DNA of 64,000 nt from an uncultured Bacillota bacterium (GTDB lineage: Bacteria > Bacillota > Clostridia > Oscillospirales > Oscillospiraceae). Shown here piece by piece: positions 1-64,000 of this stretch. A model generated the notes under the pieces. It worked only from the letters and a program-made list of their open reading frames with translations, ran no database searches and was not told the origin of the DNA. The position numbers were made by a program, and so were the translations under genes. The DNA lies in contig CANDKT010000001.1 of assembly GCA_947385365.1 (NCBI GenBank), positions 37,798 to 101,797 on the forward strand, read 5' to 3'. Position 1 is the first letter of the stretch; every line of letters starts with the position of its first letter.

Positions 1-59
1 TCGGGGGCTTTGGCCTTTTGGGTGGTTTCAAAGATATCGTAGAGATAGCCAGCGTTCAT
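1..59 (-). CDS. 5' end of a lysis-module gene (partial)
   Basis: Only the first 19 codons are in the window; the gene runs off the left edge. It begins MNAGYLYDIFETTQKAKAP behind GGAGAAGAAAA. Its ATG overlaps the stop of the upstream holin-like gene (ATGA), so the two are probably translationally coupled. A gene after the holins in such phages is often the endolysin, but the visible residues do not identify it. Confidence 0.55.
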   Translation of the reverse strand, partial: MNAGYLYDIFETTQKAKAP

Positions 60-280
60 TTTTCTTCTCCTTTCAAGTTCCTGACGCTTTCCGCGTCGAT
101 TTTCCCTTCTGTGATAATGTAAGCGACCACAGAAGACAGGGACACCACCGCGCCTGTCGCGTTGGAGATTGTATTCTCATCAAGACCGAAGACGATAGCG
201 AGACCGGCGACGATGCCAGCAACGGCGGCCAAAAATTTGCGAGAACTCAGTTTGCGTTTCCAATCAATCAATCGAATCAT
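56..280 (-). CDS. Small holin-like membrane protein
   Basis: 74 aa. A basic N-terminus (IDWKRKLSSRKF) is followed by a hydrophobic segment at about 16-33 (AAVAGIVAGLAIVFGL) and a second at about 44-57 (AVVSLSSVVAYII), then a charged tail. This two-helix layout, and its place between tail fibres and the presumed lysin, fit a phage holin that permeabilises the host membrane at lysis. It overlaps the next upstream gene by 17 bp. The family is inferred from architecture and context; a non-holin lysis accessory protein is possible. Confidence 0.65.
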   Translation of the reverse strand: MIRLIDWKRKLSSRKFLAAVAGIVAGLAIVFGLDENTISNATGAVVSLSSVVAYIITEGKIDAESVRNLKGEEK

Positions 281-509
281 CCTTTCTCTTCTTTCCGCCG
301 TTCAAAACAGTCTTCAGGCACATCAGCAACAGTTCCCCTCCGAAAAATGCCAGAATGACGCCCAGCAAGGCGGCGGCGTCATGGCCGGTATTGGAGAGGA
401 TACGGAGGCTCCAAAAGCAGGCGAAGGAGCCGCAAGCGATGCACCAAACGACGGCGCATTTAGCGAAGAGGTGAGGTACAGCGTGGATTTTTTTCAAGAA
501 ATTAGGCAT
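264..509 (-). CDS. Small two-helix membrane protein of the lysis module
   Basis: 81 aa from the ATG at 509. An in-frame ATG at 533 exists, but the sequence between the two (AAGGTGGTGATCCCT) is a near-perfect ribosome binding site, which places the start at 509. Two hydrophobic stretches (about 16-35 and 46-62) are followed by a Lys-rich tail. It sits between an XhlA-like gene and a holin-like gene, so it is probably a second holin or an antiholin. No specific family was recognised. Confidence 0.6.
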   Translation of the reverse strand: MPNFLKKIHAVPHLFAKCAVVWCIACGSFACFWSLRILSNTGHDAAALLGVILAFFGGELLLMCLKTVLNGGKKRKDDSID

Positions 510-536
510 AGGGATCACCACCTTTCTATTCATCCG

Positions 537-974
537 CTAAGCGCTAAGGCCAAGTTTTGCGAGGACAAACCCGACGATTGCGGCGATGACGAAGCCGATG
601 ATCTGGCTTGTCATGTTGTCCCAACGCTTAGCGGGTTTTTCCTTCAGCTCGTCTACATCGCTATCGGTTGCGCGGTAACTTTCTTGCAAGGTATCGACGC
701 GGTTAGAGAGGGCAGGGAGCTGTCGATTGACGAGTTTCGTTTCCTCTTTCAGTTCACGGACATCGGAAGCGATAGCGCTTAATTTTTCGAGGCTATTTTC
801 GAAGCGAACGTCTTGTACTTCGTTATGGCTTTCGAGTCTACCGATACGTTCTCCGAACCGCTCATGAGTTCCAGCGTTCTGGCGTCGAAGTTCATTTAGG
901 GCGACTTCGACCTGATTTGCTTTTTGTATACCCAGGCAATCTCTTTCTGGGTCAATCAAGCACTTATCTGGCAT
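537..974 (-). CDS. XhlA-like coiled-coil protein with C-terminal membrane anchor
   Basis: 145 aa. The body is charged and heptad-like (about 20-110) and predicts a coiled coil. A single C-terminal transmembrane helix follows (about 124-142, IIGFVIAAIVGFVLAKLGL). This is the layout of haemolysin XhlA-type proteins that pair with holins in Bacillus phage lysis cassettes. The ribosome binding site is AAAGGTCGTGATC, six bases before the ATG. It is the first gene of the lysis block after the tail genes. Confidence 0.65.
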   Translation of the reverse strand: MPDKCLIDPERDCLGIQKANQVEVALNELRRQNAGTHERFGERIGRLESHNEVQDVRFENSLEKLSAIASDVRELKEETKLVNRQLPALSNRVDTLQESYRATDSDVDELKEKPAKRWDNMTSQIIGFVIAAIVGFVLAKLGLSA

Positions 975-981
975 AGAGGGA

Positions 982-1737
982 TCACGACCTTTCTTGGATA
1001 GCGTCCGCGAGGTCGGGGTTCAGCCGCAGGAACCAACTATAATCGCGGGCATAGTTTGGGTCGCAGCTGCCTCGTTTCATTTTTTCTTTCCATTCGACAT
1101 ATGATCGTGTAAAGTAGTGGTCAACTGCGATTTTGTTAGCTGGGAGGCTACTGTCTCCGCTGTATCTTTGCTGATGGTTTTCGTCAAGGATTCGAAGTGG
1201 AAAATCAGAAGGAATTGGCAAATGGGGACCCATAAGGGAGACGCGGGAAGCGCGAACGATTGCTTTACATTGGGGAAGGGCATGAGGATAGAGGTCTGTT
1301 GTTTGTGTAAAGCGTTCTCGGACTGGTCTTCCGTCATCTTCTAAGAGACCGTTAGCGTTATACATCACCCACTTAGCGAGAACTGCGTCTGCGTCTTTGT
1401 AATTACTGAGGAAGTCTGGGAGTTTTGATTCATCTATGACGCGCAAAAACTCGTCTGTATCGATAAAGGCGATCCATTCTGTTTCATGGCCGAAACGGTT
1501 GAGGCAATCGGCGTAGGCGTCCATTTGGGTATGGTGATGCGGCCCGGACCAATCGACGATGGAGCATTGTGGTTGAAAGGTCTCTGGGATACTGGTGCTT
1601 ACGGGGATTTTTGAATCGTTGTCGTATATATAAAAGTGTTGCACGCCTTGTCCAGCGTGCCACTCCAGCCATTCTGGGAGGTATCTGCCTTCGTCTTTAA
1701 TAAGGAGGCAGGCGCTTATTTTGAACAATTTATCCAT
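982..1737 (-). CDS. Glycosyltransferase (GT2/GT92-like) in the tail module
   Basis: 251 aa from the ATG at 1737, which overlaps the stop of the upstream fibre gene (TGATG); an in-frame TTG 27 bases earlier is unlikely. The N-terminus CLLIKDEGRYLPEWLEWH, then YIYDNDS, then FIDTDEFL (about 91-98) give the nucleotide-sugar pocket and DxD metal site of GT-A fold enzymes of the DUF23/GT92 kind. It should act in the host cytoplasm, moving a sugar from an activated donor. Candidate targets are the phage's own fibres or a host surface glycan. The substrate cannot be read from sequence. Confidence 0.75.
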   Translation of the reverse strand: MDKLFKISACLLIKDEGRYLPEWLEWHAGQGVQHFYIYDNDSKIPVSTSIPETFQPQCSIVDWSGPHHHTQMDAYADCLNRFGHETEWIAFIDTDEFLRVIDESKLPDFLSNYKDADAVLAKWVMYNANGLLEDDGRPVRERFTQTTDLYPHALPQCKAIVRASRVSLMGPHLPIPSDFPLRILDENHQQRYSGDSSLPANKIAVDHYFTRSYVEWKEKMKRGSCDPNYARDYSWFLRLNPDLADAIQERS

Positions 1738-2810
1738 CAAGCGACACCGAGGGCGACCGTCCAAGCGGTAGTTGTGCTATCGGAAGCATTTCTTGCAGAA
1801 GATCTCAAATAATTGATTCCGCTGTTAATGCTGCCGAATGTAATTTCGCCGTTGCTGTTGATACTGCCATAAATTTTGTATCCAATCGCGCATTCAACGC
1901 AAAACTCGTCTCCGGAAGTAGCGTTCACAAAGGCGTAGCCGTCTGGGGGACAGATTGTTAAGGTATATAGGGTTGTGGACAGGTTAGGGACAAGGAACTC
2001 TGTTTTGTACAGTTTTGTTTTTTGGTCGTAAAGTTCAAGGGTGATATCGGAGCTGCCGGACCCGTCAGAACCCATACCGGTCCAAAACATTGTAGCGTTC
2101 AGGGTTTGTGGAACTTGGGTGGAAGCGGACCCTTCGTAAGTACCGGTTACGCCGAAGATGGTGACACCTTTTTTGATGTTGGAAGCGATGAGGTTTGCGT
2201 CTCCTTGGATGGTCTGGATTCCAGTAAGGAACCGCCCGGAAGGGATTGTTTTTGCAGAAGTTCCTGGGGTAATAGTCTGGGCGGCCTGGACGGGCAATTG
2301 TTTTGTAGCGTTTTTGGAACCTTTTTGGACATAGCCGGCGGATTGTTCGCACATGACGGTAATCAAGCCGTCTTGGTTGACATAGATATCGGGTTCGGCC
2401 TGTTCTGCGCTTGTGACGGATTTATTTACAGTGATTCCGTAGTAACCGCGAAGAACGGTGACGGTATCGCCGCTTGCGGTCAAATTTGCGCTTGTTCTGA
2501 TCGGTATTGTGCCAGTGACTTTGACGCCATTGACGTAGGCGGTTTTCCCGTTCAGGATATCGCCATTAACGGCGGTAGCGTCGGAAGTATCGAGTCCGGT
2601 AGAACCGGAGGAACCAGCACTGATTTTAGCGTCGATTGCGTCCAGGGCGGCGAGGATATCGCTGAATTTTCCGTTCGCGTCGCCAAGGGCCCGGTCTATT
2701 TTCTGCATATTGGAGTCATTGAGGCCGTTCATTTTCTCGCGCCAAACCTTAAATTTTGTATTTTCGTCGTCTTCCAGATACAAGCCATAGTTTTCTGTTT
2801 CCGCTGCCAT
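1737..2810 (-). CDS. Tail fibre / baseplate protein, paralogue of the next gene
   Basis: 357 aa. The N-terminus is helical and charged. Two copies of a fibre motif follow: GDILNGKTAYVNGVKVTGTI (about 85-104) and DANLIASNIKKGVTIFGVTG (about 205-224). The C-terminus is beta-rich and resembles the C-terminus of the neighbouring 2844-3608 gene (PPDGYAF versus PPSGYAF). This indicates duplication of a receptor-binding or fibre gene with divergence. It is the last fibre gene before the glycosyltransferase. Confidence 0.7.
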   Translation of the reverse strand: MAAETENYGLYLEDDENTKFKVWREKMNGLNDSNMQKIDRALGDANGKFSDILAALDAIDAKISAGSSGSTGLDTSDATAVNGDILNGKTAYVNGVKVTGTIPIRTSANLTASGDTVTVLRGYYGITVNKSVTSAEQAEPDIYVNQDGLITVMCEQSAGYVQKGSKNATKQLPVQAAQTITPGTSAKTIPSGRFLTGIQTIQGDANLIASNIKKGVTIFGVTGTYEGSASTQVPQTLNATMFWTGMGSDGSGSSDITLELYDQKTKLYKTEFLVPNLSTTLYTLTICPPDGYAFVNATSGDEFCVECAIGYKIYGSINSNGEITFGSINSGINYLRSSARNASDSTTTAWTVALGVA

Positions 2811-2843
2811 ACAGCAACACTCCTTTCGTGCGAATTTGGTACG

Positions 2844-3608
2844 TCAAGATACCGCCAATGTAGCCAGCCAATAGTCGTTGCTTCCGTTTACAGACTTCAA
2901 GAAGTTGGCATATCTGTTAAGGGAGAATTGGATTATGCCTCCACTGTCAACGGTTCCGGAAATTGTGTAGTTATAATCGTGTTCGATCTCGAATGCTTCT
3001 CCTGTCGATGCGGGACAAAAGGCGTACCCAGACGGGGGAATAATACTGACAGCGTACACAGTGCCACTGACCGAAGAGACATTGAAGCTCATCTTGTATT
3101 TTCTTGTTCCCTCGTCGTAAAGTTCAAGCGGAACTATTACGGTTCTATTCCCTGCCGATCCCGTTCCGGATATCTCAATCGACGCATTTAAAGTAAGCGG
3201 CGGTCTTTGGCCGTCGTAAGTCCCGGATACGCCGAAGATTGTGACGCCGCGTTTGATATTTCTTGCGAGAAGGTTGGCATCGCCTTTGATGGTCTGGGTT
3301 CCTGAGAGGTATCGTCCGGAGGAGATAGTTTTATTGTAGGTTCCTGGTGTAATGGTCTGGGCAGATTGAGACACGATAGTTCCAGTTACTTTGGAACCTT
3401 TGACATAGGCGGTTTTACCTTTCAGGATATCGCCTGCAGCGGCGGTAGCGTCGGAGGTATTCGTACCGGATTGGATCGCACGGATTTTGGCGGGATAATC
3501 GGCGAATTTGGTAGAGTCTGGAACGCTCTGACCCTTGGCGATGATTGCCTCTTTGATAGCGGTCTTGGTATCGATAAGTTTGCTGAGTTTATCGGCGATG
3601 GTTCCCAT
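2844..3608 (-). CDS. Tail fibre protein with GKTAYVNG-type repeats
   Basis: 254 aa from the ATG at 3608 (MGTIADKLSKL), behind GGGAGGTCATCTG. An in-frame ATG further upstream lies inside the preceding gene. It has the fibre motif GDILKGKTAYVKGSKVTGTI (about 58-77) followed by DANLLARNIKRGVTIFGVSG, then a beta-rich C-terminal domain. It is paralogous to 1737-2810 over its middle and C-terminal parts. Its likely role is structural: tail-tip fibre or adhesin. Confidence 0.7.
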   Translation of the reverse strand: MGTIADKLSKLIDTKTAIKEAIIAKGQSVPDSTKFADYPAKIRAIQSGTNTSDATAAAGDILKGKTAYVKGSKVTGTIVSQSAQTITPGTYNKTISSGRYLSGTQTIKGDANLLARNIKRGVTIFGVSGTYDGQRPPLTLNASIEISGTGSAGNRTVIVPLELYDEGTRKYKMSFNVSSVSGTVYAVSIIPPSGYAFCPASTGEAFEIEHDYNYTISGTVDSGGIIQFSLNRYANFLKSVNGSNDYWLATLAVS

Positions 3609-3609
3609 A

Positions 3610-5163
3610 TCAGATGACCTCCCCATTGATTGAATCCAGCAGTGCGGCGACATCACCGATTTGTTTAATTGCTTCGTCCGCGTGATCGTAAGCGGTTTTT
3701 ACAGCGGAAGCCGTAGCCGCCATAGTGTCGCTGCTGGTGGTGGTATCGTTGCACAGTATGGTCAAGCCGTACCAATACTTGGAAGCTGTCATTCCATTCA
3801 GCATGATCCAGTATGTGCCGTCGTAAACGAACTCTACGACCGCGCCTTGAATCCACGCGTTGCTTCCCGGAGTTGTGGAACCGGAGACAAGACCTTCCGG
3901 ATCATTGTTTGCGGTTGTTTTGATGTATTTCGCGCCGGTCCCGTTGACATTAAGGGTTGGATTTGTGGCGTGATTGTTTTCTGTAAACTTCACCGCTACG
4001 ACTGCCCCTGTTTTCAGGGAAAATCCGCTGCAAGAAGCGACTTTGGCGGCTGTAGAGCTGCTAGTGGAGCAAGTGGCGTAAAACAGGCCGGGGTCGCCCT
4101 TATCGCCTTTCGCGCCGGTCGCCCCGGTTGCGCCTCTGGCACCGGTCGCTCCGGTATCGCCTTTCAATCCTTGCGGCCCCTGCGCCCCGGTTGCGCCGGT
4201 ATCACCCTTCGGCCCCTTCAGGTTCTTAAAAGCAAAGCTAAATACCTTGGCTGTATTTGGGCCGGAGGCGGTAACGGTAACGCTGGGCGTGCCGGTATTG
4301 GCGTCCACGGTGGCGGTGGGAGTACCGAACCCGGCGGCAGCTCCGGTTGCTCCTGTAGCACCTCTAGCGCCGGTGTCGCCCTTAATCCCTTGCGGGCCGA
4401 TATCGCCAGTATCGCCCTTGTCACCTTTCAGACCTTGGGGACCAGTTGCGCCCCTTGCTCCGGTTGCACCGGTATCGCCCTTCGGTCCTTTGAGATTTTT
4501 GAAAGCGAAGTTGAATACTTTTGCGGTATTTGGCCCGGAAGAAGTGACGGTGACGCTAGGCGTACCGGTATTGGAATCGACGGTAGCGGTAGGGGTGCCG
4601 AATCCAGCGGCAGCACCGGTTGCACCTGTAGCACCGGTATCGCCTTTTGCGCCGGTCGAACCGGTATAACCTCTTGGACCCTGTGCGCCGGTATCGCCCT
4701 TATCTCCCTTAGCACCAGTTGCACCTTTAAGATTTTTAAAGATAAAGTTGAAGACCTTAGCTGTGTTTGGGCCGGAGGTAGTCACAGTGACGCTGGGTGT
4801 TCCAACGTTATCGTCAACGGTTACAGTAGGCGTTCCGAATCCGGCGGCAGTGCCAGTGTCACCTTTCTGGCCTTGGGGACCGGTTGCGCCAGTGTCGCCC
4901 TTATCGCCTTTCGCGCCTTGCGGTCCGACGAGGCTGTCGGTACTCTGTGCCACTGGGTTTCCGTTAGCATCGAAACCAACGACCTGTCCGGACTCGCCGG
5001 TAATTTTTTCATTGATACGGGTTCTTTTTTTGACTCCTCCATCTTCGGAGTCGATATAAAAGCCTCCGTCGTCACTGGTATAGAAGCACCATCCGTCATG
5101 GAAAGGCGTTTTGTCCATAGAGATACGGGAACTATCTCCCTTTAAAATTTTAAATAAACTCAT
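3610..5163 (-). CDS. Collagen-like tail fibre protein
   Basis: 517 aa from the ATG at 5163 ([10 protein letters not shown]) behind GAGGAGG. Several Gly-X-Y blocks ([20 protein letters not shown] and similar) are separated by three near-identical spacers built around [12 protein letters not shown] and [19 protein letters not shown]. The C-terminus is a beta-rich knob. Triple-helical Gly-X-Y stalks are common in Firmicutes phage fibres and bring three knobs together for host binding. The internal repeats could recombine and change stalk length. Confidence 0.85.
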
Positions 5164-5200
5164 ATAACCCTCCTCATCTTGAGTCCGAGTTTGAAAGTGT

Positions 5201-5230
5201 AAAAAAGCTGGGGCGGATGAACCGCCCCGC
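5201..5230 (-). terminator. Rho-independent terminator between fibre genes
   Basis: On the minus strand GGGGCGG / CCGCCCC pair around a five-base loop (5210-5228) and are followed by AGCTTTTTT. It lies after the 5241-6245 gene and before the collagen-like gene, so it may lower expression of the distal fibres. Confidence 0.75.
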
Positions 5231-5240
5231 ATTGCTTATT

Positions 5241-6245
5241 TTAAAACGAGCCCCATGTCAAGGCTTCGTTGGTATAATTTTTCGCGTTTTGCTCAGAGGC
5301 ATCCCAAGCTGTTACCTTCGCGCTGGTAATGTTATCCAGTACGGTATGATTACTATGTGAATGTGAAGTTGTTTCCAAAGCTGTGATACGAGCAATCGCG
5401 GCAGTTAAATCTGCTGCTTTTGCGTAGTCGCCGTCAGACAGTGCGCTGATAACACTGTCGGCGTATTCTTTGATGTATTCCACGACCGTTGCGGATTCCG
5501 CGCTGTCTGGCAAAGTTCCGATCAAAGCGGAGAGGGCAGCAATCGACCGGTTCATAGCGGCAGCATCATCTGGGTGAGATTGAATCCAAGACGCGATTTC
5601 AGACAAGGTGTCCAGGGAATCCTTTGCGTTTTCTGGGATCAACTGTTTTGTCAATTCCTCGCTAGCGATAGTACGGACGCTCTTGCCCGTATCTTCACCG
5701 GTCAAAGTAGAGACTTTCTCTTCTGCGGCAGACACACGGGAATCGAGTTCGGTTGTTTTACCGGTCACATAAGCAGTCACATACGCTGCGACCGATGGGT
5801 AAGACGTCTCTTCTACGTTCAGGCTTCCGATTTTCTCATTGATTTTTGTGTCCACATCGTCTGCTGTAGGGAAGGTTTTAGTTTTTGTGAAGGTCAATTT
5901 TCTGGTTGCCGCGTCGTAGGACACGCCGTCCAGAGCGTTGCCGGAACCGGTTGTTTCGACGCTGGTAGCGCCGGTATCGAGGTTGATCTGCACATATCTG
6001 GAACCGTCCCATTTTGCGAGACAGTTAAAGTCAGCGACATAGTACAGCGCGGTAGTACTAGGATTGGTGTTTTCCCGTAAAGCGGCTAAGGTATCGAACT
6101 CCTGAAAATCGCCGATACGGACTCTGGTTGTGTCGTCCACATCCAGGTACAAGGCGCGCTCATCGATTGTGATGTAGAATGTGCCTTCGTTTTTCGTTAC
6201 TGGGAGATTTGTCTGCAAGCCTTTCTTAAAGGCGACTTTTGCCAT
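5241..6245 (-). CDS. Fibre-like structural protein
   Basis: 334 aa starting MAKVAFKKGLQTNLP. The N-terminal part has GTFYITIDERALYLDVDDTTR, a domain typical of phage fibre and head-fibre proteins. A helical middle follows, and the C-terminus is SHSNHTVLDNITSAKVTAWD, a pattern frequent in tail fibres. The ribosome binding site AAGGAGGGTTAAGTT lies just before the ATG. It shares its N-terminal style with 6315-7169. It is probably a baseplate or fibre component. Confidence 0.7.
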   Translation of the reverse strand: MAKVAFKKGLQTNLPVTKNEGTFYITIDERALYLDVDDTTRVRIGDFQEFDTLAALRENTNPSTTALYYVADFNCLAKWDGSRYVQINLDTGATSVETTGSGNALDGVSYDAATRKLTFTKTKTFPTADDVDTKINEKIGSLNVEETSYPSVAAYVTAYVTGKTTELDSRVSAAEEKVSTLTGEDTGKSVRTIASEELTKQLIPENAKDSLDTLSEIASWIQSHPDDAAAMNRSIAALSALIGTLPDSAESATVVEYIKEYADSVISALSDGDYAKAADLTAAIARITALETTSHSHSNHTVLDNITSAKVTAWDASEQNAKNYTNEALTWGSF

Positions 6246-6266
6246 AACTTAACCCTCCTTATTGGG

Positions 6267-6300
6267 AACCCCCGCAGAAGGAGCAACCTCTGCGGGGGTT
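6267..6300. terminator. 12-bp hairpin between fibre genes
   Basis: A perfect 12-bp inverted repeat, AACCCCCGCAGA / TCTGCGGGGGTT, with a 10-base loop. A short T run follows only on the plus strand. On the transcribed minus strand it is more likely an mRNA processing or stability hairpin, or a weak terminator. Confidence 0.55.
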
Positions 6301-6314
6301 TTGCTTATATAAAA

Positions 6315-7169
6315 TTAGGCAGATACTTCTCCGTCCAAGTCGCCCCAAGTAACACTGGCGATTACCTTATCGAGGGCTTCCTTATCTTCGGCACTCATAG
6401 CACCAGCGGTTGTTGCGGTAGCAACTGCGAGGCTCAACCCATCGGGGCTAACAGTCAAGCCGTTCGCGTTGGACTCATGCAGTTTCAGGGAGACGGTATT
6501 TTCGGATACACTGACACCGTTCCCGGCTTTCACGGTGTCGACCAATCCCTTGAGCGGGATATAGATGTGACTTTCCTCTGCATTCGCGACGGTCAAGTCG
6601 ACGTAGGGGTCGCCGATCTCCGCGCCAGCGTAAGGAGTCCCGGCAGTTTCGACGATCTCGTAGGAGCCGCCGGAGAGGACGGCATCTTTGGGGATATTGA
6701 TTGCGTCGCCCACATAAGCGGAGGACTCGCCTTCGGTCCGTTTCAGTTTATAGGTAGCGGCGAAACCTTCCTCTGGGGTTTCTTGTTTTTCGATGACAAA
6801 TTCCGCAGAACCAGAAGCAGAACTGGGGGATACGAACAGGCCATCGTCTTTCAGAACGAGGGCATTGTTTTCCTGCTTAGAGATCTGCACGCCGATCGTG
6901 GTCCCATTCTCGCCGGTGTCAAGGATCACGCTTGCGTCGACTGCGGAGAGGCCGATTGCGCCTCCGGCAGACAAGGCGTCAAGTTTCTGTTTATCGGCAG
7001 CAGACATCAAGCCGGAAGCCAAGGCAGTTGCCTCTTTGCCCTTACCGTGCAAGATTTCGCCTTTGAAGATTTCCTGGGTATCGGTCAGCCAGTATATGGT
7101 ATTGCTGTCTTTCACGGAGATTGCGTCATACTGGGCGCGGGTACCCTGTTTAAAGATCACGTTTGCCAT
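6315..7169 (-). CDS. Fibre / head-fibre-like structural protein
   Basis: 284 aa from the ATG at 7169 (MANVIFKQGTRAQYDAI) behind ATAAGGAGGAATCAAGTT. An in-frame ATG 45 bases upstream lacks this site. The N-terminal SNTIYWLTDTQEIFKGE and the later LMSAADKQKLDALSAG are hallmarks of phage fibre proteins. The remainder is beta-rich with repeated SPDGLSL-like and GLFVSP segments. Its N-terminus resembles that of 5241-6245, so the two probably assemble at the same site. Confidence 0.7.
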   Translation of the reverse strand: MANVIFKQGTRAQYDAISVKDSNTIYWLTDTQEIFKGEILHGKGKEATALASGLMSAADKQKLDALSAGGAIGLSAVDASVILDTGENGTTIGVQISKQENNALVLKDDGLFVSPSSASGSAEFVIEKQETPEEGFAATYKLKRTEGESSAYVGDAINIPKDAVLSGGSYEIVETAGTPYAGAEIGDPYVDLTVANAEESHIYIPLKGLVDTVKAGNGVSVSENTVSLKLHESNANGLTVSPDGLSLAVATATTAGAMSAEDKEALDKVIASVTWGDLDGEVSA

Positions 7170-7217
7170 AACTTGATTCCTCCTTATGGTTTTATATAAA
7201 TGCTCATAGAGCATTTA

Positions 7218-8141
7218 TTACATTTCTTCCCAAACATATCCAGTTTGGATTCCGGCTGAGTCTATATTACCGTCGTCGATTTCAGCCCATTCGTCGTTTG
7301 GATTGAGGTCGACTGGCTCAGGGATTCCGTCAGGCTCTGGTTCGACAGTAAAAGTAAGGACTTTGTGTTCGTCGACGTGAGGGACATAGACAGAGCCGTC
7401 CTCGCCAACGACCTTGCCGAGGTTTTGGGTTTCCTCGTCGTCGAAAGTAACGATAAGATTTCCGTCCTCATTGATCTCCATATTCAAGATTCCGCGAGCA
7501 GTATCGGCACGGACGAAGATCGGGTCTCCCAGCGGAACCTGAGTAGTTTCCACGATATTCCCATCCTCGTCCAGGACAGGGATCGTAGAGACGAGTTGGA
7601 TTGTGCTGTCCGTTTCGTTGAAGAGGATATTGTCTGCTTTTGCGGCCACGGACTCGTTCGTTTTGTCGAGCCGTTCGCTCAGCAACTTCTCAGCCTTTTC
7701 GACCTTATCTTCCATATACCTTTGCATTTCGTAGATCAATCTTAAATTCCGGTCTGTAATATACTCGTCCATATTTTTAGAATCGAGGACTCTCAAGATA
7801 CACTCGCTGCTTTTTGCAATAACGGGGTGCATAGGTGGGCCGGAGAAAATCTGAATAAAGGTACAGATTTCGCCTGCGTATCTGGACAATGTGCTTGTAA
7901 TGGGGAGGTGGTACTGGTAATAAGTTTTGTACGGGATTTCGTCCCGAACGAGCAGAGCGATATCAGCGGTTCCATCTGCGCGGATGTAGCTTAGGTATAC
8001 GGTAGCCGTAGCTATATCGATATCGCCGATTTTCGTTGGGATAAAGTAAGTAATTTTCTGATTCAGGTGATCTCCGCGATAGATTGGTTCATTGGATGTA
8101 ATGGAGAGGTTCATATTGGTATCTAGTTTGATAGATAGCAT
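7218..8141 (-). CDS. BppU-like baseplate protein
   Basis: 307 aa from the ATG at 8141, behind AGGAGGTGAAGCGA; the GTG at 8150 lies inside that site. The N-terminal 120 residues (MLSIKLDTNMNLSI, RGDHLNQKITYFIP, TVYLSYIRADGTADI) match the beta domain of baseplate upper proteins. A coiled-coil segment (about 140-175) and an acidic beta-rich C-terminus follow. The probable role is to link the tail tip to the receptor-binding fibres. Confidence 0.7.
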   Translation of the reverse strand: MLSIKLDTNMNLSITSNEPIYRGDHLNQKITYFIPTKIGDIDIATATVYLSYIRADGTADIALLVRDEIPYKTYYQYHLPITSTLSRYAGEICTFIQIFSGPPMHPVIAKSSECILRVLDSKNMDEYITDRNLRLIYEMQRYMEDKVEKAEKLLSERLDKTNESVAAKADNILFNETDSTIQLVSTIPVLDEDGNIVETTQVPLGDPIFVRADTARGILNMEINEDGNLIVTFDDEETQNLGKVVGEDGSVYVPHVDEHKVLTFTVEPEPDGIPEPVDLNPNDEWAEIDDGNIDSAGIQTGYVWEEM

Positions 8142-8164
8142 TCGCTTCACCTCCTGTAGGTGGT

Positions 8165-8851
8165 TCAGTCGAGGGTAATGTTGTCCAATTCTTCGAGGGT
8201 AATGTTGTCGATATCAGCAAGGGCGGAATAGCCACTTCCGTTTATTGAGTCGACTTCAGCCAAGGTTCTGCGTCGATTGAGCGAAACGTTCACAGATACG
8301 GTTTGTTGGACGGCGGAAGAACCGTTGAAACTGATATCTTTGTATGATAAACTACTGACAAACTGAGTGGTATAGATTTTATTATCGCATTGTTCAAACT
8401 TCAATTCTGCGATTTCTGATATTCTAGCGTGAACGACTGGTCCGCTAGAAGCTCTTTCAAAGCCATGTTTTGTATCGGACAACGACTGAGAGATTCTAAT
8501 TTGGTTTCCAGCGTTACCCAAAAACGAAGTTGGGACAACATTTAGGTTATGGATTTGGATACAGAGGGCGTTTGGGCTGACGCGTTCGATGTATTTTTTC
8601 ACAGAGAAGACTGGGTGCAATGTGATACAGGTTATGTGATGCAACCGTTCAAACGCACGTTTTCTTGTACTGGAAACGTTAGGCTGTATTCCGATACGGC
8701 TACTGACGCTGAGTTTTTTCCGAGCGCATTCATGTGCGGAGACATCCAGAAGCAACCCATTCTGGGCAGAAAAGCCAGCGTAGTATGGGAGCATAGATAC
8801 GATGATTTCTCCTTCTGGCGGTTCCCTCAGAAAAATATCGTATTCTTTCAA
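8165..8851 (-). CDS. Unknown tail-tip protein
   Basis: 228 aa. The start is a TTG directly behind GGAGGTGAAACGAT. No family was recognised. The body is beta-rich and the C-terminus carries a short tandem repeat (DNITLEELDNITLD). Its place between two baseplate genes makes a structural role in the baseplate most likely. The few Cys and lack of membrane segments do not suggest an enzyme or membrane protein. Confidence 0.55.
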   Translation of the reverse strand: MKEYDIFLREPPEGEIIVSMLPYYAGFSAQNGLLLDVSAHECARKKLSVSSRIGIQPNVSSTRKRAFERLHHITCITLHPVFSVKKYIERVSPNALCIQIHNLNVVPTSFLGNAGNQIRISQSLSDTKHGFERASSGPVVHARISEIAELKFEQCDNKIYTTQFVSSLSYKDISFNGSSAVQQTVSVNVSLNRRRTLAEVDSINGSGYSALADIDNITLEELDNITLD

Positions 8852-8884
8852 ATCGTTTCACCTCCGCCAAGCGGTTTTTGTATT

Positions 8885-9286
8885 TTAAGCGGCAGGGTTC
8901 AAGACGGAAAGTGTCAAAGCGCCGGCCTTGATTGTCATAATGGTGGAAGGCTCCACGCTTCTGCTTGTTGTAAGCTGCCCATACATCAGCAAGTTCCCGC
9001 CTGTTAAGGCATCGAACACGACGAAATGGGTAACAGTACCCCACGACGCCGTACTTTCGTTAAAATCGATTGCGTTACTATTTGTGACGGTGCCGTTAGA
9101 GGGGGTGCTGAGACCGGTAAGTTTCACGCGGGAATACCCGCCCCCACTTGGTTCAGTCACATTCGAGCCGCTCATATTTGGGGCTGTTTTGCTAAGGCCG
9201 ATATAGTAGTTTGCTGGGATTGCCGGGGTAGTTTTGGAACGGAACACATTTCCGGCGACGAGGTTTAAGAAATAGGTTGTGTTCAT
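8885..9286 (-). CDS. Small tail fibre / adhesin-type protein
   Basis: 133 aa. It contains NYYIGLSKTAPNMSGSNVTEPSGGGYSRVKL (about 27-57) and a beta-rich remainder, a pattern common to small phage tail proteins with an adhesin-like beta sandwich. It begins 2 bp from the next upstream gene, so translation is probably coupled. It has no transmembrane segment or signal peptide. Confidence 0.6.
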   Translation of the reverse strand: MNTTYFLNLVAGNVFRSKTTPAIPANYYIGLSKTAPNMSGSNVTEPSGGGYSRVKLTGLSTPSNGTVTNSNAIDFNESTASWGTVTHFVVFDALTGGNLLMYGQLTTSRSVEPSTIMTIKAGALTLSVLNPAA

Positions 9287-9287
9287 A

Positions 9288-9743
9288 TCAAAAATCCTCC
9301 ATAAATAGCGAGTTCTGGTTTTTTGGTGGGGTTGAAGGGGTTACTGTCTGTCCAGAGACATACTGTTTATTGATGTTGTTTGTGATATACAGGATACCCT
9401 GGCTTGGCACTTCGACTTTCCCGGTATTTTCTTTGATAGAGATCTGGTAGATATACTTTCCCTCAAGGCTAACGGTTTCTGAAGATTCCAGAGTAACGCG
9501 GAGTTTATTGTAGATAAGATCGCCGTCTTTTGAGGAACCAGTTGCGTCGACGCGCATAGTTTTAGACAAGATGACGCTGCCTCTTCTATTTGTAAATCCA
9601 ACCACAGAGAAGTTAGCGGAACATCTGGTAAGGTCGAACGGTTTTGTTTTTGTGTGCCAATACACGTGGAAGCTCAAATTCTGTTGAGAGCCGCCGACGA
9701 ACTCGATTGTAGGGAGCGTGTACGGACTTGAGTAGCACGACAC
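9288..9743 (-). CDS. BppU-like N-terminal domain protein (baseplate)
   Basis: 151 aa. Beta-rich with FVGGSQQNLSFHVYWHTKTKPFDLTRC near the N-terminus and GKYIYQISIKENTGKVEVPSQGILYI near the C-terminus. This is the strand pattern of the N-terminal domain of baseplate upper proteins, here as a stand-alone protein. Gene order (Tal, small proteins, this gene, fibres) supports a baseplate role. Confidence 0.55.
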   Translation of the reverse strand: MSCYSSPYTLPTIEFVGGSQQNLSFHVYWHTKTKPFDLTRCSANFSVVGFTNRRGSVILSKTMRVDATGSSKDGDLIYNKLRVTLESSETVSLEGKYIYQISIKENTGKVEVPSQGILYITNNINKQYVSGQTVTPSTPPKNQNSLFMEDF

Positions 9744-9759
9744 ACATATCGCCTGCCTT

Positions 9760-9930
9760 TCACTGGGTTTCGTTCAATGGGCTGACTTCAGCATTTTTCA
9801 ACATTTCGATCACCTCTTCAATCACGGCGATACTCCCGCTGAGATTGACGAGGTTTTGTTTCCCGCTTACTGGGATTGTATTCATAGCGTTGATTGCGGC
9901 GATCAACCTTTGAATGATGTCGTTTTTCAT
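9760..9930 (-). CDS. Small helical protein of the baseplate operon
   Basis: 56 aa from the ATG at 9930 (MKNDIIQRLIAAINAM), behind GGGGGAGAAAA; an ATG 36 bases upstream is less well placed. It is predicted mostly helical. No family was recognised. Conserved position in the operon and the good start site argue that it is expressed. Confidence 0.5.
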   Translation of the reverse strand: MKNDIIQRLIAAINAMNTIPVSGKQNLVNLSGSIAVIEEVIEMLKNAEVSPLNETQ

Positions 9931-9962
9931 TTTTTCTCCCCCGAGCTTCATTTGTTTTGCTT

Positions 9963-10694
9963 TCACAGACTGTTGATCCAGCTATTCAGTCCGCTGGCTA
10001 AAGTGATGAAATATTTTCCTTTGATAACGTCGCCTTTTTTTACGACCGGCAATTTCGTGTCGTGTCCGAAATTGATATTGTTGCGAAGAGAGTTAAAGCG
10101 GTCAGCGGTTATTACCTTATTATCCTTGGTCATTTTGGTATCTTCAAAAGACAAATAGAAGCTATCCCAGCTACGCCCGGCGGCTTGAATCGTCTCGTTT
10201 GTTTTGGACACAAGGTCGTTCCAAACCTTGTAGGAGAAGTCCGTTGTAGGGCCATTGGAAGTAATGGCGTCGTAGGCGTCTTCTGTTTCCCAATCTTCAG
10301 CGGAACCGTTTGATTTTTCCCACGACCAAGCCGTGACGGAAGGTTTTTTCTGTTCTGTAGTAAATGTGCCTTCCTTTGTCCAAGCTGTGAGCCATTGTAT
10401 ATTGTCTCCGGACTGGAAACCAAATTCGATCTTCCATGTACAGAGCGTTCCTGGGCTAAGATATTTTATTTCGTAGAGGAAGGTAGAATCCGCGCCGTCT
10501 TTGGAGTTTTCGCCTGGGATAGGATCTTTTTTTCGATTATTGACCGTAACGCGGATATAGCGCGTTCCTTTGAAACCGCTCTGCCCATTTAGGAAGGAGC
10601 ATTCCAAGGACGCGGAAGTTTCGTACACGTCCCAAACTGCCTCCATACTTGCGCTAGAACCGGGTATGGTCCATTCTGTTGTAAAAAATGCCAT
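9963..10694 (-). CDS. Baseplate / tail protein
   Basis: 243 aa. The N-terminal half looks like a fibronectin-type beta sandwich (GTRYIRVTVNNRKKD, PGTLCTWKIEFGFQSGD). The C-terminal half carries SYKVWNDLVSKTNETIQAAGRSW and DRFNSLRNNI, a helical pattern repeatedly seen in Firmicutes phage baseplate proteins. It lies 10 bp downstream of the Tal-like gene. Confidence 0.6.
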   Translation of the reverse strand: MAFFTTEWTIPGSSASMEAVWDVYETSASLECSFLNGQSGFKGTRYIRVTVNNRKKDPIPGENSKDGADSTFLYEIKYLSPGTLCTWKIEFGFQSGDNIQWLTAWTKEGTFTTEQKKPSVTAWSWEKSNGSAEDWETEDAYDAITSNGPTTDFSYKVWNDLVSKTNETIQAAGRSWDSFYLSFEDTKMTKDNKVITADRFNSLRNNINFGHDTKLPVVKKGDVIKGKYFITLASGLNSWINSL

Positions 10695-10704
10695 AAATAC
10701 ACCT

Positions 10705-13700
10705 CTATCCGAATGTTGCGGTAAGTCCCTTTATAGTAGAGACACCTGAAAAATCAACTTCGCTTCCGGAGAATTTTATTGATTCCGTACCTCCAAGGTT
10801 CAATATTGGCGCACTGAGACCTAGCCGGGCAAAGGATGATCTCATTGTTGCCGTGCCATTTCCTGCGTCCAAGATCTCAAGGACTGCGGTTCCCTTCCCG
10901 TTATAGATGGTGATCCCGCCGTCATCCAGGCCGACGATCTGCCCGCCTTCGTCATCAACGCCTCCGGCATAGATTTCAGCTCCATATATTTTTGCGCCAT
11001 AGATATTCGGTGATCCTGTTGAATCAGCCGTAATAAAACTTTTCTGAGTACTCGCAGCCTTTTTTAGGGCAGACCGGATATTGTTGAATGTCACATTCGC
11101 GTCGCTTCCGTCTTGCCCATCTTCACCGTCAACGCCTATAAATTGGTATGGGGTTCCCCAAGTTGTCCCACCGTCTAGGGAGTCGCGTCGATATCTATCA
11201 TTTGTTTCCATCGTGTCATGCCAAGGACCGGACAAGCTGGTACTGAACTGGTATTTAACCGGCGCGTTCCCGCCCCATTCGATTGTCCCGGCAGAAAGGA
11301 TTATATTCCCGGACATAGCTACATTCCCGTGGGGGTCGACTATAAACTGGTTGTTTACGTTAAGACTTGTCACTTCCAGGTAATCGTTTTTGAATTTCCC
11401 TACGTCATTCATCATAGGGTTTCCAGACTTGTCCAAATATTTTGACGCCTGTACAGTTCCTTGGAACGTCCCATTCTTAACAAGGATATCCCCATTCTTT
11501 TTCACCCAGAACGGTGCTTTATCCGGACTGACGTTTCCGGCCCAAATTGCATAGGCAGAATTAGAATTTGTCCCTGAGCCATTGATTGCTACATAGCTAT
11601 TCCCGCTTCCTGTGTGTAGATAATTTTCCGCGATAGCAAAGCCGCCGATTTCTCCTGACGTAGCGTTTACGCATCCACGGAAGTAAGCGGCTCCGTCTCT
11701 CATATCGAGGTAGAAGTTCGCGTTTGACGGCATATTGTCATCATCGAGCAGAATGTCCCCGTTGCTTTTGATAAACGACGGAGTAACTGTGGTTCCATTT
11801 GTAGTAAACAATCCGCTGTTTCCGGCGGCGATTCCATAGTTTGGGTCTAAGATAATTTTCCCACTCTCGCCTTGTAGGACGAACGTAGCGTTACAGAGCC
11901 AAGCACCAGACGCATCCACGCGGAATTGCATAACACCTTTGTCGTTCGTGTTTTCGACGACGAGGTTATTCCCAACGATCAACTTGCCACCGATAACCTC
12001 TGCATTCACGCCGAAATAGTCGCCGGTATCTTTGGAAGCGAAGCGTCCGATTGCGAGTTTACAAGTTTCCCAATTATCGTCTGACATAGCAATCATGCTG
12101 TCTACGATACGGATCTGGTATTTAGAATCGCCGCCGACATGGATACCGGAACCATTGATAACGACGCTTTTATTTGCCGCGGCCAAAATGGTATTTTTTG
12201 CGGCATCGAGGGAATCGGACATAAACTTAGAGACGACAGACGCTTGGTTGACGGTTTGGTTATAGATATACTTACTCGCATCGAAATTCCTGCTTGCAGA
12301 GTATCCGGCTTCGATCATATCTTTTAAGGTATTCACATTGTCGTGCCGTTTGAATCTGTTTGAGAACACGAGGGAGAACTTATTTTGTTCTTCAAAATCC
12401 AGTTCAAACTCAATAAGGTAGGGAGTAATGGTACGGGTTCTGTTAAGGTTCAGGTAGACACCCTTACCCAATTCGAGCTGGTCTCTGAACGGAGCAAACT
12501 CTTGAGCGAACAGGAAATTTGCAGAGCTGACTGAAAACTCGTAAGTTGGGGAAGAGATCTCGCCAAGCACATTGACGGCCCAATCGTATAATTCCATTTC
12601 GACGGAATACCGTTGATAATCGCTAATATTTGCTGTTAGGTAGAGTGAGCCAGACGCGTAAAAACTAAGAGAAGAACCTTCATCTGTTGTAATGCGGACA
12701 GATTCTCCGCTGTCCGTTTTGTATTCGGAGGTAGTTTTCCTGATATTGGAAGAGAAGCTGGACAAGGAACCGGACATGGTAATCATACCGCTTGCGGCGG
12801 ACTTATCGTTTACGCGGATTGTACCAGCATAAAAGCTCAAGACATAATTACGCCCATTCACTTCAAGTGTGCCCCGAATAATATCCCCAGACACGGCATT
12901 GCTCCCGGACAGAGAGAACGTACCACCAGACATTGTGTACATTTGCTTTTCAAACTGGGGAGACAGATTGATTTTGGAGATGGAAGAGCCAGACACGGAG
13001 AGCTGACAATTGGACAGCGGATAGGATTTTCCAGAAACGGAAGTATTCACATCGGTAGCAACGAAGGTATCTTCTGTAACGTCCTGTTCGATGAAGAAGT
13101 TGGAGAGTTCTGAATATTCGGAATCTGTGAAGTAATTCGAGAGGGACAATTCTTTTGTAATCGCTTTGAGCTGTCCGGCGCAAGAAGAGGGGACAGACGG
13201 ATCAAGTTCCCGTTTAATGGAGTTGATTGTGCTTTCTTTGGCGGAAATTTCGTTCTTTTTAGCTTTGATCTTCTCGTTTACTTCATCGAGCAAAGACTGC
13301 TGATGTGCCTTGCCTGCCTCGGTTGTTTCCATAGAGTGAGCTTGAACAATTATGCTCTGTTGGGATATTAAGGAATCAAGTTCCCCTTTCAGATCCGTTA
13401 GTGCAGCTTGTTCTGCGGTCAATCGAGCGGTTGAAGACGCTCTCATGCAGGCCAATCCACGGTAGTGTTGCTGACGATTGATAACGCTACGCTGCCACGA
13501 GTTCCATTTTGAGGCAAGCGGTTCTTTGATATCTCCGTTTGCGATGAAGTAGGACAAATCGTAGAGCCAGTTTGTTCCAATTGGGTTCACGTTACGGATA
13601 TCCAGGCTATCTGCTCCATAGGGACGTATAGCAGTTACGAGTTCGTCGCTTTTTTCCTCAACGCCGAGGGACTCTATCAAGTTATCGAAATCCAGATAGA

Positions 13701-14325
13701 TTGGCAACACGAGCCGTTCTTCGTCTGCGTCATACGCGTTGATTGTTTTCTGGTATGTATCGAAGACGAACACGCACCTATATTTGTCAGGGGAGTGGTC
13801 ATATAAGAAGGGGAGCAAGTAATCGTCGTACTGGTCAAACGTCCGATATTTGCCAATCAAAGACGGAGAGACATACCCAACCGTCCAGCCGCGAGCTGCC
13901 TCAATGATTCTACCCAGAACGGTATCCGTAGGGGCGGCCGGGTTCCAGAAATTGAACGTACCCTCTTCCAAGAACAGTTTTTTACTTTCCAGAGTTTTCT
14001 CATAGGAGTAACCTTTGACGTGTTTAACTTCCATGATCCCATCGGATTCAGTTTCTGGGTTCATAGTTTCGTATATACCGTAGGATTTCGTATAAATTTG
14101 CTTATACCCGGTCACATCGTCATAGATTGGGTTTTTCACGCCGTCGAGGACAGAGGGGATATCGAAGGAGATCTCGCTTGGCTCTGCGAATTTGATGTTC
14201 AGCCTAAGGTTGTAAACGCCTGGTATCGTTCCGATCATATGGTCGCCCAGAGTTTTCAGCACGAGCTGAGGCGTTTCGGGCAAGCCGTCTCTATCAAACT
14301 CCAGTTTGGAATAGTCCAGATACAT
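10705..14325 (-). CDS. Tal-like tail-tip protein (prophage tail endopeptidase family)
   Basis: 1206 aa. The N-terminal about 400 residues (YNLRLNIKFAEPSEISFDIP, GYSYEKTLESKKLFLEEGTF) are typical of tail-associated proteins that cap the tail tip and contact the tape measure. A coiled coil lies at about 300-370. A long beta-rich C-terminal region repeats KSNGDILLDDDN and KKNGDILVKNGTF segments, and also has a collagen-like GVDGEDGQDGSDA linker. Its position directly after Dit is canonical. A catalytic endopeptidase or glycosidase site could not be picked out by eye. Confidence 0.8.
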   Translation of the reverse strand: MYLDYSKLEFDRDGLPETPQLVLKTLGDHMIGTIPGVYNLRLNIKFAEPSEISFDIPSVLDGVKNPIYDDVTGYKQIYTKSYGIYETMNPETESDGIMEVKHVKGYSYEKTLESKKLFLEEGTFNFWNPAAPTDTVLGRIIEAARGWTVGYVSPSLIGKYRTFDQYDDYLLPFLYDHSPDKYRCVFVFDTYQKTINAYDADEERLVLPIYLDFDNLIESLGVEEKSDELVTAIRPYGADSLDIRNVNPIGTNWLYDLSYFIANGDIKEPLASKWNSWQRSVINRQQHYRGLACMRASSTARLTAEQAALTDLKGELDSLISQQSIIVQAHSMETTEAGKAHQQSLLDEVNEKIKAKKNEISAKESTINSIKRELDPSVPSSCAGQLKAITKELSLSNYFTDSEYSELSNFFIEQDVTEDTFVATDVNTSVSGKSYPLSNCQLSVSGSSISKINLSPQFEKQMYTMSGGTFSLSGSNAVSGDIIRGTLEVNGRNYVLSFYAGTIRVNDKSAASGMITMSGSLSSFSSNIRKTTSEYKTDSGESVRITTDEGSSLSFYASGSLYLTANISDYQRYSVEMELYDWAVNVLGEISSPTYEFSVSSANFLFAQEFAPFRDQLELGKGVYLNLNRTRTITPYLIEFELDFEEQNKFSLVFSNRFKRHDNVNTLKDMIEAGYSASRNFDASKYIYNQTVNQASVVSKFMSDSLDAAKNTILAAANKSVVINGSGIHVGGDSKYQIRIVDSMIAMSDDNWETCKLAIGRFASKDTGDYFGVNAEVIGGKLIVGNNLVVENTNDKGVMQFRVDASGAWLCNATFVLQGESGKIILDPNYGIAAGNSGLFTTNGTTVTPSFIKSNGDILLDDDNMPSNANFYLDMRDGAAYFRGCVNATSGEIGGFAIAENYLHTGSGNSYVAINGSGTNSNSAYAIWAGNVSPDKAPFWVKKNGDILVKNGTFQGTVQASKYLDKSGNPMMNDVGKFKNDYLEVTSLNVNNQFIVDPHGNVAMSGNIILSAGTIEWGGNAPVKYQFSTSLSGPWHDTMETNDRYRRDSLDGGTTWGTPYQFIGVDGEDGQDGSDANVTFNNIRSALKKAASTQKSFITADSTGSPNIYGAKIYGAEIYAGGVDDEGGQIVGLDDGGITIYNGKGTAVLEILDAGNGTATMRSSFARLGLSAPILNLGGTESIKFSGSEVDFSGVSTIKGLTATFG

Positions 14326-14336
14326 TTTCAGCCTCC

Positions 14337-15119
14337 TTAACCTGCCACGTTGTACAGCAACCGACCTGATATAGTCAGAGTACCTTTTCCGGTTACGGTC
14401 AAATGGTTATCGCCATGAACGAGTCTAAAAAAGTTCAGGTTAAAGCCGCTGTACAGATTGATTTTGTTTGCAGTATCTGTAAGAATGCCGTTGTTGTTAT
14501 CGACCAGTACGTTGACAGAGGGGGGCAGTCCGGTCAATTTAAACTCCCGGTCATTGTCATTATGGTTCATGATACTCAAAGTGTTCCCAGAGACTGGTTG
14601 ATATGCAAGCATTGGTTTGATGTACTCATGTACAGAGCTGTCGTTTCGGAATAAGATAGGTGTTGCGCCATTGATATTGTACTGGTATTCGAAGGGGAGT
14701 CCGTAAGCATAGGGACAATCGCACGTAACAGCTGCTTCAAACGCGTATGGAAGCCATCCGTGATGGAGGGGAGTTAGCTGAGTGATGAGACATCTAAATT
14801 CGACGCGTTCCAGGTCAGGCTGGCAGATAGAGAGCCACTGGTAGTTCTGATGACCGGTGAGCCACATAGAGACGTTCTCCATTTCGTATCTGTCCAGTGG
14901 ATTCAGGGAGCCAAAGACGAGCTTAAACTGGAGCGGGGTTTTATGATAATTCACGCCGAAGTGGATTGGCTTGATTCGATTGTTTGTTCTTGTTTCGATA
15001 ATAGATGCCTTATTCCCGAATGGCACACTATCCTGACCTGTTCCGCCGAAGTCATACAGCATCAAGCCGTACTGATGGGATGATTCTCCTGCGAAGATAA
15101 ATTCATAACCGTCGAACAG
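14337..15119 (-). CDS. Distal tail protein (Dit), probable CTG start
   Basis: About 260 aa if started at the CTG at 15119, or 242 aa from the first ATG at 15065. The stretch upstream of that ATG encodes FDGYEFIFAGESSHQYGLMLYDFGG in frame, the usual N-terminus of Dit proteins. It contains no ATG, GTG or TTG before the stop at its 5' side. AAGGGAG lies nine bases before the CTG. Dit forms the hub joining tail tube and tail tip. Gene order TMP-Dit-Tal supports the call. Confidence 0.75.
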   Translation of the reverse strand: MFDGYEFIFAGESSHQYGLMLYDFGGTGQDSVPFGNKASIIETRTNNRIKPIHFGVNYHKTPLQFKLVFGSLNPLDRYEMENVSMWLTGHQNYQWLSICQPDLERVEFRCLITQLTPLHHGWLPYAFEAAVTCDCPYAYGLPFEYQYNINGATPILFRNDSSVHEYIKPMLAYQPVSGNTLSIMNHNDNDREFKLTGLPPSVNVLVDNNNGILTDTANKINLYSGFNLNFFRLVHGDNHLTVTGKGTLTISGRLLYNVAG

Positions 15120-15155
15120 ATTTTTTCACTCCCTTCTCATCTGGAATATGGGGAA

Positions 15156-15182
15156 GGGGAAAGGTCATTCAGTCCTTTCCCC
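15156..15182. terminator. Hairpin between tape measure and Dit
   Basis: GGGGAAAGG pairs with CCTTTCCCC around a nine-base loop. There is no strong T run on either strand. It lies after the tape-measure stop and may act as a processing or attenuation hairpin. Confidence 0.45.
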
Positions 15183-15188
15183 TAGCCT

Positions 15189-18100
15189 CTATCGTTTTAT
15201 ATTGAGTTTATCGAACAATTCATTTGCCTGTTGTCTTGTAATTGCGCGATGTTTTTCCACGGTTTCATTGTTTGCACCATAGATTATCGTGTTGCCAAAT
15301 TCTATAGTCACGCTCTCGTTGTTTGTTATATTGTGTGGGACATCGGGTTTCATATTAGCGATTCCGCCAGTGCCAACGAGGGCATTTTTCATATTGGAAG
15401 AACGAATGAGGTCGCTGAACTTATCCGAGAGTGTGGTTGCGAACTCGATCAAACGGTACAGCCCGCGTTCTTTCTGCTCATCCAGGACAGCCTCGCCTTT
15501 TTCCAAAACCGCCATAATTTCGTTTTGCTTCAAGGTTGGGTTATTTCCTGCGATTCCGCCGTTATGGTAGATATACTTTTTATATTTTTCAAACAGCAAA
15601 GCCCCATCAGCTTCATCGTGCCACACGCCGTTTTCGTCCCGCTTCGCTTGGATTCCGCATTCTTCTTTCAGTCTGATTCCAAGTCTGAGGCTACTGTCTG
15701 CTAGTTTTTGTTTTTCTTCCGAGCTTGCAGAACCCCAAGCCTGCCCATTTTCATACATCCGCGTTATGATTCGGCTAATGGTTTCTTCTCTTGTTGGCTG
15801 TGTTTGATTAGACATATTACCGATAGCCGTATTGTTTTTATTTCCGGAGTTTGTTTCTGCTGACTTGATATCAGCATCTATGTGGGTCAGTGCGGAGACG
15901 TAATCTCCGTAACGCTCCGCAGCGGCAAGGCAGTTATCCCATGCGTTCGTGATTTCGGAGTTGAGAACTGATCCATATTCGCTGTTCCAACTCAACAACT
16001 CCTGGTAAAGCGCATCCCAATTATCCTGGATATAATCGATAGCCATATCGTATAATTTTTGGTAACTGCTGATAGTATCCTCGAGTGCTTTGATTTCGGC
16101 GTCTTTTTCTTTTTCATACGCGTCCTGCATATCGTCGAGAGCATCTTTTTGGGCATCGACTGCGTGGTTATTCTGATCGTCCGCCAACTCTTTCTGAAGT
16201 TCGGCTAATTCTTCTTCCAGCTTCATTTTCTGTGTTTGCGCGTCGCGGCTATCGTCGAGAGAGAGGGCGTTGATACGTTCCTGAAGTTTTGCGATTGCCT
16301 TGACTTTTTCGGCCACTTTGTCTTCGTAGTCTGCCTCGTTTTTTGCGACGTCGAGAGCCTCTTTGCGCAAATCGATGATATCGCCATAGGCGTCTTTCAT
16401 ATCCTCGAGAGCTTCGACTTGCTGCTGGATTTTGTGTTTCAGCATATCCATGACGTATTTCAGGATATCATCGAGGCCGGATTTCATGTTGTTGAGTTCT
16501 TCTTTTGTTTTCTCACCAAATTCACCTGCGACCCGGCCGACACTTTCGATTGCGGTATTGGAAAGGGACTCAATCGCTTGGATATTGTGTAGAGCCGCCT
16601 CATACTGCTTATCGTTCAGTTCCCCTAGAGAGTGCATCAATTCCAGTTCCGCATAGGCGAGACCAAATGTAGCGTTCGTTGATTCTTTCGTTGCGTATAG
16701 CAACTCATTTAGGTTTTCAACAGACCCTTTCTGCACTGCCAGTTTCAGACGTTCCACGTATGCCATCGCGTTTTCTGCGGCCATCTGTTTTATTCTTGCG
16801 GCAAGTACCTCATTGATACGTTCTCTGTTGATTTGCAGGACGCCATTTTCGTCCTTCAGCATCTGCATATATTGAGGGCCGAGTTTCAGTATTTCTTGAT
16901 AGGTATCAATGGAGATAAAACCATTATTTTCCGCAAATTCATCTGCGGCTTTGTAAAGGGTGTCTGAGGCATTTTGGATTTCGTCCACAGAATTGTGGGA
17001 AGCGTCTGCGATACCGATCAGATAATCAACTACCTGTTGCTTGACATTTTTGATATTCTCAGCATAGTCCCACCAGAGGTCTCCAAGTTTGCTAAGTTCA
17101 TCGCTGGTTTCAGAATATCCTATGGATCGGTAGTATTCGGCTTGTTCATGAACTGTTTTCTGCATTCCTTGGTATCCAGAGATGATAGCAGAAGAGAACG
17201 CCTTGACGTCAGCCAAATTTTTGGCAGCAATGGCGTTGCTCATACTATTTTCAGCCCGTGTAATGGCTGTTTCCCTGGCCTGGATTGCGTTTTCGTACAT
17301 AGAGACGGTGGTTTCTATGATACTCCTGTTCAATTCCTGCCATGTAACGGAGCCTTCGCGGTTTGAGTCATTCAGTTCCGTGATCGTGCCGATGAGTTCT
17401 TCGGTATCTTTCCGGAGTGCGTTGGTCGCCTCCTGTATAGAGTCGTACTTACCCTTATCAGGAGCCTCAAGCTCATTCAGGCGTTCCAGGTTAGAGATCC
17501 AGAGGTCATTTGTTTCGGCGTTGTATTCGATGTCGAACCCAAGTTTTCTCAACGAACCGATGTCTCGGGAGATTGCGTTGGCGCGGGCGCGATTCAGGGC
17601 AAGAAGGGCGTCCTGTTCTTCGCGATAAGCGGCGGAGAGTTCTTTTTGGAGAGCGATTTTCTTTTCGTAGCCGCCTGCGTTTTCGATTTCGGATTCCAGG
17701 CGTTCGGCGTCCTCTTGAGTTTTACGCAGGCGTTCCAATTCGACCCGGAACTCGTCGATTGCGGCGGTATACGCTTCGACTTCTTTTGTGCTTTTGCCTT
17801 TTTTGGAGGAGCTTTCGGGGAGGGACACTTTGACCTGCGGCACGGTAACGCTTCCGAAGTCAGATAAGTCTGCTCTGGCTTTTTCGGCAAGCTCGTTCAG
17901 TTTTGCCTCATATCTTGACACGCCGCTGTTGCTATCGTTGTTCATCCAATAGCGGCTATTTTTAAGTTCCCCTGACTCATAGCGATCTTTGAGAGATTGG
18001 GCTTGTGCTAATGCGGCGATACTCTCAGCTACAATTCCAGCGGCTCTTGCTTGAGTAAGGAGTGCTTCTATTGTGTCCAGGCTTGCGTCTTTCAAGTTGG

Positions 18101-21100
18101 TTGCCGCTAGTTTTGCATTGTACTGCTCCTGTCTTAGACGTTTGAGTGATGAGATAGCTGTTTCAGACGCGCCGCTTTCCTTTAAGAATTGTTCTGCTGT
18201 ATCCCATACTGCATCAGACAGGCTTTCGGCAGCCAATATTCCTTCCAACCTAACAGAGTTGAGTCTTGTCTGGACAAGCTCATGGGCATTTAGCACGCCC
18301 ATTTCTTCCAGTTTCAGTTCGATGATGTTGGCGGTACTTTCGCTCACGCCGTCGAGGATACCGGACATACGGATATACTCAGACATAAGGTTGTTGCAGG
18401 CGTTTTGTGCGTCGTCCATAGAAGAAGAGGAGTCCCCCATGATATTGACGAACGACTCAAAGGAGTCCAGATTTCCAAACAGTTTCGACAATTCAAAAAG
18501 TTCGGAGCTGTCGGCGAAGCCGTTTTCTTTGAAGGAGCCGAGCGCGTCGGACAGTTTGCCAACATTTTTGTATATGGTGCTGAGGTTAGATAGGACGGAT
18601 TGCAGTTCGGTGTAACTGGCTGTCACGGAGCGGATGGAGGCTTCGAGGACGGCGATTTCTTTTTCCTGGCTTCGGATTGCTTCCTCATTTTTGGCAAGTT
18701 GAGAGGTAGTTTCCGCGATTTGTCTGCTCCAGATCCCGCCGTCGTTTCCTGCGCTTCTCTGTTGTTCGTAATTTTCAAGATCAGCGCGAAGCTGTGCGTT
18801 TGTTTCTTTCAGATCGGCCAGGTTATTTTTTGCGTCGTTAAGTTTTCCCTGTATTTTTGCGTCCGCGTTTGCTTTCCAGGCTTCGGTGTTGAGTTTCAGG
18901 ACTCCGTTTTCTTCATAGATATACTGGATGAAGTCACGTTCGGCCTCAGACAGGGCTTTGACGGTATCGGCGGACAGCCCGCGTCCCTCTGCCATTTCTT
19001 CCTGGGCGGTTTCGAGGAGCTTATAGGCGGACTGCAAATTTTCGATGGAGGCAAGGGCGGTTGAAGCGGTTTCGACGAACGAGCCGTTTTCTTTTGCGGG
19101 CGCGTCTTTGAGGAATCCTGCAAACGCCGGATTTATCCCTGCCAGGAAACTGTCTATAGAGCCGAACAGCCCGCCGAAAGAAAACTTTCCGCCAAGCTGT
19201 TCATACATATAGTCCCGAAGCGCGATAAACTCGTCGAAGGTATCGACAATGCCATACATATTTTCGTATGTGATGTAGGCGTAGTCGTACTCGGCCTGCA
19301 CATATTCTTTGACAGCCGCTCCTATTTTGCCGGTAATATCTGTTATAGAATCGTACACTCCGTCCGCGTCCATCAAATCAGACTCAGCGAGGGCGTCTTT
19401 CAGTTCGAGCAGCTTATAGTAATAATCGACGACGGAATCCATATCCTGCAAGTCGGACGGTTCTATTTTTAGTCCAAACGGCCCCCCGCTCACTCTATCT
19501 AACCCGGTAATTTGGGCGAGTTCTCCCATTATTTTATTAATGGTCTCATAAGTTTCCGGATCTATTTTGGATTTATCGTCTATGACAACTGAAATTTGGC
19601 TGTCTTTGAGCCAATTCTGAGATTCCGACTCAAGTTTTTGTTTTGCGGCGTGGGAACGCTGCCTTGCGGCAATTTCCTGCGCTCTCAGTTCGGCTTTGAT
19701 TTGCTCTTCGAGTTTTTCGGTGTATTCCTTTGTTCCTGCGGTCAGGCCGTCGAGGGCAGATTTCTTTTCGCCGAGTGCCTTTGTAATATTTTCGATAGTA
19801 TTGTTGAACTCGGCTTCTTCTTCGGCGGTTCGGCTTTGCTGTTCCGCGTATTTTTTGTAAGCGGCGTAAGATTCTTTCAGGGTATCGATCCGGTCGATTT
19901 CCGCTTTTGTTTCCTGAATGGTTGCGTCCGCCATTTTGATTGTTTCCTCGCGTGCTTTTTTCATATGGGAGGAAACAAGCATCACAACGCCAACGACGGC
20001 GAACAGGGAGCCGATTGCCGCCTGCGCGGAGGTTGCAGCGATTCCCGCCGCGTTCAGCGCGACTGTAAATTCTTTGATAACAGGGACTCCCCATGCGCCC
20101 ACGGTGTTCCGCACTGTTGCGCCTTTCGCGGTCGCGAGCATCACTCTGACAAAACCGATCATAGCCGTTCCCAGCTTTGAGAACCATCCGAAGAGTGCTT
20201 CTACTCCGGTCAGGATACTGCCCAGGAATGCACCGATTGCGTCTAATTTGATTGTGGCGACAATACCGGCGGTCACAAACAAAGCGGTATTCAATCCGCC
20301 CACGACATTGGCGAGTTTTGCCACGGACTCAAGGATTTTGAGTAAAAAGGTCCCGATATCGGCCATATTGCTAAGGAAGGAGTCGGGGAACAGGGTTTTG
20401 CCGAGGGACTGGAACGCGGCCTTGAATTGATTGACATGGGCGGCGGTGCTGTCCATGACAACGGCGTAAGATTCCTGGAGCGTACCGGCACTGTTTGCCA
20501 TAGCGTCCATAGCACCGGAAGCCCCTTGAAACTGTTCGACGATGGAGTAGAAGACGGACTGCTGGCGGACGCCTGCGATTGCGTTTGCGAGGGCGGCCTG
20601 TTCCATAGAAGACAGGTTGTTCCACACGGCGGCGATATCGGCCAAAATGTCGTAGGTGCTTCGGAACTCTTCGTTTTGATCGGTCAGGGCGACATTGTAT
20701 TTGGTGAGGGAAGAGACGAGGGTTTCGTACTCGGCTTCTGTCATAGACTCGCCAAGCTCATCCAGTTCTGTTTTGGTGCTGCGCAAACGTGCCGCTATGG
20801 TCCGCAAACCGGTAGAGGATTTCGCGGCGTTTTGAATGGTGGTATTGGCGGCGGTCAGGAGGGCGACGGACTGATCGAAGGTATTCCCTGCGGAAGCGAG
20901 GGCGGAGGAAGCGTTGTTCATACCCTCGGCGATCTGGGAGACGGAGATGGGGAATTTGTTGCCTGTAGCGACCAGCTTATCCATAACGGATTCGATTTCG
21001 CCCACGCTGACCCCAAATGCCTTAATGATTGCGGTGATAGCGTTTTGGGCATCAGAGACATCGATATCGCCAACGTTTTTCAGCATGGAGGTAAACTCTG

Positions 21101-23189
21101 CCAGGGACTTGGACTCTTCCAAAGAGTACCCCAATCGAGCAAATGTCGTAGTAGAGTCAATAAGGTCTGGAATTGACGCTCCGATCTTTTCAGCGGTCTT
21201 TGTTATTTTGTTCAAATATTCGTCATAAGCGTCGGAAGTATCCCTTGTAACGACTTCAAGCTGAGTCATTGCGTTATCTAGTTCGATTGAGGCGGAAATC
21301 ATCCTTCGGATTGCACGAACGACAGACATAATAATATGGGTTGCGCTGAACCACATACTGAATTTTTGCGCCAACCCCGCCATTCTTTCGCCGAAGGTTT
21401 TCACATTTTTGCCGTTTTCTTTGATTACTGCGTTATGCTGTGCGAACTCGGTTTTTGTTTTTTGTAAAAAGGCTCTGAATTTTTCTGCATCTTTGCCGGT
21501 TTGTCGGAACTGCTTGCCAAGTGTATCCAGTGCGGCGGCATTATTGACGATCCACTGATAGTCGTCTCTGGTTTTCCCGCTGTTAGCCGCCGAGGAATTT
21601 TTTATTACCTTCTGCATCTGGCTCAGAAGGGTAAGGTATTGCTGAACAAGAGCGTTTCGGGTTTTTTGGTCAGCGATATCTTTTTCCGTATCTTCCGGGT
21701 TTTTATTTATTGTCTTACTCGCCGCCGCGTTTTCTTTTGCTCGGGTAACTTCTTCCAGCGCGGCGCGTTGTTCACGGAGCTGTGTTATGCTGTCTGAGAT
21801 TGCTCTGCCCTCTGCTTCGAGTTCTGCGCGGTATTCCGGCGAGATCTTGGCCTTATCGAGCAGCACCTTTTTGATTTTTTCTGCCCATAGGTCATATTCC
21901 GCACTGACTTTTCTGATACGAGCTGACTCTTCATCGGTTGTAGCTGTTCTTTCGAGCCTTGAGAGGGAGCCGCTTACCGTATTCTTGAGTCTTGTAAGTG
22001 CTTCCGCCTGCACTTTGAACGCCGCAATTTCTGCTGTGTCAGATTTTGCTGCCTTTTTTTGACTTGCGGCGCGAGCTTCTATTGCGAGGCTAAGTTCTCT
22101 TTCCTTCTTGGCAATTTCGCTTTCCAGAACCTCGATCTGAGTTTGGCTCATTTGGCTTTTGGCGGTCTCGCTGGTCAATTCGGCGTACCGCGTTCTAACC
22201 AGATTCAAAGCGGCGGCCAATTCCTTGTACTTCCCGCTGGCGGATTGGAACCCGTTGTTTGTCTGGGTCACGTCGCCGCCGGTCTTACTCATGGAGGCAA
22301 GAAGTTTGTAATATTCTTTTACTGCGTCCATCGCTTTCTTATAGGGGCTCCGACTGCTTGTTTCGGCTTCGGCGTTTGCAATCTCCGCTTTAAAAACGGA
22401 CATAGAGTCCCTTGCTTCTTTGATGGCCTTTGCGCCGTCTATTCCGGCTTCCCGCAGCACTTCCTTAAAGCGTTCTGCATCCAAGCCGCATTCCAGCAGA
22501 ACTTTGCGAAACAACTCTGTATTTTCCCGCAGGGCTTCAAATTGCGGGGAATCTTCCATCCACAGATTGTTCGTCCAGAGATTCTGCATTTGCGTGAAGG
22601 TATCGGCAAATGATTGTAACGACACCTGTGCTTTTTTTATATTATCTTCCATCGTTCCAACAGGAGACATCGCAGTACTTTTTGAAGCGGCGTCGGACAT
22701 CTCTCTCAATTTACTTGTAGTTCGTTCCGCGCTGTCTCCAATGGTAGAAATTTTACTGCTCGCTTCTGCTGCGGAACTTCCGGTGCTTCCGAGAGCTGTC
22801 TGTACTGTTTTCAAAGCGTTGGCGGCTTCGGTTGTTCCCCGGAGGGAAACAGGGATTCCCACCGCAGAAGAAAGTCCGGTTGTATTTATGATGGAGCCAA
22901 TCTGTTTCCGAAAGCGTTCTACTGCATCCGCACTCAACTGGATTTCGGAGATCTGGATCGATAAATTCCCACTCTTGCTGATACTGTTCAGGGCATCTTG
23001 GATTTGTTTTCCCCATATCTGTCTACTGCCTTCAGTGTCGACTCCGATTTTGATTTTAAGGGGATTTTTGTTAAGGCCTTTTACCAGTTCTGCAAGCTGC
23101 CCGCTAATAGTCGTTCCACTTGCTCCGCTCACGGACCCGCCGCCTAGCACGCCAAAAAGCAGTTCTACATCTGGATTGGTCACTGCCAT
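15189..23189 (-). CDS. Tail tape measure protein (TP901 type)
   Basis: 2666 aa. The TP901 core is around residues 620-900 (SIELDNAMTQLEVVTRDTSD, then TTFARLGYSLEESKSLAEF). Hydrophobic segments follow (about 980-1080), then very long helical, Ala/Glu/Lys-rich coiled-coil stretches. The C-terminus has YHNGGIAGNNPTLKQNE and VLEKGEAVL, usual for this family. It sets tail length and is ejected ahead of the DNA. At about 1.5 angstrom per residue, its size implies a tail near 400 nm. It is preceded by a strong terminator and is the longest gene in the window. Confidence 0.95.
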   Translation of the reverse strand: MAVTNPDVELLFGVLGGGSVSGASGTTISGQLAELVKGLNKNPLKIKIGVDTEGSRQIWGKQIQDALNSISKSGNLSIQISEIQLSADAVERFRKQIGSIINTTGLSSAVGIPVSLRGTTEAANALKTVQTALGSTGSSAAEASSKISTIGDSAERTTSKLREMSDAASKSTAMSPVGTMEDNIKKAQVSLQSFADTFTQMQNLWTNNLWMEDSPQFEALRENTELFRKVLLECGLDAERFKEVLREAGIDGAKAIKEARDSMSVFKAEIANAEAETSSRSPYKKAMDAVKEYYKLLASMSKTGGDVTQTNNGFQSASGKYKELAAALNLVRTRYAELTSETAKSQMSQTQIEVLESEIAKKERELSLAIEARAASQKKAAKSDTAEIAAFKVQAEALTRLKNTVSGSLSRLERTATTDEESARIRKVSAEYDLWAEKIKKVLLDKAKISPEYRAELEAEGRAISDSITQLREQRAALEEVTRAKENAAASKTINKNPEDTEKDIADQKTRNALVQQYLTLLSQMQKVIKNSSAANSGKTRDDYQWIVNNAAALDTLGKQFRQTGKDAEKFRAFLQKTKTEFAQHNAVIKENGKNVKTFGERMAGLAQKFSMWFSATHIIMSVVRAIRRMISASIELDNAMTQLEVVTRDTSDAYDEYLNKITKTAEKIGASIPDLIDSTTTFARLGYSLEESKSLAEFTSMLKNVGDIDVSDAQNAITAIIKAFGVSVGEIESVMDKLVATGNKFPISVSQIAEGMNNASSALASAGNTFDQSVALLTAANTTIQNAAKSSTGLRTIAARLRSTKTELDELGESMTEAEYETLVSSLTKYNVALTDQNEEFRSTYDILADIAAVWNNLSSMEQAALANAIAGVRQQSVFYSIVEQFQGASGAMDAMANSAGTLQESYAVVMDSTAAHVNQFKAAFQSLGKTLFPDSFLSNMADIGTFLLKILESVAKLANVVGGLNTALFVTAGIVATIKLDAIGAFLGSILTGVEALFGWFSKLGTAMIGFVRVMLATAKGATVRNTVGAWGVPVIKEFTVALNAAGIAATSAQAAIGSLFAVVGVVMLVSSHMKKAREETIKMADATIQETKAEIDRIDTLKESYAAYKKYAEQQSRTAEEEAEFNNTIENITKALGEKKSALDGLTAGTKEYTEKLEEQIKAELRAQEIAARQRSHAAKQKLESESQNWLKDSQISVVIDDKSKIDPETYETINKIMGELAQITGLDRVSGGPFGLKIEPSDLQDMDSVVDYYYKLLELKDALAESDLMDADGVYDSITDITGKIGAAVKEYVQAEYDYAYITYENMYGIVDTFDEFIALRDYMYEQLGGKFSFGGLFGSIDSFLAGINPAFAGFLKDAPAKENGSFVETASTALASIENLQSAYKLLETAQEEMAEGRGLSADTVKALSEAERDFIQYIYEENGVLKLNTEAWKANADAKIQGKLNDAKNNLADLKETNAQLRADLENYEQQRSAGNDGGIWSRQIAETTSQLAKNEEAIRSQEKEIAVLEASIRSVTASYTELQSVLSNLSTIYKNVGKLSDALGSFKENGFADSSELFELSKLFGNLDSFESFVNIMGDSSSSMDDAQNACNNLMSEYIRMSGILDGVSESTANIIELKLEEMGVLNAHELVQTRLNSVRLEGILAAESLSDAVWDTAEQFLKESGASETAISSLKRLRQEQYNAKLAATNLKDASLDTIEALLTQARAAGIVAESIAALAQAQSLKDRYESGELKNSRYWMNNDSNSGVSRYEAKLNELAEKARADLSDFGSVTVPQVKVSLPESSSKKGKSTKEVEAYTAAIDEFRVELERLRKTQEDAERLESEIENAGGYEKKIALQKELSAAYREEQDALLALNRARANAISRDIGSLRKLGFDIEYNAETNDLWISNLERLNELEAPDKGKYDSIQEATNALRKDTEELIGTITELNDSNREGSVTWQELNRSIIETTVSMYENAIQARETAITRAENSMSNAIAAKNLADVKAFSSAIISGYQGMQKTVHEQAEYYRSIGYSETSDELSKLGDLWWDYAENIKNVKQQVVDYLIGIADASHNSVDEIQNASDTLYKAADEFAENNGFISIDTYQEILKLGPQYMQMLKDENGVLQINRERINEVLAARIKQMAAENAMAYVERLKLAVQKGSVENLNELLYATKESTNATFGLAYAELELMHSLGELNDKQYEAALHNIQAIESLSNTAIESVGRVAGEFGEKTKEELNNMKSGLDDILKYVMDMLKHKIQQQVEALEDMKDAYGDIIDLRKEALDVAKNEADYEDKVAEKVKAIAKLQERINALSLDDSRDAQTQKMKLEEELAELQKELADDQNNHAVDAQKDALDDMQDAYEKEKDAEIKALEDTISSYQKLYDMAIDYIQDNWDALYQELLSWNSEYGSVLNSEITNAWDNCLAAAERYGDYVSALTHIDADIKSAETNSGNKNNTAIGNMSNQTQPTREETISRIITRMYENGQAWGSASSEEKQKLADSSLRLGIRLKEECGIQAKRDENGVWHDEADGALLFEKYKKYIYHNGGIAGNNPTLKQNEIMAVLEKGEAVLDEQKERGLYRLIEFATTLSDKFSDLIRSSNMKNALVGTGGIANMKPDVPHNITNNESVTIEFGNTIIYGANNETVEKHRAITRQQANELFDKLNIKR

Positions 23190-23210
23190 CGTGTTTCACC
23201 GTCCTTCGTA

Positions 23211-23242
23211 TGAAAAAAGGCTTGGCAAAAAAGCCAAGCCTT
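23211..23242 (-). terminator. Rho-independent terminator upstream of the tape measure gene
   Basis: On the minus strand AAGGCTTGGC pairs perfectly with GCCAAGCCTT around a T6 loop and is followed by TTTTC. It lies between the stop of 23255-23815 and the tape measure start. The tape measure is needed in few copies, so partial termination here makes sense. Confidence 0.8.
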
Positions 23243-23254
23243 GTTATTAAATTG

Positions 23255-23815
23255 TTAATTGTATTCTGGTCCGACTTCCGCAGTTGCATGGTACATGGAA
23301 CCATATCGGCCATTAAAGACAGAAACTGCCTTTTGCATGAACTGAAGTCCGGTTCGTTCTGTCAATCCGTGGATCTTCATATCGTGCCAAACGCCCCAAA
23401 CTTTAGCTATATTTTCATGTTTTTCGTAACCGTTATTTAGAACCGCTATGATATTATCCGCTCCCGCATATTTATTTGGCTGAAGTGAATCCCGGTGAAG
23501 GTCGTCATGAAAGTATATGTACATTGTTGTGCTTCCGTCCGGCATTTTGAATGGAGCGGATGGTTCTAAACTATCGAAATGTTCTAAAACAGAGTCCGGA
23601 AGCCCCATATCTATAGCTGTACTACGAAGGGTTTCAATGAGTTTGCCTGCTGCTTTATACATTGTATCCGCTGTCAGCATTGTGCTTCCCGCTGCAGTTG
23701 CCTTTCTGCCCTCTTTTTGATACCGATCAATAACCTCTTTCATTCTGCGTTTTCCGGCATCAGTTTTTGACCACGCCTCGATTTTGCTCATAATAGAACT
23801 TGTATTGATACTCAT
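23255..23815 (-). CDS. Unknown protein upstream of the tape measure
   Basis: 186 aa. Its ATG overlaps the stop of the upstream gene (ATGA), indicating coupled translation. The N-terminal half is helical (KRRMKEVIDRYQKEGRKATAAG). The C-terminal half contains MYIYFHDDLHRDSLQP and GVWHDMKIHGLTERTG. No family was recognised. Position suggests a tail assembly or tail completion factor. Confidence 0.55.
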   Translation of the reverse strand: MSINTSSIMSKIEAWSKTDAGKRRMKEVIDRYQKEGRKATAAGSTMLTADTMYKAAGKLIETLRSTAIDMGLPDSVLEHFDSLEPSAPFKMPDGSTTMYIYFHDDLHRDSLQPNKYAGADNIIAVLNNGYEKHENIAKVWGVWHDMKIHGLTERTGLQFMQKAVSVFNGRYGSMYHATAEVGPEYN

Positions 23816-24447
23816 GACTCTATGTTTTCTGTTGCGTCTGCGGGGATATTTTCGGACCCCTTATCATTTTTGGTTTTCTGGTCAATGTAAGCCTTGACAA
23901 GTTTCTGTTCGTCCAATCCGCCGTCAGAAATTACGCCAATCAAGTTACGCATATCGTCCTGCGTCACGCCGGAGAACAGCGTTCCGATCTGGTTACTCAT
24001 TTTCTCTACTGTCCCGACAACTTGATCGATACGTTTCTGAAGGTCGGTGACTGCTGTATTGCAGCGGAATTGGATTTTCGTATTGATTGCGTCCACGATT
24101 TCCCTAAGCTGTTCTGTGTCGATAAATTCGCGCACAGTATCGACAGCATCGGAACAGTAGACCATTTGGTAACGATGTTCGAGATTATTTGGCATTGAGA
24201 AGTTGGCATATCTGGAGAGGATATTGGTTTTGATAACGAAATCTTTGATTTCCGGCAGGAAGCCACACTGTTCATGGAAACACGATTCAACGACGTCGTT
24301 CACAAAAGCTAAGACATCTGGCAGCGGAAGTGTTTTTTTAATTTTCAACTCAGTGTTGTGCCATTGAGCCGTGATTTCGTTTTGGAAATTCTCTTTTGAA
24401 ATTTTGTCGAACAGGGAAATGGATACTTTCTTGTCTGTTTTAGACAT
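23812..24447 (-). CDS. Putative tail assembly chaperone
   Basis: 211 aa with no recognised motif. Mostly helical, with a charged N-terminus and an acidic, Asn/Thr-rich C-terminus. Gene order (tail tube, then this region, then tape measure) is where tail assembly chaperones sit. The usual frameshift fusion product is not obvious: the next gene starts in an overlapping ATGA, not through an evident slippery heptamer. The call is positional only. Confidence 0.4.
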   Translation of the reverse strand: MSKTDKKVSISLFDKISKENFQNEITAQWHNTELKIKKTLPLPDVLAFVNDVVESCFHEQCGFLPEIKDFVIKTNILSRYANFSMPNNLEHRYQMVYCSDAVDTVREFIDTEQLREIVDAINTKIQFRCNTAVTDLQKRIDQVVGTVEKMSNQIGTLFSGVTQDDMRNLIGVISDGGLDEQKLVKAYIDQKTKNDKGSENIPADATENIES

Positions 24448-24465
24448 AGCGGTTCCTTCTTTCTG

Positions 24466-24933
24466 TTAAGTTTGAGTATTGTTGGTTTCTGCGGTTTTGT
24501 CTCTGTTCTTTTTTCGTTCGGCTCGGCGTTTTTTGATAAACTCATAGTCGTGCCATCCGCCGTCTATTTTGGAAAAGCATATCCACCTATAGTTTACATT
24601 TGGGTACTTATACCAAAACAGTTTTCTTTTTAAGAAAGCGACCTGGTTGGGGCAACCTTTTGTGTCGATTACCTCTTCGTGGCCGTCTTGATAGCGAACA
24701 AAAAAATCAGCCACATATTTAATTGGCTGAACAGTTCTCCCATCGTGAACGAACTTTGGTTGCAGCTCGTATGGTTTTTGCAGCTCGCAGGAAACCACAT
24801 CGCCGCTTTCCACCAGGGGACAAAGCACGTCGCGATAATATTTCATTTCCAGCACGGAGTCAAAAACGATCTCATTCCAGGTTCGTTTTTCTGTATCTGG
24901 ATTCACATTAAACTTTGATGTTTTCTGGGGCAT
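24466..24933 (-). CDS. DUF1064 family nuclease-like protein
   Basis: 155 aa. It matches the DUF1064 pattern: an N-terminal VFDSVLEMKYYRD, then YELQPKF, RTVQPIKYVADFFV, VIDTKG and KRKLFWYKYP. The conserved acidic residues and the D-x-K of VIDTKG resemble a PD-(D/E)XK nuclease core, so it probably cuts DNA junctions or ends. Such genes are usually in phage replication modules. Here it sits inside the tail operon, next to the inserted plus-strand cassette. Confidence 0.7.
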   Translation of the reverse strand: MPQKTSKFNVNPDTEKRTWNEIVFDSVLEMKYYRDVLCPLVESGDVVSCELQKPYELQPKFVHDGRTVQPIKYVADFFVRYQDGHEEVIDTKGCPNQVAFLKRKLFWYKYPNVNYRWICFSKIDGGWHDYEFIKKRRAERKKNRDKTAETNNTQT

Positions 24934-24955
24934 AACGCTTCCTTTCTGAATGTGG

Positions 24956-24984
24956 TTGACATAGATTAGAGGGGATAGTATAAT
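24956..24984 (+). promoter_or_regulatory. Perfect sigma-70/sigma-A promoter for the plus-strand cassette
   Basis: TTGACA at 24956-24961 and TATAAT at 24979-24984 with a 17-bp spacer, matching consensus at all twelve positions. The expected start of transcription is near 24991. It faces away from the surrounding late operon and should be used by host RNA polymerase even when late genes are silent. Confidence 0.9.
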
Positions 24985-25008
24985 TAAATAGAAGGAGGCA
25001 TGATCTAT

Positions 25009-25341
25009 ATGGAGAACAAGATTTCAAAAACGATTCGTATTTGTGGCGGTATTGTGCTGATAGCCGGAATTATTGGCTCCTTCTTTTTAGGAATGGTGTT
25101 CCCTGTCGTTACATACGGAGAACTGGAATATCTCCGCATTGAAGAATCCTACAATTGGGGGCTGACTTTGAGTGTACTTGCAAGCAGTATTTTGACCGGT
25201 CTCCTATTCTTAGGAATTGCTGAGATTATTCGTCTGCTGGACAATGCGGTCAAAATCCTTGGAGATTTTCAACTTGGGAACGGCAAGACAGGAATAGACA
25301 ATGTACTGAAAGACATTGAATCAAATCTCCCCAAGCTCTGA
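25009..25341 (+). CDS. Two-helix membrane protein of the inserted cassette
   Basis: 110 aa from the ATG at 25009; AAGGAGG lies ten bases before it, whereas the ATG at 25000 abuts that site. Two transmembrane helices (about 11-33 and 49-73) flank an outside loop with PVVTYGELEYLRIEESYNW. The C-terminal cytoplasmic tail is about 35 residues. No family was recognised. It is followed after 10 bp by a large membrane protein and shares its promoter, so the two probably form a complex or pathway at the host membrane. Confidence 0.75.
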   Translation: MENKISKTIRICGGIVLIAGIIGSFFLGMVFPVVTYGELEYLRIEESYNWGLTLSVLASSILTGLLFLGIAEIIRLLDNAVKILGDFQLGNGKTGIDNVLKDIESNLPKL

Positions 25342-25351
25342 GGTAGATATC

Positions 25352-27433
25352 ATGAACGACAGATTCTATAACCTATTTGCCTTAGAAGAAAACCTGTATA
25401 TTGACGGATCGCCTGTTGTTATTTCGGCAGGGGTACTTCTCAAAGACAACTACTCTGGAGCAATTGTTTCTCAATTCAAAATACAAAATGTAGGGGCTAA
25501 CACAATTATTGCGGCAAGGATTTCCTTACGGGCATTTGACATATCCAAAAGAGAATTACCAGGCGTTGATGATTACCAATATCTTGATTTAAGTGTCCAG
25601 CAGGGCGAACATTGGGGAGCTGACAAGGCTATTATTATGCCAAATCCGGCAACAAGGTCTATTGAGATAAAAGGTATCGAGGTGGTTTTTGATAATCGCA
25701 CAGTTTGGAAAGAGGAATGTAGCGAGAGGTTAAAACCCATACCAAAGGGAGAACTAATACAAAATAAGCTGACCGATGGGGAATTACTAAAGCAATATAG
25801 GCTTGAAACCAGCTCATCAGCTCAGTTTGTGCCAACAGAGTATTGCGGTTTATGGCTATGCTCATGCGGAACACCGAACTCAGGAACCAAATGCAGCGGA
25901 TGTCAAGCAGAGAAGGAGCGAGTTTTCTCTGCGTTGAATATTGAATATCTTTCTACAAACGCTAAAGTACGCTTGGAGGATGATAGAGTTCAAGCTGCGA
26001 AAAATGAAAAAGCAAAAAAGCAACGTGTAAGAAGAACATTTGCCGGTCTTGTTACACTGTCGCTCATTATTGCTGTTTTAGTTTTCTGCCAGAATTGGTT
26101 GCTGCCGAATGTGATTGATCCACATATGAGGTACAAAAATGCGTGTGCGCTAGCGTCAACAGGGGAGTTCGATGGTGCCATAACGGAGTTTATAAGCCTG
26201 GGAGACTATAAAGACGCAAGAGACCAGATCAATGCGGTGAAGTATGCGAAAGCCGAAGCGTTATTAAGCAATAATCTGTGCATAGCAGCCATAAAAGAAT
26301 TTGAAGATCTAGGCGACTATAGAGACTCAAAAAGCAAAATAACCCAAGCAGAAAATATATATGAAGCCCTTGAGAAAAAGAAAGAGGAAGAGGAAAAAAT
26401 ACAAGCCTATCAAGAAGCAGAGAACCTACTTGCTAGCGGTAATATGTATGATGCGGCAGTCTCTTTTTATAAATCTGGGGATTATTCTGACGCAAGGCAA
26501 AGAAGTGAATTATTGTGGGATGAGCTTTTACCATCTCACGGTGAAACAGTAAGTGTGTATTACGATATGTATGTATCGGCTATTGCGGCGGACGGTAGCG
26601 TACTTGTGAAGGCTAATCCAAATAATGACGATCCATTTATACCAAATGCTGACTCAATTAGTGATGCAAAGGCTATATGTGTTGATAGATATGGGATATA
26701 TGTTTTGAATAATCAAGATGGAGAAAACTTAAAGGCGTTTGGGGCATTTGGGACAAAATATCCTTGGGAAAACATTGTGTCTTTTTCATGTGATCGGCAC
26801 AGTGTATATGGATATATTGCTGGGATAGGAATGAATGGGCAAGTCTATATTGGTACGGAGTTTTCACAGGACATTCCATACGAAGTATTTGGCTGGGATC
26901 ACATTGTCGATGTTTCTTTTGAGTACCCTAATTATATCATAGGATTGCGATCCGATGGAACAGTTGTTTATCACCAATTATATGGGAATGAACAAATACC
27001 AAATGATATCAAAATATGGAAGAATATCAAAGCAATAGCGGCAGATGATAATTGTATATTGGGCTTAAAAAAAGATGGCACAGTATTATTGGCAGTAAAC
27101 AATGACGAGGGGAAGGCATCTAGCCCTTTCTTTGGCCATTTACAGTACGATCCTGGACAGTACGATACTTCCGATTGGACGAATATAAAGAGCGTTTCAT
27201 CTTCATCGTTTGGAGTACTTGGAATAAAAGAAGATGGAACTGTAGTGGCAATAGGTTACATATCTGAGAAGTGCAGAAATCTTTCTTCCTGGAGAAATAT
27301 TTCTCAGATAGCTGTTTCTGGCAATACTGTTGTAGGATTAACAAATGATGGAGACATACTGATTGATGGAGAAGGCGCAGACGACTTTGATTTTGCTGAT
27401 TGGAATAATCTCATGGTACCAAACAGTAAATAA
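25352..27433 (+). CDS. Zn-ribbon / membrane / TPR-like / propeller protein of the inserted cassette
   Basis: 693 aa from the ATG at 25352 (GAGGTAGATATC before it). Four parts can be seen: a beta-rich N-terminal domain (1-160); a Zn-ribbon with C170-x-C172 and C181-x2-C184; a transmembrane helix at about 230-250; then TPR-like GDYKDAR/GDYRDSK repeats (260-395) and an RCC1-like set of repeats (405-690, for example NCILGLKKDGTVLL). Similar multi-domain proteins occur in gut Clostridia. Expression from a host-type promoter, against the direction of the tail genes, suggests a lysogeny or exclusion function. Function is unknown. Confidence 0.75.
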   Translation: MNDRFYNLFALEENLYIDGSPVVISAGVLLKDNYSGAIVSQFKIQNVGANTIIAARISLRAFDISKRELPGVDDYQYLDLSVQQGEHWGADKAIIMPNPATRSIEIKGIEVVFDNRTVWKEECSERLKPIPKGELIQNKLTDGELLKQYRLETSSSAQFVPTEYCGLWLCSCGTPNSGTKCSGCQAEKERVFSALNIEYLSTNAKVRLEDDRVQAAKNEKAKKQRVRRTFAGLVTLSLIIAVLVFCQNWLLPNVIDPHMRYKNACALASTGEFDGAITEFISLGDYKDARDQINAVKYAKAEALLSNNLCIAAIKEFEDLGDYRDSKSKITQAENIYEALEKKKEEEEKIQAYQEAENLLASGNMYDAAVSFYKSGDYSDARQRSELLWDELLPSHGETVSVYYDMYVSAIAADGSVLVKANPNNDDPFIPNADSISDAKAICVDRYGIYVLNNQDGENLKAFGAFGTKYPWENIVSFSCDRHSVYGYIAGIGMNGQVYIGTEFSQDIPYEVFGWDHIVDVSFEYPNYIIGLRSDGTVVYHQLYGNEQIPNDIKIWKNIKAIAADDNCILGLKKDGTVLLAVNNDEGKASSPFFGHLQYDPGQYDTSDWTNIKSVSSSSFGVLGIKEDGTVVAIGYISEKCRNLSSWRNISQIAVSGNTVVGLTNDGDILIDGEGADDFDFADWNNLMVPNSK

Positions 27434-27465
27434 CCACCATAGAAAAGTACCCCTTGTATATAGCC

Positions 27466-27491
27466 GGGAGAGCGGATTTATCCGCTCTCCC
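27466..27491. terminator. Hairpin between the plus-strand cassette and the late operon
   Basis: GGGAGAGCGGA pairs perfectly with TCCGCTCTCCC around TTTA. It lies 33 bp after the cassette stop and 7 bp past the stop of the opposite-strand gene. T runs are lacking on both sides, so strength as a terminator is uncertain, but it marks the cassette border. Confidence 0.55.
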
Positions 27492-27497
27492 CGTCGC

Positions 27498-27758
27498 TTA
27501 TTCCTCTTCTAACAATTCGGCCGAATCCTCTGTGTGTGCAATGGGTTCTGTTTTGACATCTTGTGTTGCCATTACTGCTTTTGGCGCAATTTTGGCTATG
27601 TCCCGCGACTCAGCGATACGGCGAAGATATTCCGCGCCGCACTCTGAGGAACACGCTACCTCTTGCCATCGAAATACGTCTACGGCTCTATTCATCATGG
27701 TACGGCAGGCTTCGTATTCTTTGCCGCACACACGGCATTTTCTTACCGCATATGCCAT
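27498..27758 (-). CDS. Small Zn-binding protein after the tail tube gene
   Basis: 86 aa. Cys pairs CRVCGKEYEAC and CSSEC (C8, C11, C35, C39) fit a Zn ribbon. The C-terminus is acidic and Ala/Glu-rich and likely disordered. It follows the tail tube gene by 10 bp. It may be an assembly factor. No named family was recognised. Confidence 0.6.
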   Translation of the reverse strand: MAYAVRKCRVCGKEYEACRTMMNRAVDVFRWQEVACSSECGAEYLRRIAESRDIAKIAPKAVMATQDVKTEPIAHTEDSAELLEEE

Positions 27759-27768
27759 ATTGAACTCC

Positions 27769-28593
27769 TTAATCTGCGTCGTCTGTATCTACGCCGAACA
27801 CGGTGTATGTCCAAAGGGCACTGGCGGCTCCTGCGTTACCGCAAGCTCCGGAAAGGGACTCTGCTTCAAAGGCATGAACAGCCTGATTGTCGCCCATTTC
27901 GATAGAGAAGTCGCCGTTGAAGTCAGCCTTGGGGATATAGAACTGGATACGGTACACGTTTGCGCACTTATCTTCGGCGAATGCGTCCACATACAAGGAA
28001 CACTTGCCGGAGTAGGTGTCGCTCATATTGGTCAGCACGTCGGCTTGGATCTTTCTAAGGTAGTACACAACGATTTCAGTGCCGTCTTCGATTTCCTGCT
28101 TACTGTTTGCCGAGTCTTCAAAGAATGTCAGTTTTTTGGTTGCGGGGTTGTAAGTAAACTTCCCATCGGAAACGGTAGCATCCTGCGACAGCTTCTTACC
28201 CAAGGTGCTGTCTGGATTTTTCACATAGACGGACTCGATTTCATTTCCAGCTGTGCCGACAGCCTTATAGCTGGTAGTTGTTTCGTTATTGTTTACGATC
28301 AAGTAATCCGTCCACATAACGGTAGTGAGCTTATTTTCAAAGGCGCATCCGGTTTGAAGCTCCATCAGGCCGCCAGAGATCAAGCCATTGTTGCCGCTGA
28401 TTGTGACGGCCTTATTCTTTTTCAGGGAAGACAATTTACGGCCCTGTTTACCAGTCACATCGGTCTTTTCCTGTTTCTGTGCGATTGTCGCGCTCTGAAG
28501 CTCATCCAGAGCAAACTTGAAGTTACCGGTGTTAATGTCGAATGCGGTAATCGTTTCAATGCTTGTAATGGTAAGGTCATTGACATTAAACAT
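27769..28593 (-). CDS. Probable major tail tube protein
   Basis: 274 aa, beta-rich, starting MFNVNDLTITSIETITAFD. Segments such as GLISGGLMELQTGCAFENK and a domain with EIVVYYLRKIQADVLTNMSDTYSGKCSLYVDAF resemble tail tube proteins of Firmicutes siphoviruses. Spacing and order (connectors, this gene, chaperone region, tape measure) agree. The ribosome binding site AAAGGAGGGTAACT precedes the ATG. It should polymerise around the tape measure. Confidence 0.7.
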   Translation of the reverse strand: MFNVNDLTITSIETITAFDINTGNFKFALDELQSATIAQKQEKTDVTGKQGRKLSSLKKNKAVTISGNNGLISGGLMELQTGCAFENKLTTVMWTDYLIVNNNETTTSYKAVGTAGNEIESVYVKNPDSTLGKKLSQDATVSDGKFTYNPATKKLTFFEDSANSKQEIEDGTEIVVYYLRKIQADVLTNMSDTYSGKCSLYVDAFAEDKCANVYRIQFYIPKADFNGDFSIEMGDNQAVHAFEAESLSGACGNAGAASALWTYTVFGVDTDDAD

Positions 28594-28605
28594 AGTTACC
28601 CTCCT

Positions 28606-29322
28606 TTATTTATGAGTAAGCCAATTCAAATCGTCTTGGCTCAGCTCTTTTGCGTCGACTGTTCCGGCATAAACGCCGTGCATTCTGTTGTCGTAATCGA
28701 TTTTTTTGATCACTTGCCGAACACTCTCGTTAAATTGATAAATGGAAAGTTCGCGTGTTTCTGCGAATCCATAGTGGAACTGCTCTGTATTTACCATAGC
28801 AACGATAAGCCCTTCAAGTTGGGAATCCATTGCGCGGTTATTTCTGCGGCGCATTTTATCTCTTGCCCGCTGTATCATATATTCTTTTGCTTCCTGATTT
28901 GCTGGTTTTCTGTTATTTCTCTCCAGGTGATGTATTTTTCGCAGAACACTTGCGATCTGGCCATGAATGGAGCGGTCAATGACCGCTCCTGTTTCTTTGT
29001 TAAGCAAAACGACGGACTCGTTCTGCGGATTTATGGCGGTATGGAAAGGTTTCAGGTCCAAGTCTCCGAAAATCATAGAGGTATTCTTATTCTTCAATAT
29101 ATTAAACAGCATCAGGAAAAGCTCATACTCATTAACTGTCGAGAAATCGACACCGATATCGTCAAGCTGAACCATAAAATCGATTGGCATAGCGGTCAGC
29201 ATAGCCACCATAGTATAGTACTCGTCCTCATCATCCAGCACATCTCCAACGGTTGGAATCATCACTTTGATATGTTCGTTGATTGCATACTCCTGCTTGT
29301 AAAGAAGGTTAAGTGTTGCCAT
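28606..29322 (-). CDS. Unknown structural-module protein
   Basis: 238 aa with no recognised domain. The N-terminus (EYAINEHIKVMIPTVGDVLDDEDEYYTMV) is followed by helical segments, a basic patch (RARDKMRRRNNRAMD) and a C-terminal YAGTVDAKELSQDDLNWLTH. Such sequences occur just before the tail tube in large Clostridia phages. It could be a tail terminator or a chaperone. It abuts the upstream gene. Confidence 0.5.
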   Translation of the reverse strand: MATLNLLYKQEYAINEHIKVMIPTVGDVLDDEDEYYTMVAMLTAMPIDFMVQLDDIGVDFSTVNEYELFLMLFNILKNKNTSMIFGDLDLKPFHTAINPQNESVVLLNKETGAVIDRSIHGQIASVLRKIHHLERNNRKPANQEAKEYMIQRARDKMRRRNNRAMDSQLEGLIVAMVNTEQFHYGFAETRELSIYQFNESVRQVIKKIDYDNRMHGVYAGTVDAKELSQDDLNWLTHK

Positions 29323-29823
29323 TTATCTTCCTCGTCTGTTAGATGGGGCGGATCTTCCGGTTGGAGACACTCGGTTAAAATCGGTAGCCTTGAATGTAAG
29401 GACTTTCCCCTGATAATCTGAAATTGGCGCGAACCGTCTTGTTGAATCGAGGTCTAGTTCACCGAGTCCATAATACCGGCTTCCGTTGATTGTCTTAGCG
29501 ATCTCGGAACAGAGTTTGTCCACACGAACGCCTCCCTCTGGAAGTCGCATAAGGCTTTTATGGGTAAACACCCATATATACATAGTTGGGGAAAGGAACG
29601 TTTTCGTTGGGGCTCTTTGAATATCGACATCGCAGCAGATATAGGTTTTCCCATGTGTAACGGTGTCCGGCATATACTCATACGGGAAGACCTGGGAGTA
29701 AAGCAATTCCTCTGGGCTTGATATCTGTTTCGTTTCCCCGCTCAGCAAGCGTATGATTTGTTTGTTTGTCAGCAAATCATTCATAAGCTGATTTTTGTAA
29801 TGGAAAAACTCATCAAGTTGCAT
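29323..29823 (-). CDS. Neck / tail terminator-like protein
   Basis: 166 aa from the ATG at 29823, which overlaps the upstream stop (TGATG). The sequence ICCDVDIQRAPTKTFLSPTMYIWVFTHKSLM and VDKLCSEIAKTINGS suggests the alpha-beta fold of neck proteins that cap the tail or join it to the head. The C-terminus is basic (SAPSNRRGR). The call rests mainly on position between connectors and tail tube. Confidence 0.5.
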   Translation of the reverse strand: MQLDEFFHYKNQLMNDLLTNKQIIRLLSGETKQISSPEELLYSQVFPYEYMPDTVTHGKTYICCDVDIQRAPTKTFLSPTMYIWVFTHKSLMRLPEGGVRVDKLCSEIAKTINGSRYYGLGELDLDSTRRFAPISDYQGKVLTFKATDFNRVSPTGRSAPSNRRGR

Positions 29824-30605
29824 CACAGCCACACTTTCTTTGCAGCCGAATTACCTGGCTGTTCATGCGGCGGATTCTCTTCTGGGAACGGGCGTGGTTT
29901 TTGTTCTGTTTCGTTTTGTTTTGGGAAATAGTCGTAATAATTTGCGATATGCAGCTCCAAATTATCGGTATCTTCCGTATTGCATTCTGTTAAGACGAAG
30001 CTCAGAACACCGTTTCCTGTAAAGGAGCCGCCAAGTTTAAACGGCTTTGTCAGCCGATACGAGAGTACATTTGGGGAATCTTCATCGTCGACTAAGAATC
30101 TGTTGTCGCGATTTAAGCGAATTGTTTCAGTGTCTCTTGGAAGGATCATTGTAATACGGGAATCTCCGCGGACCATGATAAAGTCGTTGTCGCCATATTC
30201 GCCTGTAAGGTATTTGGTTCCGTCCTCAATAATGCTCCATCGTCTGATGATTTCCCCGTCTTTGGAGATCCACTTGAGCAGATAGTTACACTGTTGCATG
30301 GTAGCCTTTGTGTATAGTTCATTGAACGCGTCTCGCCCTGTAATGAGCCAATGGTTGTCCATCCAACTAACAGTTGCGCCATGCCGCAAATCTTCTCCAG
30401 GCACGGAGCAGATTGTTTTGATATTAAGGTTGTCGGAATTGATAACGGCTACGTTACGCATAACGCCGTCGATCTCCATAGTTTGGTATGCCAAACTATC
30501 TTTGTATTTTCCGGCCAGGTATCGCATTCCACGAAATGCTCTCATTTCGCGCTTTGTGCCGCCCCTAGAATCAATTCTTGAACGATAGGTTTCCCAAGGC
30601 CCCAT
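29823..30605 (-). CDS. Head-tail joining protein
   Basis: 260 aa from the ATG at 30605, behind GGGGGTG. The N-terminal YRSRIDSRGGTKREMRAFRG precedes a beta-rich domain (VSWMDNHWLITGRDAFNELYTKA, GDSRITMILPRDTETIRLNRD). A C-terminal Pro-rich tail ends in AAKKVWL. Proteins of this build lie between connector and tail terminator in related phages and act as stopper or minor head proteins. Confidence 0.5.
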   Translation of the reverse strand: MGPWETYRSRIDSRGGTKREMRAFRGMRYLAGKYKDSLAYQTMEIDGVMRNVAVINSDNLNIKTICSVPGEDLRHGATVSWMDNHWLITGRDAFNELYTKATMQQCNYLLKWISKDGEIIRRWSIIEDGTKYLTGEYGDNDFIMVRGDSRITMILPRDTETIRLNRDNRFLVDDEDSPNVLSYRLTKPFKLGGSFTGNGVLSFVLTECNTEDTDNLELHIANYYDYFPKQNETEQKPRPFPEENPPHEQPGNSAAKKVWL

Positions 30606-30623
30606 TCTCATCACCCCCGTATT

Positions 30624-31097
30624 TCACAGGTGCAGCTCTGTTAGGTCTCCGTGGTTGTACGAGTACTCCCGCATCATCTGGATAAAATCTTTCTTTGCCG
30701 CCGCGTGCGCGTCTCCGACACGTTTCAAAAGTTCGGCGGGGGAGTAAGAAGAAAAATCCCGCGTATTCAGGATATTTTCCAGGCTGTCCTGGTGATAGAC
30801 GTAAGGTTTCATCCATTGCACGAGCATTCCCTCCGAAACGATATCGACGATTTCGTCCAAATCGCCGTCATCGATTTCTACGAAGAACTCTCTCACATTG
30901 TCGTCTGCTGTTGTTGTCAAGTCATATTTACAGATTTTCTTAAAGGCGGAAATAGCCCGTTTCATATAGCCGTCTACAGCAGAAGTACGACCGAAGTCGG
31001 TCATATTTGCAAATTCGTACTCTGTGATTTTTGAAAGGAACGCTTCCGTAAACAAGTCATAGGGGACTCCTGGAACAATTTCTTGTTCGTCATCCAT
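30624..31097 (-). CDS. Head-tail connector (adaptor-like)
   Basis: 157 aa, all-helical and acidic, with YDLFTEAFLSKITEYEFANM and DLDEIVDIVSEGMLVQWMKPYVYHQDSLENILNTRDFSSYSPAELL. The helical-bundle composition and position shortly after the capsid gene match gp6/gp15-like adaptors that dock onto the portal ring. Confidence 0.6.
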   Translation of the reverse strand: MDDEQEIVPGVPYDLFTEAFLSKITEYEFANMTDFGRTSAVDGYMKRAISAFKKICKYDLTTTADDNVREFFVEIDDGDLDEIVDIVSEGMLVQWMKPYVYHQDSLENILNTRDFSSYSPAELLKRVGDAHAAAKKDFIQMMREYSYNHGDLTELHL

Positions 31098-31109
31098 TTA
31101 AGACACCTC

Positions 31110-31664
31110 TTACTTATCTCGTTCGATCAGCTCAATTCCGAGGCTCTTTTCCAGTGTTGCGATTGCCTTATTGGAGTCGATTGTACCATCTGCAATCAGC
31201 TGTCTTGCGCGATAAGCAATGGACTGTTTCTGTCCGTCTGACAGTTCTGCAATTATTTTTTCCATCTCGTCAGCGGTTTTGGAAAAGAAATCGTCGAATT
31301 TTGAGATAGGGATTGCGTGCTTATAATACTGGCTCAAGCCAAGGTACTCTGGAATCCATGATTCATCGAACATGAACCAGTTATTCTCAAAGTATTTTTT
31401 GCTGGAACTCTTTGCGTTTCTCAACTCGCCGATTTCCATATCCTGCTCTGCTCCAAAGCCGTCCCAAATGAACCTCTCTCCGGTTTTGCGGCTTTTGTAG
31501 ACGAGGCGTCCTTGAAATCCATTACGGACTGTGACAATTTCATGTTGGTCGATTCCCTTTGGAACAATACGACTCGTCTCTTGGGAGACTGTTTCAGAGG
31601 CAGCTTTGGTCTCTTTTGCTGCGGTGTTTGAACGGCCCCGCCCGCCGGTCGTTTCGTTAGCCAT
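31110..31664 (-). CDS. Unknown head-module protein
   Basis: 184 aa. The N-terminal 35 residues are low-complexity (Thr/Ala/Lys/Glu). A compact domain follows with NGFQGRLVYKSRKTGERFIWDGFG and YFENNWFMFDESWIPEYLG, then a helical C-terminus. AAAGGAAACTGT precedes the ATG. It follows the capsid gene; a head completion or minor capsid role is likely but not shown. Confidence 0.5.
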   Translation of the reverse strand: MANETTGGRGRSNTAAKETKAASETVSQETSRIVPKGIDQHEIVTVRNGFQGRLVYKSRKTGERFIWDGFGAEQDMEIGELRNAKSSSKKYFENNWFMFDESWIPEYLGLSQYYKHAIPISKFDDFFSKTADEMEKIIAELSDGQKQSIAYRARQLIADGTIDSNKAIATLEKSLGIELIERDK

Positions 31665-31685
31665 ACAGTTTCCTTTCGCATAAAC

Positions 31686-31710
31686 GGCGGGACTCGTGAA
31701 GAGTCCCGCC
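31686..31710. terminator. Hairpin after the capsid gene
   Basis: GGCGGGACTC pairs perfectly with GAGTCCCGCC around a five-base loop, 16 bp after the end of capsid exon 2. A T run is weak on the minus strand. Such hairpins after capsid genes often protect or trim the abundant capsid mRNA. Confidence 0.55.
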
Positions 31711-31725
31711 TAGATATTTTGACGC

Positions 31726-31795
31726 TCAGGCCAGCTTGTACCGTCCAATGCCTGCGTTGCCTCCAGCCATTACGATAGCTGTGCCATACTTGATT
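31726..31795 (-). CDS. Major capsid protein, exon 2
   Basis: This 70-base exon adds one base to the split Val codon and then encodes IKYGTAIVMAGGNAGIGRYKLA and a TGA stop. It is the missing C-terminus of the capsid protein. Joined to exon 1 the frame reads through as ELNY-V-IKYGTAIV. Its first bases (AATCAA) pair with intron bases next to the 5' splice site (P10). Confidence 0.75.
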
Positions 31796-32849
31796 CCATA
31801 AAAATCTGTTGTATTTGACTTTGATTGATTTGATGTGTTATTTTTTCAATATATCCTCTACACTTTTGCCAGAATAATATCTTGAAAACAAAACCTTTGG
31901 GTTGATGTCAATAATTTTGGCCCACTCTGTAATGTTGTGAGTTTCCCCACACAATGTGAGATAAACATTACTTCGTCTGTTGTTTGCTTGTGTCCGCATA
32001 TCGACCCATCTACAATTATCTGGAGAATATGGGCCGTTATTATCTATGCGGTCTATGGACAATTTGCTTGAATATCCAGACGATACGGCCCACTCTCGAA
32101 ATTTCTCGTAGCTATCCCGCCATTCGTCGCACATTATAATACCTCGTCCGCCATACGATTTGTATGGTTTAGAATTTCTATTATAACACCGTGCCTTTAT
32201 GCTACACCATACGCCATACAGTTTTGTATTTGTTTCATGGTGTGTAGACTTGATTTCAGACAATTTGTCATGACGGTAGCACCCGCATGACTGAGACGCG
32301 CCCTTTCTCAGGTTTTCTCCTAATATATCTACAATATTGCCGCAATCACATCTACACGACCACATCACCCTGTGTCTGCCGTTTTTCTGTATGTAATCAC
32401 TACCTCTTCCAAGGACTGCCAATCTTCCAAATTGCTTCCCTGTCAAGTCGTGAATAACACCCATATCCAAACATCCTTTGCATCTTTATTCAAATCAATC
32501 ATTTAGGACGCTACTCCTTGTCGGCTTTCGCCCTCTTACTTTCGTAAGAGCATAGACTATATCTTCATCCACAATGTGGATGCCCACCACAGTCTCCGCC
32601 AATCGCTTGCGAAGCGCTTAGTCGTTGAACCTTCCCCTGTTTGGGGCTTGGCTGCTGATTGCCCATTATTGAGGTACTTAGGATTTGACCATATACCATC
32701 TCACACATTTCTTTCTGCTTTCGCAGCTTTCACGCATGGCTGTATTTCATACCTACGTTGTAGCAGTGTGAGCTTTAGGGGTTTCCAGCAATTCAATGGG
32801 TTGTTTTTCAAGCACATCTCTGTGCAAGCGAGCTATTTACGCGGCATCA
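31796..32849 (-). mobile_element. Group I intron in the major capsid gene
   Basis: About 1054 nt. Core signals on the minus strand are AATTGCTGGAAACCCC (P3/P4 side), GGTTCAACGACTA and AAGATATAGTC, whose GACTA/TAGTC form P7 (32619-32623 with 32555-32559). CTCTTAC-GAAA-GTAAGAG makes a P9-like hairpin. P1 is exon TTACGT with intron GCGTAA, giving a U-G pair at the 5' splice site (32850/32849). P10 pairs TGAT after that site with ATCA of exon 2. The intron ends in G. It carries an endonuclease gene near its 3' end. Confidence 0.85.
31838..32464 (-). CDS. Intron-encoded HNH/AP2-type homing endonuclease
   Basis: 208 aa from the ATG at 32464. The N-terminal DLTGKQFGRLAVLG, the Cys-rich block CRCDCGN...SCGC (Zn site) and LSIDRIDNNGPYSPDNCRWV followed by QANNRRSN are typical of phage HNH/AP2 homing endonucleases. 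It lies wholly inside the group I intron, downstream of the core, as intron-borne endonucleases do. It should cut intron-less capsid genes near the insertion point and so spread the intron. Confidence 0.85.
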   Translation of the reverse strand: MGVIHDLTGKQFGRLAVLGRGSDYIQKNGRHRVMWSCRCDCGNIVDILGENLRKGASQSCGCYRHDKLSEIKSTHHETNTKLYGVWCSIKARCYNRNSKPYKSYGGRGIIMCDEWRDSYEKFREWAVSSGYSSKLSIDRIDNNGPYSPDNCRWVDMRTQANNRRSNVYLTLCGETHNITEWAKIIDINPKVLFSRYYSGKSVEDILKK

Positions 32850-33793
32850 ACGTAATTTAACTCTTGCGTCAGATCTCCATTCATAAGGGGGTCGCCCATG
32901 ATTACGAGGGGATCGCCTTCGTACACAAACTTAATCGGCTTCACATCGCCAGCGATAATGTTCAGCTCATCATCCGGCATCACGAAGTCTTTGGAGTTGA
33001 TTTTATGTCTCTGCGGCATTGTTACGACGGGAGTTCCGTAAAACTTCCCGTAGAAACCGTTATTGTAGAGATCGCTCTTGGAGTCTGTGCCTTGAACAGA
33101 CGGAGCCAGATTCCGTACAGCTTTCTTGGTTCCGATAATGGTTGCGGGCTTTCCGTTTGCCGCAGCCTCAACGTGGGAAATGATATCAATCAGTTCATCT
33201 TCATCGTATGTACCGGCAGCGGGGAAGAATGTAGCTCCGCCCAGATCGTTTGCAGTTGCGTTGGTCCAGATGGAGAAAATATCGTTAAGCATCTGCTGAC
33301 GGAAAGACTCGGACACTTTGGAAATCATAGTGTTGAAATCCACGCGGCCGGACAGCACTCGATTCAGCTCTTCATAGATTTTCACCACATGGAGCCGAGT
33401 AGGAACAGAGAACTCGTTTGTCCCGCTCAAACGCTGACGGCGAATCCCCTGCGTGCCGTCTGCTGCCTCAGCGACGTGGAACAGGTTGCTGTCCTCTGTG
33501 ATAAACAGGTTTTTATCGCCTTCTGCGACATTTCGGAAGTCGACCAACGTATAGAAAAGGTCGCTTTCCTGGAGACCTTCGATTGCGGTACGAGACAGGA
33601 TCTCTTCGACAAGGGCAAATAAACCGTTGCATTTCCCGTCTCTGATGTTTTTATAGTTTAGGGTTGTACTGCCTCCATTCGCGTCCACCAGAGCTTTCCG
33701 CAGAACGTCCTGAGACTGGCCGACCGAATATTTTTTTACATTCCCGTGGTATGCGTCGACTGCTACCTTGACAATTTCTTTCATATCAGGCAT
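32850..33793 (-). CDS. Major capsid protein, exon 1
   Basis: Encodes 314 residues and two bases of the next codon, from the ATG at 33793 (MPDMKEIVKVAVDAY), behind AAGGAGGGATATTCA. If the intron were not removed, translation would stop at 32837 after VDAA. The body has the capsid-like EEILSRTAIEGLQESDLFYTLVDFRN, then PTRLHVVKIYEELNRVLSGRVDFNTMI and KPIKFVYEGDPLVIMGDPLMNGDLTQELNY. With exon 2 the protein has 337 aa, a normal HK97-fold capsid size. It follows the protease and decoration genes. Confidence 0.85.
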
Positions 33794-33806
33794 TGAATAT
33801 CCCTCC

Positions 33807-34310
33807 TTAGTTTTCAGTCTTGCCGACTCGAATGGCGTAATAGGTATAGCGTCCAACCTGTTCGACCTCCACGCAGGTGCCGAGACCAGTGCTGCCGGAC
33901 GCGATCTTGCCACCAGTGCCAATTCCAACGGAGTCGCCCTTCTTGGGGATGGTTTTGCCAACGAACCCCTCCGCAGTCACAGAAAAAATATTTCTGCTTC
34001 GGGGGATGTAGCCGCGAACAGCCTTCCCAGCTTCGTTAATGTACTCGTCCAAATTTTTCTTACGCTCGTCGTACATAACCTCAACGCCCGCAACAATCGC
34101 GCAATCGTTCAATTTGTCTCCAGCCTTTGCCGCGACAGCCTTCATGACCTCTCGCTGGTCATCCTCATAACCTTCCAGTTTCACAATTGTACCATTTTCC
34201 ACTTCCGCCATGTTTCCTTCAGCATTATAGAAACGCAGAGAGACGAGATCGGCAGGCTGTTTCGTGCCGCTCATCAAGTCTGTACGAATGACAGTGTATT
34301 TTTCAGCCAT
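33807..34310 (-). CDS. Capsid decoration / stabilisation-like protein
   Basis: 167 aa, starting MAEKYTVIRTDLMSGTK, behind AAGGAGGAATCTGAT. Beta-rich with VENGTIVKLEGYEDDQREVMKA and a C-terminal barrel-like stretch GKTIPKKGDSVGIGTGGKIA. Its position between protease/scaffold and capsid genes is that of decoration proteins or capsid assembly factors. The name is positional. Confidence 0.55.
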   Translation of the reverse strand: MAEKYTVIRTDLMSGTKQPADLVSLRFYNAEGNMAEVENGTIVKLEGYEDDQREVMKAVAAKAGDKLNDCAIVAGVEVMYDERKKNLDEYINEAGKAVRGYIPRSRNIFSVTAEGFVGKTIPKKGDSVGIGTGGKIASGSTGLGTCVEVEQVGRYTYYAIRVGKTEN

Positions 34311-34331
34311 ATCAGATTCCTCCTTGTAAGC

Positions 34332-35876
34332 TCAATTTTTCTTCTCGGGTTCTAAGACGCCGTATTCAGCGAACAAACCGCCATATGGTTCTTTCTCCGG
34401 TTCTGCGTCGTGTTTCTCGATAAACAATTTCGGAGATTTTGGATTCAGGGAAAACTTCGCTTCAGAGGCGATTCTGCCTCGAATCGCGAAGCATTTTTCC
34501 TCAAGTGCGGCCAGGCCATATTCCATACCATGTTTCCGGAGCGTTTCAAACGCTTCGACGCCGTTCAGGTCTTCAAATTTGTCGAATAATTCGTTTCGTT
34601 TATCCTGTTCGACAGTGCGTTCCGCATCCGCTTTGAATTTGCGTAAAGCGGACAATTCCGCATCGTTAGCGGCAGCTGTATCCAGAGCTTTTTGATATTT
34701 TTCCGCCCATTCTGTGTTAATCTCGCTGAATCTCTTATTTGCCAATTCGAACAGTTTCCCAGCCGGAGCGATCTGCTCACCCTCATCGAAGTCTACGATG
34801 GAATATTTCTTGCGTTTCTTGCAAGTGAAGTCAATAACAACGCGATCTCCATCCATAGAGTAGTGGAATCCATACAGATTCCAATCATTTTCGCGGTCTT
34901 CTGCATAGACCTCTGCGGCGTCCATGTCATAGTCAACGAACCAGTATCGTGGCATAGAACCCCAATCGGTTGTAATGGTCTCCGCTTCCATCGCGGCAAT
35001 GATTTCTTTCATGAACTGCGATCCAAGCTCGAATTTCTCCGACTCATCTTTTGTAGCCTCTGTTAGTTCGTTGTCGCTATTTTTCAGCTGTCCAAACTTG
35101 ATCCGTAGTTCTTCCACGGAAAAATCTTCGATACTGAAATCAAGTTTGTCCTCTGTCAAGCCAAACTCGGCCATCAGCTTACGTTTCTCTTCTCCCAATG
35201 CTTTTTCTCCTCCTCCCAAATCCGGGTGACATTGTTTTGCGAAATTCTCTTTTGGGGGCTGCATAGCCCCGAACGTTTTCTGGAAGTCCCGCATCATATC
35301 GGCAAACTGTTTTTTGAAATCGCTGCATGAGAACATTTCCAGCGAGGCGGACTCATAGCAGGGTTCTGCCGTACCGAGCAGGCAGAACGCCGTAAATTCA
35401 AAGCAATCGATCACATATACGCCATCGACCATTCTGCCTTCTTTGACGGTGATTTCCATTGATTCATCTGTGATTCCGTTTTCCTTAATTTTTCTGTATG
35501 CTTCCTGCCTTTTCCAGATCAAGGCATTCACGCACAGGTATTCATGTATGCCGGAGGTATCTTCAATTTCTTCCCACCACCACGCTGAATTTTCTGGGAT
35601 CACGCCGACTGGGTAGGTAGCATTCACGACGCGCATACTGCCGTCGTCGCTTGTAACCAACTCGATATCGTGGGACCCGATCACATCCTCTTCTCTGTCG
35701 TACCGGCATACGATTGGGCAGTTATAGATACTGGGCATACAGCGTTCAAATGTTTCCTTGCTGATAAAGCTATTGTTCCGGTTTTTCCCGACATAGGCGA
35801 CTCGCAGCACGCCGGAATCAAAGGAAGCGTTGCGTTCGATCAGATTGCTGATACTGGAGGAAAACAGGATTTTCAT
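34332..35876 (-). CDS. Prohead protease fused to scaffold-like domain
   Basis: 514 aa from the ATG at 35876 (MKILFSSSISNLIERN). The N-terminal about 190 residues have a protease-like layout: NCPIVCRYDREEDVIGSHDIEL, then ITDESMEITVKEGRMVDGVYVIDCFEFTAFCLLGT. The C-terminal 250 residues are highly charged and helical, like a scaffold that is cleaved out. A domain around DWGSMPRYWFVDYDMDAAEVY sits between. Position between portal and capsid supports the call. The catalytic residues were not assigned with certainty. Confidence 0.65.
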   Translation of the reverse strand: MKILFSSSISNLIERNASFDSGVLRVAYVGKNRNNSFISKETFERCMPSIYNCPIVCRYDREEDVIGSHDIELVTSDDGSMRVVNATYPVGVIPENSAWWWEEIEDTSGIHEYLCVNALIWKRQEAYRKIKENGITDESMEITVKEGRMVDGVYVIDCFEFTAFCLLGTAEPCYESASLEMFSCSDFKKQFADMMRDFQKTFGAMQPPKENFAKQCHPDLGGGEKALGEEKRKLMAEFGLTEDKLDFSIEDFSVEELRIKFGQLKNSDNELTEATKDESEKFELGSQFMKEIIAAMEAETITTDWGSMPRYWFVDYDMDAAEVYAEDRENDWNLYGFHYSMDGDRVVIDFTCKKRKKYSIVDFDEGEQIAPAGKLFELANKRFSEINTEWAEKYQKALDTAAANDAELSALRKFKADAERTVEQDKRNELFDKFEDLNGVEAFETLRKHGMEYGLAALEEKCFAIRGRIASEAKFSLNPKSPKLFIEKHDAEPEKEPYGGLFAEYGVLEPEKKN

Positions 35877-35914
35877 ATTCTTGGTATTTATAACCGCCCA
35901 CCACCTTTGACACA

Positions 35915-35946
35915 TAAAAAATCCCGCGTGGCCGCTGCCATGCGGG
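35915..35946 (-). terminator. Rho-independent terminator between portal and protease genes
   Basis: On the minus strand CCCGC-a-TGG pairs with CCA-c-GCGGG around a short loop and is followed by ATTTTTT. It starts right after the stop of the 58-aa gene, so packaging/portal and capsid transcripts may be set to different levels. Confidence 0.7.
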
Positions 35947-36123
35947 TTAGAAAGTCAACGTATTCGACAATACGAATTGTGTATTGTCGCGCATAAAATT
36001 TTCCCCATCCTTGTTTACGAAAACGTAGATATGTTTTCTCGGGTCGCTTTTCAATAATTGATACCGTTTGGATAAAAGCGTGTCCCGTGCCTCTTCGTTG
36101 AACGCATAGATAAAACTTTCCAT
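35947..36123 (-). CDS. Small unknown protein after the portal gene
   Basis: 58 aa, starting MESFIYAFNEEARDTLLSKR, ending TQFVLSNTLTF. A ribosome binding site AAGGGGGC lies about 13 bases before the ATG. No family was recognised. It shares the portal transcript and ends at a terminator, so it is probably a real small gene of the head module. Confidence 0.6.
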   Translation of the reverse strand: MESFIYAFNEEARDTLLSKRYQLLKSDPRKHIYVFVNKDGENFMRDNTQFVLSNTLTF

Positions 36124-36148
36124 TGTGTTCCCTATGCCCCCTTATTTG

Positions 36149-37666
36149 TTACCAATCGTCCGAATCTTCTCTGGATTGTTCTCCGCTGTCGGTCAAGTCG
36201 TCGATATCCTTTGTCGGAGCCCCGCCTTCCTCTGTTGCGCCATTCCCGTCCATGTGGGAAACGGAGCCTGACTGTGTTGACGAGCTTTGCAATGGCACGA
36301 AGCGATCAGTCAATCCAAGCACATCGTTCTCAAGGAAGTTCATGCAATCCACTTCGCTTTGGTTCATTCCCTGGGTAGCGGCGTACATAGAAATGAACGG
36401 GAGTCCAAACTGACAGGCTTTCAGGTACTGGTCGCCCAATTCTTTCCGATTATAAGGACTGCAATCCAGGAAGGTTACGCGGAAATTTTTCCCGTAGCTT
36501 TGCGCTTGGATATAGCGGTTCACAGCGTCTTCGATACTTTTTACGATCTCATATGTAATTGCCTGGTCAGCTTTGATAGAGAGTTGCAGGGCGTTTGCAG
36601 AAGCCTTGCTATTGTTGAATAACAGGGAAGACACGCCTGCTGCTGTAAACAGGTTCTGTTCTGCTTCGGAGATTGTGTCTGTATCGCCGGTATTGGATTT
36701 TTCGAAGCTGATTTTACTGATTGGCATAGGAGAAAGGACGGACCCGACTTCCTCCGGAAGAACTCTGTCCAGGTTGCGCCAAAACTCCTTAGCTTTGTCG
36801 AAATCCATTGTCCAGTTGCCATCTTCGTCGATACCGAGCGTCATGACCAACATCGCGTAATTTTCAATCGCGGTTTTGGTCAACTTCAGTTTTTTGTAAT
36901 CTTCCAGGTCGTATACTTCGCGCAAAATACCTGCGAACGGGGGGATTGCGTAATCCATAATATCGTTGTTACACTTGATCGCGAATGAATTTGGGCAATC
37001 CAATTCCTGCCAACGCATACCGGTACGGTTTTTCAGATACGCCGAATACTTCGTATTAAACTCTGCCGGATAAAATTCGAGAATAGAGGAACGCGAATCG
37101 AAATAAGAGAAATCGAATGTAACGTTTGGGACATTCCCTTCGATTGTAGAGATGGTACAGTAATCTGACGGAAGCTGTTGAATCGTAATGTTGTCGTTTG
37201 TGATCCACATAGTGCCATAGAACACGTCTTCCCGCAGGCACACGGTCAATATTTTCGGGAACTGTGTACGCACATTCATTGCCGACATAGCGTTCAGAAC
37301 CTTGCGGTAATTTCTGCTGATTGATTTTGGGTTTGCGCTCTTCGGGTCTATTTTATATGGAGATACAACGAACGCAAGGTCGGAGAGACCAACAAAATAC
37401 TTGATAAGCCTTCGGAAGTGGGAACTTGCGCCATAGATGTAAGTCACAGCTTTCCGAAGCTGTTTCTCGTATCGATATGGGTCAGACAGGTATGTTGAAA
37501 TTTCGTCCTTTGTGTATAAGGAGAATGTTGGGGAATTGGTATTATTGTTCACGTCCCGAGTAATCAGGCGGTTTAAAAGCGCAAAACGCTCTGAGATTCC
37601 GATAATACCTTCAACGTTTCCTTTTGAGTCGTTCCCGCTTTTTTTCTGTTCGTTCGTTTTGATCAC
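36149..37666 (-). CDS. Portal protein
   Basis: 505 aa, GTG start at 37666. It contains YRYEKQLRKAVTYIYGASSHFRRLIKYF, PPFAGILREVYDLEDYKKLK, SEAEQNLFTAAGVSSLLFNNSKASANALQLSIKADQA and a long C-terminal acidic, Ser/Gly-rich tail. This is the domain order of Firmicutes phage portal proteins (wing, stem helix, clip). It follows the terminase by 8 bp. Twelve copies form the DNA entry vertex. Confidence 0.85.
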   Translation of the reverse strand: MIKTNEQKKSGNDSKGNVEGIIGISERFALLNRLITRDVNNNTNSPTFSLYTKDEISTYLSDPYRYEKQLRKAVTYIYGASSHFRRLIKYFVGLSDLAFVVSPYKIDPKSANPKSISRNYRKVLNAMSAMNVRTQFPKILTVCLREDVFYGTMWITNDNITIQQLPSDYCTISTIEGNVPNVTFDFSYFDSRSSILEFYPAEFNTKYSAYLKNRTGMRWQELDCPNSFAIKCNNDIMDYAIPPFAGILREVYDLEDYKKLKLTKTAIENYAMLVMTLGIDEDGNWTMDFDKAKEFWRNLDRVLPEEVGSVLSPMPISKISFEKSNTGDTDTISEAEQNLFTAAGVSSLLFNNSKASANALQLSIKADQAITYEIVKSIEDAVNRYIQAQSYGKNFRVTFLDCSPYNRKELGDQYLKACQFGLPFISMYAATQGMNQSEVDCMNFLENDVLGLTDRFVPLQSSSTQSGSVSHMDGNGATEEGGAPTKDIDDLTDSGEQSREDSDDW

Positions 37667-37674
37667 CGCCTTTT

Positions 37675-39426
37675 CTATTTGATTTTCGGGGGCTTGAACA
37701 AAAACATATTGGAGCCAAAGTCATTTCCTTTTTGCTTTCCAAGTTTGTTTTCGATTTGGAGGGCGACATAGTAGTTGTAACTAAGGCTGGAATAGCGGTC
37801 TTTCCGCATACCGGATCGCTCAAATACACGCACTCGCCCGTTCGTTTCTTCGTGCTGGAGTTTTACCAGCTCGTTGATAAGGAGCGTTGTATGGACATAC
37901 GGCATTTGCATCCGAACCTTTTCGATAGGGGAGAGGGAGCCGTAGCCTTTAATATCGGACAGAAGCATATCAGCGTCATATTCTGTTACGAGCAGTCTTA
38001 TTTTACTGCTGCGGAAGCCCTCGCGCAGGAGGACGGCGCAGTCAGAATTTAGCTTTGGAGTTGCCTTGATTGACCAAATGACCTTTTCCGCGCCTTTTGT
38101 CGTGCATCTCGCCGCCATTTCCGGGTCATTGTAGCAGGAAAGAGCAGGATATATCTCGCCTGTGTCAGGGTCGACGATATCGCGAACAAGCGCGTCAAAA
38201 ATTCCAAGACCCAGGCCCGTGCAGTCAAGTACGATATAATCGCACTGGTATTCGTCATAGAGCCGCCGTATAATCAAGGCTTGATCGCCTGTATGCAGGC
38301 CCTCGAACGAATCGCCATACACAATATTGTTTGTGTACCGTCCTGCTCGAGAGGGCAGCATCTGATTGATAAAGATAGCGGTTGCGTCATTGTTATGTTT
38401 TGTGCTGGACATCAAAGCGACATCGGCAGAAAGGATTCTCTTCTCGCCGTTTTGTTTTGGCTGGATACGGATTTTTGAGCTGTTGCCAAGCAAACTTGCC
38501 AGCTTATCTGGTAGCATTGCGTATTGAATGCGCCTGGCTTTTGAGATGGAGTTAAAGTCGAAGAAAGAGCCGTCTTCGTCCCCAAACCACAGTGCCTCCA
38601 TCTCGGTAGACCACTTTATCTCGTTAAAGTCAGATTCCAGCATATCGCTCTCGACATCTTCCGGAAACAGGAGCCCTTCTTGAATTGAGAGCTGATACGG
38701 GAACCCGCACACGAAATCTGTTTTGGAGTCATCGAGCATGAGCTTGAATGTATCAAGCATCTTTTTGAAAGCCCAGTGATCTTTGAAATAGGCCGAGGAC
38801 AAAAAGCAAGATTTATTTGGTTCCTTTGCGTACTCAGCTTTCCGTTGTGCCGCTGTCAATTCTCTATATGGCGGCATCCGGCGGCTGGTTAGGAACTTCT
38901 TCAGCACCGTGTCGATTGTGTCTTTTTTCACCATACGGAACTCGTCGACTATTAGGATATTCGCACGATTACTTCTTGCGTTATCTGACGCGGTAACGAC
39001 TTTGATAAAGCTGCCGTTTTTAAACATGACCTTTGCGTCTTGTCCGGAGAATTTGGTCTTATTCGCGTCGATTTCGTTGCGTAGGTTTACGGATACTGGC
39101 ATCAATTCCGTCTGGATTTTTTCAAGGACATTTATACTCTGGCCTCGCGTGCCGGAGGTGATAACCACCTTCGTTCCAGGGTACAGAATACACCTTGCCA
39201 CAGCGAAGATAGCGATTAGGTACGACTTACCCATACCGCGGGCGGCGATCCAAAGGAACACGCGACTTCGGTTCATCATCACGAGAAGCATAGTCTGGAA
39301 CCACTTCAAAAAGTCGAGTTGCAGGTATTCCTCGACAAAAACGTCGAAGTTCTCGCGGTAGTAACTACCCCAAACAGCCATACCCTCAATCACGCGTTCG
39401 CGTCTTGCCTGTATTTCGGAAGCCAC
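37675..39426 (-). CDS. Terminase large subunit
   Basis: 583 aa. The ATPase domain has Walker A at 61-69 (AARGMGKSY), Walker B ILIVDE at 157-162 and a coupling region after it. The nuclease domain carries ILSADVALMSS and YIVLDCTGLGLG with later acidic residues. It pumps DNA into proheads and cuts concatemers. It overlaps the small subunit gene by 1 bp and precedes the portal gene. Confidence 0.95.
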   Translation of the reverse strand: MASEIQARRERVIEGMAVWGSYYRENFDVFVEEYLQLDFLKWFQTMLLVMMNRSRVFLWIAARGMGKSYLIAIFAVARCILYPGTKVVITSGTRGQSINVLEKIQTELMPVSVNLRNEIDANKTKFSGQDAKVMFKNGSFIKVVTASDNARSNRANILIVDEFRMVKKDTIDTVLKKFLTSRRMPPYRELTAAQRKAEYAKEPNKSCFLSSAYFKDHWAFKKMLDTFKLMLDDSKTDFVCGFPYQLSIQEGLLFPEDVESDMLESDFNEIKWSTEMEALWFGDEDGSFFDFNSISKARRIQYAMLPDKLASLLGNSSKIRIQPKQNGEKRILSADVALMSSTKHNNDATAIFINQMLPSRAGRYTNNIVYGDSFEGLHTGDQALIIRRLYDEYQCDYIVLDCTGLGLGIFDALVRDIVDPDTGEIYPALSCYNDPEMAARCTTKGAEKVIWSIKATPKLNSDCAVLLREGFRSSKIRLLVTEYDADMLLSDIKGYGSLSPIEKVRMQMPYVHTTLLINELVKLQHEETNGRVRVFERSGMRKDRYSSLSYNYYVALQIENKLGKQKGNDFGSNMFLFKPPKIK

Positions 39427-40463
39427 TATTCTTCACCGCCCTTGCTCTGACCCGAACCAGCTCCGCCAAAGATATCGCTCAGCACAGAGTCATCGTCTTC
39501 TTCGTCGTATTCCGGGCGTTTTACGCGCAGCCTGTCCATTGCCTGTTCGTACATCTTGGTGTAACTATTTTTCAGGCCGACCATCTTACAGGCGTGGCCG
39601 AGATACCATGTTGTGATATTCTGGACGGTTTTTCGGACATCCCGCTGTTTCTTAGGTGTTTCGGGCAGAGGCCGGTTGAACTCCCATTTTTGGATACCGA
39701 CGCCGAGCGGCATTTTCTCAAGTTCCGCATCGGCCTCTTCTTTTTGCTGGGAAGGTTTCAGGTTCATGCTTCCGAGCAAGGTATTCAAAAGGTTCACGCT
39801 CTTATCGGTTGGTCTGCCATTTGCAGCGTCGCGGGCAATGATAACTTCCTGCATACAGATTTGCTTATAGAGCGTTCTCTCATTCTGTTTCAGGTCTTTT
39901 ATTCCGCCCGTCCATTCCTTGTAGTGGCGTTCAAGTTCCATGTAAAAGTTGTGGTCAAACCCAGGCCCCCAAAATTCAACGATAGCCGGATCAGTTTGAA
40001 TATCTTCGGTTTCGTCGCCTAAATCATTTGACACGGGGATGGAAGAGTTTGTTTCAGCCGGATTCCCAGCCGACTCTTCCTTGAGCGTATCGTCAAATGT
40101 TTTATCTATGTATCGGTAAATATTGGTTTTCCCGATATAGCTTCGAACTCTGGATCGCACGCCAGCCTTACGTTCCACCATGTTGTAAATAGACTCATTC
40201 CAATACAAGTCCATTTTCATACACATTCTGCGCATTGCTTCTTTGTCGCCGAGTGTACGGACATATTCTTCGTAGATTTTGTCGATACAGTCGTTACACC
40301 AAGGTAGGTATCCAGAACCTCTGTACATAGGGCTATGACTGACTGGGAAAAACCCACTCTTTTTGCCAAACGCTGTGCCGCAGCGAACGCAATAACTCTT
40401 CTGCCCAAACGACACAGTGTCTGGAGACTTGTCCTGGCTCCGTCGTTTTGGCGTACCGGCCAC
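39426..40463 (-). CDS. Putative terminase small subunit with Zn finger
   Basis: 345 aa, GTG start behind GAGGGGGGTCATGTAA. The N-terminal Cys pairs CVRCG and CNDCI (about C25, C28, C56, C59) form a Zn-binding site. Helical DNA-binding-like segments follow, and the tail is acidic. It directly precedes and overlaps the large terminase gene, so it is probably the DNA-recognition subunit. It is large for a small subunit, so a fused extra domain is possible. Confidence 0.65.
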   Translation of the reverse strand: MAGTPKRRSQDKSPDTVSFGQKSYCVRCGTAFGKKSGFFPVSHSPMYRGSGYLPWCNDCIDKIYEEYVRTLGDKEAMRRMCMKMDLYWNESIYNMVERKAGVRSRVRSYIGKTNIYRYIDKTFDDTLKEESAGNPAETNSSIPVSNDLGDETEDIQTDPAIVEFWGPGFDHNFYMELERHYKEWTGGIKDLKQNERTLYKQICMQEVIIARDAANGRPTDKSVNLLNTLLGSMNLKPSQQKEEADAELEKMPLGVGIQKWEFNRPLPETPKKQRDVRKTVQNITTWYLGHACKMVGLKNSYTKMYEQAMDRLRVKRPEYDEEDDDSVLSDIFGGAGSGQSKGGEE

Positions 40464-40775
40464 TTACATGACCCCCCTCTTTACATTGTCCTCCCACTTC
40501 TTTACCACAATTCTCATGTAATTACTTGGGTAGAATCTTGGAATATGGTGAGCTGGGATAACGACCTTATCGCCGCTGATTGGATTTGGGCACCTTCGTT
40601 CTTTGCGCAGCAAGATATCGAAACAACCGAGATTACGCACAAGGACCGTATTGCCCTGTTCAAGGTTTTTGTTGATAACGTCCGTGAAGTTATCTACCAC
40701 TTTTGCGGCAGACTTTTTAGAATAACCATAATCTTCTGCAAGCTGGCGAATCAAGTCTGCCCTTTTGATTTTCAT
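40464..40775 (-). CDS. HU/IHF-like DNA-binding protein
   Basis: 103 aa, starting MKIKRADLIRQLAEDYGYSKKSAAKVVDNFTDVINKNL, the helical dimer interface of HU. A beta arm region follows (NTVLVRNLGCFDILLRKERRCPNP). The usual Pro-containing arm is modified, and the tail YMRIVVKKWEDNVKRGVM is basic. It probably bends phage DNA for packaging or recombination. It abuts the terminase genes. Confidence 0.85.
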   Translation of the reverse strand: MKIKRADLIRQLAEDYGYSKKSAAKVVDNFTDVINKNLEQGNTVLVRNLGCFDILLRKERRCPNPISGDKVVIPAHHIPRFYPSNYMRIVVKKWEDNVKRGVM

Positions 40776-40808
40776 TGTGTTTCAAATCCTTTCTTTGTAG
40801 TCTGCCAA

Positions 40809-41582
40809 TCAGAGCAAACGGAAGTTTAACTCTGAATCAAGCATTGACCAACGGAACCCTTTATTGTCAGGTGAAATCAACCCATCGTCCTCTAATTGGA
40901 AACGATGCTCAAAATCATGTACTGTATGTCCATCTTGATGAAATGCAACCGGACTATCTCTGTCCCATTTGAGCATCAATGTCCAGTATTCTGGATAGTC
41001 CCGACGGAGAAGCCGAAGTTGTTTGACACTTTGATTGTGGCAAAACCAGCACCCGCCACGTGTGGCGGTTGTGTAAATTGGTGAAAGCAGGTCGTTCTTT
41101 TCGCACCACTCCCGGCACATATCCTCAGTCCAGCCAGCTTCAACCAGAGGGCTTTTCTTTAAGGCGTTCAGTGTGTGGAATCGTCTTGGTTCATCGAACG
41201 CTATTCCTAAATAGGTGATACCTCCTTTTGTAGCTAATTGAATTGGTCTAACTTTTAAAGGTTTTTGAAACTCGCACCCATTTATCATCGGCCATCCAGC
41301 AATTTGACCTGTGCGGTTTCCGCGCAACCGCTTATGGTAAAATATACTCTCCGCTGTTAGCTTTGATCGTATATGTTCAACTTTTATTCCCCATCGCGCC
41401 TTAATGATTTCGTCCGTCTTTGCTTTGAACTCCACCATCGGCGGTAGGTCGGCTTGAATGGTATCGGTGGCCCACACCTCGGCATGGACGATACGGTCCA
41501 GCGGCCAGCCGAGCTGTTCGATTGCGCCCAAGCAAGCCAGAGAATCCTTTCCGTAGCTGAGGGATAAAATATGCTCAGACAC
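40809..41582 (-). CDS. PAPS-reductase-like PP-loop protein
   Basis: 257 aa, GTG start behind GGTGGTGTAACCC. The N-terminal LSLSYGKDSLACL is the SxGKDS PP-loop that binds and adenylates a substrate. Later Cys motifs (CREWCEKNDLLSPIY and GGCWFCHNQ) are those of the phosphoadenosine phosphosulfate reductase family and its phage relatives. Phage copies are more likely to act in nucleotide or tRNA modification or in defence interplay than in sulfate assimilation. The substrate is unknown. Confidence 0.8.
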   Translation of the reverse strand: MSEHILSLSYGKDSLACLGAIEQLGWPLDRIVHAEVWATDTIQADLPPMVEFKAKTDEIIKARWGIKVEHIRSKLTAESIFYHKRLRGNRTGQIAGWPMINGCEFQKPLKVRPIQLATKGGITYLGIAFDEPRRFHTLNALKKSPLVEAGWTEDMCREWCEKNDLLSPIYTTATRGGCWFCHNQSVKQLRLLRRDYPEYWTLMLKWDRDSPVAFHQDGHTVHDFEHRFQLEDDGLISPDNKGFRWSMLDSELNFRLL

Positions 41583-41652
41583 GGGTTACACCACCCCCCC
41601 CTCTCCTCCATCTTTATAACCAAAACAGCCTAGTCTGTGCCTATTCTAGTAG

Positions 41653-42687
41653 CTACAAATCAGATTGTTTCGTATCTTTGTTAAGATTTACCTCACCGTT
41701 CCTATCAAAGTACATACCGATCTGTTCGTCCGCATCGATATCTGTATATACCTTGCACATACTTGAAGACTCCCAGCCAACAATCTGTGTTATGATATTA
41801 TCTGGTATCCCTGCTCTTACGAGACCAGTAACGAAGGCGTGTCTCAAGCTATGCCAATAGAAGTCATTTCCTGTCATACGACTGAATGTATTCGCCCAAC
41901 TGTTCAGTGTTGACACCGCCAGCTGTCTGTTTGGATCTTTTTCGTCTGGCAAGAGCCATTCGCTTTGGAGACCAATCTTGTCCCGTTGCTTTATCCATGC
42001 GTCAAAATACGGCTTGAACTTTTTTGCCAACGTGTAGCAATAGATAAACTTGCCAAGGCCGAACCCCTTGGTTTGGAGCGGTTCGCTTGTTTTATAGAGA
42101 ACCCCGCCGCAGACAAGATTTTTCTCTTGGAAGTCGCACACACGAAACCGGCAAAGTTCAGCCTTTCGCCGTCCGCTGCACATAGCGAGTGCCAGAGCGC
42201 ACGCTTTCTTGTGTTGGCCATGATCCGACAGGGTATTGAGCAGGCCGTCAAGTTCTTCATCGTCCCACACTGTTTTCTTACGGACCGGCTGCAAAACTGG
42301 ATTTTCGATTTTGCGGACTCCTGGTCGAAAGTCCCTAAACTCCTCTTCATCGTCCAGTATATTGGTTACAAAGTTGCTCATAGAAGAAATAGCGGATTTC
42401 AAGCGTCGAACACGGGCGGGGGAATTTCCGTTCTCATTGATGAGCCAGTTCTGGTATGCCGCATAGTCCCGCTTTGAGATTTTTGGGAAGAATTTGTTTC
42501 CGTTATACTGCAAATTCCACGCCCAAAAAATGTTAAGATCGTTATCATAGCCTGCAATCGTTTTCGGACTTCTTTGAATCGATTTCAGGTAGTTCAGGAA
42601 GTCCTCTTTCAGCCGCATATTGTCAGGGTTGACATTCCGCAAAAGCTCAGGGCTTGTGATATCGTTTTGTTTTGTCTTTCTTGGCAT
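41653..42687 (-). CDS. Tyrosine recombinase (integrase-like)
   Basis: 344 aa from the ATG at 42687, behind GCGAGGTGG. It has a SAM-like N-terminal core-binding domain (FLNYLKSIQRSPKTIAGYDNDL). The catalytic domain has R at about 174 (SGRRKAEL), H-x2-R at about 279-282 (HSLRH) and Tyr at about 314 (KVYTDI). The second His of the usual set is Trp (VGWESS), a known variant. It should integrate or resolve the phage genome. It lies in the middle of a continuous phage map, not at an end. Confidence 0.85.
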   Translation of the reverse strand: MPRKTKQNDITSPELLRNVNPDNMRLKEDFLNYLKSIQRSPKTIAGYDNDLNIFWAWNLQYNGNKFFPKISKRDYAAYQNWLINENGNSPARVRRLKSAISSMSNFVTNILDDEEEFRDFRPGVRKIENPVLQPVRKKTVWDDEELDGLLNTLSDHGQHKKACALALAMCSGRRKAELCRFRVCDFQEKNLVCGGVLYKTSEPLQTKGFGLGKFIYCYTLAKKFKPYFDAWIKQRDKIGLQSEWLLPDEKDPNRQLAVSTLNSWANTFSRMTGNDFYWHSLRHAFVTGLVRAGIPDNIITQIVGWESSSMCKVYTDIDADEQIGMYFDRNGEVNLNKDTKQSDL

Positions 42688-42768
42688 CAAAGCCACCTCG
42701 CTTTCTTAATTACAGTCTCTATCCAATCGCTCAGGCGTTTTCAGCTCTGTTGTGGGCTTTGTAGTTTC

Positions 42769-42797
42769 TTGACAGTGTTGTTATTACGTTGTATAAT
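42769..42797 (+). promoter_or_regulatory. Perfect sigma-70/sigma-A promoter for the Uma2 gene
   Basis: TTGACA at 42769-42774 and TATAAT at 42792-42797 with a 17-bp spacer. It matches consensus at all positions, like the promoter at 24956. It sits between the divergent integrase and Uma2 genes. Confidence 0.9.
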
Positions 42798-42842
42798 GTA
42801 ACAAAAAAAGATGGGAAACAGGATCAAGAGGGGAGGTTTGGC

Positions 42843-43421
42843 ATGATGTCACCATTGCCGCAAGAGAAACGATATTCCTACGCCGACCTGCTTAGATGGA
42901 ACGATAGTACCCGCTATGAGCTGTATGACGGTCAGCCAGTTGCATTGGCTTCACCGTCTGATGTCCACCAGAGAATACTGGGGGAGTTTTATTTGCAGTT
43001 TGGCAGTTACCTCAAAGGAAAGAGATGTAAGGCTTATCTTTCGCCATTCGATGTTCGTCTCTTTGAGACGCAGGAAACCGGGCCGGAAAATGTTGATACA
43101 GTCGTACAGCCTGACTTAATGGTTATCTGCGACCAAAGCAAGGTAGACAGACGCGGCATTCATGGCGCACCGGATTTGGTAATAGAAATTCTTTCGCCAG
43201 CCACGGCCCACTATGACAAGTTAGTTAAGTTCAACCTATACCAAATGGCAGGCGTTAAGGAATATTGGCTTGCGGACCCTGTAACCAGGACCGTCTGTGT
43301 CTATACCTTAGAAGACGGTTCCTATCACGCTGCCACGGTTTATTCCGCCGATTTGTCTGTTCCAGTTGGAATCCTAGACGATTGTCGCATAGAATTGTCA
43401 GAAGTTTTCGGAGAATCCTAA
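42843..43421 (+). CDS. Uma2-family (DUF820) putative endonuclease
   Basis: 192 aa from the ATG at 42843, behind GGGGAGG. It follows the Uma2 pattern: YSYADLLRWNDSTRYELYDGQPV, ASPSDVHQRILGEF, VVQPDLMVICD, GAPDLVIEILSPAT and KFNLYQMAGVKEYWLADP. The acidic E/D...E-x-L pattern belongs to the PD-(D/E)XK nuclease fold. The role of Uma2 proteins is not settled. It is the only plus-strand gene in this part of the map and has its own host-type promoter. Confidence 0.85.
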   Translation: MMSPLPQEKRYSYADLLRWNDSTRYELYDGQPVALASPSDVHQRILGEFYLQFGSYLKGKRCKAYLSPFDVRLFETQETGPENVDTVVQPDLMVICDQSKVDRRGIHGAPDLVIEILSPATAHYDKLVKFNLYQMAGVKEYWLADPVTRTVCVYTLEDGSYHAATVYSADLSVPVGILDDCRIELSEVFGES

Positions 43422-43439
43422 GATGTGTCTGCGGCTTTT

Positions 43440-44633
43440 TTACCGCAACGCCACATTGTACGAACACCGCACGCCGGACTCGTCGCACACGCAGACCATC
43501 TGTTCCGGCCTTCCATAGATGCGTTTTTGAATGCAGTAGTCATCCATACCGAGGAAGCTCCCTGCCATAATTGTACGAATGCCCTGAACATCGTCTGTTT
43601 TACAGTGGTGCAGATGTCCGGACAGCACCGCATACAGCGGTTTTCCTGCCATTGTTTGCAACGCCTGGATTTTGCTGGGCGATCCGTCAAAGTCGCCATG
43701 AACTCCACAGTAAGTTTTCCCTCGAACATCAATGAGGTACATTGTGCTGTCCACCTTTTCGCCGCCGCCGATTGCGACATTGCCGAAATTCTGAAGACGG
43801 GCGGATAGATACCACTCAACGAGATCGTCAAGCCGTTCGCTCAACAAGGCGTTTTCTTTATTTGGGTCGATACGACTGTGATTCCCAGCGATACTGGAAA
43901 AGGAAACAGAGGCAAAATGTTTGCTCAGCTCGGCGAGGAACTCCGCGATCAGCTCAGACACGCCTTTGACTTGCTCAATGACATTCTCTTTATTTGTTAT
44001 AGCGATAGACTTGTGGATATTTCCGGAAATTGCATCTCCGTTTGACCACACAATACAATTTTCGCTTCTATGCGTTCGTGCGATTTGAATGATACTGTCA
44101 AGGTAACGGCGCATCATCTCGCGGCAAATATCGGAATTGTATGTATTCCAGTAGTTGTTCACTACCGCCCCATAGTGTATGTCGTTCAGGCTGACCAGGA
44201 GATCATTGTCTGATGGCTCAACATCATGATACTCATAGTCCAATCGTGGCAGATTACCGGACCTGACTGCGTTGACTAGGATATCGTTCAGTTCCTCCTG
44301 TCTGGATCTCTCGCGGAGCAGTTTGTTGAATGCGTTTCGTTGGTCATAGAATTTCTGACGTTCCATTTGGATTTCGATTTTCTTTTGTTCCATCTCAGAC
44401 AGCATATCGCTGTCCCGTACCTGTTCGATTCTATCCTTTGTGATTTCGTCAATCGTTTTCTTACTCCCATAAATCATCCGCCTTGCGACGTCTGGGGCGT
44501 AAGTACGGCCATACAGAGCTTCTGCAAGTTCTGTATAGTCAGCATCTGCAAGTGTTTTGTCTATCAGTTTTCCGTAAACGAGTCTCTTGTGATAGTCGAG
44601 GTTGCTTTCGTTCGCTCTCCTTGACAAGTCCAC
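43440..44633 (-). CDS. Metallophosphoesterase
   Basis: 397 aa, GTG start behind GAGGTGTGATTC. After a helical N-terminal part (1-140) the metal-site motifs appear in order: NDIHYGA (D-x-H), SNGDAI (GD), AGNHSR (GNH), GVHGDF and GHLHH. These belong to the calcineurin-like / SbcD-like fold. Phage copies often act as DNA nucleases or phosphatases next to replication genes. It converges with the Uma2 gene and follows a small gene it may be coupled to. Confidence 0.85.
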   Translation of the reverse strand: MDLSRRANESNLDYHKRLVYGKLIDKTLADADYTELAEALYGRTYAPDVARRMIYGSKKTIDEITKDRIEQVRDSDMLSEMEQKKIEIQMERQKFYDQRNAFNKLLRERSRQEELNDILVNAVRSGNLPRLDYEYHDVEPSDNDLLVSLNDIHYGAVVNNYWNTYNSDICREMMRRYLDSIIQIARTHRSENCIVWSNGDAISGNIHKSIAITNKENVIEQVKGVSELIAEFLAELSKHFASVSFSSIAGNHSRIDPNKENALLSERLDDLVEWYLSARLQNFGNVAIGGGEKVDSTMYLIDVRGKTYCGVHGDFDGSPSKIQALQTMAGKPLYAVLSGHLHHCKTDDVQGIRTIMAGSFLGMDDYCIQKRIYGRPEQMVCVCDESGVRCSYNVALR

Positions 44634-44636
44634 GAA

Positions 44637-44798
44637 TCACACCTCATTTCTCAGTTCGGCGAGCAGTTTCATAACCTTTTTGCTCTCTTCACAGAAATAG
44701 TGGCCTCGTTTTGAGTACTGTTTCATGGTGCGCACGATGTGGGCGTTTGGGTATTTTTTTGAAATAGCGTCTTTTTCGGTGCGGCTGATTTCGATCAT
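44637..44798 (-). CDS. Small basic unknown protein
   Basis: 53 aa from the ATG at 44798 (MIEISRTEKDAISKKYP), eight bases after AAGGA; an in-frame ATG 9 bases upstream is possible. The sequence AHIVRTMKQYSKRGHYFCEESKKVMKLL is basic and recalls short phage proteins that lie next to nucleases. Its stop is 4 bp from the start of the metallophosphoesterase. Function is unknown. Confidence 0.6.
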   Translation of the reverse strand: MIEISRTEKDAISKKYPNAHIVRTMKQYSKRGHYFCEESKKVMKLLAELRNEV

Positions 44799-44888
44799 TT
44801 TTCTCATCCTTATTTTTTATTTTGCAGGGCTCGCTCAGCCCGACAGATGGATCACTATATACTGTTTCATTTATGGACTGTATCAAAT

Positions 44889-44923
44889 GCCCCGAAACCG
44901 TTGTGCCGCAACGGTTTCGGGGC
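44889..44923. repeat. 15-bp hairpin with GTTGCGGCACAAC core (dispersed palindrome)
   Basis: GCCCCGAAACCGTTG pairs perfectly with CAACGGTTTCGGGGC around five bases. The plus strand then reads TTCATTTTTG, so it may terminate plus-strand transcripts, and on the minus strand it may trim the Zn-ribbon mRNA. A related sequence lies at 52493-52522 in the opposite orientation. Confidence 0.7.
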
Positions 44924-44954
44924 TTCATTTTTGTGAACATGAACGGAACTGAGT

Positions 44955-45719
44955 CTACTTCACCACGTTCCTTCTCCGCATAACGGACTCCACCATCTGC
45001 CTTGTATGTATTTCGACGCTGCATTCCGGGCAATACTTTTGCTTTCTCCCCTTTGAAGGCTCGCGGATTTTCACGGTCCGCCCACAGTTTTGACATTCAA
45101 AATAGGGTCCGCCGCAGTATTTCAGGTACTGATACCCCAAGTTCCGAAAATCGCGTATATGCAGCGCATGGTCTCCGTCTTCCATAAAGACGACCCGGAC
45201 ATTCAGATTATCTATTTTCCTAGAGAATCGAATCATATTTGCCGTTTTCAATCCGGAAAACATATAGCTCTGTCGTTTTATGGAGGTATTTATATTAGCC
45301 ATCTTCATGATTTCGAGGTCAGGCGTATTAACCCAATGATCGTTTTTGTTTGATACGGCGTCCCAATATTTTGCCGCGCATAGAAGGGTAAAAGCGAGTC
45401 GTTGAAGCTGTTTCCCATCCAGTTGAGCGATTGCGTCCATTTCTTTTGTTGAGACATCTATGCCGTCCATTTTGATAATTTTGTATTTGTCGACGTTCCG
45501 AACGATTTTGTCCAGCATATCGGACCAGCCAGACAGGGACACAGACGGGTCGCACTGAACCATGAAGGTATCGAGCATCTTCCGGATTTCTTTTTTGCCA
45601 TACTGATTTGCATAGTAGTACTTTGCAACTCGGTTTAACGTCTCTGACGGGCGTTTTCCCAAGTCATGGTTGCGAATCATGCGTTCTGCCAATTCGTATT
45701 CATTAAGGACGATACTCAT
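44955..45719 (-). CDS. Zn-ribbon protein coupled to the RNA polymerase gene
   Basis: 254 aa. The N-terminal two thirds are helical (ETLNRVAKYYYANQYGKKEIRKML). The C-terminus has a Zn ribbon with FECQNCGRTVKI and QKYCPECSVEI (CxxC and CxxC), preceded by a beta segment. Its start overlaps the end of the polymerase gene by 17 bp, so the two are made together. It is a candidate accessory factor of that polymerase or a nucleic-acid-binding regulator. Confidence 0.7.
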   Translation of the reverse strand: MSIVLNEYELAERMIRNHDLGKRPSETLNRVAKYYYANQYGKKEIRKMLDTFMVQCDPSVSLSGWSDMLDKIVRNVDKYKIIKMDGIDVSTKEMDAIAQLDGKQLQRLAFTLLCAAKYWDAVSNKNDHWVNTPDLEIMKMANINTSIKRQSYMFSGLKTANMIRFSRKIDNLNVRVVFMEDGDHALHIRDFRNLGYQYLKYCGGPYFECQNCGRTVKIREPSKGRKQKYCPECSVEIHTRQMVESVMRRRNVVK

Positions 45720-48447
45720 TTTTCTCCTCCAATTTCATTTTGCGCAGCGAGAATTTATTCCCTCCATATTCGATGTCTCCATCTGGGTCGATCTCTGGAA
45801 AGGCGATCATACCGCCGTTTCTGCGAAGCAGGTTTTGAATAATTTCGCTCCCGCACATATCCCACGCGAACCGTTTGGTAGAGTTTTTTGTGTAGCAGAT
45901 ATCCAAAACAATATCACACAAGGAAGATTTGTTTGGGCACACTTTTGCGCATTCTTGCTCAAACTCATGGCGCATTTCGGACATTTTTGAAAACACATCG
46001 CACTCGTCTACACGTTCATATTTTGCAAAAACGGCGTAGCCACGTAAACGTTTATTATAATCCTCGTACAGTTTAGAAATTGCGTTGTATTGCGAACGAG
46101 TATACTCAGCTCCGCTTTTCATGATATTGTAGTCAAAGCCAGATGAAGAATTATGTCTGCCAATATATCCGTGGAACTCTTCTTCGAATCTTCTACATAT
46201 CCGATTCATCACGCAATCGTTTATACCAACAGGCATCCGTTTCTCATAATATCGCAGAAATTCTGTTTGTCGTTCGGTTCTTTTCGATTCTGGGATTTCG
46301 TACAGTTCATCTACTGTCATCTGAAATTCGCGCAAAGCGCTCTTATTTGTGTTTCGGATGTAGGTATTGTACTGTTTCATAAGCGCTGGATAGATATAGC
46401 GCATGAAGTATGGTTTTTTGTCGGCGACAATTTCCAGATATAATCTTCGGCGTTCTGGGTCTTCGATTTGGTTGACGCTGTGACGGTCATGCCACTCACG
46501 CGGCATTGGTTTCGCAATGATTCCTTTTGCCTTATCTATCGAATTTTGTTGGAAAAGCTGGCCACATTTGATTCTGTAGTCCAGTTCCAGATACTGCGGG
46601 CTGTCTTTTTCAAACCTAGCCTGCACATCGAACATGGAAGTAATCCAGTTTGTGGTTTTGCCGATGTCGTCTCCAAAGCTGTCAATATTCGACTGAATCA
46701 GATCATCTTCCGTGACGATACGTTTCTCCGCTTTGCGCTGAACGCACATCAGGGCAGGTTGCACAATAATTTTATCTACTAGAATCTTGTTATCGGTCAA
46801 AAATACGAGATCCCCGTCTTTGTCGCAACCGTTAAGTGCCATCGCCGCCGTATCCCACGAATTGAGCAAGGTACAAGTTTTCATATACCGATACCAATAT
46901 TGAGCTTCTTGGCTTCTGTTCGGCCGGACGAGTCGGATATTCGCGCTACAGGTCATCGGGGCTCTAAAACAAGCCAATTTTTCCGCTCCGAGATCCGCCC
47001 AGTATTTGCTGTATATTTCGCCAGCCCCAAGAATCCCTGTGACCTCAAGACCGAAGATGTGCTGGCACAGCGCATATGGGTCTCCACAAACGATGGAGTA
47101 ATTACCGTGAACTTTGAGTACGCCAACTTTTGCTTCATTGATTCGGTTTCGGATCAGCTGATAAATACTGCTTTGCACATATGGGTCGTCGATCATGGAT
47201 GGTTCAATCATGACTGCTTTGGCGAAGTCGTTTTCTGTGCGACAGATGTTGGAGCTATTCAGTCCGCATCCTTTCGTAAACAGGATTGCTTTCCGCCAAT
47301 CCATCCCAAGAGTCTCTTTAATTTCGCACATAGTCGGCGCGATTAGTTCGTCTATTTGCTCGTCAGTGAGGCGGTAGCTTTGCACAAATTGGTAATTTAG
47401 ATTCCGTTCGTTTTCCAGTTCTTTGGGGCAGTTCTTGGCGATACCAAACGTGTATTCATTTTCCATACAGTTTGAGAGGTAGGACTGGCAATTTGGGTAA
47501 CTATCCCACAGCTTCAGCATGGAAGCGGTCAGGATTAGTTCTACGTTGCGCACATCCACTTCGTTCCCCCAAACGTCTCTGACTATGTAGGAGCCAGCCA
47601 CTTTTTCCGCGAAGTCCAGAAAATCGAAAGTGAAAACCATTCCTTTTTCCCAAGAGAACCGCGTATTCACGCCGGAAACTGTGTAGTCCAGCCCAAGTTC
47701 TTCGCTCCAACGCCGCGCCAAAGACGGGAGCATAAGCCCATAGCCGTCCGACTCGACAAGAGTAATACGTTCATCCTTCCGCTCTTCCATTACTGGTTCA
47801 ACAGTTCCTTCATCGTTCAGGTAAACTACATCGGATAAGAACTCTGTTTCGCAGTCGCTCACAACGAGTATTCCGTTTGGCATAGAAACTGGAACCGACG
47901 CGCTGCAAGCCAACGCCTTATACGCCTCAAACTTGGCCGGTACCATTTTCATGCTCATATCTCTCCCATTGTCGATACGGCGACGGATTTCCTTTGAGTG
48001 CCGCTCGCTGATAAAGACGATGGTTTTATTTTTAACGCCGCCGTTTGTTCCAAGTAGCCGTACATAGCGTATCCCATTGATACTGAATCCCCTGCAAGCT
48101 CTGCGGTAATCTTTTTCCTTATCGATAATAACGCACAGGTAGTCGGGCTTGAACTGTATGGTGTCCAGTTGCGCGTATAGTTGCTTGATACGGCGGCGAT
48201 TTTGAATACTGTTATCCTCCCTTCGCAATCGTCGTATTTCAGACTTGATTGATTTGGCATTTGCGTCCGCGTCCGTAATACCGTTCAATTCGTCCAGCCA
48301 TCGAAGCACTTGGCTGTCTGCCAATGAAACGACTTCATCGTTGCGTCTGGCTTCTGATATAGGGAGCGTCAGCTTCCATCTTGCCTTTCTTAGTCTGCTG
48401 CTATGTATTTTGTAGATATACTTTTGGCATACCAACTGCTTTGACAT
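45703..48447 (-). CDS. Double-psi beta-barrel RNA polymerase (YonO / QDE-1-like)
   Basis: 914 aa from the ATG at 48447, behind GGAGGGATTCAAT. Motifs of single-chain polymerases related to cellular RNA-dependent RNA polymerase and YonO appear in order: VESDGYGLMLPSLARRW (about 230-247, first barrel), FSWEKGMVFTF (about 264-274), RAPMTCSANIRLV (about 495-507) and GCDKDGDLVF with D542, D544 and D546 as the metal-binding triad (second barrel). It probably transcribes phage genes, resistant to host-polymerase inhibitors. Identity to YonO itself looks low. It is co-transcribed with the Zn-ribbon gene. Confidence 0.8.
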   Translation of the reverse strand: MSKQLVCQKYIYKIHSSRLRKARWKLTLPISEARRNDEVVSLADSQVLRWLDELNGITDADANAKSIKSEIRRLRREDNSIQNRRRIKQLYAQLDTIQFKPDYLCVIIDKEKDYRRACRGFSINGIRYVRLLGTNGGVKNKTIVFISERHSKEIRRRIDNGRDMSMKMVPAKFEAYKALACSASVPVSMPNGILVVSDCETEFLSDVVYLNDEGTVEPVMEERKDERITLVESDGYGLMLPSLARRWSEELGLDYTVSGVNTRFSWEKGMVFTFDFLDFAEKVAGSYIVRDVWGNEVDVRNVELILTASMLKLWDSYPNCQSYLSNCMENEYTFGIAKNCPKELENERNLNYQFVQSYRLTDEQIDELIAPTMCEIKETLGMDWRKAILFTKGCGLNSSNICRTENDFAKAVMIEPSMIDDPYVQSSIYQLIRNRINEAKVGVLKVHGNYSIVCGDPYALCQHIFGLEVTGILGAGEIYSKYWADLGAEKLACFRAPMTCSANIRLVRPNRSQEAQYWYRYMKTCTLLNSWDTAAMALNGCDKDGDLVFLTDNKILVDKIIVQPALMCVQRKAEKRIVTEDDLIQSNIDSFGDDIGKTTNWITSMFDVQARFEKDSPQYLELDYRIKCGQLFQQNSIDKAKGIIAKPMPREWHDRHSVNQIEDPERRRLYLEIVADKKPYFMRYIYPALMKQYNTYIRNTNKSALREFQMTVDELYEIPESKRTERQTEFLRYYEKRMPVGINDCVMNRICRRFEEEFHGYIGRHNSSSGFDYNIMKSGAEYTRSQYNAISKLYEDYNKRLRGYAVFAKYERVDECDVFSKMSEMRHEFEQECAKVCPNKSSLCDIVLDICYTKNSTKRFAWDMCGSEIIQNLLRRNGGMIAFPEIDPDGDIEYGGNKFSLRKMKLEEKNEYRP

Positions 48448-48507
48448 ATTGAATCCCTCCGCGCACATATGTATTAAAATTATGTTCATAGGGGAAATAG
48501 AAACCTG

Positions 48508-48651
48508 TCAACCATATTCTTCTGCCTGGTATCCAAACCAATCCTCGTAAAATTCCATCCTGCCTCGTTCGATGTATGCTTCGAGAGCTTCATCGTTTTC
48601 TTCTGGGTCTAGTTCAAACTCATCGTAATGCCATATATAACCAGGTAACAT
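48508..48651 (-). CDS. Small acidic protein
   Basis: 47 aa from the ATG at 48651 (MLPGYIWHYDEFELDPEEND), behind GGAAGCCGAAA. It is strongly acidic (DPEENDEALEAYIERGRMEF). It lies between the antirepressor and polymerase genes. Its charge would suit a DNA mimic or polymerase-binding regulator, but nothing proves this. Confidence 0.55.
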   Translation of the reverse strand: MLPGYIWHYDEFELDPEENDEALEAYIERGRMEFYEDWFGYQAEEYG

Positions 48652-48686
48652 TTTCGGCTTCCTTTCTGAACTACTCGCACGCGCCG

Positions 48687-49616
48687 TCACACTTTTTCCG
48701 CGTTGACTTCGTTCAGGACGGATTCGATATTGACCTCATTTGCGATACACAGCGCGGCGGCTGTTTCGATCACGTCGTCCCACTCGTCGTCTCGTACTCG
48801 GTCAAGAAGGCATTTCCCTCCGGTACGTTTTTCGAGTGAGATATGTTTTTTGTAGAGCAGTTCTTTGTACAGTTGCCGGTATGCGCTTTGGAAGGAGCCA
48901 CCCAGACAAGCGGAGGCGTAGCAGCGGCACAGCCGGTTCACGATCTGTCTTGGCGTCCATTCTCTAGCCTGGTGTGTCAATAGTTTTACGGCATTTTTCA
49001 GTTTGTCGCACTCTGCTTCCAGCTGTTTGGTATATCTCCCGTTATAGTCCACAAGCTCTCGGACAGATTTTTGGATTTGCTCCCGTGAGCCATACAAAAC
49101 TGCCCATCCATAGTTTGCCAGAATCTCCTTTTCTGTTCGGATCTCATGCGTCCGCTGCTCCTCCGCTGAATGCTCAAAGGTGTTCAGTAACTGGGTGCGT
49201 ACCTCTTTTGCAATTGCACTGTCACGGAGAAGCATTCCAATCTGGAGAATAGCTCGTTTGAAAAAGAGGTTGATTCCAACATTCGGAACCCTAAGCGTTA
49301 CATCATCGGATAGTTTAAAGTCCGTATAATACTGCGTCTTAACGATTTCTCCTTTTAGGAGAAATCGTTCCGCTATTGTTTTGGGGGTATACTTTACAAC
49401 TCCGTCCGCACTAATTTCACATCGATTGTCATAAAAGCAAGACTGAATCGCCTTTATGTCCACCTCATAGTAGTCTGAAATTTGTTGCGCTGTCATCATT
49501 TCCAGCTGAGGCAAAAGGAACAGCTCCTTCACCTTATCCAGCACCTCAACGCGCCCAGACAGCTTGGCGCGGGTCTCCGCACTCATCAAGTTCTCATTAA
49601 CCATAGTTTTTTTCAT
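48687..49616 (-). CDS. Antirepressor-like protein, variant C-terminus
   Basis: 309 aa, behind AAAGGATGCCAAAAA. Residues 1-145 are closely related to the gene at 61932 (GRVEVLDKVKELFLLPQLEM, TQYYTDFKLSDDVTLRVPN, KRAILQIGMLLRDS, KEVRTQLLNTFE). This is a domain of phage antirepressors and regulators. After that the two diverge; here the C-terminus is helical with LEKRTGGKCLLDRVRDDEWDDVIETAAALC. It probably tunes phage gene expression by binding DNA or a repressor. Confidence 0.75.
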   Translation of the reverse strand: MKKTMVNENLMSAETRAKLSGRVEVLDKVKELFLLPQLEMMTAQQISDYYEVDIKAIQSCFYDNRCEISADGVVKYTPKTIAERFLLKGEIVKTQYYTDFKLSDDVTLRVPNVGINLFFKRAILQIGMLLRDSAIAKEVRTQLLNTFEHSAEEQRTHEIRTEKEILANYGWAVLYGSREQIQKSVRELVDYNGRYTKQLEAECDKLKNAVKLLTHQAREWTPRQIVNRLCRCYASACLGGSFQSAYRQLYKELLYKKHISLEKRTGGKCLLDRVRDDEWDDVIETAAALCIANEVNIESVLNEVNAEKV

Positions 49617-49701
49617 TTTTTGGCATCCTTTCTTCGTTACAAATTATGAACCAAACGTATTTCTCTAAATATTGCGGCGTAAAACAAACTCAATGTGTTT
49701 A

Positions 49702-50004
49702 TTAGGAAGTAATGTTCGTTTTGTGTCGCTTCAAATCTCCGTGCCAGAACATCCATGTCACGCCCTCCAATTCATATATTCCAGAAAGCCCCCATGTACC
49801 TGCTCTGTGCGCTTTTGCTACAAATACCTTACCCTCGCTACTTTCTACAAAATCGCGGTATCCCTTCTGCATCTTCGGATAGGATTTTTGCCTCTTAATC
49901 TTCTTAACATCCAACTCTACAAGTTCACCGTCTGCTATCCGCTCTCTGCATTCCTCCGCATACCGTGCCAGAAGCTCTTTTGCTCTACTTCTCTTCTTGT
50001 TCAT
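49702..50004 (-). CDS. Small unknown protein
   Basis: 100 aa. Basic helical N-terminus (MNKKRSRAKELLARYAEECRERIADGEL), then a compact beta part (EGKVFVAKAHRAGTWGLSGIYELEGVTWMFWHGD). No family was recognised. It precedes the antirepressor in the same direction. Confidence 0.5.
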   Translation of the reverse strand: MNKKRSRAKELLARYAEECRERIADGELVELDVKKIKRQKSYPKMQKGYRDFVESSEGKVFVAKAHRAGTWGLSGIYELEGVTWMFWHGDLKRHKTNITS

Positions 50005-50055
50005 TTTTAGGCCCCTTCCTTTGACGTTGGTCTACTTATTTTCGTTTTGTATGTA

Positions 50056-50586
50056 CTATTTTGCGTTCTTGATCCGTTCCTTTGCGATTTCAAAAAACTC
50101 ATGGTCAAGTTCCATACCGATGAACCGCCGATTCGTTTTTACACAAGCGATTCCAACAGATCCGCTCCCCATACAGTTATCTAAAACCACTTCGTTTTCC
50201 TTGGTGTATGTCTCGATTAGGTACTCTAAAAGATCCAATGGCTTTTGTGTTGGGTGTACCTTTCCGGCTTGTACTGCGTTGGAGAAGCTCAGGATATCTG
50301 TTGGGTAGTACACGTTATTGTGTGATTCGATGTTTTTGTAAGTTCCATAGCACCCGTCGCCGTTTCCTGTTTTCTTATTGTAGCCTCCCTTATTTCTTGA
50401 TTTGCCACGAACTTCCATTTTCGGGTAATACACAGGCGTTCCGTAAGAGAATATGCTGATATTTTCGTGGCGTTTCAGCGGGCGTTTCTTTGCGTTCAGG
50501 AACCCGTTCACGTTAGCATCGCTTGACAATGGTAAACACACCATTGAATAAGGCGCTGGGGGTAAGAAATCAGATTTTCCACTCAA
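50056..50586 (-). pseudogene. C-terminal half of a split DNA methyltransferase
   Basis: The methyltransferase part runs from about 50521 to 50056 (SDANVNGFLNAKKRPLKRHE onward). It has LDNCMGSGSVGIACVKTNRRFIGMELD, the FxGxG-type motif I that binds S-adenosylmethionine, and HPTQKPLDLLEYLI before it. The residues upstream of this (MSGKSDFLPPAPYSM) come from the inserted element. The N-terminal half with motif IV lies at 50826-51116. The order motif IV then motif I is that of beta-class N6-adenine or N4-cytosine enzymes. The two halves are out of frame, so activity is doubtful. Confidence 0.75.
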
Positions 50587-50830
50587 AAGAAACGCGCTCG
50601 GCGGCGGCTTTGCCCTTGACAGGCAGCCCCGGCTGTGCTATGGGTGGCGCGGCGACGGGGGATAATCCAGCAGAGCCTCCGTGGACGGAACGGGGAAAAT
50701 AGGCGGGGGCGCTTCTGGTCACGATGTCCAGAACACATACAAAAACACCGCTCCGATTTTGTTGGAAGCGGTGCTTTGTGTAAGGTTGACAGCCTATTAT
50801 GTTATTAGTTTTCTGTTTCCCTTTGTCAAG
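50522..50830. mobile_element. 309-bp MITE-like insertion with terminal inverted repeats
   Basis: Starts with CTTGACAATGGTAAACA and ends with the reverse complement of CTTGACAAAGGGAAACA: 17-bp ends with two mismatches. It separates two halves of one methyltransferase gene. Inside is a hairpin (CACCGCT / AGCGGTG) followed on the minus strand by TTTTTG, a likely terminator, and a GC-rich stretch unlike the surroundings. There is no transposase and no clear target duplication. The IS family was not assigned. Confidence 0.75.
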
Positions 50831-51116
50831 AGAAGATATGCTTATCCCATATCCAATCGTATTTATAGGCTTTTATGTTGCTTGCTCTCAAGGAAGTTGA
50901 AAACGGTTCCGCTCCAAACAGAGCAATCACCCCATGTGGTTTAATGACCCGCTTATACTGCTCCCATAGCTTATCGAATGGAAGAACCGTATCCCATCTA
51001 TTCGCGCTCGTTCCATACGGAAGGTCGCACAAAATCATATCGACGCTGTGATCTGCAAGGAAGCTCATCAGCTCCAAGCAATCTCCCTCATACAAATTCG
51101 TTTCATTTTTGTTCAT
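50826..51116 (-). pseudogene. N-terminal half of a split DNA methyltransferase
   Basis: 96 aa from the ATG at 51116. It has YEGDCLELMSFLADHSVDMILCDLPYGTSANRWD, the catalytic motif IV (DLPYG), then KPHGVIALFGAEPFSTSL and KYDWIWDK. It stops a few codons after WDKHIFS, inside the inserted element. The other half is at 50056-50521. Before the insertion this was one gene of about 250-260 codons. Its start overlaps the end of the helicase-like gene. Confidence 0.75.
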
Positions 51117-52320
51117 TTTTCTCAAATCCTTTCTCGTTGTTTATCCAGTCTGTGAGGAGGTCTCTCATACGCTTGCTTGGCACATACAGGGAGATAGGCT
51201 TATCGTCTCGAATAGCACTCCGCCAGATCCACTGGAGCATTTCGGACAAAGCGAACGCGTCTTGGTCTATGGTCACGCCGTTCTTCCGGAAGAACTTCAT
51301 GATACTGGGGTCAACGAAGCGGTTGACCATGTAAGCTGCGTTGGTTCTATTTCTGTATTTGTTTGTAGCTCTAGCCCCGGTTTGAACAAAGTTTTTGCGG
51401 AACCGTCCAGTTTTGGCGTCGATCAGTTTATCCATATCCCGTTTGAAGCACGTCCACATTCTGGAGTCGCTGGACTCGCCGCTGGACCGGAAAAAATTCC
51501 TCATTCCGTTTCGGAGTGCTTTGATATCCTCATGTCCGTAGCTGCGCTTGCTGTACCACCCCTTAGACAGTGCATGATCGTTCTTTCCAATAGCGTTCAT
51601 TCTCTTATTTTCTACAATATGAATGAGCTTAGAGTAATCCAAGGACGGTGGAGCATCCGGCTTATCGGAGAAGCGATATCCGAGTTCATCTTTTTCCACG
51701 CCTATAATCTGATAGTCAAACTCAAAAAAGTCCAGATAGGCTTTTGGGTACTGCCCCTCAAAGAGGTAGGTTAGGATAAAAACCTCGTCGAAAGCTCGTA
51801 GCAGTTCCGGGTTCAGGATATTCATAAGTACGGAGTCCAGCCGGAACAGGGACCCGGCATCCGCTATCTTCTTATAATCGGAGAATCGCCCTACGTAACC
51901 TGGATCTTCCCAGTGAACGTAGCCACTCTCATCTACAGACGCTAACGTAGACGTTACAAACTCAAGGTCTTTAGTGGTAATATTGAGTCGTTCAATAACT
52001 CGGATACTCTCGTCCACAATAAGGGAGTACTGTTTATCCCGCACAAGCTCGATTGCCTCCTTATCCATAAGGCAGAACAGGGAATGAGTAGCGGCAACGC
52101 TGCGGCCCTCTTTCAAGCTAAGTTTTAGTTCGGCGGACTTAGTGGTGTGATCGTTTCCGGGCTGGTCAAATCCGCATTGTTCACATACCCTATCTACCTC
52201 ATCTAGGTATGGGGTCACGTACAGGAAACGCTTGTTATTTTTGGTTTGATTCATGTACCGTATGGCAGCGGAGGATTTTCCTCGTCCCATTTTGGCGTCC
52301 ACAATTTTTATACTGCTCAT
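51103..52320 (-). CDS. Helicase-like ATPase (superfamily 2 type)
   Basis: 405 aa. It begins with VDAKMGRGKSSAAIRYM (Walker A, about 7-23), then FLYVTPYLDEVDRV (motif Ia-like) and YSLIVDESIRVIE (Walker B, VDES, about 117-129). Near the C-terminus QWIWRSAIRDDKPISLYVPSKRMRDLL resembles motif VI. It is shorter than full helicases. Such proteins are found in phage replication modules and may load or remodel the origin. It is the first minus-strand gene beside the control region. Confidence 0.75.
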   Translation of the reverse strand: MSSIKIVDAKMGRGKSSAAIRYMNQTKNNKRFLYVTPYLDEVDRVCEQCGFDQPGNDHTTKSAELKLSLKEGRSVAATHSLFCLMDKEAIELVRDKQYSLIVDESIRVIERLNITTKDLEFVTSTLASVDESGYVHWEDPGYVGRFSDYKKIADAGSLFRLDSVLMNILNPELLRAFDEVFILTYLFEGQYPKAYLDFFEFDYQIIGVEKDELGYRFSDKPDAPPSLDYSKLIHIVENKRMNAIGKNDHALSKGWYSKRSYGHEDIKALRNGMRNFFRSSGESSDSRMWTCFKRDMDKLIDAKTGRFRKNFVQTGARATNKYRNRTNAAYMVNRFVDPSIMKFFRKNGVTIDQDAFALSEMLQWIWRSAIRDDKPISLYVPSKRMRDLLTDWINNEKGFEKNEQK

Positions 52321-52492
52321 TTGTTATAAAAACTCTCCTTTTTTATAAAAATCGAAAGATATGCGTCCAAAAAGATTTTGGACAGTCTTTTTGCTTATGT
52401 TCCACTGTTGCTAAAAAAGAAATCACGCTTCTTTGAAACAATAGCTCTCTTTCTTGTAACTCTCTTCTCTTTATTTTGTTTATAGAAAACGA

Positions 52493-52522
52493 GCCTTGAA
52501 ACCATTGCGGCACAAGGGATTC
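52493..52522 (+). repeat. Dispersed imperfect palindrome, second copy
   Basis: GCCTTGAAACCATTGCGGCA and onward through CAAGGGATTC matches, in the opposite orientation, the hairpin at 44889-44923; the shared core is TTGCGGCACAA. The arms CCTTG / CAAGG and GAA / TTC keep partial dyad symmetry. Confidence 0.55.
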
Positions 52523-52559
52523 AAAACGCATTGGACAAACGAACCGCCTTAAAATGTCC

Positions 52560-53200
52560 AAACTCGATTTTCAAGGTGCAAGGTTGGATAGCAGCAGGCA
52601 GGCAACAGCGCAGGAAAACAGAAAGAACCGTAAAGAAAAATTCCCAGTGGGCTTCCCTGTTAGCTTCCCGCTCCGTATAGAAGCAGGCGGTATAGAGCAG
52701 AGAGACAGAAAAATCCGTAAAGAAAAAATTTCGGAGGACTTCCCTGTAACTGGTTGCTCCATACGGAACAGCGCAGTGAACTGACACGACCTGAGCTTGA
52801 AGAGTGAGTATCCGTAACAGTAGAAGGCAGGTGGGAACAGGGCAGGATTACGGAAAGACCGTATATCAATATTTCTGTTTTACGGCTTTACAAGTTGGTT
52901 CTCCTGGTCGAACGTGGTCCGTAAATGTCAACGTTTAAAAACGCTGGATTCTCCGACCCGCTCCATTGGGAACGCAGGCGTCATAGCGCAGGGATACGAG
53001 AAAAAGAAAAAAGAAAAATTTTCCAGATGGCCGCTCTATAAGTCGTTGGTGTGTACGGTAAGACTCTGTTGACGTAAGGTTCCAGTGTAGCGATTGACAG
53101 CACAGGGACACTTGAAGTTCGTAGGCCGTGTGAGAGGAAGCAGGAGCGAGCAGAGTAGAGACACATCAATTTTTGATTTACGGATACCCACTACATACCC
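52560..53200. other. Gene-free region with TCCGTAA repeats, possible replication origin
   Basis: No convincing gene lies from 52321 to about 53833. Exact TCCGTAA or its complement TTACGGA occurs at 52714, 52811, 52848, 52918 and 53178, with near matches at 52628 and 52879. Two related units of about 70 bp lie 86 bp apart (starting near 52618 and 52704), sharing CCGTAAAGAAAAA, CTTCCCTGT and a GCTCC-TA-based end. The region separates divergent gene sets, the place where an iteron-type origin or operator cluster would be expected. Confidence 0.55.
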
Positions 53201-53336
53201 AATGTCTTGGGCACAGCAAATATGTATTATTTTTATGTTCACTTTGCTAGATTATACCACAAAGAACCCAATGTGTCAATACGGAGCGGTGCAGATCGAA
53301 GGGAAAATATGGTAAAAAACGCAGCAAAAAAAGACA

Positions 53337-53414
53337 ACGTTGGTTAAGGGCAAAAACGCTTAAAGTGTAGAAAAACGCACAAAAGCACTCGTTATGAAAC
53401 AGCTTAACCAACGT
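53337..53414. repeat. 12-bp inverted repeat in the divergent region
   Basis: ACGTTGGTTAAG (53337-53348) and CTTAACCAACGT (53403-53414) are perfect inverted repeats 54 bp apart. The stretch between is A-rich. They could be operator arms or recombinase arm sites. Further right, CTACTTGCC / GGCAAGTAG (around 53550-53580) forms another hairpin. No gene is seen. Confidence 0.55.
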
Positions 53415-53757
53415 GATCTTTTTGGATAAAATGCTTTAAAAAATGAGATTATTAGAGGTTAAGTTGATAAAAAAGTTGCGATAGTGAAGTGAAGCGACAT
53501 TATATGTATGGCGTCCTGGAAGCCGAAAAAATACCATAACATCCCCGCCCTACTTGCCACGCCGCCGAAAAGGCAAGTAGACCAGCGACACAGTACTAGA
53601 ACATCAATCGAACAAATTATTAAATTTGACGGCATAATCATAACGATTGAAAAATATTGCGCATATGAATATTTTTTGACTCCAGTTTAGACTTTAAACC
53701 TGCTACCATAGGCCCATAGCAACCCCAATACCGCATACATAGTACCTACAGGCCAAC

Positions 53758-53810
53758 GGGGACAAAAAATGCCGCCTATGTGCTAGCTCCACATAGGCGG
53801 GAAAGTCCCC
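53758..53810 (+). promoter_or_regulatory. Two-part hairpin in the leader of the sigma-like gene
   Basis: An 11-bp perfect stem, CCGCCTATGTG (53772-53782) with CACATAGGCGG (53790-53800), sits inside an outer stem GGGGAC / GTCCCC (53758-53763 and 53805-53810). It lies just upstream of the start codon region and could control translation or transcript ends. Confidence 0.6.
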
Positions 53811-53833
53811 AAAATACACAATCAAGAAGGGAA

Positions 53834-54736
53834 ATGATAGTAGAAATGAACGAAAAAGTGAATATGGGGACTGGAAACATTATACCGCAGTCCCAGGAAT
53901 CCGTCAAGCAAAAAAAACGGTGGCTAATACCAGACAGCAAGCCGATTGCATGGCAAGTCATAAGGCTTACCGCAGCAGAGGGCGGGGACGACGACCGGGA
54001 ACCGGTCGAAACCACAACAATCACCGCAAAAAATGCGGTGGAAGCGTATACGTTGGCCGCCAAGGTATACCCCGGATACAAGCTCGGGGCGGAAATAGTT
54101 ACATATCCCCTTGCTACTCTTGCCCCGGAAGGGGAAGGAATTGACTATTTGGCCAAATATACGGCCAAACAATTCAGAAAATGGCAGATTAGGAACGAAA
54201 ATGCCGTTTTCCAAGGGTTGACGGTACAAGACCGGGAAGATCAGGCACAAACCGCCGCCCTTGCCATATGGCAAGGACTCTTAGCGGATGAGGGTATAGA
54301 TATGTATGCCCTGTATAAGATAGGGTACAACGCAATTTGCGCCGAACGCGATCAGATGTTCCGGAAAAAAGAAAAGTCGTACAATCCGGATAGACTCCCG
54401 CGCGTTTTTGGCACATTTGTTGCAAAAAATGGCCCGTTGGGCGCATTGTTTGCCGAGGCCGCGGCGAATGCCGCAAAAAGCGGTAAATTGACAGAAAAAC
54501 AAATGTCCGTGTTGGATATGTATGCCCGTCACTGGACGGGCGCGGAAATGGCAGCTGAAATGGGCATTAGGCGGGAAAAGGTGTACAAACACCTACACGC
54601 CGGGTTACATAATGTTCTGGATCAAATGATCCAGATTGACCTTGCAAACGGACTTAGGACGTTTGCAAGACACGGAATAACGCCCGAAGAAGTATATGAA
54701 GCCCTTGCGGAAGAAGCAAGGAAACGCAAAAATTAG
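53834..54736 (+). CDS. Sigma-like HTH transcription factor
   Basis: 300 aa from the ATG at 53834; the ATG at 53846 is an alternative, with GAAGGG before both. The middle has VQDREDQAQTAALAIWQGLL (resembles sigma region 2 start), and IDMYALYKIGYNAICAERDQM follows. The C-terminus LTEKQMSVLDMYARHWTGAEMAAEMGIRREKVYKHLHAGL is a region-4-like helix-turn-helix. It may direct host or phage RNA polymerase to phage promoters. It is the first plus-strand gene and ends at a strong terminator. Confidence 0.65.
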   Translation: MIVEMNEKVNMGTGNIIPQSQESVKQKKRWLIPDSKPIAWQVIRLTAAEGGDDDREPVETTTITAKNAVEAYTLAAKVYPGYKLGAEIVTYPLATLAPEGEGIDYLAKYTAKQFRKWQIRNENAVFQGLTVQDREDQAQTAALAIWQGLLADEGIDMYALYKIGYNAICAERDQMFRKKEKSYNPDRLPRVFGTFVAKNGPLGALFAEAAANAAKSGKLTEKQMSVLDMYARHWTGAEMAAEMGIRREKVYKHLHAGLHNVLDQMIQIDLANGLRTFARHGITPEEVYEALAEEARKRKN

Positions 54737-54742
54737 ATTAAA

Positions 54743-54775
54743 AAGACGCTGGAAATATTTCCAGCGTCTTTTTTT
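54743..54775 (+). terminator. Rho-independent terminator after the sigma-like gene
   Basis: AAGACGCTGGAAA pairs with TTTCCAGCGTCTT around a very short loop and is followed by TTTTTG. It begins 7 bp after the stop codon and closes the sigma-like transcript. Confidence 0.9.
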
Positions 54776-54783
54776 GTCCCCGC

Positions 54784-54921
54784 CCCGTCAGAAGGGGACA
54801 AACTCCCCTCTAAGAGTGAAAGGGAAACTCCCGGAAAAAATCCTGCTGGAAGCCCGTCAGAAGGGGACAAACTCCCCTCTAAGAGTGAAAGGGAAACTCC
54901 CGGAAAAAATCCTGCTGGAAG
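54784..54921. repeat. 69-bp direct tandem repeat (two exact copies)
   Basis: Two adjacent copies (54784-54852 and 54853-54921) starting CCCGTCAGAAGGGGACAAAC. They read as identical throughout. Each has internal GGGG...CCCC and GGGAAACTCCC stems. They lie between the terminator and the large structured region, where its promoter should be. Confidence 0.85.
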
Positions 54922-54926
54922 CCATA

Positions 54927-55605
54927 GTTTATCATTGATAGAGCCGCCAAATCCATAATGATTTGGCGGCTCAAATGAGTGATAAACAACGGATATCACT
55001 CGCTTGAGCGGCTTGTAACACCTTGCTATAAAGCTGCGTGCCAAACGGAGACCGACTGTGGAAAATGGTTTGCCCTATCTACTGAGGACCCCTGAGCATG
55101 GCGTTATAGTGGGAGTGGAAAACCGCTTGAGGTTTGTCCTGCTACCACCAAGGGCGTGTTGGTGTGAGTACCTTTGCTATCAAAGGCGACAGTCTGCCAG
55201 GGAGTTAGGCCCTGGGGTTCGGGTCAGTGAAAGCCCAGACAGTGCGGAGACCTCGGCCGCAGGTGGTTGCCATTGCCACCTTAAATGAGCGCTACCGGCG
55301 TGATTACAAGGGACAAATATCGGAAAGTTTGCAAGAACTGAACATCTGAACGGCCATTACATAGCCGGTTATCCTCTTAGGTATCAAGGATATTTGAGAG
55401 ATGGTTTTGTGATAGCTTTGCGTGAAGGCCCAAGGGGTTATAGCGCAGTGCGAAGGGTTTGGGCTTTGAGCGAACCGGACGGTATGATTGAAAAATTTAC
55501 GTGGACGTTCATTTGAGCGTTTGCAAGTCTATACAAAGTGTCGGGGCCGGATTCCCATAGTTGGTTCCGGCACTTCAATATGGGCTTGACCCGTAAATAA
55601 TTTTT
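54927..55605 (+). ncRNA. Candidate giant structured RNA (about 680 nt)
   Basis: No ORF with a start site spans this block, yet helices are dense: GTTTATCA/TGATAAAC (54927-54987) around a 13-bp stem (54941-54953 with 54960-54972), which competes with GAGTGATA/TATCACTC (54977-55001). Further stems are CACCAA/TTGGTG (55146-55164), CCTTTG/CAAAGG (55171-55186), CCAGGG/CCCTGG (55197-55215), GGTGG/CCACC (55262-55280), GCCCAA/TTGGGC (55428-55464) and GCCGGA/TCCGGC (55546-55571). CCCATA/TATGGG (55554-55584) would make a pseudoknot with the last. Size and phage setting recall GOLLD and ROOL RNAs; membership is unproven. Confidence 0.6.
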
Positions 55606-55619
55606 CAGGAGGACAAAAT

Positions 55620-56462
55620 ATGCCTACCATTAAAGAGAAGTTGCTGGGCGACTTTGACGTTGCATTGAAGAACGTCAACTCGCTCCTCGTTTGCGGAACG
55701 GCTTCCAGAGTGGAAGCCGAAGCCGCAATCGGAACGTTGACCTCAATCGAGGCCGACTTAAAAAAATTGGAGGAGCGGGACGTTTATGATCGCTGCGCGG
55801 ACATTCGCGAAGCGATCAAAGTACACCGTTTCCCCGTGATCGCTCACAAGAAAGTGAGCGAAAACGGGCGTCTGGTCAGGGTCGAACGGGGCACTAAAAT
55901 GGTCCAAGTAGATTTGAAGGCTTTCTGCGAATACCGCCGGTTTTCTCTGGACTGGTATTCCGAAATGCAGGCGCTGAATAAGCGCCTGACGTTGAGGGTT
56001 GCAACAACTCTCAACATGACCCCAAGTGAAATCAAAGACGTGGACGACTCATATTATATGAGTCAGTTCGCCGAGAAGATTTCCCTTGGGGAAGACCCCA
56101 CGTCTAACACCCAGTGCGTCAAGCACCTGCAAAGGGTGCTTGACTTGCTCTGCCCGAACATGGGCAAAGCAAATAACCACGACTTGACTTATATCATGTC
56201 GTGCTATTCGCGGCGTAGCAACAAAGCTGCACTGAAAGTAGTCTGTGCAAACCACAGACTACTCTTGTCCCTGTTGGGGGATGTAGCGTTTAACGTATCC
56301 GAAAAAATCGGGTACGGCATTGAACACAAGAGAAAACCGGCGTCCAAGGTGGTTGCCGAAAAAGCAGAAAAGAAAACGACCACTCCGGTTCCGTCCGTGG
56401 TTTTGGAACTTCCCGAGGAGGTTTCCGAGGAGGTTCCCGAGGAGGTTTCCGCCGAGGCGTAA
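55620..56462 (+). CDS. Unknown protein downstream of the structured RNA
   Basis: 280 aa with a strong site (TCAGGAGGACAAAAT) before the ATG. The N-terminus is helical (KEKLLGDFDVALKNVNSLL). A central part contains CEYRRFSLDWYSEMQALNKRLTLRVATTLNMTPSEI, and Cys/His residues are scattered. The C-terminal tail is Lys-rich and then repeats PEEVSEEVPEEVSAEA, so it is disordered and acidic. No family was recognised. Its leader is the structured RNA region, so expression may be tied to it. Confidence 0.7.
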   Translation: MPTIKEKLLGDFDVALKNVNSLLVCGTASRVEAEAAIGTLTSIEADLKKLEERDVYDRCADIREAIKVHRFPVIAHKKVSENGRLVRVERGTKMVQVDLKAFCEYRRFSLDWYSEMQALNKRLTLRVATTLNMTPSEIKDVDDSYYMSQFAEKISLGEDPTSNTQCVKHLQRVLDLLCPNMGKANNHDLTYIMSCYSRRSNKAALKVVCANHRLLLSLLGDVAFNVSEKIGYGIEHKRKPASKVVAEKAEKKTTTPVPSVVLELPEEVSEEVPEEVSAEA

Positions 56463-56468
56463 CATATA

Positions 56469-56490
56469 AGGGCTTGGTTTCCCAAGCCCT
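56469..56490 (+). terminator. Hairpin after the 280-aa gene
   Basis: AGGGCTTGG pairs with CCAAGCCCT around TTTC, 6 bp past the stop codon. No T run follows, so it may be an RNA-stabilising 3' hairpin instead of a strong terminator. Confidence 0.5.
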
Positions 56491-56594
56491 GCTTAATGCG
56501 GCTTCGGGTTTTTCAATGGGGTTTTCAAACCTGGAACGGTCCAAAGCCCGTAAAACGCAGATGGAGTATACATGTTAAAAAAGGAGAAGCAACA

Positions 56595-56780
56595 ATGAGT
56601 ATTGCTAACATTAAGGCAAATTACAGGAGACTTCACACCAGCCGGGCGAGGCGGTATGTGTCCCGCAAACTCGAGGGCATTGCGGTGCCCTACAATGGAA
56701 AGTTTGGAAATGGGTACAAGGTTTTCACCCCGGCGTGGGACAGCTCAAAATATTGCTACGTAACTTATTACGTAGCATGA
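56595..56780 (+). CDS. Small basic protein
   Basis: 61 aa from the ATG at 56595, behind AAAAGGAGAAGCAACA. Basic N-terminal half (IKANYRRLHTSRARRYVSRK), then GKFGNGYKVFTPAWDSSKYCYVTYYVA. No family was recognised. It may bind nucleic acid. Confidence 0.65.
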   Translation: MSIANIKANYRRLHTSRARRYVSRKLEGIAVPYNGKFGNGYKVFTPAWDSSKYCYVTYYVA

Positions 56781-56896
56781 AGAAATCAGTCGTGGCGGCG
56801 ACGTTAAATAGCCTTTAGGCCGCCAGCGTCCCGGCCTATGGCCGGGGGTAGGGGTTCATTTTCCCCGTATTTTCAAATAAACAGGGGGGGGTAGAA

Positions 56897-56998
56897 ATGG
56901 CAAAAAAGAAGTCAAGGAAGTACGAAGCGCGGATGAGACAGCGCAAAGAGGCCAACGCGTATCTGTTGCATGAAAATTGTAGCGGATATTACGACTGA
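56897..56998 (+). CDS. Very small basic protein
   Basis: 33 aa (starts MAKKKSRKYEARMRQRKEAN) behind a G-rich site (GGGGGGGG six bases before the ATG). Eleven Lys or Arg in the first 18 residues suggest nucleic-acid binding. It is followed at once by a structured RNA region. Too short for the usual gene finders; support is the start site and codon pattern. Confidence 0.5.
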   Translation: MAKKKSRKYEARMRQRKEANAYLLHENCSGYYD

Positions 56999-57005
56999 CC
57001 CGCAA

Positions 57006-57072
57006 GGCCCACGCCGGAAGGCGTGATCGGTGCAAGCCCGATGCCGTCCAATTGACGGCGGCGCTCATGGGC
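57006..57072 (+). ncRNA. Four-way-junction-like structured RNA
   Basis: An outer stem GGCCCA / TGGGC (57006-57011 with 57068-57072) encloses three hairpins: CACGCC-GGAA-GGCGTG (57010-57025), ATCGG / CCGAT (57026-57042) and GCCGTC-CAATT-GACGGC (57043-57059). The layout resembles a cloverleaf but lacks tRNA consensus bases. The stretch 56781-57208 has only the 33-aa ORF and these structures. Confidence 0.5.
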
Positions 57073-57095
57073 TAGTTTTGCAATGTCGGCCCAGT

Positions 57096-57179
57096 AGAAA
57101 TCACCACTTCGTTGCGGAGACTCTGGAAACCCGGAGTCAAACTGATAAGTCCGCAATTTTCACGGAATCGGTGATTTCT
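57096..57179 (+). ncRNA. Nested-stem structured RNA upstream of the BRO gene
   Basis: Three nested perfect stems: AGAAATCACC / GGTGATTTCT (57096-57105 with 57170-57179), TTGCGGA / TCCGCAA (57112-57118 with 57150-57156) and GACTC / GAGTC (57119-57123 with 57134-57138). It ends 30 bases before the BRO start codon, so it could be a leader regulator or a separate small RNA. Confidence 0.6.
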
Positions 57180-57208
57180 GCAAACATTCTTTACATGAAA
57201 GGAGCTTT

Positions 57209-57445
57209 ATGGAAGGTAATCAATTAGATTTGGCAGAACGCGCAAAGTTCGGCGAGATGGAGTGTTCCATCTATCGAGACGCAGGGAGTGGAGAGCTTTT
57301 CTTCACTCGCGAGCAGATTGGAACTGCACTGGAGTATAGTGACCCTAGCAAGGCGATTTCAAATATTCATGCTCGCCATGCTAATCGGTTAAATATGTTC
57401 TCAGTTACAGTTCCTATCTTGAAAAGTGGGGGTCCCTCAAATTGA
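57209..57445 (+). CDS. BRO-N antirepressor, N-terminal part (frame ends early)
   Basis: 78 aa, start behind AAAGGAG. It contains the BRO-N pattern FGEMECSIYRDAGSGELFFTREQIGTALEYSDPSKAISNIHARHANRLNMFSV. The reading frame stops at 57445 inside a near-perfect palindrome. The rest of the domain (VLYSRYGVMEICRWSHKPKADAFIDFVW) continues in the +1 frame. It is either a pseudogene by a one-base insertion or a programmed frameshift gene. Confidence 0.8.
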   Translation: MEGNQLDLAERAKFGEMECSIYRDAGSGELFFTREQIGTALEYSDPSKAISNIHARHANRLNMFSVTVPILKSGGPSN

Positions 57446-57456
57446 GGACCCCCACT
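57425..57456. repeat. Near-perfect palindrome at the BRO frame break
   Basis: AGTGGGGGTCCCTCAA and TTGAGGACCCCCACT are inverted repeats with a single A between and one extra C on the left arm. Removing that one C gives a perfect 15-bp palindrome and also rejoins the two BRO frames. Confidence 0.8.
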
Positions 57457-58175
57457 CAGACGATGAGTTTCACCCAGAGTATGGCGGGACTCAAGAAACT
57501 GTTCTCTATTCTCGTTATGGGGTCATGGAGATCTGCCGCTGGAGTCACAAACCCAAAGCAGATGCGTTCATAGATTTCGTTTGGGAGGTTGCAGACCGGT
57601 TGATGAGCGGTAAGGCGGTTCTAGTGCCGAGCGACGGAACGGCAATCGTGCCGACTGGAGATGTGACTGCCCAATTAAATTCTATTGGGGAGTTCTTAAA
57701 AGTGCTTGATGAGAAGGTTTCTCAGTTTTCGGAGTCGATGAACACACTGAACCAAAAGGTTTCCAAGGTGCAGGAATCAGCCTCATATTCCAACTACTAT
57801 CTGAGGTGTCAAATGCGTTCAGGATATGACGAGCGGTGGGAACGAAGTCAGGGTCCACGGTTGAAGGCTGTTGCTGAATTTATCGGGATCGACAGCAAGC
57901 GGCTTTTGCGAGAGATCTATGGCGAAATGGAACGTCGCTATGGAATCACATTAAATTCGTTTGTGAACGACTACAAACGAACAAAGAAGGTTTCAACGTG
58001 TTCTACTCTATCCGTGATCTCCTTCAGCCTAACGCTAAGGGAGATGTTTACCGCTATAGTGGACGAGGTGTTAGCGGTTTGTGGCATTGATTTGCCGGAA
58101 TCCACAACGCAATCAAGCCTTATAGAGATGGCTCAAAAGGCGGCGGGTGTTCATCAGAACGCAATGACCTTGTGA
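57426..58175 (+). CDS. BRO antirepressor, C-terminal part (+1 frame)
   Basis: Open from 57426 to 58175 in the +1 frame of the N-terminal part. It carries the second half of BRO-N (about residues 27-62, YSRYGVMEICRWSHKPKADAFIDFVWEVADRLMSG), a coiled-coil linker (LNSIGEFLKVLDEKVSQFSE), and a C-terminal DNA-binding-like domain (LKAVAEFIGIDSKRLLREIYGEMERRYGI). It has no independent ribosome binding site, so expression would need a frameshift or a corrected allele. The intact protein would be about 320 aa. Confidence 0.75.
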   Translation: MGVPQIEDPHSDDEFHPEYGGTQETVLYSRYGVMEICRWSHKPKADAFIDFVWEVADRLMSGKAVLVPSDGTAIVPTGDVTAQLNSIGEFLKVLDEKVSQFSESMNTLNQKVSKVQESASYSNYYLRCQMRSGYDERWERSQGPRLKAVAEFIGIDSKRLLREIYGEMERRYGITLNSFVNDYKRTKKVSTCSTLSVISFSLTLREMFTAIVDEVLAVCGIDLPESTTQSSLIEMAQKAAGVHQNAMTL

Positions 58176-58182
58176 TTGATTG

Positions 58183-58211
58183 TTGCAAGCATCATTACGG
58201 TATGGTATAAT
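58183..58211 (+). promoter_or_regulatory. Promoter for the 58238 gene
   Basis: TTGCAA (58183-58188) and TATAAT (58206-58211) with a 17-bp spacer. The predicted start of transcription, near 58218, falls after the ATG at 58217 and so supports the later TTG start codon. Confidence 0.75.
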
Positions 58212-58237
58212 CAAATATGAGGAAGGAGGTGGTGTGT

Positions 58238-58624
58238 TTGGATAAAAAGTTTTCGGACGAGGAGTTTGAAGAAACTCCGATTATGCAGATGCTCAGAGGT
58301 TTATTGTCGGAAAGTGTCAGAGAAGCTAGGAGAGAGTTGGAATTTGACCCTCAAAAAGCGGAAATTCTCCGATTCGTATGTCAAAAAATCTCTGAAGTCC
58401 TTGGAGATGGAGAGAAGGTAAGCGTGCGCTTACACCCAGAGTTCAATTCTGGGGGGGTAGAACTTCGAGTAGAATCTATAGAACTAGACAGACATGGGGT
58501 AGAAGAGTTTAGGGACATTTTAAAGGAATGTAGCTCAATCGATATCGAGCCACTTACAGATGGACGAATTAGTTTTTCTGCGTCTGTTTATGGGGTGTTT
58601 CGCCCAAAGACCAAACAAGAATAA
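58238..58624 (+). CDS. Small acidic unknown protein
   Basis: 128 aa from the TTG at 58238, eight bases after GGAAGGAGG; an in-frame ATG at 58217 would overlap that site. The N-terminal half is helical and acidic (DEEFEETPIMQMLRGLLSESVREARRELEFDP), the C-terminal half beta-rich (VSVRLHPEFNSGGVELRVESIEL). No family was recognised. It has its own promoter and terminator, a monocistronic unit. Confidence 0.7.
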   Translation: MDKKFSDEEFEETPIMQMLRGLLSESVREARRELEFDPQKAEILRFVCQKISEVLGDGEKVSVRLHPEFNSGGVELRVESIELDRHGVEEFRDILKECSSIDIEPLTDGRISFSASVYGVFRPKTKQE

Positions 58625-58632
58625 TAAGCAAA

Positions 58633-58658
58633 CTCCCCGATTTTCGGGGAGTTTTTTT
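58633..58658 (+). terminator. Rho-independent terminator
   Basis: CTCCCCGA pairs perfectly with TCGGGGAG around TTT, followed by seven T. It closes the 58238-58624 unit. Confidence 0.95.
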
Positions 58659-58692
58659 ACAACTAAAAAACAGGAAAGGGGGTGATTGCTTG

Positions 58693-58725
58693 ATGTTGGA
58701 AACCATCAAGCAACAACAACAATAG
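58693..58725 (+). CDS. Candidate 10-aa leader peptide with four Gln codons
   Basis: ATG-TTG-GAA-ACC-ATC-AAG-CAA-CAA-CAA-CAA-TAG gives MLETIKQQQQ. A G-rich site (GGAAAGGGGG) lies about 11 bases upstream. Its start is inside a hairpin GCTTGATG / CATCAAGC (58689-58712), and a terminator-like stem follows at 58757. This is the layout of a Gln-sensing or translation-coupled attenuator, but such a short ORF could be chance. Confidence 0.3.
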   Translation: MLETIKQQQQ

Positions 58726-58756
58726 CGGCCATAATGGGTCGCGCAATTGATTTGGG

Positions 58757-58794
58757 CCGTCGATAACCTGTAGGTTGTCGGCGGTTTTCTTTTG
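58757..58794 (+). terminator. Terminator / attenuator stem upstream of the 57-aa gene
   Basis: CCGTCGATAACC pairs over 12 positions (two G-U) with GGTTGTCGGCGG around TGTA and is followed by TTTTCTTTT. It lies between the putative leader peptide and the next small gene. Confidence 0.7.
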
Positions 58795-58814
58795 TGAACG
58801 GGGGCTAAAGAGGT

Positions 58815-58988
58815 ATGAGTTTCTTAGACGGCTGGTGGCTCTGGACGTTTGATGACTGGAAGCGGGCAATTGCCCAGCATGGTCGGGCGGAGCGCGAGAT
58901 GATTTTCAGCTTTCTAATTGAGCGTAACGATATACTTAGTGACGACCAGTTCAGCGAACTGGTCGAAATTCCCTATCCGGTTGGATAG
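58815..58988 (+). CDS. Small acidic unknown protein
   Basis: 57 aa: MSFLDGWWLWTFDDWKRAIA, then HGRAEREMIFSFLIERNDIL, then an acidic end (SDDQFSELVEIPYPVG). AAGAGG lies just before the ATG, with short spacing. Trp-rich N-terminus. No family was recognised. It follows an attenuator-like stem. Confidence 0.55.
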   Translation: MSFLDGWWLWTFDDWKRAIAQHGRAEREMIFSFLIERNDILSDDQFSELVEIPYPVG

Positions 58989-59041
58989 TGAACACTGCTC
59001 ATGAGCTAACCCCCAAAAAAAACAACATTGAAGGTGTCGCC

Positions 59042-59326
59042 ATGAAGGAAGTATGTAGCACAACAATTGATGCTTGCATCTGGGATATTGAGAGCAAATT
59101 GGCCTCAGTGTATGGGTGCATGGAGGCGGAGCGCATGATACAGCCGCTGGTCTGGTATATTAACACAGGTCGTGCGTCTACCGACTTTTTGCGGCTGCTG
59201 ATTAACGCTAAACCGCAAACCAAAGCGGCAATCTATCGTAGACTTGCCAAATTAGAGAGTTTCGACGGAACGATAACAGCTATTTGCAACGTACTACACT
59301 TGGATGCAAAATCCGTAATCGCTTAG
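59042..59326 (+). CDS. Small unknown protein
   Basis: 94 aa from the ATG at 59042 (MKEVCSTTIDACIWDIESKL), behind GAAGGTG; a GTG at 58988 overlapping the previous stop is an alternative start. Helical throughout (MEAERMIQPLVWYINTGRASTDFLRLLINAKPQTKAAIYRRLAKL). No family was recognised. Confidence 0.55.
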   Translation: MKEVCSTTIDACIWDIESKLASVYGCMEAERMIQPLVWYINTGRASTDFLRLLINAKPQTKAAIYRRLAKLESFDGTITAICNVLHLDAKSVIA

Positions 59327-59371
59327 TATCGCCGTGGGGCTTTTGTGCCCTAATCTTTCTCTTGCATATAA

Positions 59372-59434
59372 CATCTTTACTTTTGGGGTCTCCATTTGGA
59401 TACTTTACCTGTGGAGACCCCAAAAGTAAAGATG
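59372..59434. repeat. Perfect 23-bp inverted repeat before the toxin-antitoxin promoter
   Basis: The arm 59372-59394 (CATCTTTACTTTTGGGG...) is the exact reverse complement of 59412-59434, with a 17-base loop. It ends 6 bp before the -35 box of the toxin promoter. There is no T run, so it may be a barrier hairpin or the trace of a small inverted-repeat element. Confidence 0.85.
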
Positions 59435-59440
59435 TTTTCG

Positions 59441-59469
59441 TTGACGCATACGATATTTTTGTATATACT
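59441..59469 (+). promoter_or_regulatory. Promoter of the toxin-antitoxin pair
   Basis: TTGACG (59441-59446) and TATACT (59464-59469), 17-bp spacer. The expected start of transcription is close to the ribosome binding site at 59474-59483, giving a very short leader. Confidence 0.75.
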
Positions 59470-59490
59470 AACAAGAGAGGAGGCAGAGGC

Positions 59491-59817
59491 GTGACCAGAA
59501 AATTTGTGTATTGGGGCGCATTCCTTGCGGCTTGCAAGGTTATGGGCTTGGGAGACAGTACGCTACAAGCACTGGAAAATATGCTTCTCCTTAACCCGAC
59601 TGCTGGTGATATGGTAGAAGGGACAGGTGGCGCGTGCAAGGTCCGTGTCAAGTTGTCCGGACGCGGCAAGAGCGCAGGTGGACGGGCGATTTACTATGAC
59701 ACTGGCACAGCGATTCACTTCCTTATGATTTACCCAAAAAGTGCGCAATCGGATTTGACGCCAACACAAAAGGAACTCTTACATAAGGCGACACGGAAGA
59801 TTCGGAAGGAGTGTTGA
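59491..59817 (+). CDS. RelE/HigB-type toxin
   Basis: 108 aa from the GTG at 59491, seven bases after AGAGAGGAGG; the longer upstream frame would run through the 23-bp repeat and promoter. VKLSGRGKSAGGRAIYYD and IHFLMIYPKSAQSDLTPTQKELLHKATRKI match the beta-sheet and C-terminal helix of HigB2/RelE-like mRNA interferases. It precedes its antitoxin, as in higBA loci. It would cut mRNA at the ribosome when the antitoxin is lost. Confidence 0.8.
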   Translation: MTRKFVYWGAFLAACKVMGLGDSTLQALENMLLLNPTAGDMVEGTGGACKVRVKLSGRGKSAGGRAIYYDTGTAIHFLMIYPKSAQSDLTPTQKELLHKATRKIRKEC

Positions 59818-59818
59818 T

Positions 59819-60166
59819 ATGGACGAATTGGTTTTAGAGACACCATTGTCCCCGGAGGAAATTGCGGAGAATTTTAAGGATTTCGATTTGACGTCCGCTC
59901 TTCAGAACACATTGGAAGAGATTGACGCATGGAAGCGCGGGGAGGAAGTCCCAATAGTCGTTCGCGAGCGGACGTTACCGGACGTGGATGCTGCTGAGAT
60001 ACGGAAATCCCTTTCTCTCACACCTAAAGACTTTGCCGGAATACTTGGCGTATCCACACAAACGGTAGAAGAATGGGAAAGCGGGCGGAGTAATCCAACG
60101 CCCACGGAACGGAAACTGATGTATCTGATTCAGGAAGATCATACTTTAGTTCAAAAATTGAGATAA
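59819..60166 (+). CDS. HigA-type antitoxin with Xre HTH
   Basis: 115 aa. It begins 1 bp after the toxin stop. The N-terminal part is acidic. The C-terminal Xre-type helix-turn-helix (about 60-100) reads IRKSLSLTPKDFAGILGVSTQTVEEWESGRSNPTPTERKLM. It should neutralise the toxin and repress the promoter at 59441. A strong terminator follows. Confidence 0.85.
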   Translation: MDELVLETPLSPEEIAENFKDFDLTSALQNTLEEIDAWKRGEEVPIVVRERTLPDVDAAEIRKSLSLTPKDFAGILGVSTQTVEEWESGRSNPTPTERKLMYLIQEDHTLVQKLR

Positions 60167-60170
60167 GAAC

Positions 60171-60204
60171 AACCCCCACCGGAATCAACTGGTGGGGGTT
60201 TTTA
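60171..60204 (+). terminator. Rho-independent terminator of the toxin-antitoxin operon
   Basis: AACCCCCACC pairs perfectly with GGTGGGGGTT around ten bases and is followed by TTTA. Confidence 0.9.
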
Positions 60205-60245
60205 TTGCTCTTTTTGGTGCAAATGAACAATGGAAAGGTAGAACC

Positions 60246-60659
60246 ATGTTAGAAAAATACGTGTATAACCCAGAAGTTCTTGTAGAAATAGCCCAAGATT
60301 ATCTACAGGCAGAAGAGGATCTACAAACATATACACTAAACCACAACCTATCCTCTAGCCGGGAGGAGATTGAGTACTTGAGCCGTAAAAAAGAAAGTGT
60401 CTGTACTTGGCTAGCCATGCTGAAAGCCTGTCGCATGGTCAGGGCTGACCCCGATATTGTGCTGGCAACGGTGAAAGCCATGAACCGCTACGAAAGGCTG
60501 AAAGGCTGGCGGATTTGCGTACACCTCCCCACTGGTTTGAGTATAGGGTGTAGTGAGCGCGGCGAGGATCGAGTGAGGCGGTTTTTCTCGCTCGGAGACG
60601 AGTGGCACGGATACTTTCGAAGCAATGGCCGCCGGTTTCGGTGGCTGGATAAGACATGA
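60246..60659 (+). CDS. Unknown protein
   Basis: 137 aa from the ATG at 60246, behind GGAAAGG. The N-terminal two thirds are helical (VEIAQDYLQAEEDLQTYTLN, RKKESVCTWLAMLKACRMVRA). The C-terminus is basic and aromatic (RVRRFFSLGDEWHGYFRSNGRRFRWLD). No family was recognised. Confidence 0.6.
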   Translation: MLEKYVYNPEVLVEIAQDYLQAEEDLQTYTLNHNLSSSREEIEYLSRKKESVCTWLAMLKACRMVRADPDIVLATVKAMNRYERLKGWRICVHLPTGLSIGCSERGEDRVRRFFSLGDEWHGYFRSNGRRFRWLDKT

Positions 60660-60675
60660 AAGGAATCAGAACAAC

Positions 60676-60846
60676 ATGAGAATCACAGAACGCAACAAAA
60701 ACGCCCTTGCATATATTAAAAGGTGTAATCGCAGAAGACGCAGAGCAGTTCTCCGACAACGGCGATGTATTAGCCGCTTCTTGCGGGCAGCGACATTGGT
60801 CGCTGCGGCAATTTGTATAGCGGACGTTATTTTGATGTTCGCATAA
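60676..60846 (+). CDS. Small basic single-pass membrane protein
   Basis: 56 aa from the ATG at 60676, behind AAAGGA. The N-terminal 38 residues are very basic (NRRRRRAVLRQRRCISRFLR). A C-terminal hydrophobic segment follows (about 39-56, TLVAAAICIADVILMFA). This is a tail-anchored layout with the positive part inside the cell. Function is unknown. Confidence 0.6.
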   Translation: MRITERNKNALAYIKRCNRRRRRAVLRQRRCISRFLRAATLVAAAICIADVILMFA

Positions 60847-60865
60847 TTTAGGTAAGGAGGTTCCA

Positions 60866-60967
60866 ATGGGTCTGACACAACCTATGCAGGGGCTGAGCAT
60901 CCCCGCCCAAAAGCTGCTCCCGCTGTTTGGGAGTATTGCTGGTGCCACGGTCAGCAATGCAGTATAG
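60866..60967 (+). CDS. Very small hydrophobic protein
   Basis: 33 aa (MGLTQPMQGLSIPAQKLLPL...) with an ideal site, TAAGGAGG, five bases before the ATG. A degenerate copy of its first half, with an early stop, lies at 61079-61135. No family was recognised. The strong start suggests it is made. Confidence 0.5.
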   Translation: MGLTQPMQGLSIPAQKLLPLFGSIAGATVSNAV

Positions 60968-61004
60968 CCCACACAGTGAGTTTAATAGCGTGGACAAATA
61001 AATC

Positions 61005-61049
61005 AACAGCCCCTTGTGGTCCATATGGGCGATAATGCAAGGGGCTGTT
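61005..61049 (+). terminator. 12-bp hairpin after the 33-aa gene
   Basis: AACAGCCCCTTG pairs perfectly with CAAGGGGCTGTT around 21 bases. No T run follows. The gene-free stretch 60968-61317 holds this hairpin, a degenerate repeat of the previous gene (61079-61135) and a tRNA-like element. Confidence 0.5.
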
Positions 61050-61230
61050 AGGAAGTATATACAAAGGAGATCTCTAGTATGGGTCTATCGCGTCATTGAC
61101 TAGGGTTTGAGCATCCCCGCCCAAAAACTGCTCCGCCGCCGGGGAGCTGGCACTGGTAGCACGCGGATACCAGGAGGCAGCTTCATTTGCGCAAAGGCTC
61201 ATCGGCGGCGATTGGTTCCCGCGTTCATAT

Positions 61231-61280
61231 CTGAGCGTATGGAAATGGAAATTGGGGTTCGATTCCCCATACTCAGACCA
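61231..61280 (+). other. tRNA-3'-end-like element with CCA
   Basis: TGGGG-TTCGATT-CCCCA is a textbook T arm, followed by TACTCAG-A-CCA. CTGAG-cg-TATGG upstream pairs with CCATACTCAG with a 2-base bulge. D and anticodon arms are missing, so this is not a whole tRNA. It may be a tRNA fragment, an attachment-site remnant or a tRNA mimic. Confidence 0.4.
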
Positions 61281-61317
61281 GAGGTAGAAGCCTCTATTTA
61301 AAAAAGGAGTGTGCCAA

Positions 61318-61491
61318 ATGGACAAGAAGTTAGCTCAGGCGATCAATGAACTCAAGGTTGCGGTAGCCGCATCCGTTGCGGCGGCCGAGGAGGTCAAGCA
61401 ACTCTCCTATGATGGCTCCTGCACGGAGCCTGGCATCCGTGCAACCAAGGCAGTTGCGGCGGCCTTGGAAAAGGTAATCGCCCTTCTCTAA
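61318..61491 (+). CDS. Small Ala-rich helical protein
   Basis: 57 aa from the ATG at 61318, behind AAAAAGGAG. MDKKLAQAINELKVAVAASV, then EEVKQLSYDGSCTEPGIRAT and an amphipathic C-terminal helix. No family was recognised; short helical proteins like this are common in phage early regions. Confidence 0.6.
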   Translation: MDKKLAQAINELKVAVAASVAAAEEVKQLSYDGSCTEPGIRATKAVAAALEKVIALL

Positions 61492-61512
61492 TGGGGGCAT
61501 GGGTTGAAATGG

Positions 61513-61542
61513 GGAGGTAAGGACATAAATGTCCTTACCTCC
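61513..61542 (+). terminator. 13-bp hairpin before the 69-aa gene
   Basis: GGAGGTAAGGACA pairs perfectly with TGTCCTTACCTCC around TAAA. A second GC-rich hairpin (CCCC-CGTG-CGGGG) follows. Without a T run these are more likely leader or processing hairpins. Confidence 0.5.
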
Positions 61543-61588
61543 TCTGCTGCCCCCCGTGCGGGGCGGCAACTGATTGGAGGTTCATTCT

Positions 61589-61798
61589 ATGGGATTTGTG
61601 ATAGAAGTATCTGCCTATAGAGGCTTGGAACGCACATATTTTGTGCAAGAACTGGACATATCAGAGGCAAAGCGTAAGGCATACGATATGTTTAGGAAGA
61701 GTTCGAGCTGCTATTTGCCGGAAACGCTTGCCGAAGCAGAAGTTTCAGACCTCGTATTTGTCATAGAAGTCTGTAAAGTTGAGCAAATAATACTGTAA
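61589..61798 (+). CDS. Small unknown protein
   Basis: 69 aa from the ATG at 61589, eight bases after GGAGG. It reads MGFVIEVSAYRGLERTYFVQ, then SEAKRKAYDMFRKSSSCYLP and an acidic, hydrophobic end. Its build resembles the 66-aa protein at 62873 (an aromatic beta start and an EAxxxA helix), so the two may be distant relatives. Confidence 0.6.
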   Translation: MGFVIEVSAYRGLERTYFVQELDISEAKRKAYDMFRKSSSCYLPETLAEAEVSDLVFVIEVCKVEQIIL

Positions 61799-61866
61799 TT
61801 AGAGCCTACATAGAACGCAATCCGTTCAGCGGGATTGGGGAATCGGAACCACAAGCTATCGCAGAA

Positions 61867-61898
61867 AGAGAGGGGTTAGTAGCCTCTCTCTTCTTTTC
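61867..61898 (+). terminator. Rho-independent terminator
   Basis: AGAGAGG pairs with CCTCTCT around nine bases and is followed by CTTCTTTTC. It separates the small-gene cluster from the antirepressor. Confidence 0.65.
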
Positions 61899-61931
61899 TG
61901 CTGAAATGAAATATTGTGAAAGGAGTATAAA

Positions 61932-62861
61932 ATGGAAAATAAAGCGACAAATGAAAACCTGTTAGATGCGGAGACTAGGGAAAAGCTGGCCGGGCGTGTC
62001 GAGGTTCTGGACAAGGTGAAGAAGCTGTTTCTTTTGCCGCAGTTGGAGATGATTACTGTGGCTCAGATAGCAGACTATTATGGGGTAGACAAAGAAGCAA
62101 TTCAGAAATGCTATCAGCGGAATAAAGACGAGATTGATTTAGATGGTGTTGAAAAATTCTACCTCAGTACTTTAGTGCAACGGCTTGGACAAAATGTCCA
62201 ATCCGTAAAAACCAAGTATCACACAGACTTTATGCTGTCCGATACTGTCACTTTGCGTGTTCCTAACGGTGGAATTAGGTTATTCCCAAAGAGGGCGATA
62301 CTCCGCATCGGAATGCTTCTCCGGGACAGCGAAGTTGCGAGGGAAGTTCGGACGCAGCTTCTGAATGTCTTTGAAAAGACAGACGATTCCCAAAAGATTG
62401 AGGCTATCGAAACAGAGCAAGAAATAATGGGCCAAATGGGGATTGCGTTTGCGAATGGAGATCTCACGGCATTTTGTGAGGCAGCCATGCAATACAATGC
62501 GTTCAAGCAACGGCATATTGACCGGCTAGAGGCAAAGATTAGCGCAGACAAACCGAAGGTTGAGTTTGCTGAAACGTTTGGGTCTGGCAAGGAAACAGTA
62601 TCTGTTGGGACGTATGCAAAAATGCTGTACGACAAGAAAGGCATTGATATTGGTAGAAACAGGTTGTTTAGCTGGCTGAGGAGAAATGGGATTGTTGACA
62701 GCAAAAATATCCCGTATCAGAAATATATGAACGCTGGATGGTTTAGGGTTGTTTCTATTCAGAAACCAGGAATCAACCAAAATATTCCGACGGCAAGGAT
62801 CACGGCAAAAGGCCAGGAAAAGCTGTTTGAGTTGATTTCAGAAGACTACAAAGAAGCGTGA
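61932..62861 (+). CDS. Phage antirepressor with KilAC (ANT) C-terminus
   Basis: 309 aa, behind AAAGGAG. Residues 1-150 are paralogous to the gene at 48687 (GRVEVLDKVKKLFLLPQLEM, TKYHTDFMLSDTVTLRVPNG, REVRTQLLNVFE). The C-terminal about 90 residues are a KilAC/ANT domain (YAKMLYDKKGIDIGRNRLFSWLRRNGIV, later TARITAKGQEKLFELI). Proteins of this build counter phage repressors or bind DNA. A shared N-terminus with swapped C-termini suggests two regulators that could form mixed complexes. Confidence 0.85.
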   Translation: MENKATNENLLDAETREKLAGRVEVLDKVKKLFLLPQLEMITVAQIADYYGVDKEAIQKCYQRNKDEIDLDGVEKFYLSTLVQRLGQNVQSVKTKYHTDFMLSDTVTLRVPNGGIRLFPKRAILRIGMLLRDSEVAREVRTQLLNVFEKTDDSQKIEAIETEQEIMGQMGIAFANGDLTAFCEAAMQYNAFKQRHIDRLEAKISADKPKVEFAETFGSGKETVSVGTYAKMLYDKKGIDIGRNRLFSWLRRNGIVDSKNIPYQKYMNAGWFRVVSIQKPGINQNIPTARITAKGQEKLFELISEDYKEA

Positions 62862-62872
62862 GGAGGCTCTCT

Positions 62873-63073
62873 ATGGGGAGTAAGGTCTATTTTTTCTGTA
62901 TGGCGGTAACTCACTACCGCACTGGAAAAGATATCGGGACTCGTTGCGGTGTTGTGTTTGCTACGAGTCTCGAAGAAGCTGAGAAGATTGCATGGAGCAA
63001 GTACGGAAACGACTATACTCACAACCTGTCGGTGGAAGAAGTACAGGGCGACGGGGTCTGTGTTGACCTGTAG
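62873..63073 (+). CDS. Small unknown protein
   Basis: 66 aa from the ATG at 62873, six bases after GAGGAGG, which overlaps the end of the antirepressor gene. It reads MGSKVYFFCMAVTHYRTGKD, then FATSLEEAEKIAWSKYGNDY. Beta-beta-alpha build like the 61589 protein. No family was recognised. Confidence 0.65.
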   Translation: MGSKVYFFCMAVTHYRTGKDIGTRCGVVFATSLEEAEKIAWSKYGNDYTHNLSVEEVQGDGVCVDL

Positions 63074-63082
63074 GGGATTGGA

Positions 63083-63247
63083 ATGACAAATTTTGATAAA
63101 ATCCGCAACATGAGTGCCGAAAATATGGAACTCTTTTTTATGGAAAAACGTTGGAAATGCCCTTATGCATGGTGCCCCTGTGAGGACGATTGGTATATGA
63201 CCTGTCTCAACTGTTGGCTTGGATGGCTCAATCAAGAAGCAGAATAA
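63083..63247 (+). CDS. Small Cys/Trp-rich phage protein
   Basis: 54 aa: MTNFDKIRNMSAENMELFFM, then KRWKCPYAWCPCEDDWYMTC and LNCWLGWLNQEAE. Five Cys in 19 residues suggest a metal site. Short proteins with the MTNFxKIxNMS start and C-terminal WLNQE are common in Clostridia phages. Function is unknown. Confidence 0.7.
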   Translation: MTNFDKIRNMSAENMELFFMEKRWKCPYAWCPCEDDWYMTCLNCWLGWLNQEAE

Positions 63248-63277
63248 AACAATTCTTTCATGGGGGCGGTAAACAAA

Positions 63278-63472
63278 GTGATCGTAATCGATTCTATTGT
63301 TTTGCTTATTACCATTGTTTTGCTTATCATCATTGTTTCCTTTTCTTATTGTAAAATTTTCGATTGGAAAATAGACAGAGAAATTAAACAAGAACGAGTG
63401 AAACGGTCCGCAATTGAAAAAAGGCTTACCAAATGCGCCGTAAAGCCCCTGCCTTTAGGCATGGGGATATAA
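63278..63472 (+). CDS. Small membrane protein, C-terminus altered by an IS
   Basis: 64 aa from the GTG at 63278 (GGGGGCGG before it); an ATG at 63260 is also possible. One long hydrophobic segment (about 1-26, VIVIDSIVLLITIVLLIIIV), then a basic helical tail. The last codons (AVKPLPLGMGI and the stop) come from the left end of an IS200/IS605-type element, so the original C-terminus has been replaced. Confidence 0.6.
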   Translation: MIVIDSIVLLITIVLLIIIVSFSYCKIFDWKIDREIKQERVKRSAIEKRLTKCAVKPLPLGMGI

Positions 63473-64000
63473 GTCGCTTTTCTTTCTAAGGATTTTGTGC
63501 TATAGTAGTTTTGGTGATTTTATGGAGTATTCCTACAAGTTTCGGATATATCCGAACGCAGCGCAGGAAAACTTAATACAAAGGACTTTTGGTTGCTGCC
63601 GGTTTGTGTTCAACCATTTTCTTGCTGAGAGAATGAAACAGTACAAACAGACCGGGAAGTCACCCACAAGGTTTCAGCAGGACAAAAGCCTGACTGCGCT
63701 GAAAAAGGAATTGGAGTGGCTGAAAGAGGCAGACGCAACCGCGCTACAATCTGCTTTGCGTGATTTGGATACCGCCTATCAGAACTTTTTCCGGCGAGTA
63801 AAACAGGGTCAGAAACCAGGCTATCCGAAATTCAAACGCAAACACGACCATCGGAAAAGCTACAAAAGCAAGCGCGTTGGGGAGAACATCAAAGTGCTGG
63901 ATAAAGCGGTACAGCTTCCGAAACTGGGTCTTGTGAAGTGCCGGGTATCCAAGCAAGTCAAAGGCCGCATTCTCTCCGCAACCGTCAGCCAAAATCCATC
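63442..64000 (+). mobile_element. IS200/IS605-type element, left part
   Basis: A subterminal hairpin CCCC-t-GCC-TTTA-GGC-a-TGGGG at 63446-63466 is characteristic of these IS ends, followed by a tnpB gene in the same direction. No tnpA is seen, so it may be a tnpB-only (IS1341-type) element. The right end is outside the window. Confidence 0.75.
63522..64000 (+). CDS. tnpB: TnpB (OrfB) RNA-guided nuclease, N-terminal part
   Basis: The first 159 codons are present and the gene runs off the right edge. It reads MEYSYKFRIYPNAAQENLIQ, then TFGCCRFVFNHFLAERMKQY, LQSALRDLDTAYQNFFRRVK and GYPKFKRKHDHRKSYKS, the N-terminal signature of TnpB from IS200/IS605 elements. TnpB is a small RNA-guided DNA endonuclease that helps keep the element at its donor site. 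The RuvC residues lie beyond the window. Confidence 0.9.
   Translation, partial: MEYSYKFRIYPNAAQENLIQRTFGCCRFVFNHFLAERMKQYKQTGKSPTRFQQDKSLTALKKELEWLKEADATALQSALRDLDTAYQNFFRRVKQGQKPGYPKFKRKHDHRKSYKSKRVGENIKVLDKAVQLPKLGLVKCRVSKQVKGRILSATVSQNP

Follow-up and report, generated by a model that had tools for sequence, protein, structure and literature searches.

Evidence for a large structured phage RNA with a divergent RAGATH-16 domain upstream of a gene of unknown family

Introduction

Between a gene for a sigma-like protein and a gene for a 280-aa protein in a phage-like contig lies a block of almost 680 nt that a preliminary description proposed to be a giant structured phage RNA, possibly a member of the known families of the GOLLD/ROOL type or possibly a new class. 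Does this block encode an RNA at all, to which RNAs is it related, and what might it do? All positions refer to the window, the whole 64,000-nt stretch of contig C1 (101,797 bases). GOLLD, ROOL, OLE, and HEARO all have models in Rfam, as do the RAGATH motifs considered below, which were reportedly introduced by papers of 2015 and 2017.

Results

A noncoding, strongly folding block in phage DNA

53780–54736, forward strand: upstream gene, 318 aa, with a C-terminal sigma-70 region 4-like HTH (phrog_1740, E 2.3e-4; phrog_3512, sigma factor, E 7.3e-4)
54740–54779, forward strand: terminator of the upstream gene, a perfect inverted repeat with 17-nt arms (54740–54773) plus a T run
54784–54921, no strand assigned: a 69-bp unit repeated twice in tandem, both copies identical
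54927–55605, forward strand: noncoding RNA block, between the sigma-like gene and the 280-aa gene
55607–55612, forward strand: ribosome binding site AGGAGG, before the ATG at 55620
55620–56462, forward strand: downstream gene, 280 aa, of unknown family, with relatives in 18 viral records

Judging from its genes, the contig carrying the block is a phage: the families matched among ten window proteins scanned are portal, terminase-like, tail, tape measure, exonuclease, integrase, and anti-repressor. Within this phage DNA, the block is confirmed as noncoding and strongly folding, with an MFE of −254.5 versus −214.7 ± 9.0 for 20 shuffles (z −4.4). The largest closed ORF within 55171–55619 has 46 aa, and those of the wider block reach 103 aa (reverse strand, 54733–55044) and 76 aa (forward strand, 55058–55288). 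A conserved protein frame had been named as one finding that would speak against an RNA; when the 17 stop-to-stop frames of at least 30 aa in 54780–55619 were compared with the relatives by tblastn, none was conserved. The top hit (L042, E 0.001) spans the RAGATH-16 motif described below and its 5′ flank and contains two stops in the aligned L042 sequence, and two further hits (E 0.002 to 0.003) lie over the two-stem hairpins and are gone at a stricter limit, the check for stops covering the best hit. The proposed lack of a supported ORF is thus borne out, as are the terminator upstream, with its inverted repeat and T run, and the strong ribosome binding site that follows the block.

The surroundings recur in the viral relatives introduced below. 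At the position of the upstream gene, all 8 relatives examined (of 17) have an ORF of 325 to 462 aa, and 6 of these 8 proteins match the sigma factor family phrog_3512 (7 of 9 with the window's own, E ≤ 0.01); that of L047 matches an HTH family and that of L048 has no match, both being 38 to 45% identical to the protein of L042. The window's upstream protein is 16% identical to that of L042, and BLASTP gives no alignment of the two. Tandem arrays (TRF; unit 36 to 85 bp) precede the RNA at the matching position in 11 of 17 relatives. By eye, the arrays of L042, L045, L054, and L056, though different, have a common core like CCTTTGCGGTTAGGG. Among eight contigs examined, three (G764, G759, and G760) have identical sequence at both contig ends, at the tandem repeats, as expected of circular genomes opened at the array; the other five have no clear end-to-end identity there.

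Relatives of the RNA and of the downstream protein

Searches of IMG/VR with RNA patterns returned 11 contigs, 10 of which carry the RNA; L038 was rejected as a relative, its match being a chance occurrence of the pattern inside a coding gene. The downstream gene is present in all 10 RNA-bearing contigs (L013, L025, and eight more). A protein-first search of IMG/VR yielded 18 records with the downstream gene and, since the 622 nt upstream of the gene in L059 are identical to those of L046 and L059 was therefore dropped, 17 distinct RNA regions. Because L042 to L046 are closely related, the number of sequences showing a feature does not equal the number of events behind it. In every instance observed, the RNA and the gene are direct neighbors on the same strand. 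Measured from RAGATH-16 to where the protein match starts, 17 loci span 340 to 486 nt (449 nt in the window, where the RNA extends to about 680 nt with its 5′ extension).

Several other searches were negative: the block had no blastn match in the phage collection, the L013/L026 protein had none by tblastn against phages and plasmids, and an initial search with the window's downstream protein alone gave no match either. In drawn, partly overlapping samples of other whole genomes, the DNA of the block was found in none of 98, and the downstream protein in none of 294 and none of 397.

By its downstream protein, the window belongs to the family, its version being 28% identical to that of L042 and the tblastn E-values descending to 7e-21. 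The window protein has no Pfam or PHROG match at E ≤ 0.01; among 12 family members, single weak Pfam or PHROG matches occur, one of them to a single-strand DNA binding PHROG (E 0.0043). The AF2 model of the L042 protein (pLDDT 87.9) had no counterpart among solved folds at E ≤ 0.001 and is similar to A0A8S5PRS4, a siphovirus protein without a name (E 2.9e-6).

A RAGATH-16 domain maintained by compensatory changes

55171–55242, forward strand: RAGATH-16 motif, divergent (RF03047; 57.0 bits, E 1.1e-9; gathering score 65.6)

The stretch 54700–57200 was searched against Rfam 15 at E ≤ 10. GOLLD, ROOL, OLE, and HEARO, the models that the preliminary description had proposed to run, gave no match at this limit and were rejected as candidates; the suggestion that the RNA might be a member of the known families of GOLLD/ROOL type is not supported. 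By score, the window copy of RAGATH-16 lies below the gathering score (57.0 versus 65.6 bits); by structure, it has the consensus helices together with compensatory changes. RAGATH-16 is present in single copy in 13 of the 17 related viral records (above the gathering score in 12) and, with the window genome included, once each in 14 of 18; the copies below the cut-off are those of the window and of L049 (22.3 bits). The model has no match in L047, L051, L054, and L058 among the 17 records scanned; shortened or altered variants are visible by eye in L047, L054, and L058, and none was seen in L051.

Covariation of this domain was assessed in alignment A6, which has the window as its first row plus 13 relatives and covers two of the three helices. 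Across these 14 loci, 95.7% of cells are paired, 8 of 10 pairs have changed on both sides, and the score is 0.696 versus at most 0.158 when the pairing partners are slid. The third helix, the 5′ hairpin, is kept with compensatory changes by hand-picked arms only.

Outside the viral records, RAGATH-16 was found in none of 63 other genomes of the genus and none of 397 other genomes of the phylum (partly overlapping samples, searched with filters that lose weak matches). An exact search with the motif CTTTGCTATCAAAGGCG gave nine chance matches, none with RAGATH-16 at the gathering score; a combined RAGATH-16 pattern search gave no matches; and a pattern scan of genome contigs gave 11 loci, with RAGATH-16 at E ≤ 0.01 in none of the 7 scanned (L015, L018, L019, and L022 were left out). 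Apart from the founding papers of 2015 and 2017, which it did not include, a literature search found no paper naming “RAGATH-16” or “RAGATH-4.”

The RNA core of the relatives joins RAGATH-16 and RAGATH-4

The five close loci, aligned over the span that starts at RAGATH-16 and closes with the 3′ hairpin (alignment A11), have a core of 425 to 450 nt that folds as one structure of 124 pairs in 20 helices. RAGATH-16 is one part of it; the others are a middle domain carrying a pair of CNAG-tetraloop hairpins, a 3′ domain, and the two-stem hairpin at the 3′ end. Of the 124 pairs, 44 have changed on both sides, and 94.0% of cells are paired versus at most 42.1% when slid; this paired-cell share is favored because the structure was predicted from the same five sequences, and the two-sided changes are more telling.

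In L042, L044, and L046, the 3′ domain is matched by the RAGATH-4 model. In L026, L027, L028, and L029, RAGATH-4 (RF03153) scores 54.3 to 64.5 bits (E 8.2e-9 to 1.4e-11), its matches beginning 174 to 178 nt after RAGATH-16 (L028 and L029 being one shared RNA region). In the window, this model has no match at E ≤ 10. Together, these results support the conclusion that RAGATH-16 and RAGATH-4, catalogued separately, are sub-domains of one larger RNA in the relatives.

The CNAG hairpins of the middle domain number 29 in 16 loci (shuffles: mean 0.6, maximum 3), with at least two in 13 of the 16 and none in L052. A model of the middle domain built from 7 loci, R3, finds 7 of 10 other viral loci inside the core at E 1e-8 to 0.015, E-values that are rough, as for all short-calibrated models used here (R1, R2, and R3). 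Its match in L051 is partial and not significant (E 0.18), behind the gene and beside two further hairpins; that in L052 is not significant (E 0.66); and L055 has none. In L052, the RNA's hairpin by eye encloses an apparent middle domain. The loop sequence GUUAUGAGA recurs, again by eye, in different core hairpins of L047, L049, L053, and L056.

By this part of the RNA, the window does not group with the family: R3 finds no middle domain at E ≤ 1 (the unfiltered best scores 8.8 bits, E 0.12 in 951 bases), and no hairpin passes the family's CNAG rule. Two hairpins of the window have an AAG loop:

55374–55400, forward strand: 12-bp hairpin with an AAG loop, failing the family CNAG rule
55427–55439, forward strand: hairpin GGCCC-AAG-GGGUU, failing the family CNAG rule

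At a guess, these two may be the counterparts of the family's two CNAG hairpins.

Covarying pairs among homologues, which had been proposed as a check on a structured phage RNA, were found in the RAGATH-16 domain, the 3′ hairpin, and the five-locus core, and they support that proposal; we consider it almost certain that the block encodes a real, conserved large RNA. The proposal of a new class holds in so far as the relatives have a larger RNA with RAGATH-16 and RAGATH-4 as sub-domains, but the middle of the window's RNA is not recognizable as that of the family.

Two-stem hairpins and their competitors

54927–54987, forward strand: two-stem hairpin, 5′ copy, GUUUAUC type (R1, 61.2 bits, rough E 2.1e-14)
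54977–55001, forward strand: competing hairpin GAGUGAUA/UAUCACUC, using the 3′ strand of the 5′ two-stem hairpin
55523–55590, forward strand: two-stem hairpin, 3′ copy, GAUAAACC/UUAUGGGC type (R2, 25.7 bits, rough E 1.6e-4)
55579–55595, forward strand: competing hairpin UAUGGG/CCCGUA, close to the ribosome binding site and resembling a terminator in a consensus scan

Because models R1 and R2, both built without the window, match at its opposite ends, the block has two-stem hairpins of different types at both ends, and the R2 match places the family's two-stem 3′ hairpin before the gene in the window as well. Both types covary, with changes on both sides in 9 of 18 pairs (9 loci) for the type of the 5′ copy and in 8 of 21 pairs (5 loci) for that of the 3′ copy. 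The hairpin can be duplicated, since L051 (191–287, 1138–1201, and 1415–1489) and L052 (462–597 and 1392–1446) have further copies, some of them behind the gene.

In 16 elements, the 3′ strand of the two-stem hairpin is able to pair with nearby downstream sequence instead of its own partner. The summed energy of the competing duplexes is −123.6 versus −83.7 ± 7.0 with the downstream sequence shuffled, and 0 of 300 shuffles are as low; taken singly, the competing hairpin reaches p ≤ 0.05 in 8 of the 16 elements and not in the other 8, and the 16 are not independent, given the relatedness of L042 to L046. The main hairpin is more stable than its competitor in all 16.

Both sets of competing stems described earlier bear on this arrangement. 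The set at the 5′ end is real, with GUUUAUCA (54927–54934)/UGAUAAAC (54980–54987) set against GAGUGAUA (54977–54984)/UAUCACUC (54994–55001), and is kept in several relatives. At the 3′ end, the UAUGGG strand (55579–55584) was rightly identified, but its competing partner is CCCGUA (55590–55595) and not the CCCATA of the apical loop; the relatives support an outer stem UCUAUA/UAUGGG and an inner one that contains GUCGG/CCGGC.

Ribozymes and other neighbors

56490–56568, forward strand: twister-P1 ribozyme candidate (47.4 bits, below the gathering score of 67.2; E 8.2e-9), 27 nt behind the gene
56788–56853, forward strand: pistol ribozyme (62.3 bits, above gathering)
56995–57077, forward strand: twister-sister ribozyme (67.4 bits, above gathering)

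Three different small ribozyme motifs thus lie within 600 nt behind the downstream gene of the window (56490–57077), and L047 has three twister-P1 matches behind its related gene. In L026, the sequence behind the gene holds RAGATH-36 at 6962–7104 (119.5 bits) and, weakly matched, RAGATH-27 at 8711–8795. The gene is followed by tRNAs in L026, L027, L028, L029, L053, and L055, and there is no tRNA in the window; the phage records L028 (8796–9205) and L029 (4418–4827) also contain a tmRNA gene (114.9 bits). Elsewhere in the window are a Group I intron on the reverse strand (32533–32869, 90.7 bits), whose 5′ end overlaps a same-strand ORF of 374 aa (32837–33961), and a RelE-type protein followed by an HTH protein (59284–60166), likely a toxin-antitoxin pair.

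Discussion

What the RNA does can be stated only tentatively. Our preferred reading, to which we give somewhat less than an even chance, is that the large RNA is a scaffold, its most likely binding partner being the product of the downstream gene. The RNA would be transcribed together with that gene and would have its 3′ border at the two-stem hairpin, the 3′ strand of which could swap to the short hairpin near the ribosome binding site; the twister, pistol, and twister-sister ribozymes would trim the same transcript further down. In the fuller form of this proposal, held with the same reserve, RAGATH-16 and RAGATH-4 may be, instead of two small RNAs in their own right, domains of one molecule in a new class of large phage ribonucleoprotein RNA, which would have a core of 425 to 450 nt, a protein devoted to it, a 3′ hairpin able to swap, and a ribozyme-trimmed transcript. 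Against a scaffold stand the unmatched fold of the L042 protein and the window itself, the middle of which is unrecognized and which is without RAGATH-4 and without a CNAG hairpin.

Nearly as likely is that the RNA is a cis-acting 5′ leader, a long untranslated region that controls the downstream gene, perhaps through protein feedback, with the bistable 3′ hairpin as its switch; we would still place this somewhat short of an even chance. A leader explains equally well that RNA and gene are always seen side by side on one strand: the RNA lies directly 5′ of the gene, and in 15 measured loci, among them the window, 29 to 99 nt lie between the hairpin and the beginning of the protein match. The switch has the summed excess of the competing hairpin over shuffles (0 of 300) and the 8 of 16 individually better elements in its favor, as well as the terminator-like character of the window's competing hairpin; however, an A-rich stretch without a T run follows the short hairpin in L042 to L046 and in L056, and a terminator is therefore not general. 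Pairing of the ribosome binding site with the RNA favors a leader through its modest excess when 17 loci are summed (−253.8 versus −235.6, with 2 of 300 shuffles as low), yet singly it is better in only 5 of the 17 (p ≤ 0.06), with p 0.22 in the window, and several covarying domains over 340 to 486 nt are much for a leader. L051 can be read both ways. It keeps the gene and the two-stem hairpin before it without a RAGATH-16 match, which suits a leader and which also favors a scaffold that is separable from the gene; since the partial R3 match (E 0.18) lies behind the gene, the RNA of L051 may have moved rather than been lost.

Two further readings are considerably less probable. The region could be a replication element, in which the tandem repeats act as iterons and the RNA, or its DNA strand, offers the downstream protein a primer or an origin structure, as would fit the repeats upstream in 11 of 17 relatives, the 3 of 8 contigs with the same sequence at both ends, as in circular genomes cut at the repeats, and the match of one protein member to a single-strand DNA binding PHROG. 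We consider this unlikely: that match is weak (E 0.0043) and confined to 1 of 12 members, no solved protein has a similar fold at E ≤ 0.001, and changes to G-U pairs point to selection on RNA. Least probable, and by a good distance improbable, is a core that cuts itself like other RAGATH motifs. Three RAGATH members have been shown to be ribozymes, according to PMC11061315, and in the window a span of 2 kb holds RAGATH-16 together with three ribozyme motifs; the same source, however, gives RAGATH-18 as the guide RNA of IS607 TnpB, and a multi-domain fold of at least 425 nt is unlike the small nucleolytic ribozymes.

Whichever function applies, the two orphan Rfam motifs now share one molecule and one constant protein neighbor, which recurs in 18 viral records, and the function of the motifs thereby becomes testable with one RNA and one protein. 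If the scaffold RNA is true, phages own a further solution of the GOLLD/ROOL type; if the leader is true, its size is out of the ordinary and a conserved switch precedes the gene.

Compared with the catalogued motifs, the RNA shares with RAGATH-16 (RF03047) the helices and the GUGAAA element, and its relatives score up to 94.8 bits, but Rfam models 72 nt alone, which here make up a single domain within a larger core. In L026 to L029, the RAGATH-4 match covers the 3′ domain and ends in the GUUUAUCA strand of the 3′ hairpin, whereas all four matches lie below the gathering score of 104.4 and Rfam has RAGATH-4 as a separate family.

Among large RNAs, GOLLD and ROOL are described in PMC12286853 as ornate phage RNAs often near tRNA genes, with a ROOL example of 659 nt and GOLLD often above 800 nt. 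The RNA described here resembles them as a large ornate phage RNA, six relatives of which also have downstream tRNAs; unlike them, it matches neither model, has no tRNA in the window, and is followed by one protein gene. OLE RNA is about 600 nt long and ornate and works with proteins (PMC12054373 and PMC11332333). The present RNA comes from phage records and lacks a match to the OLE model, yet it is similar to OLE in size and ornateness, and OLE is likewise an RNA that works with proteins, as our preferred scaffold reading would have it for the RNA described here.
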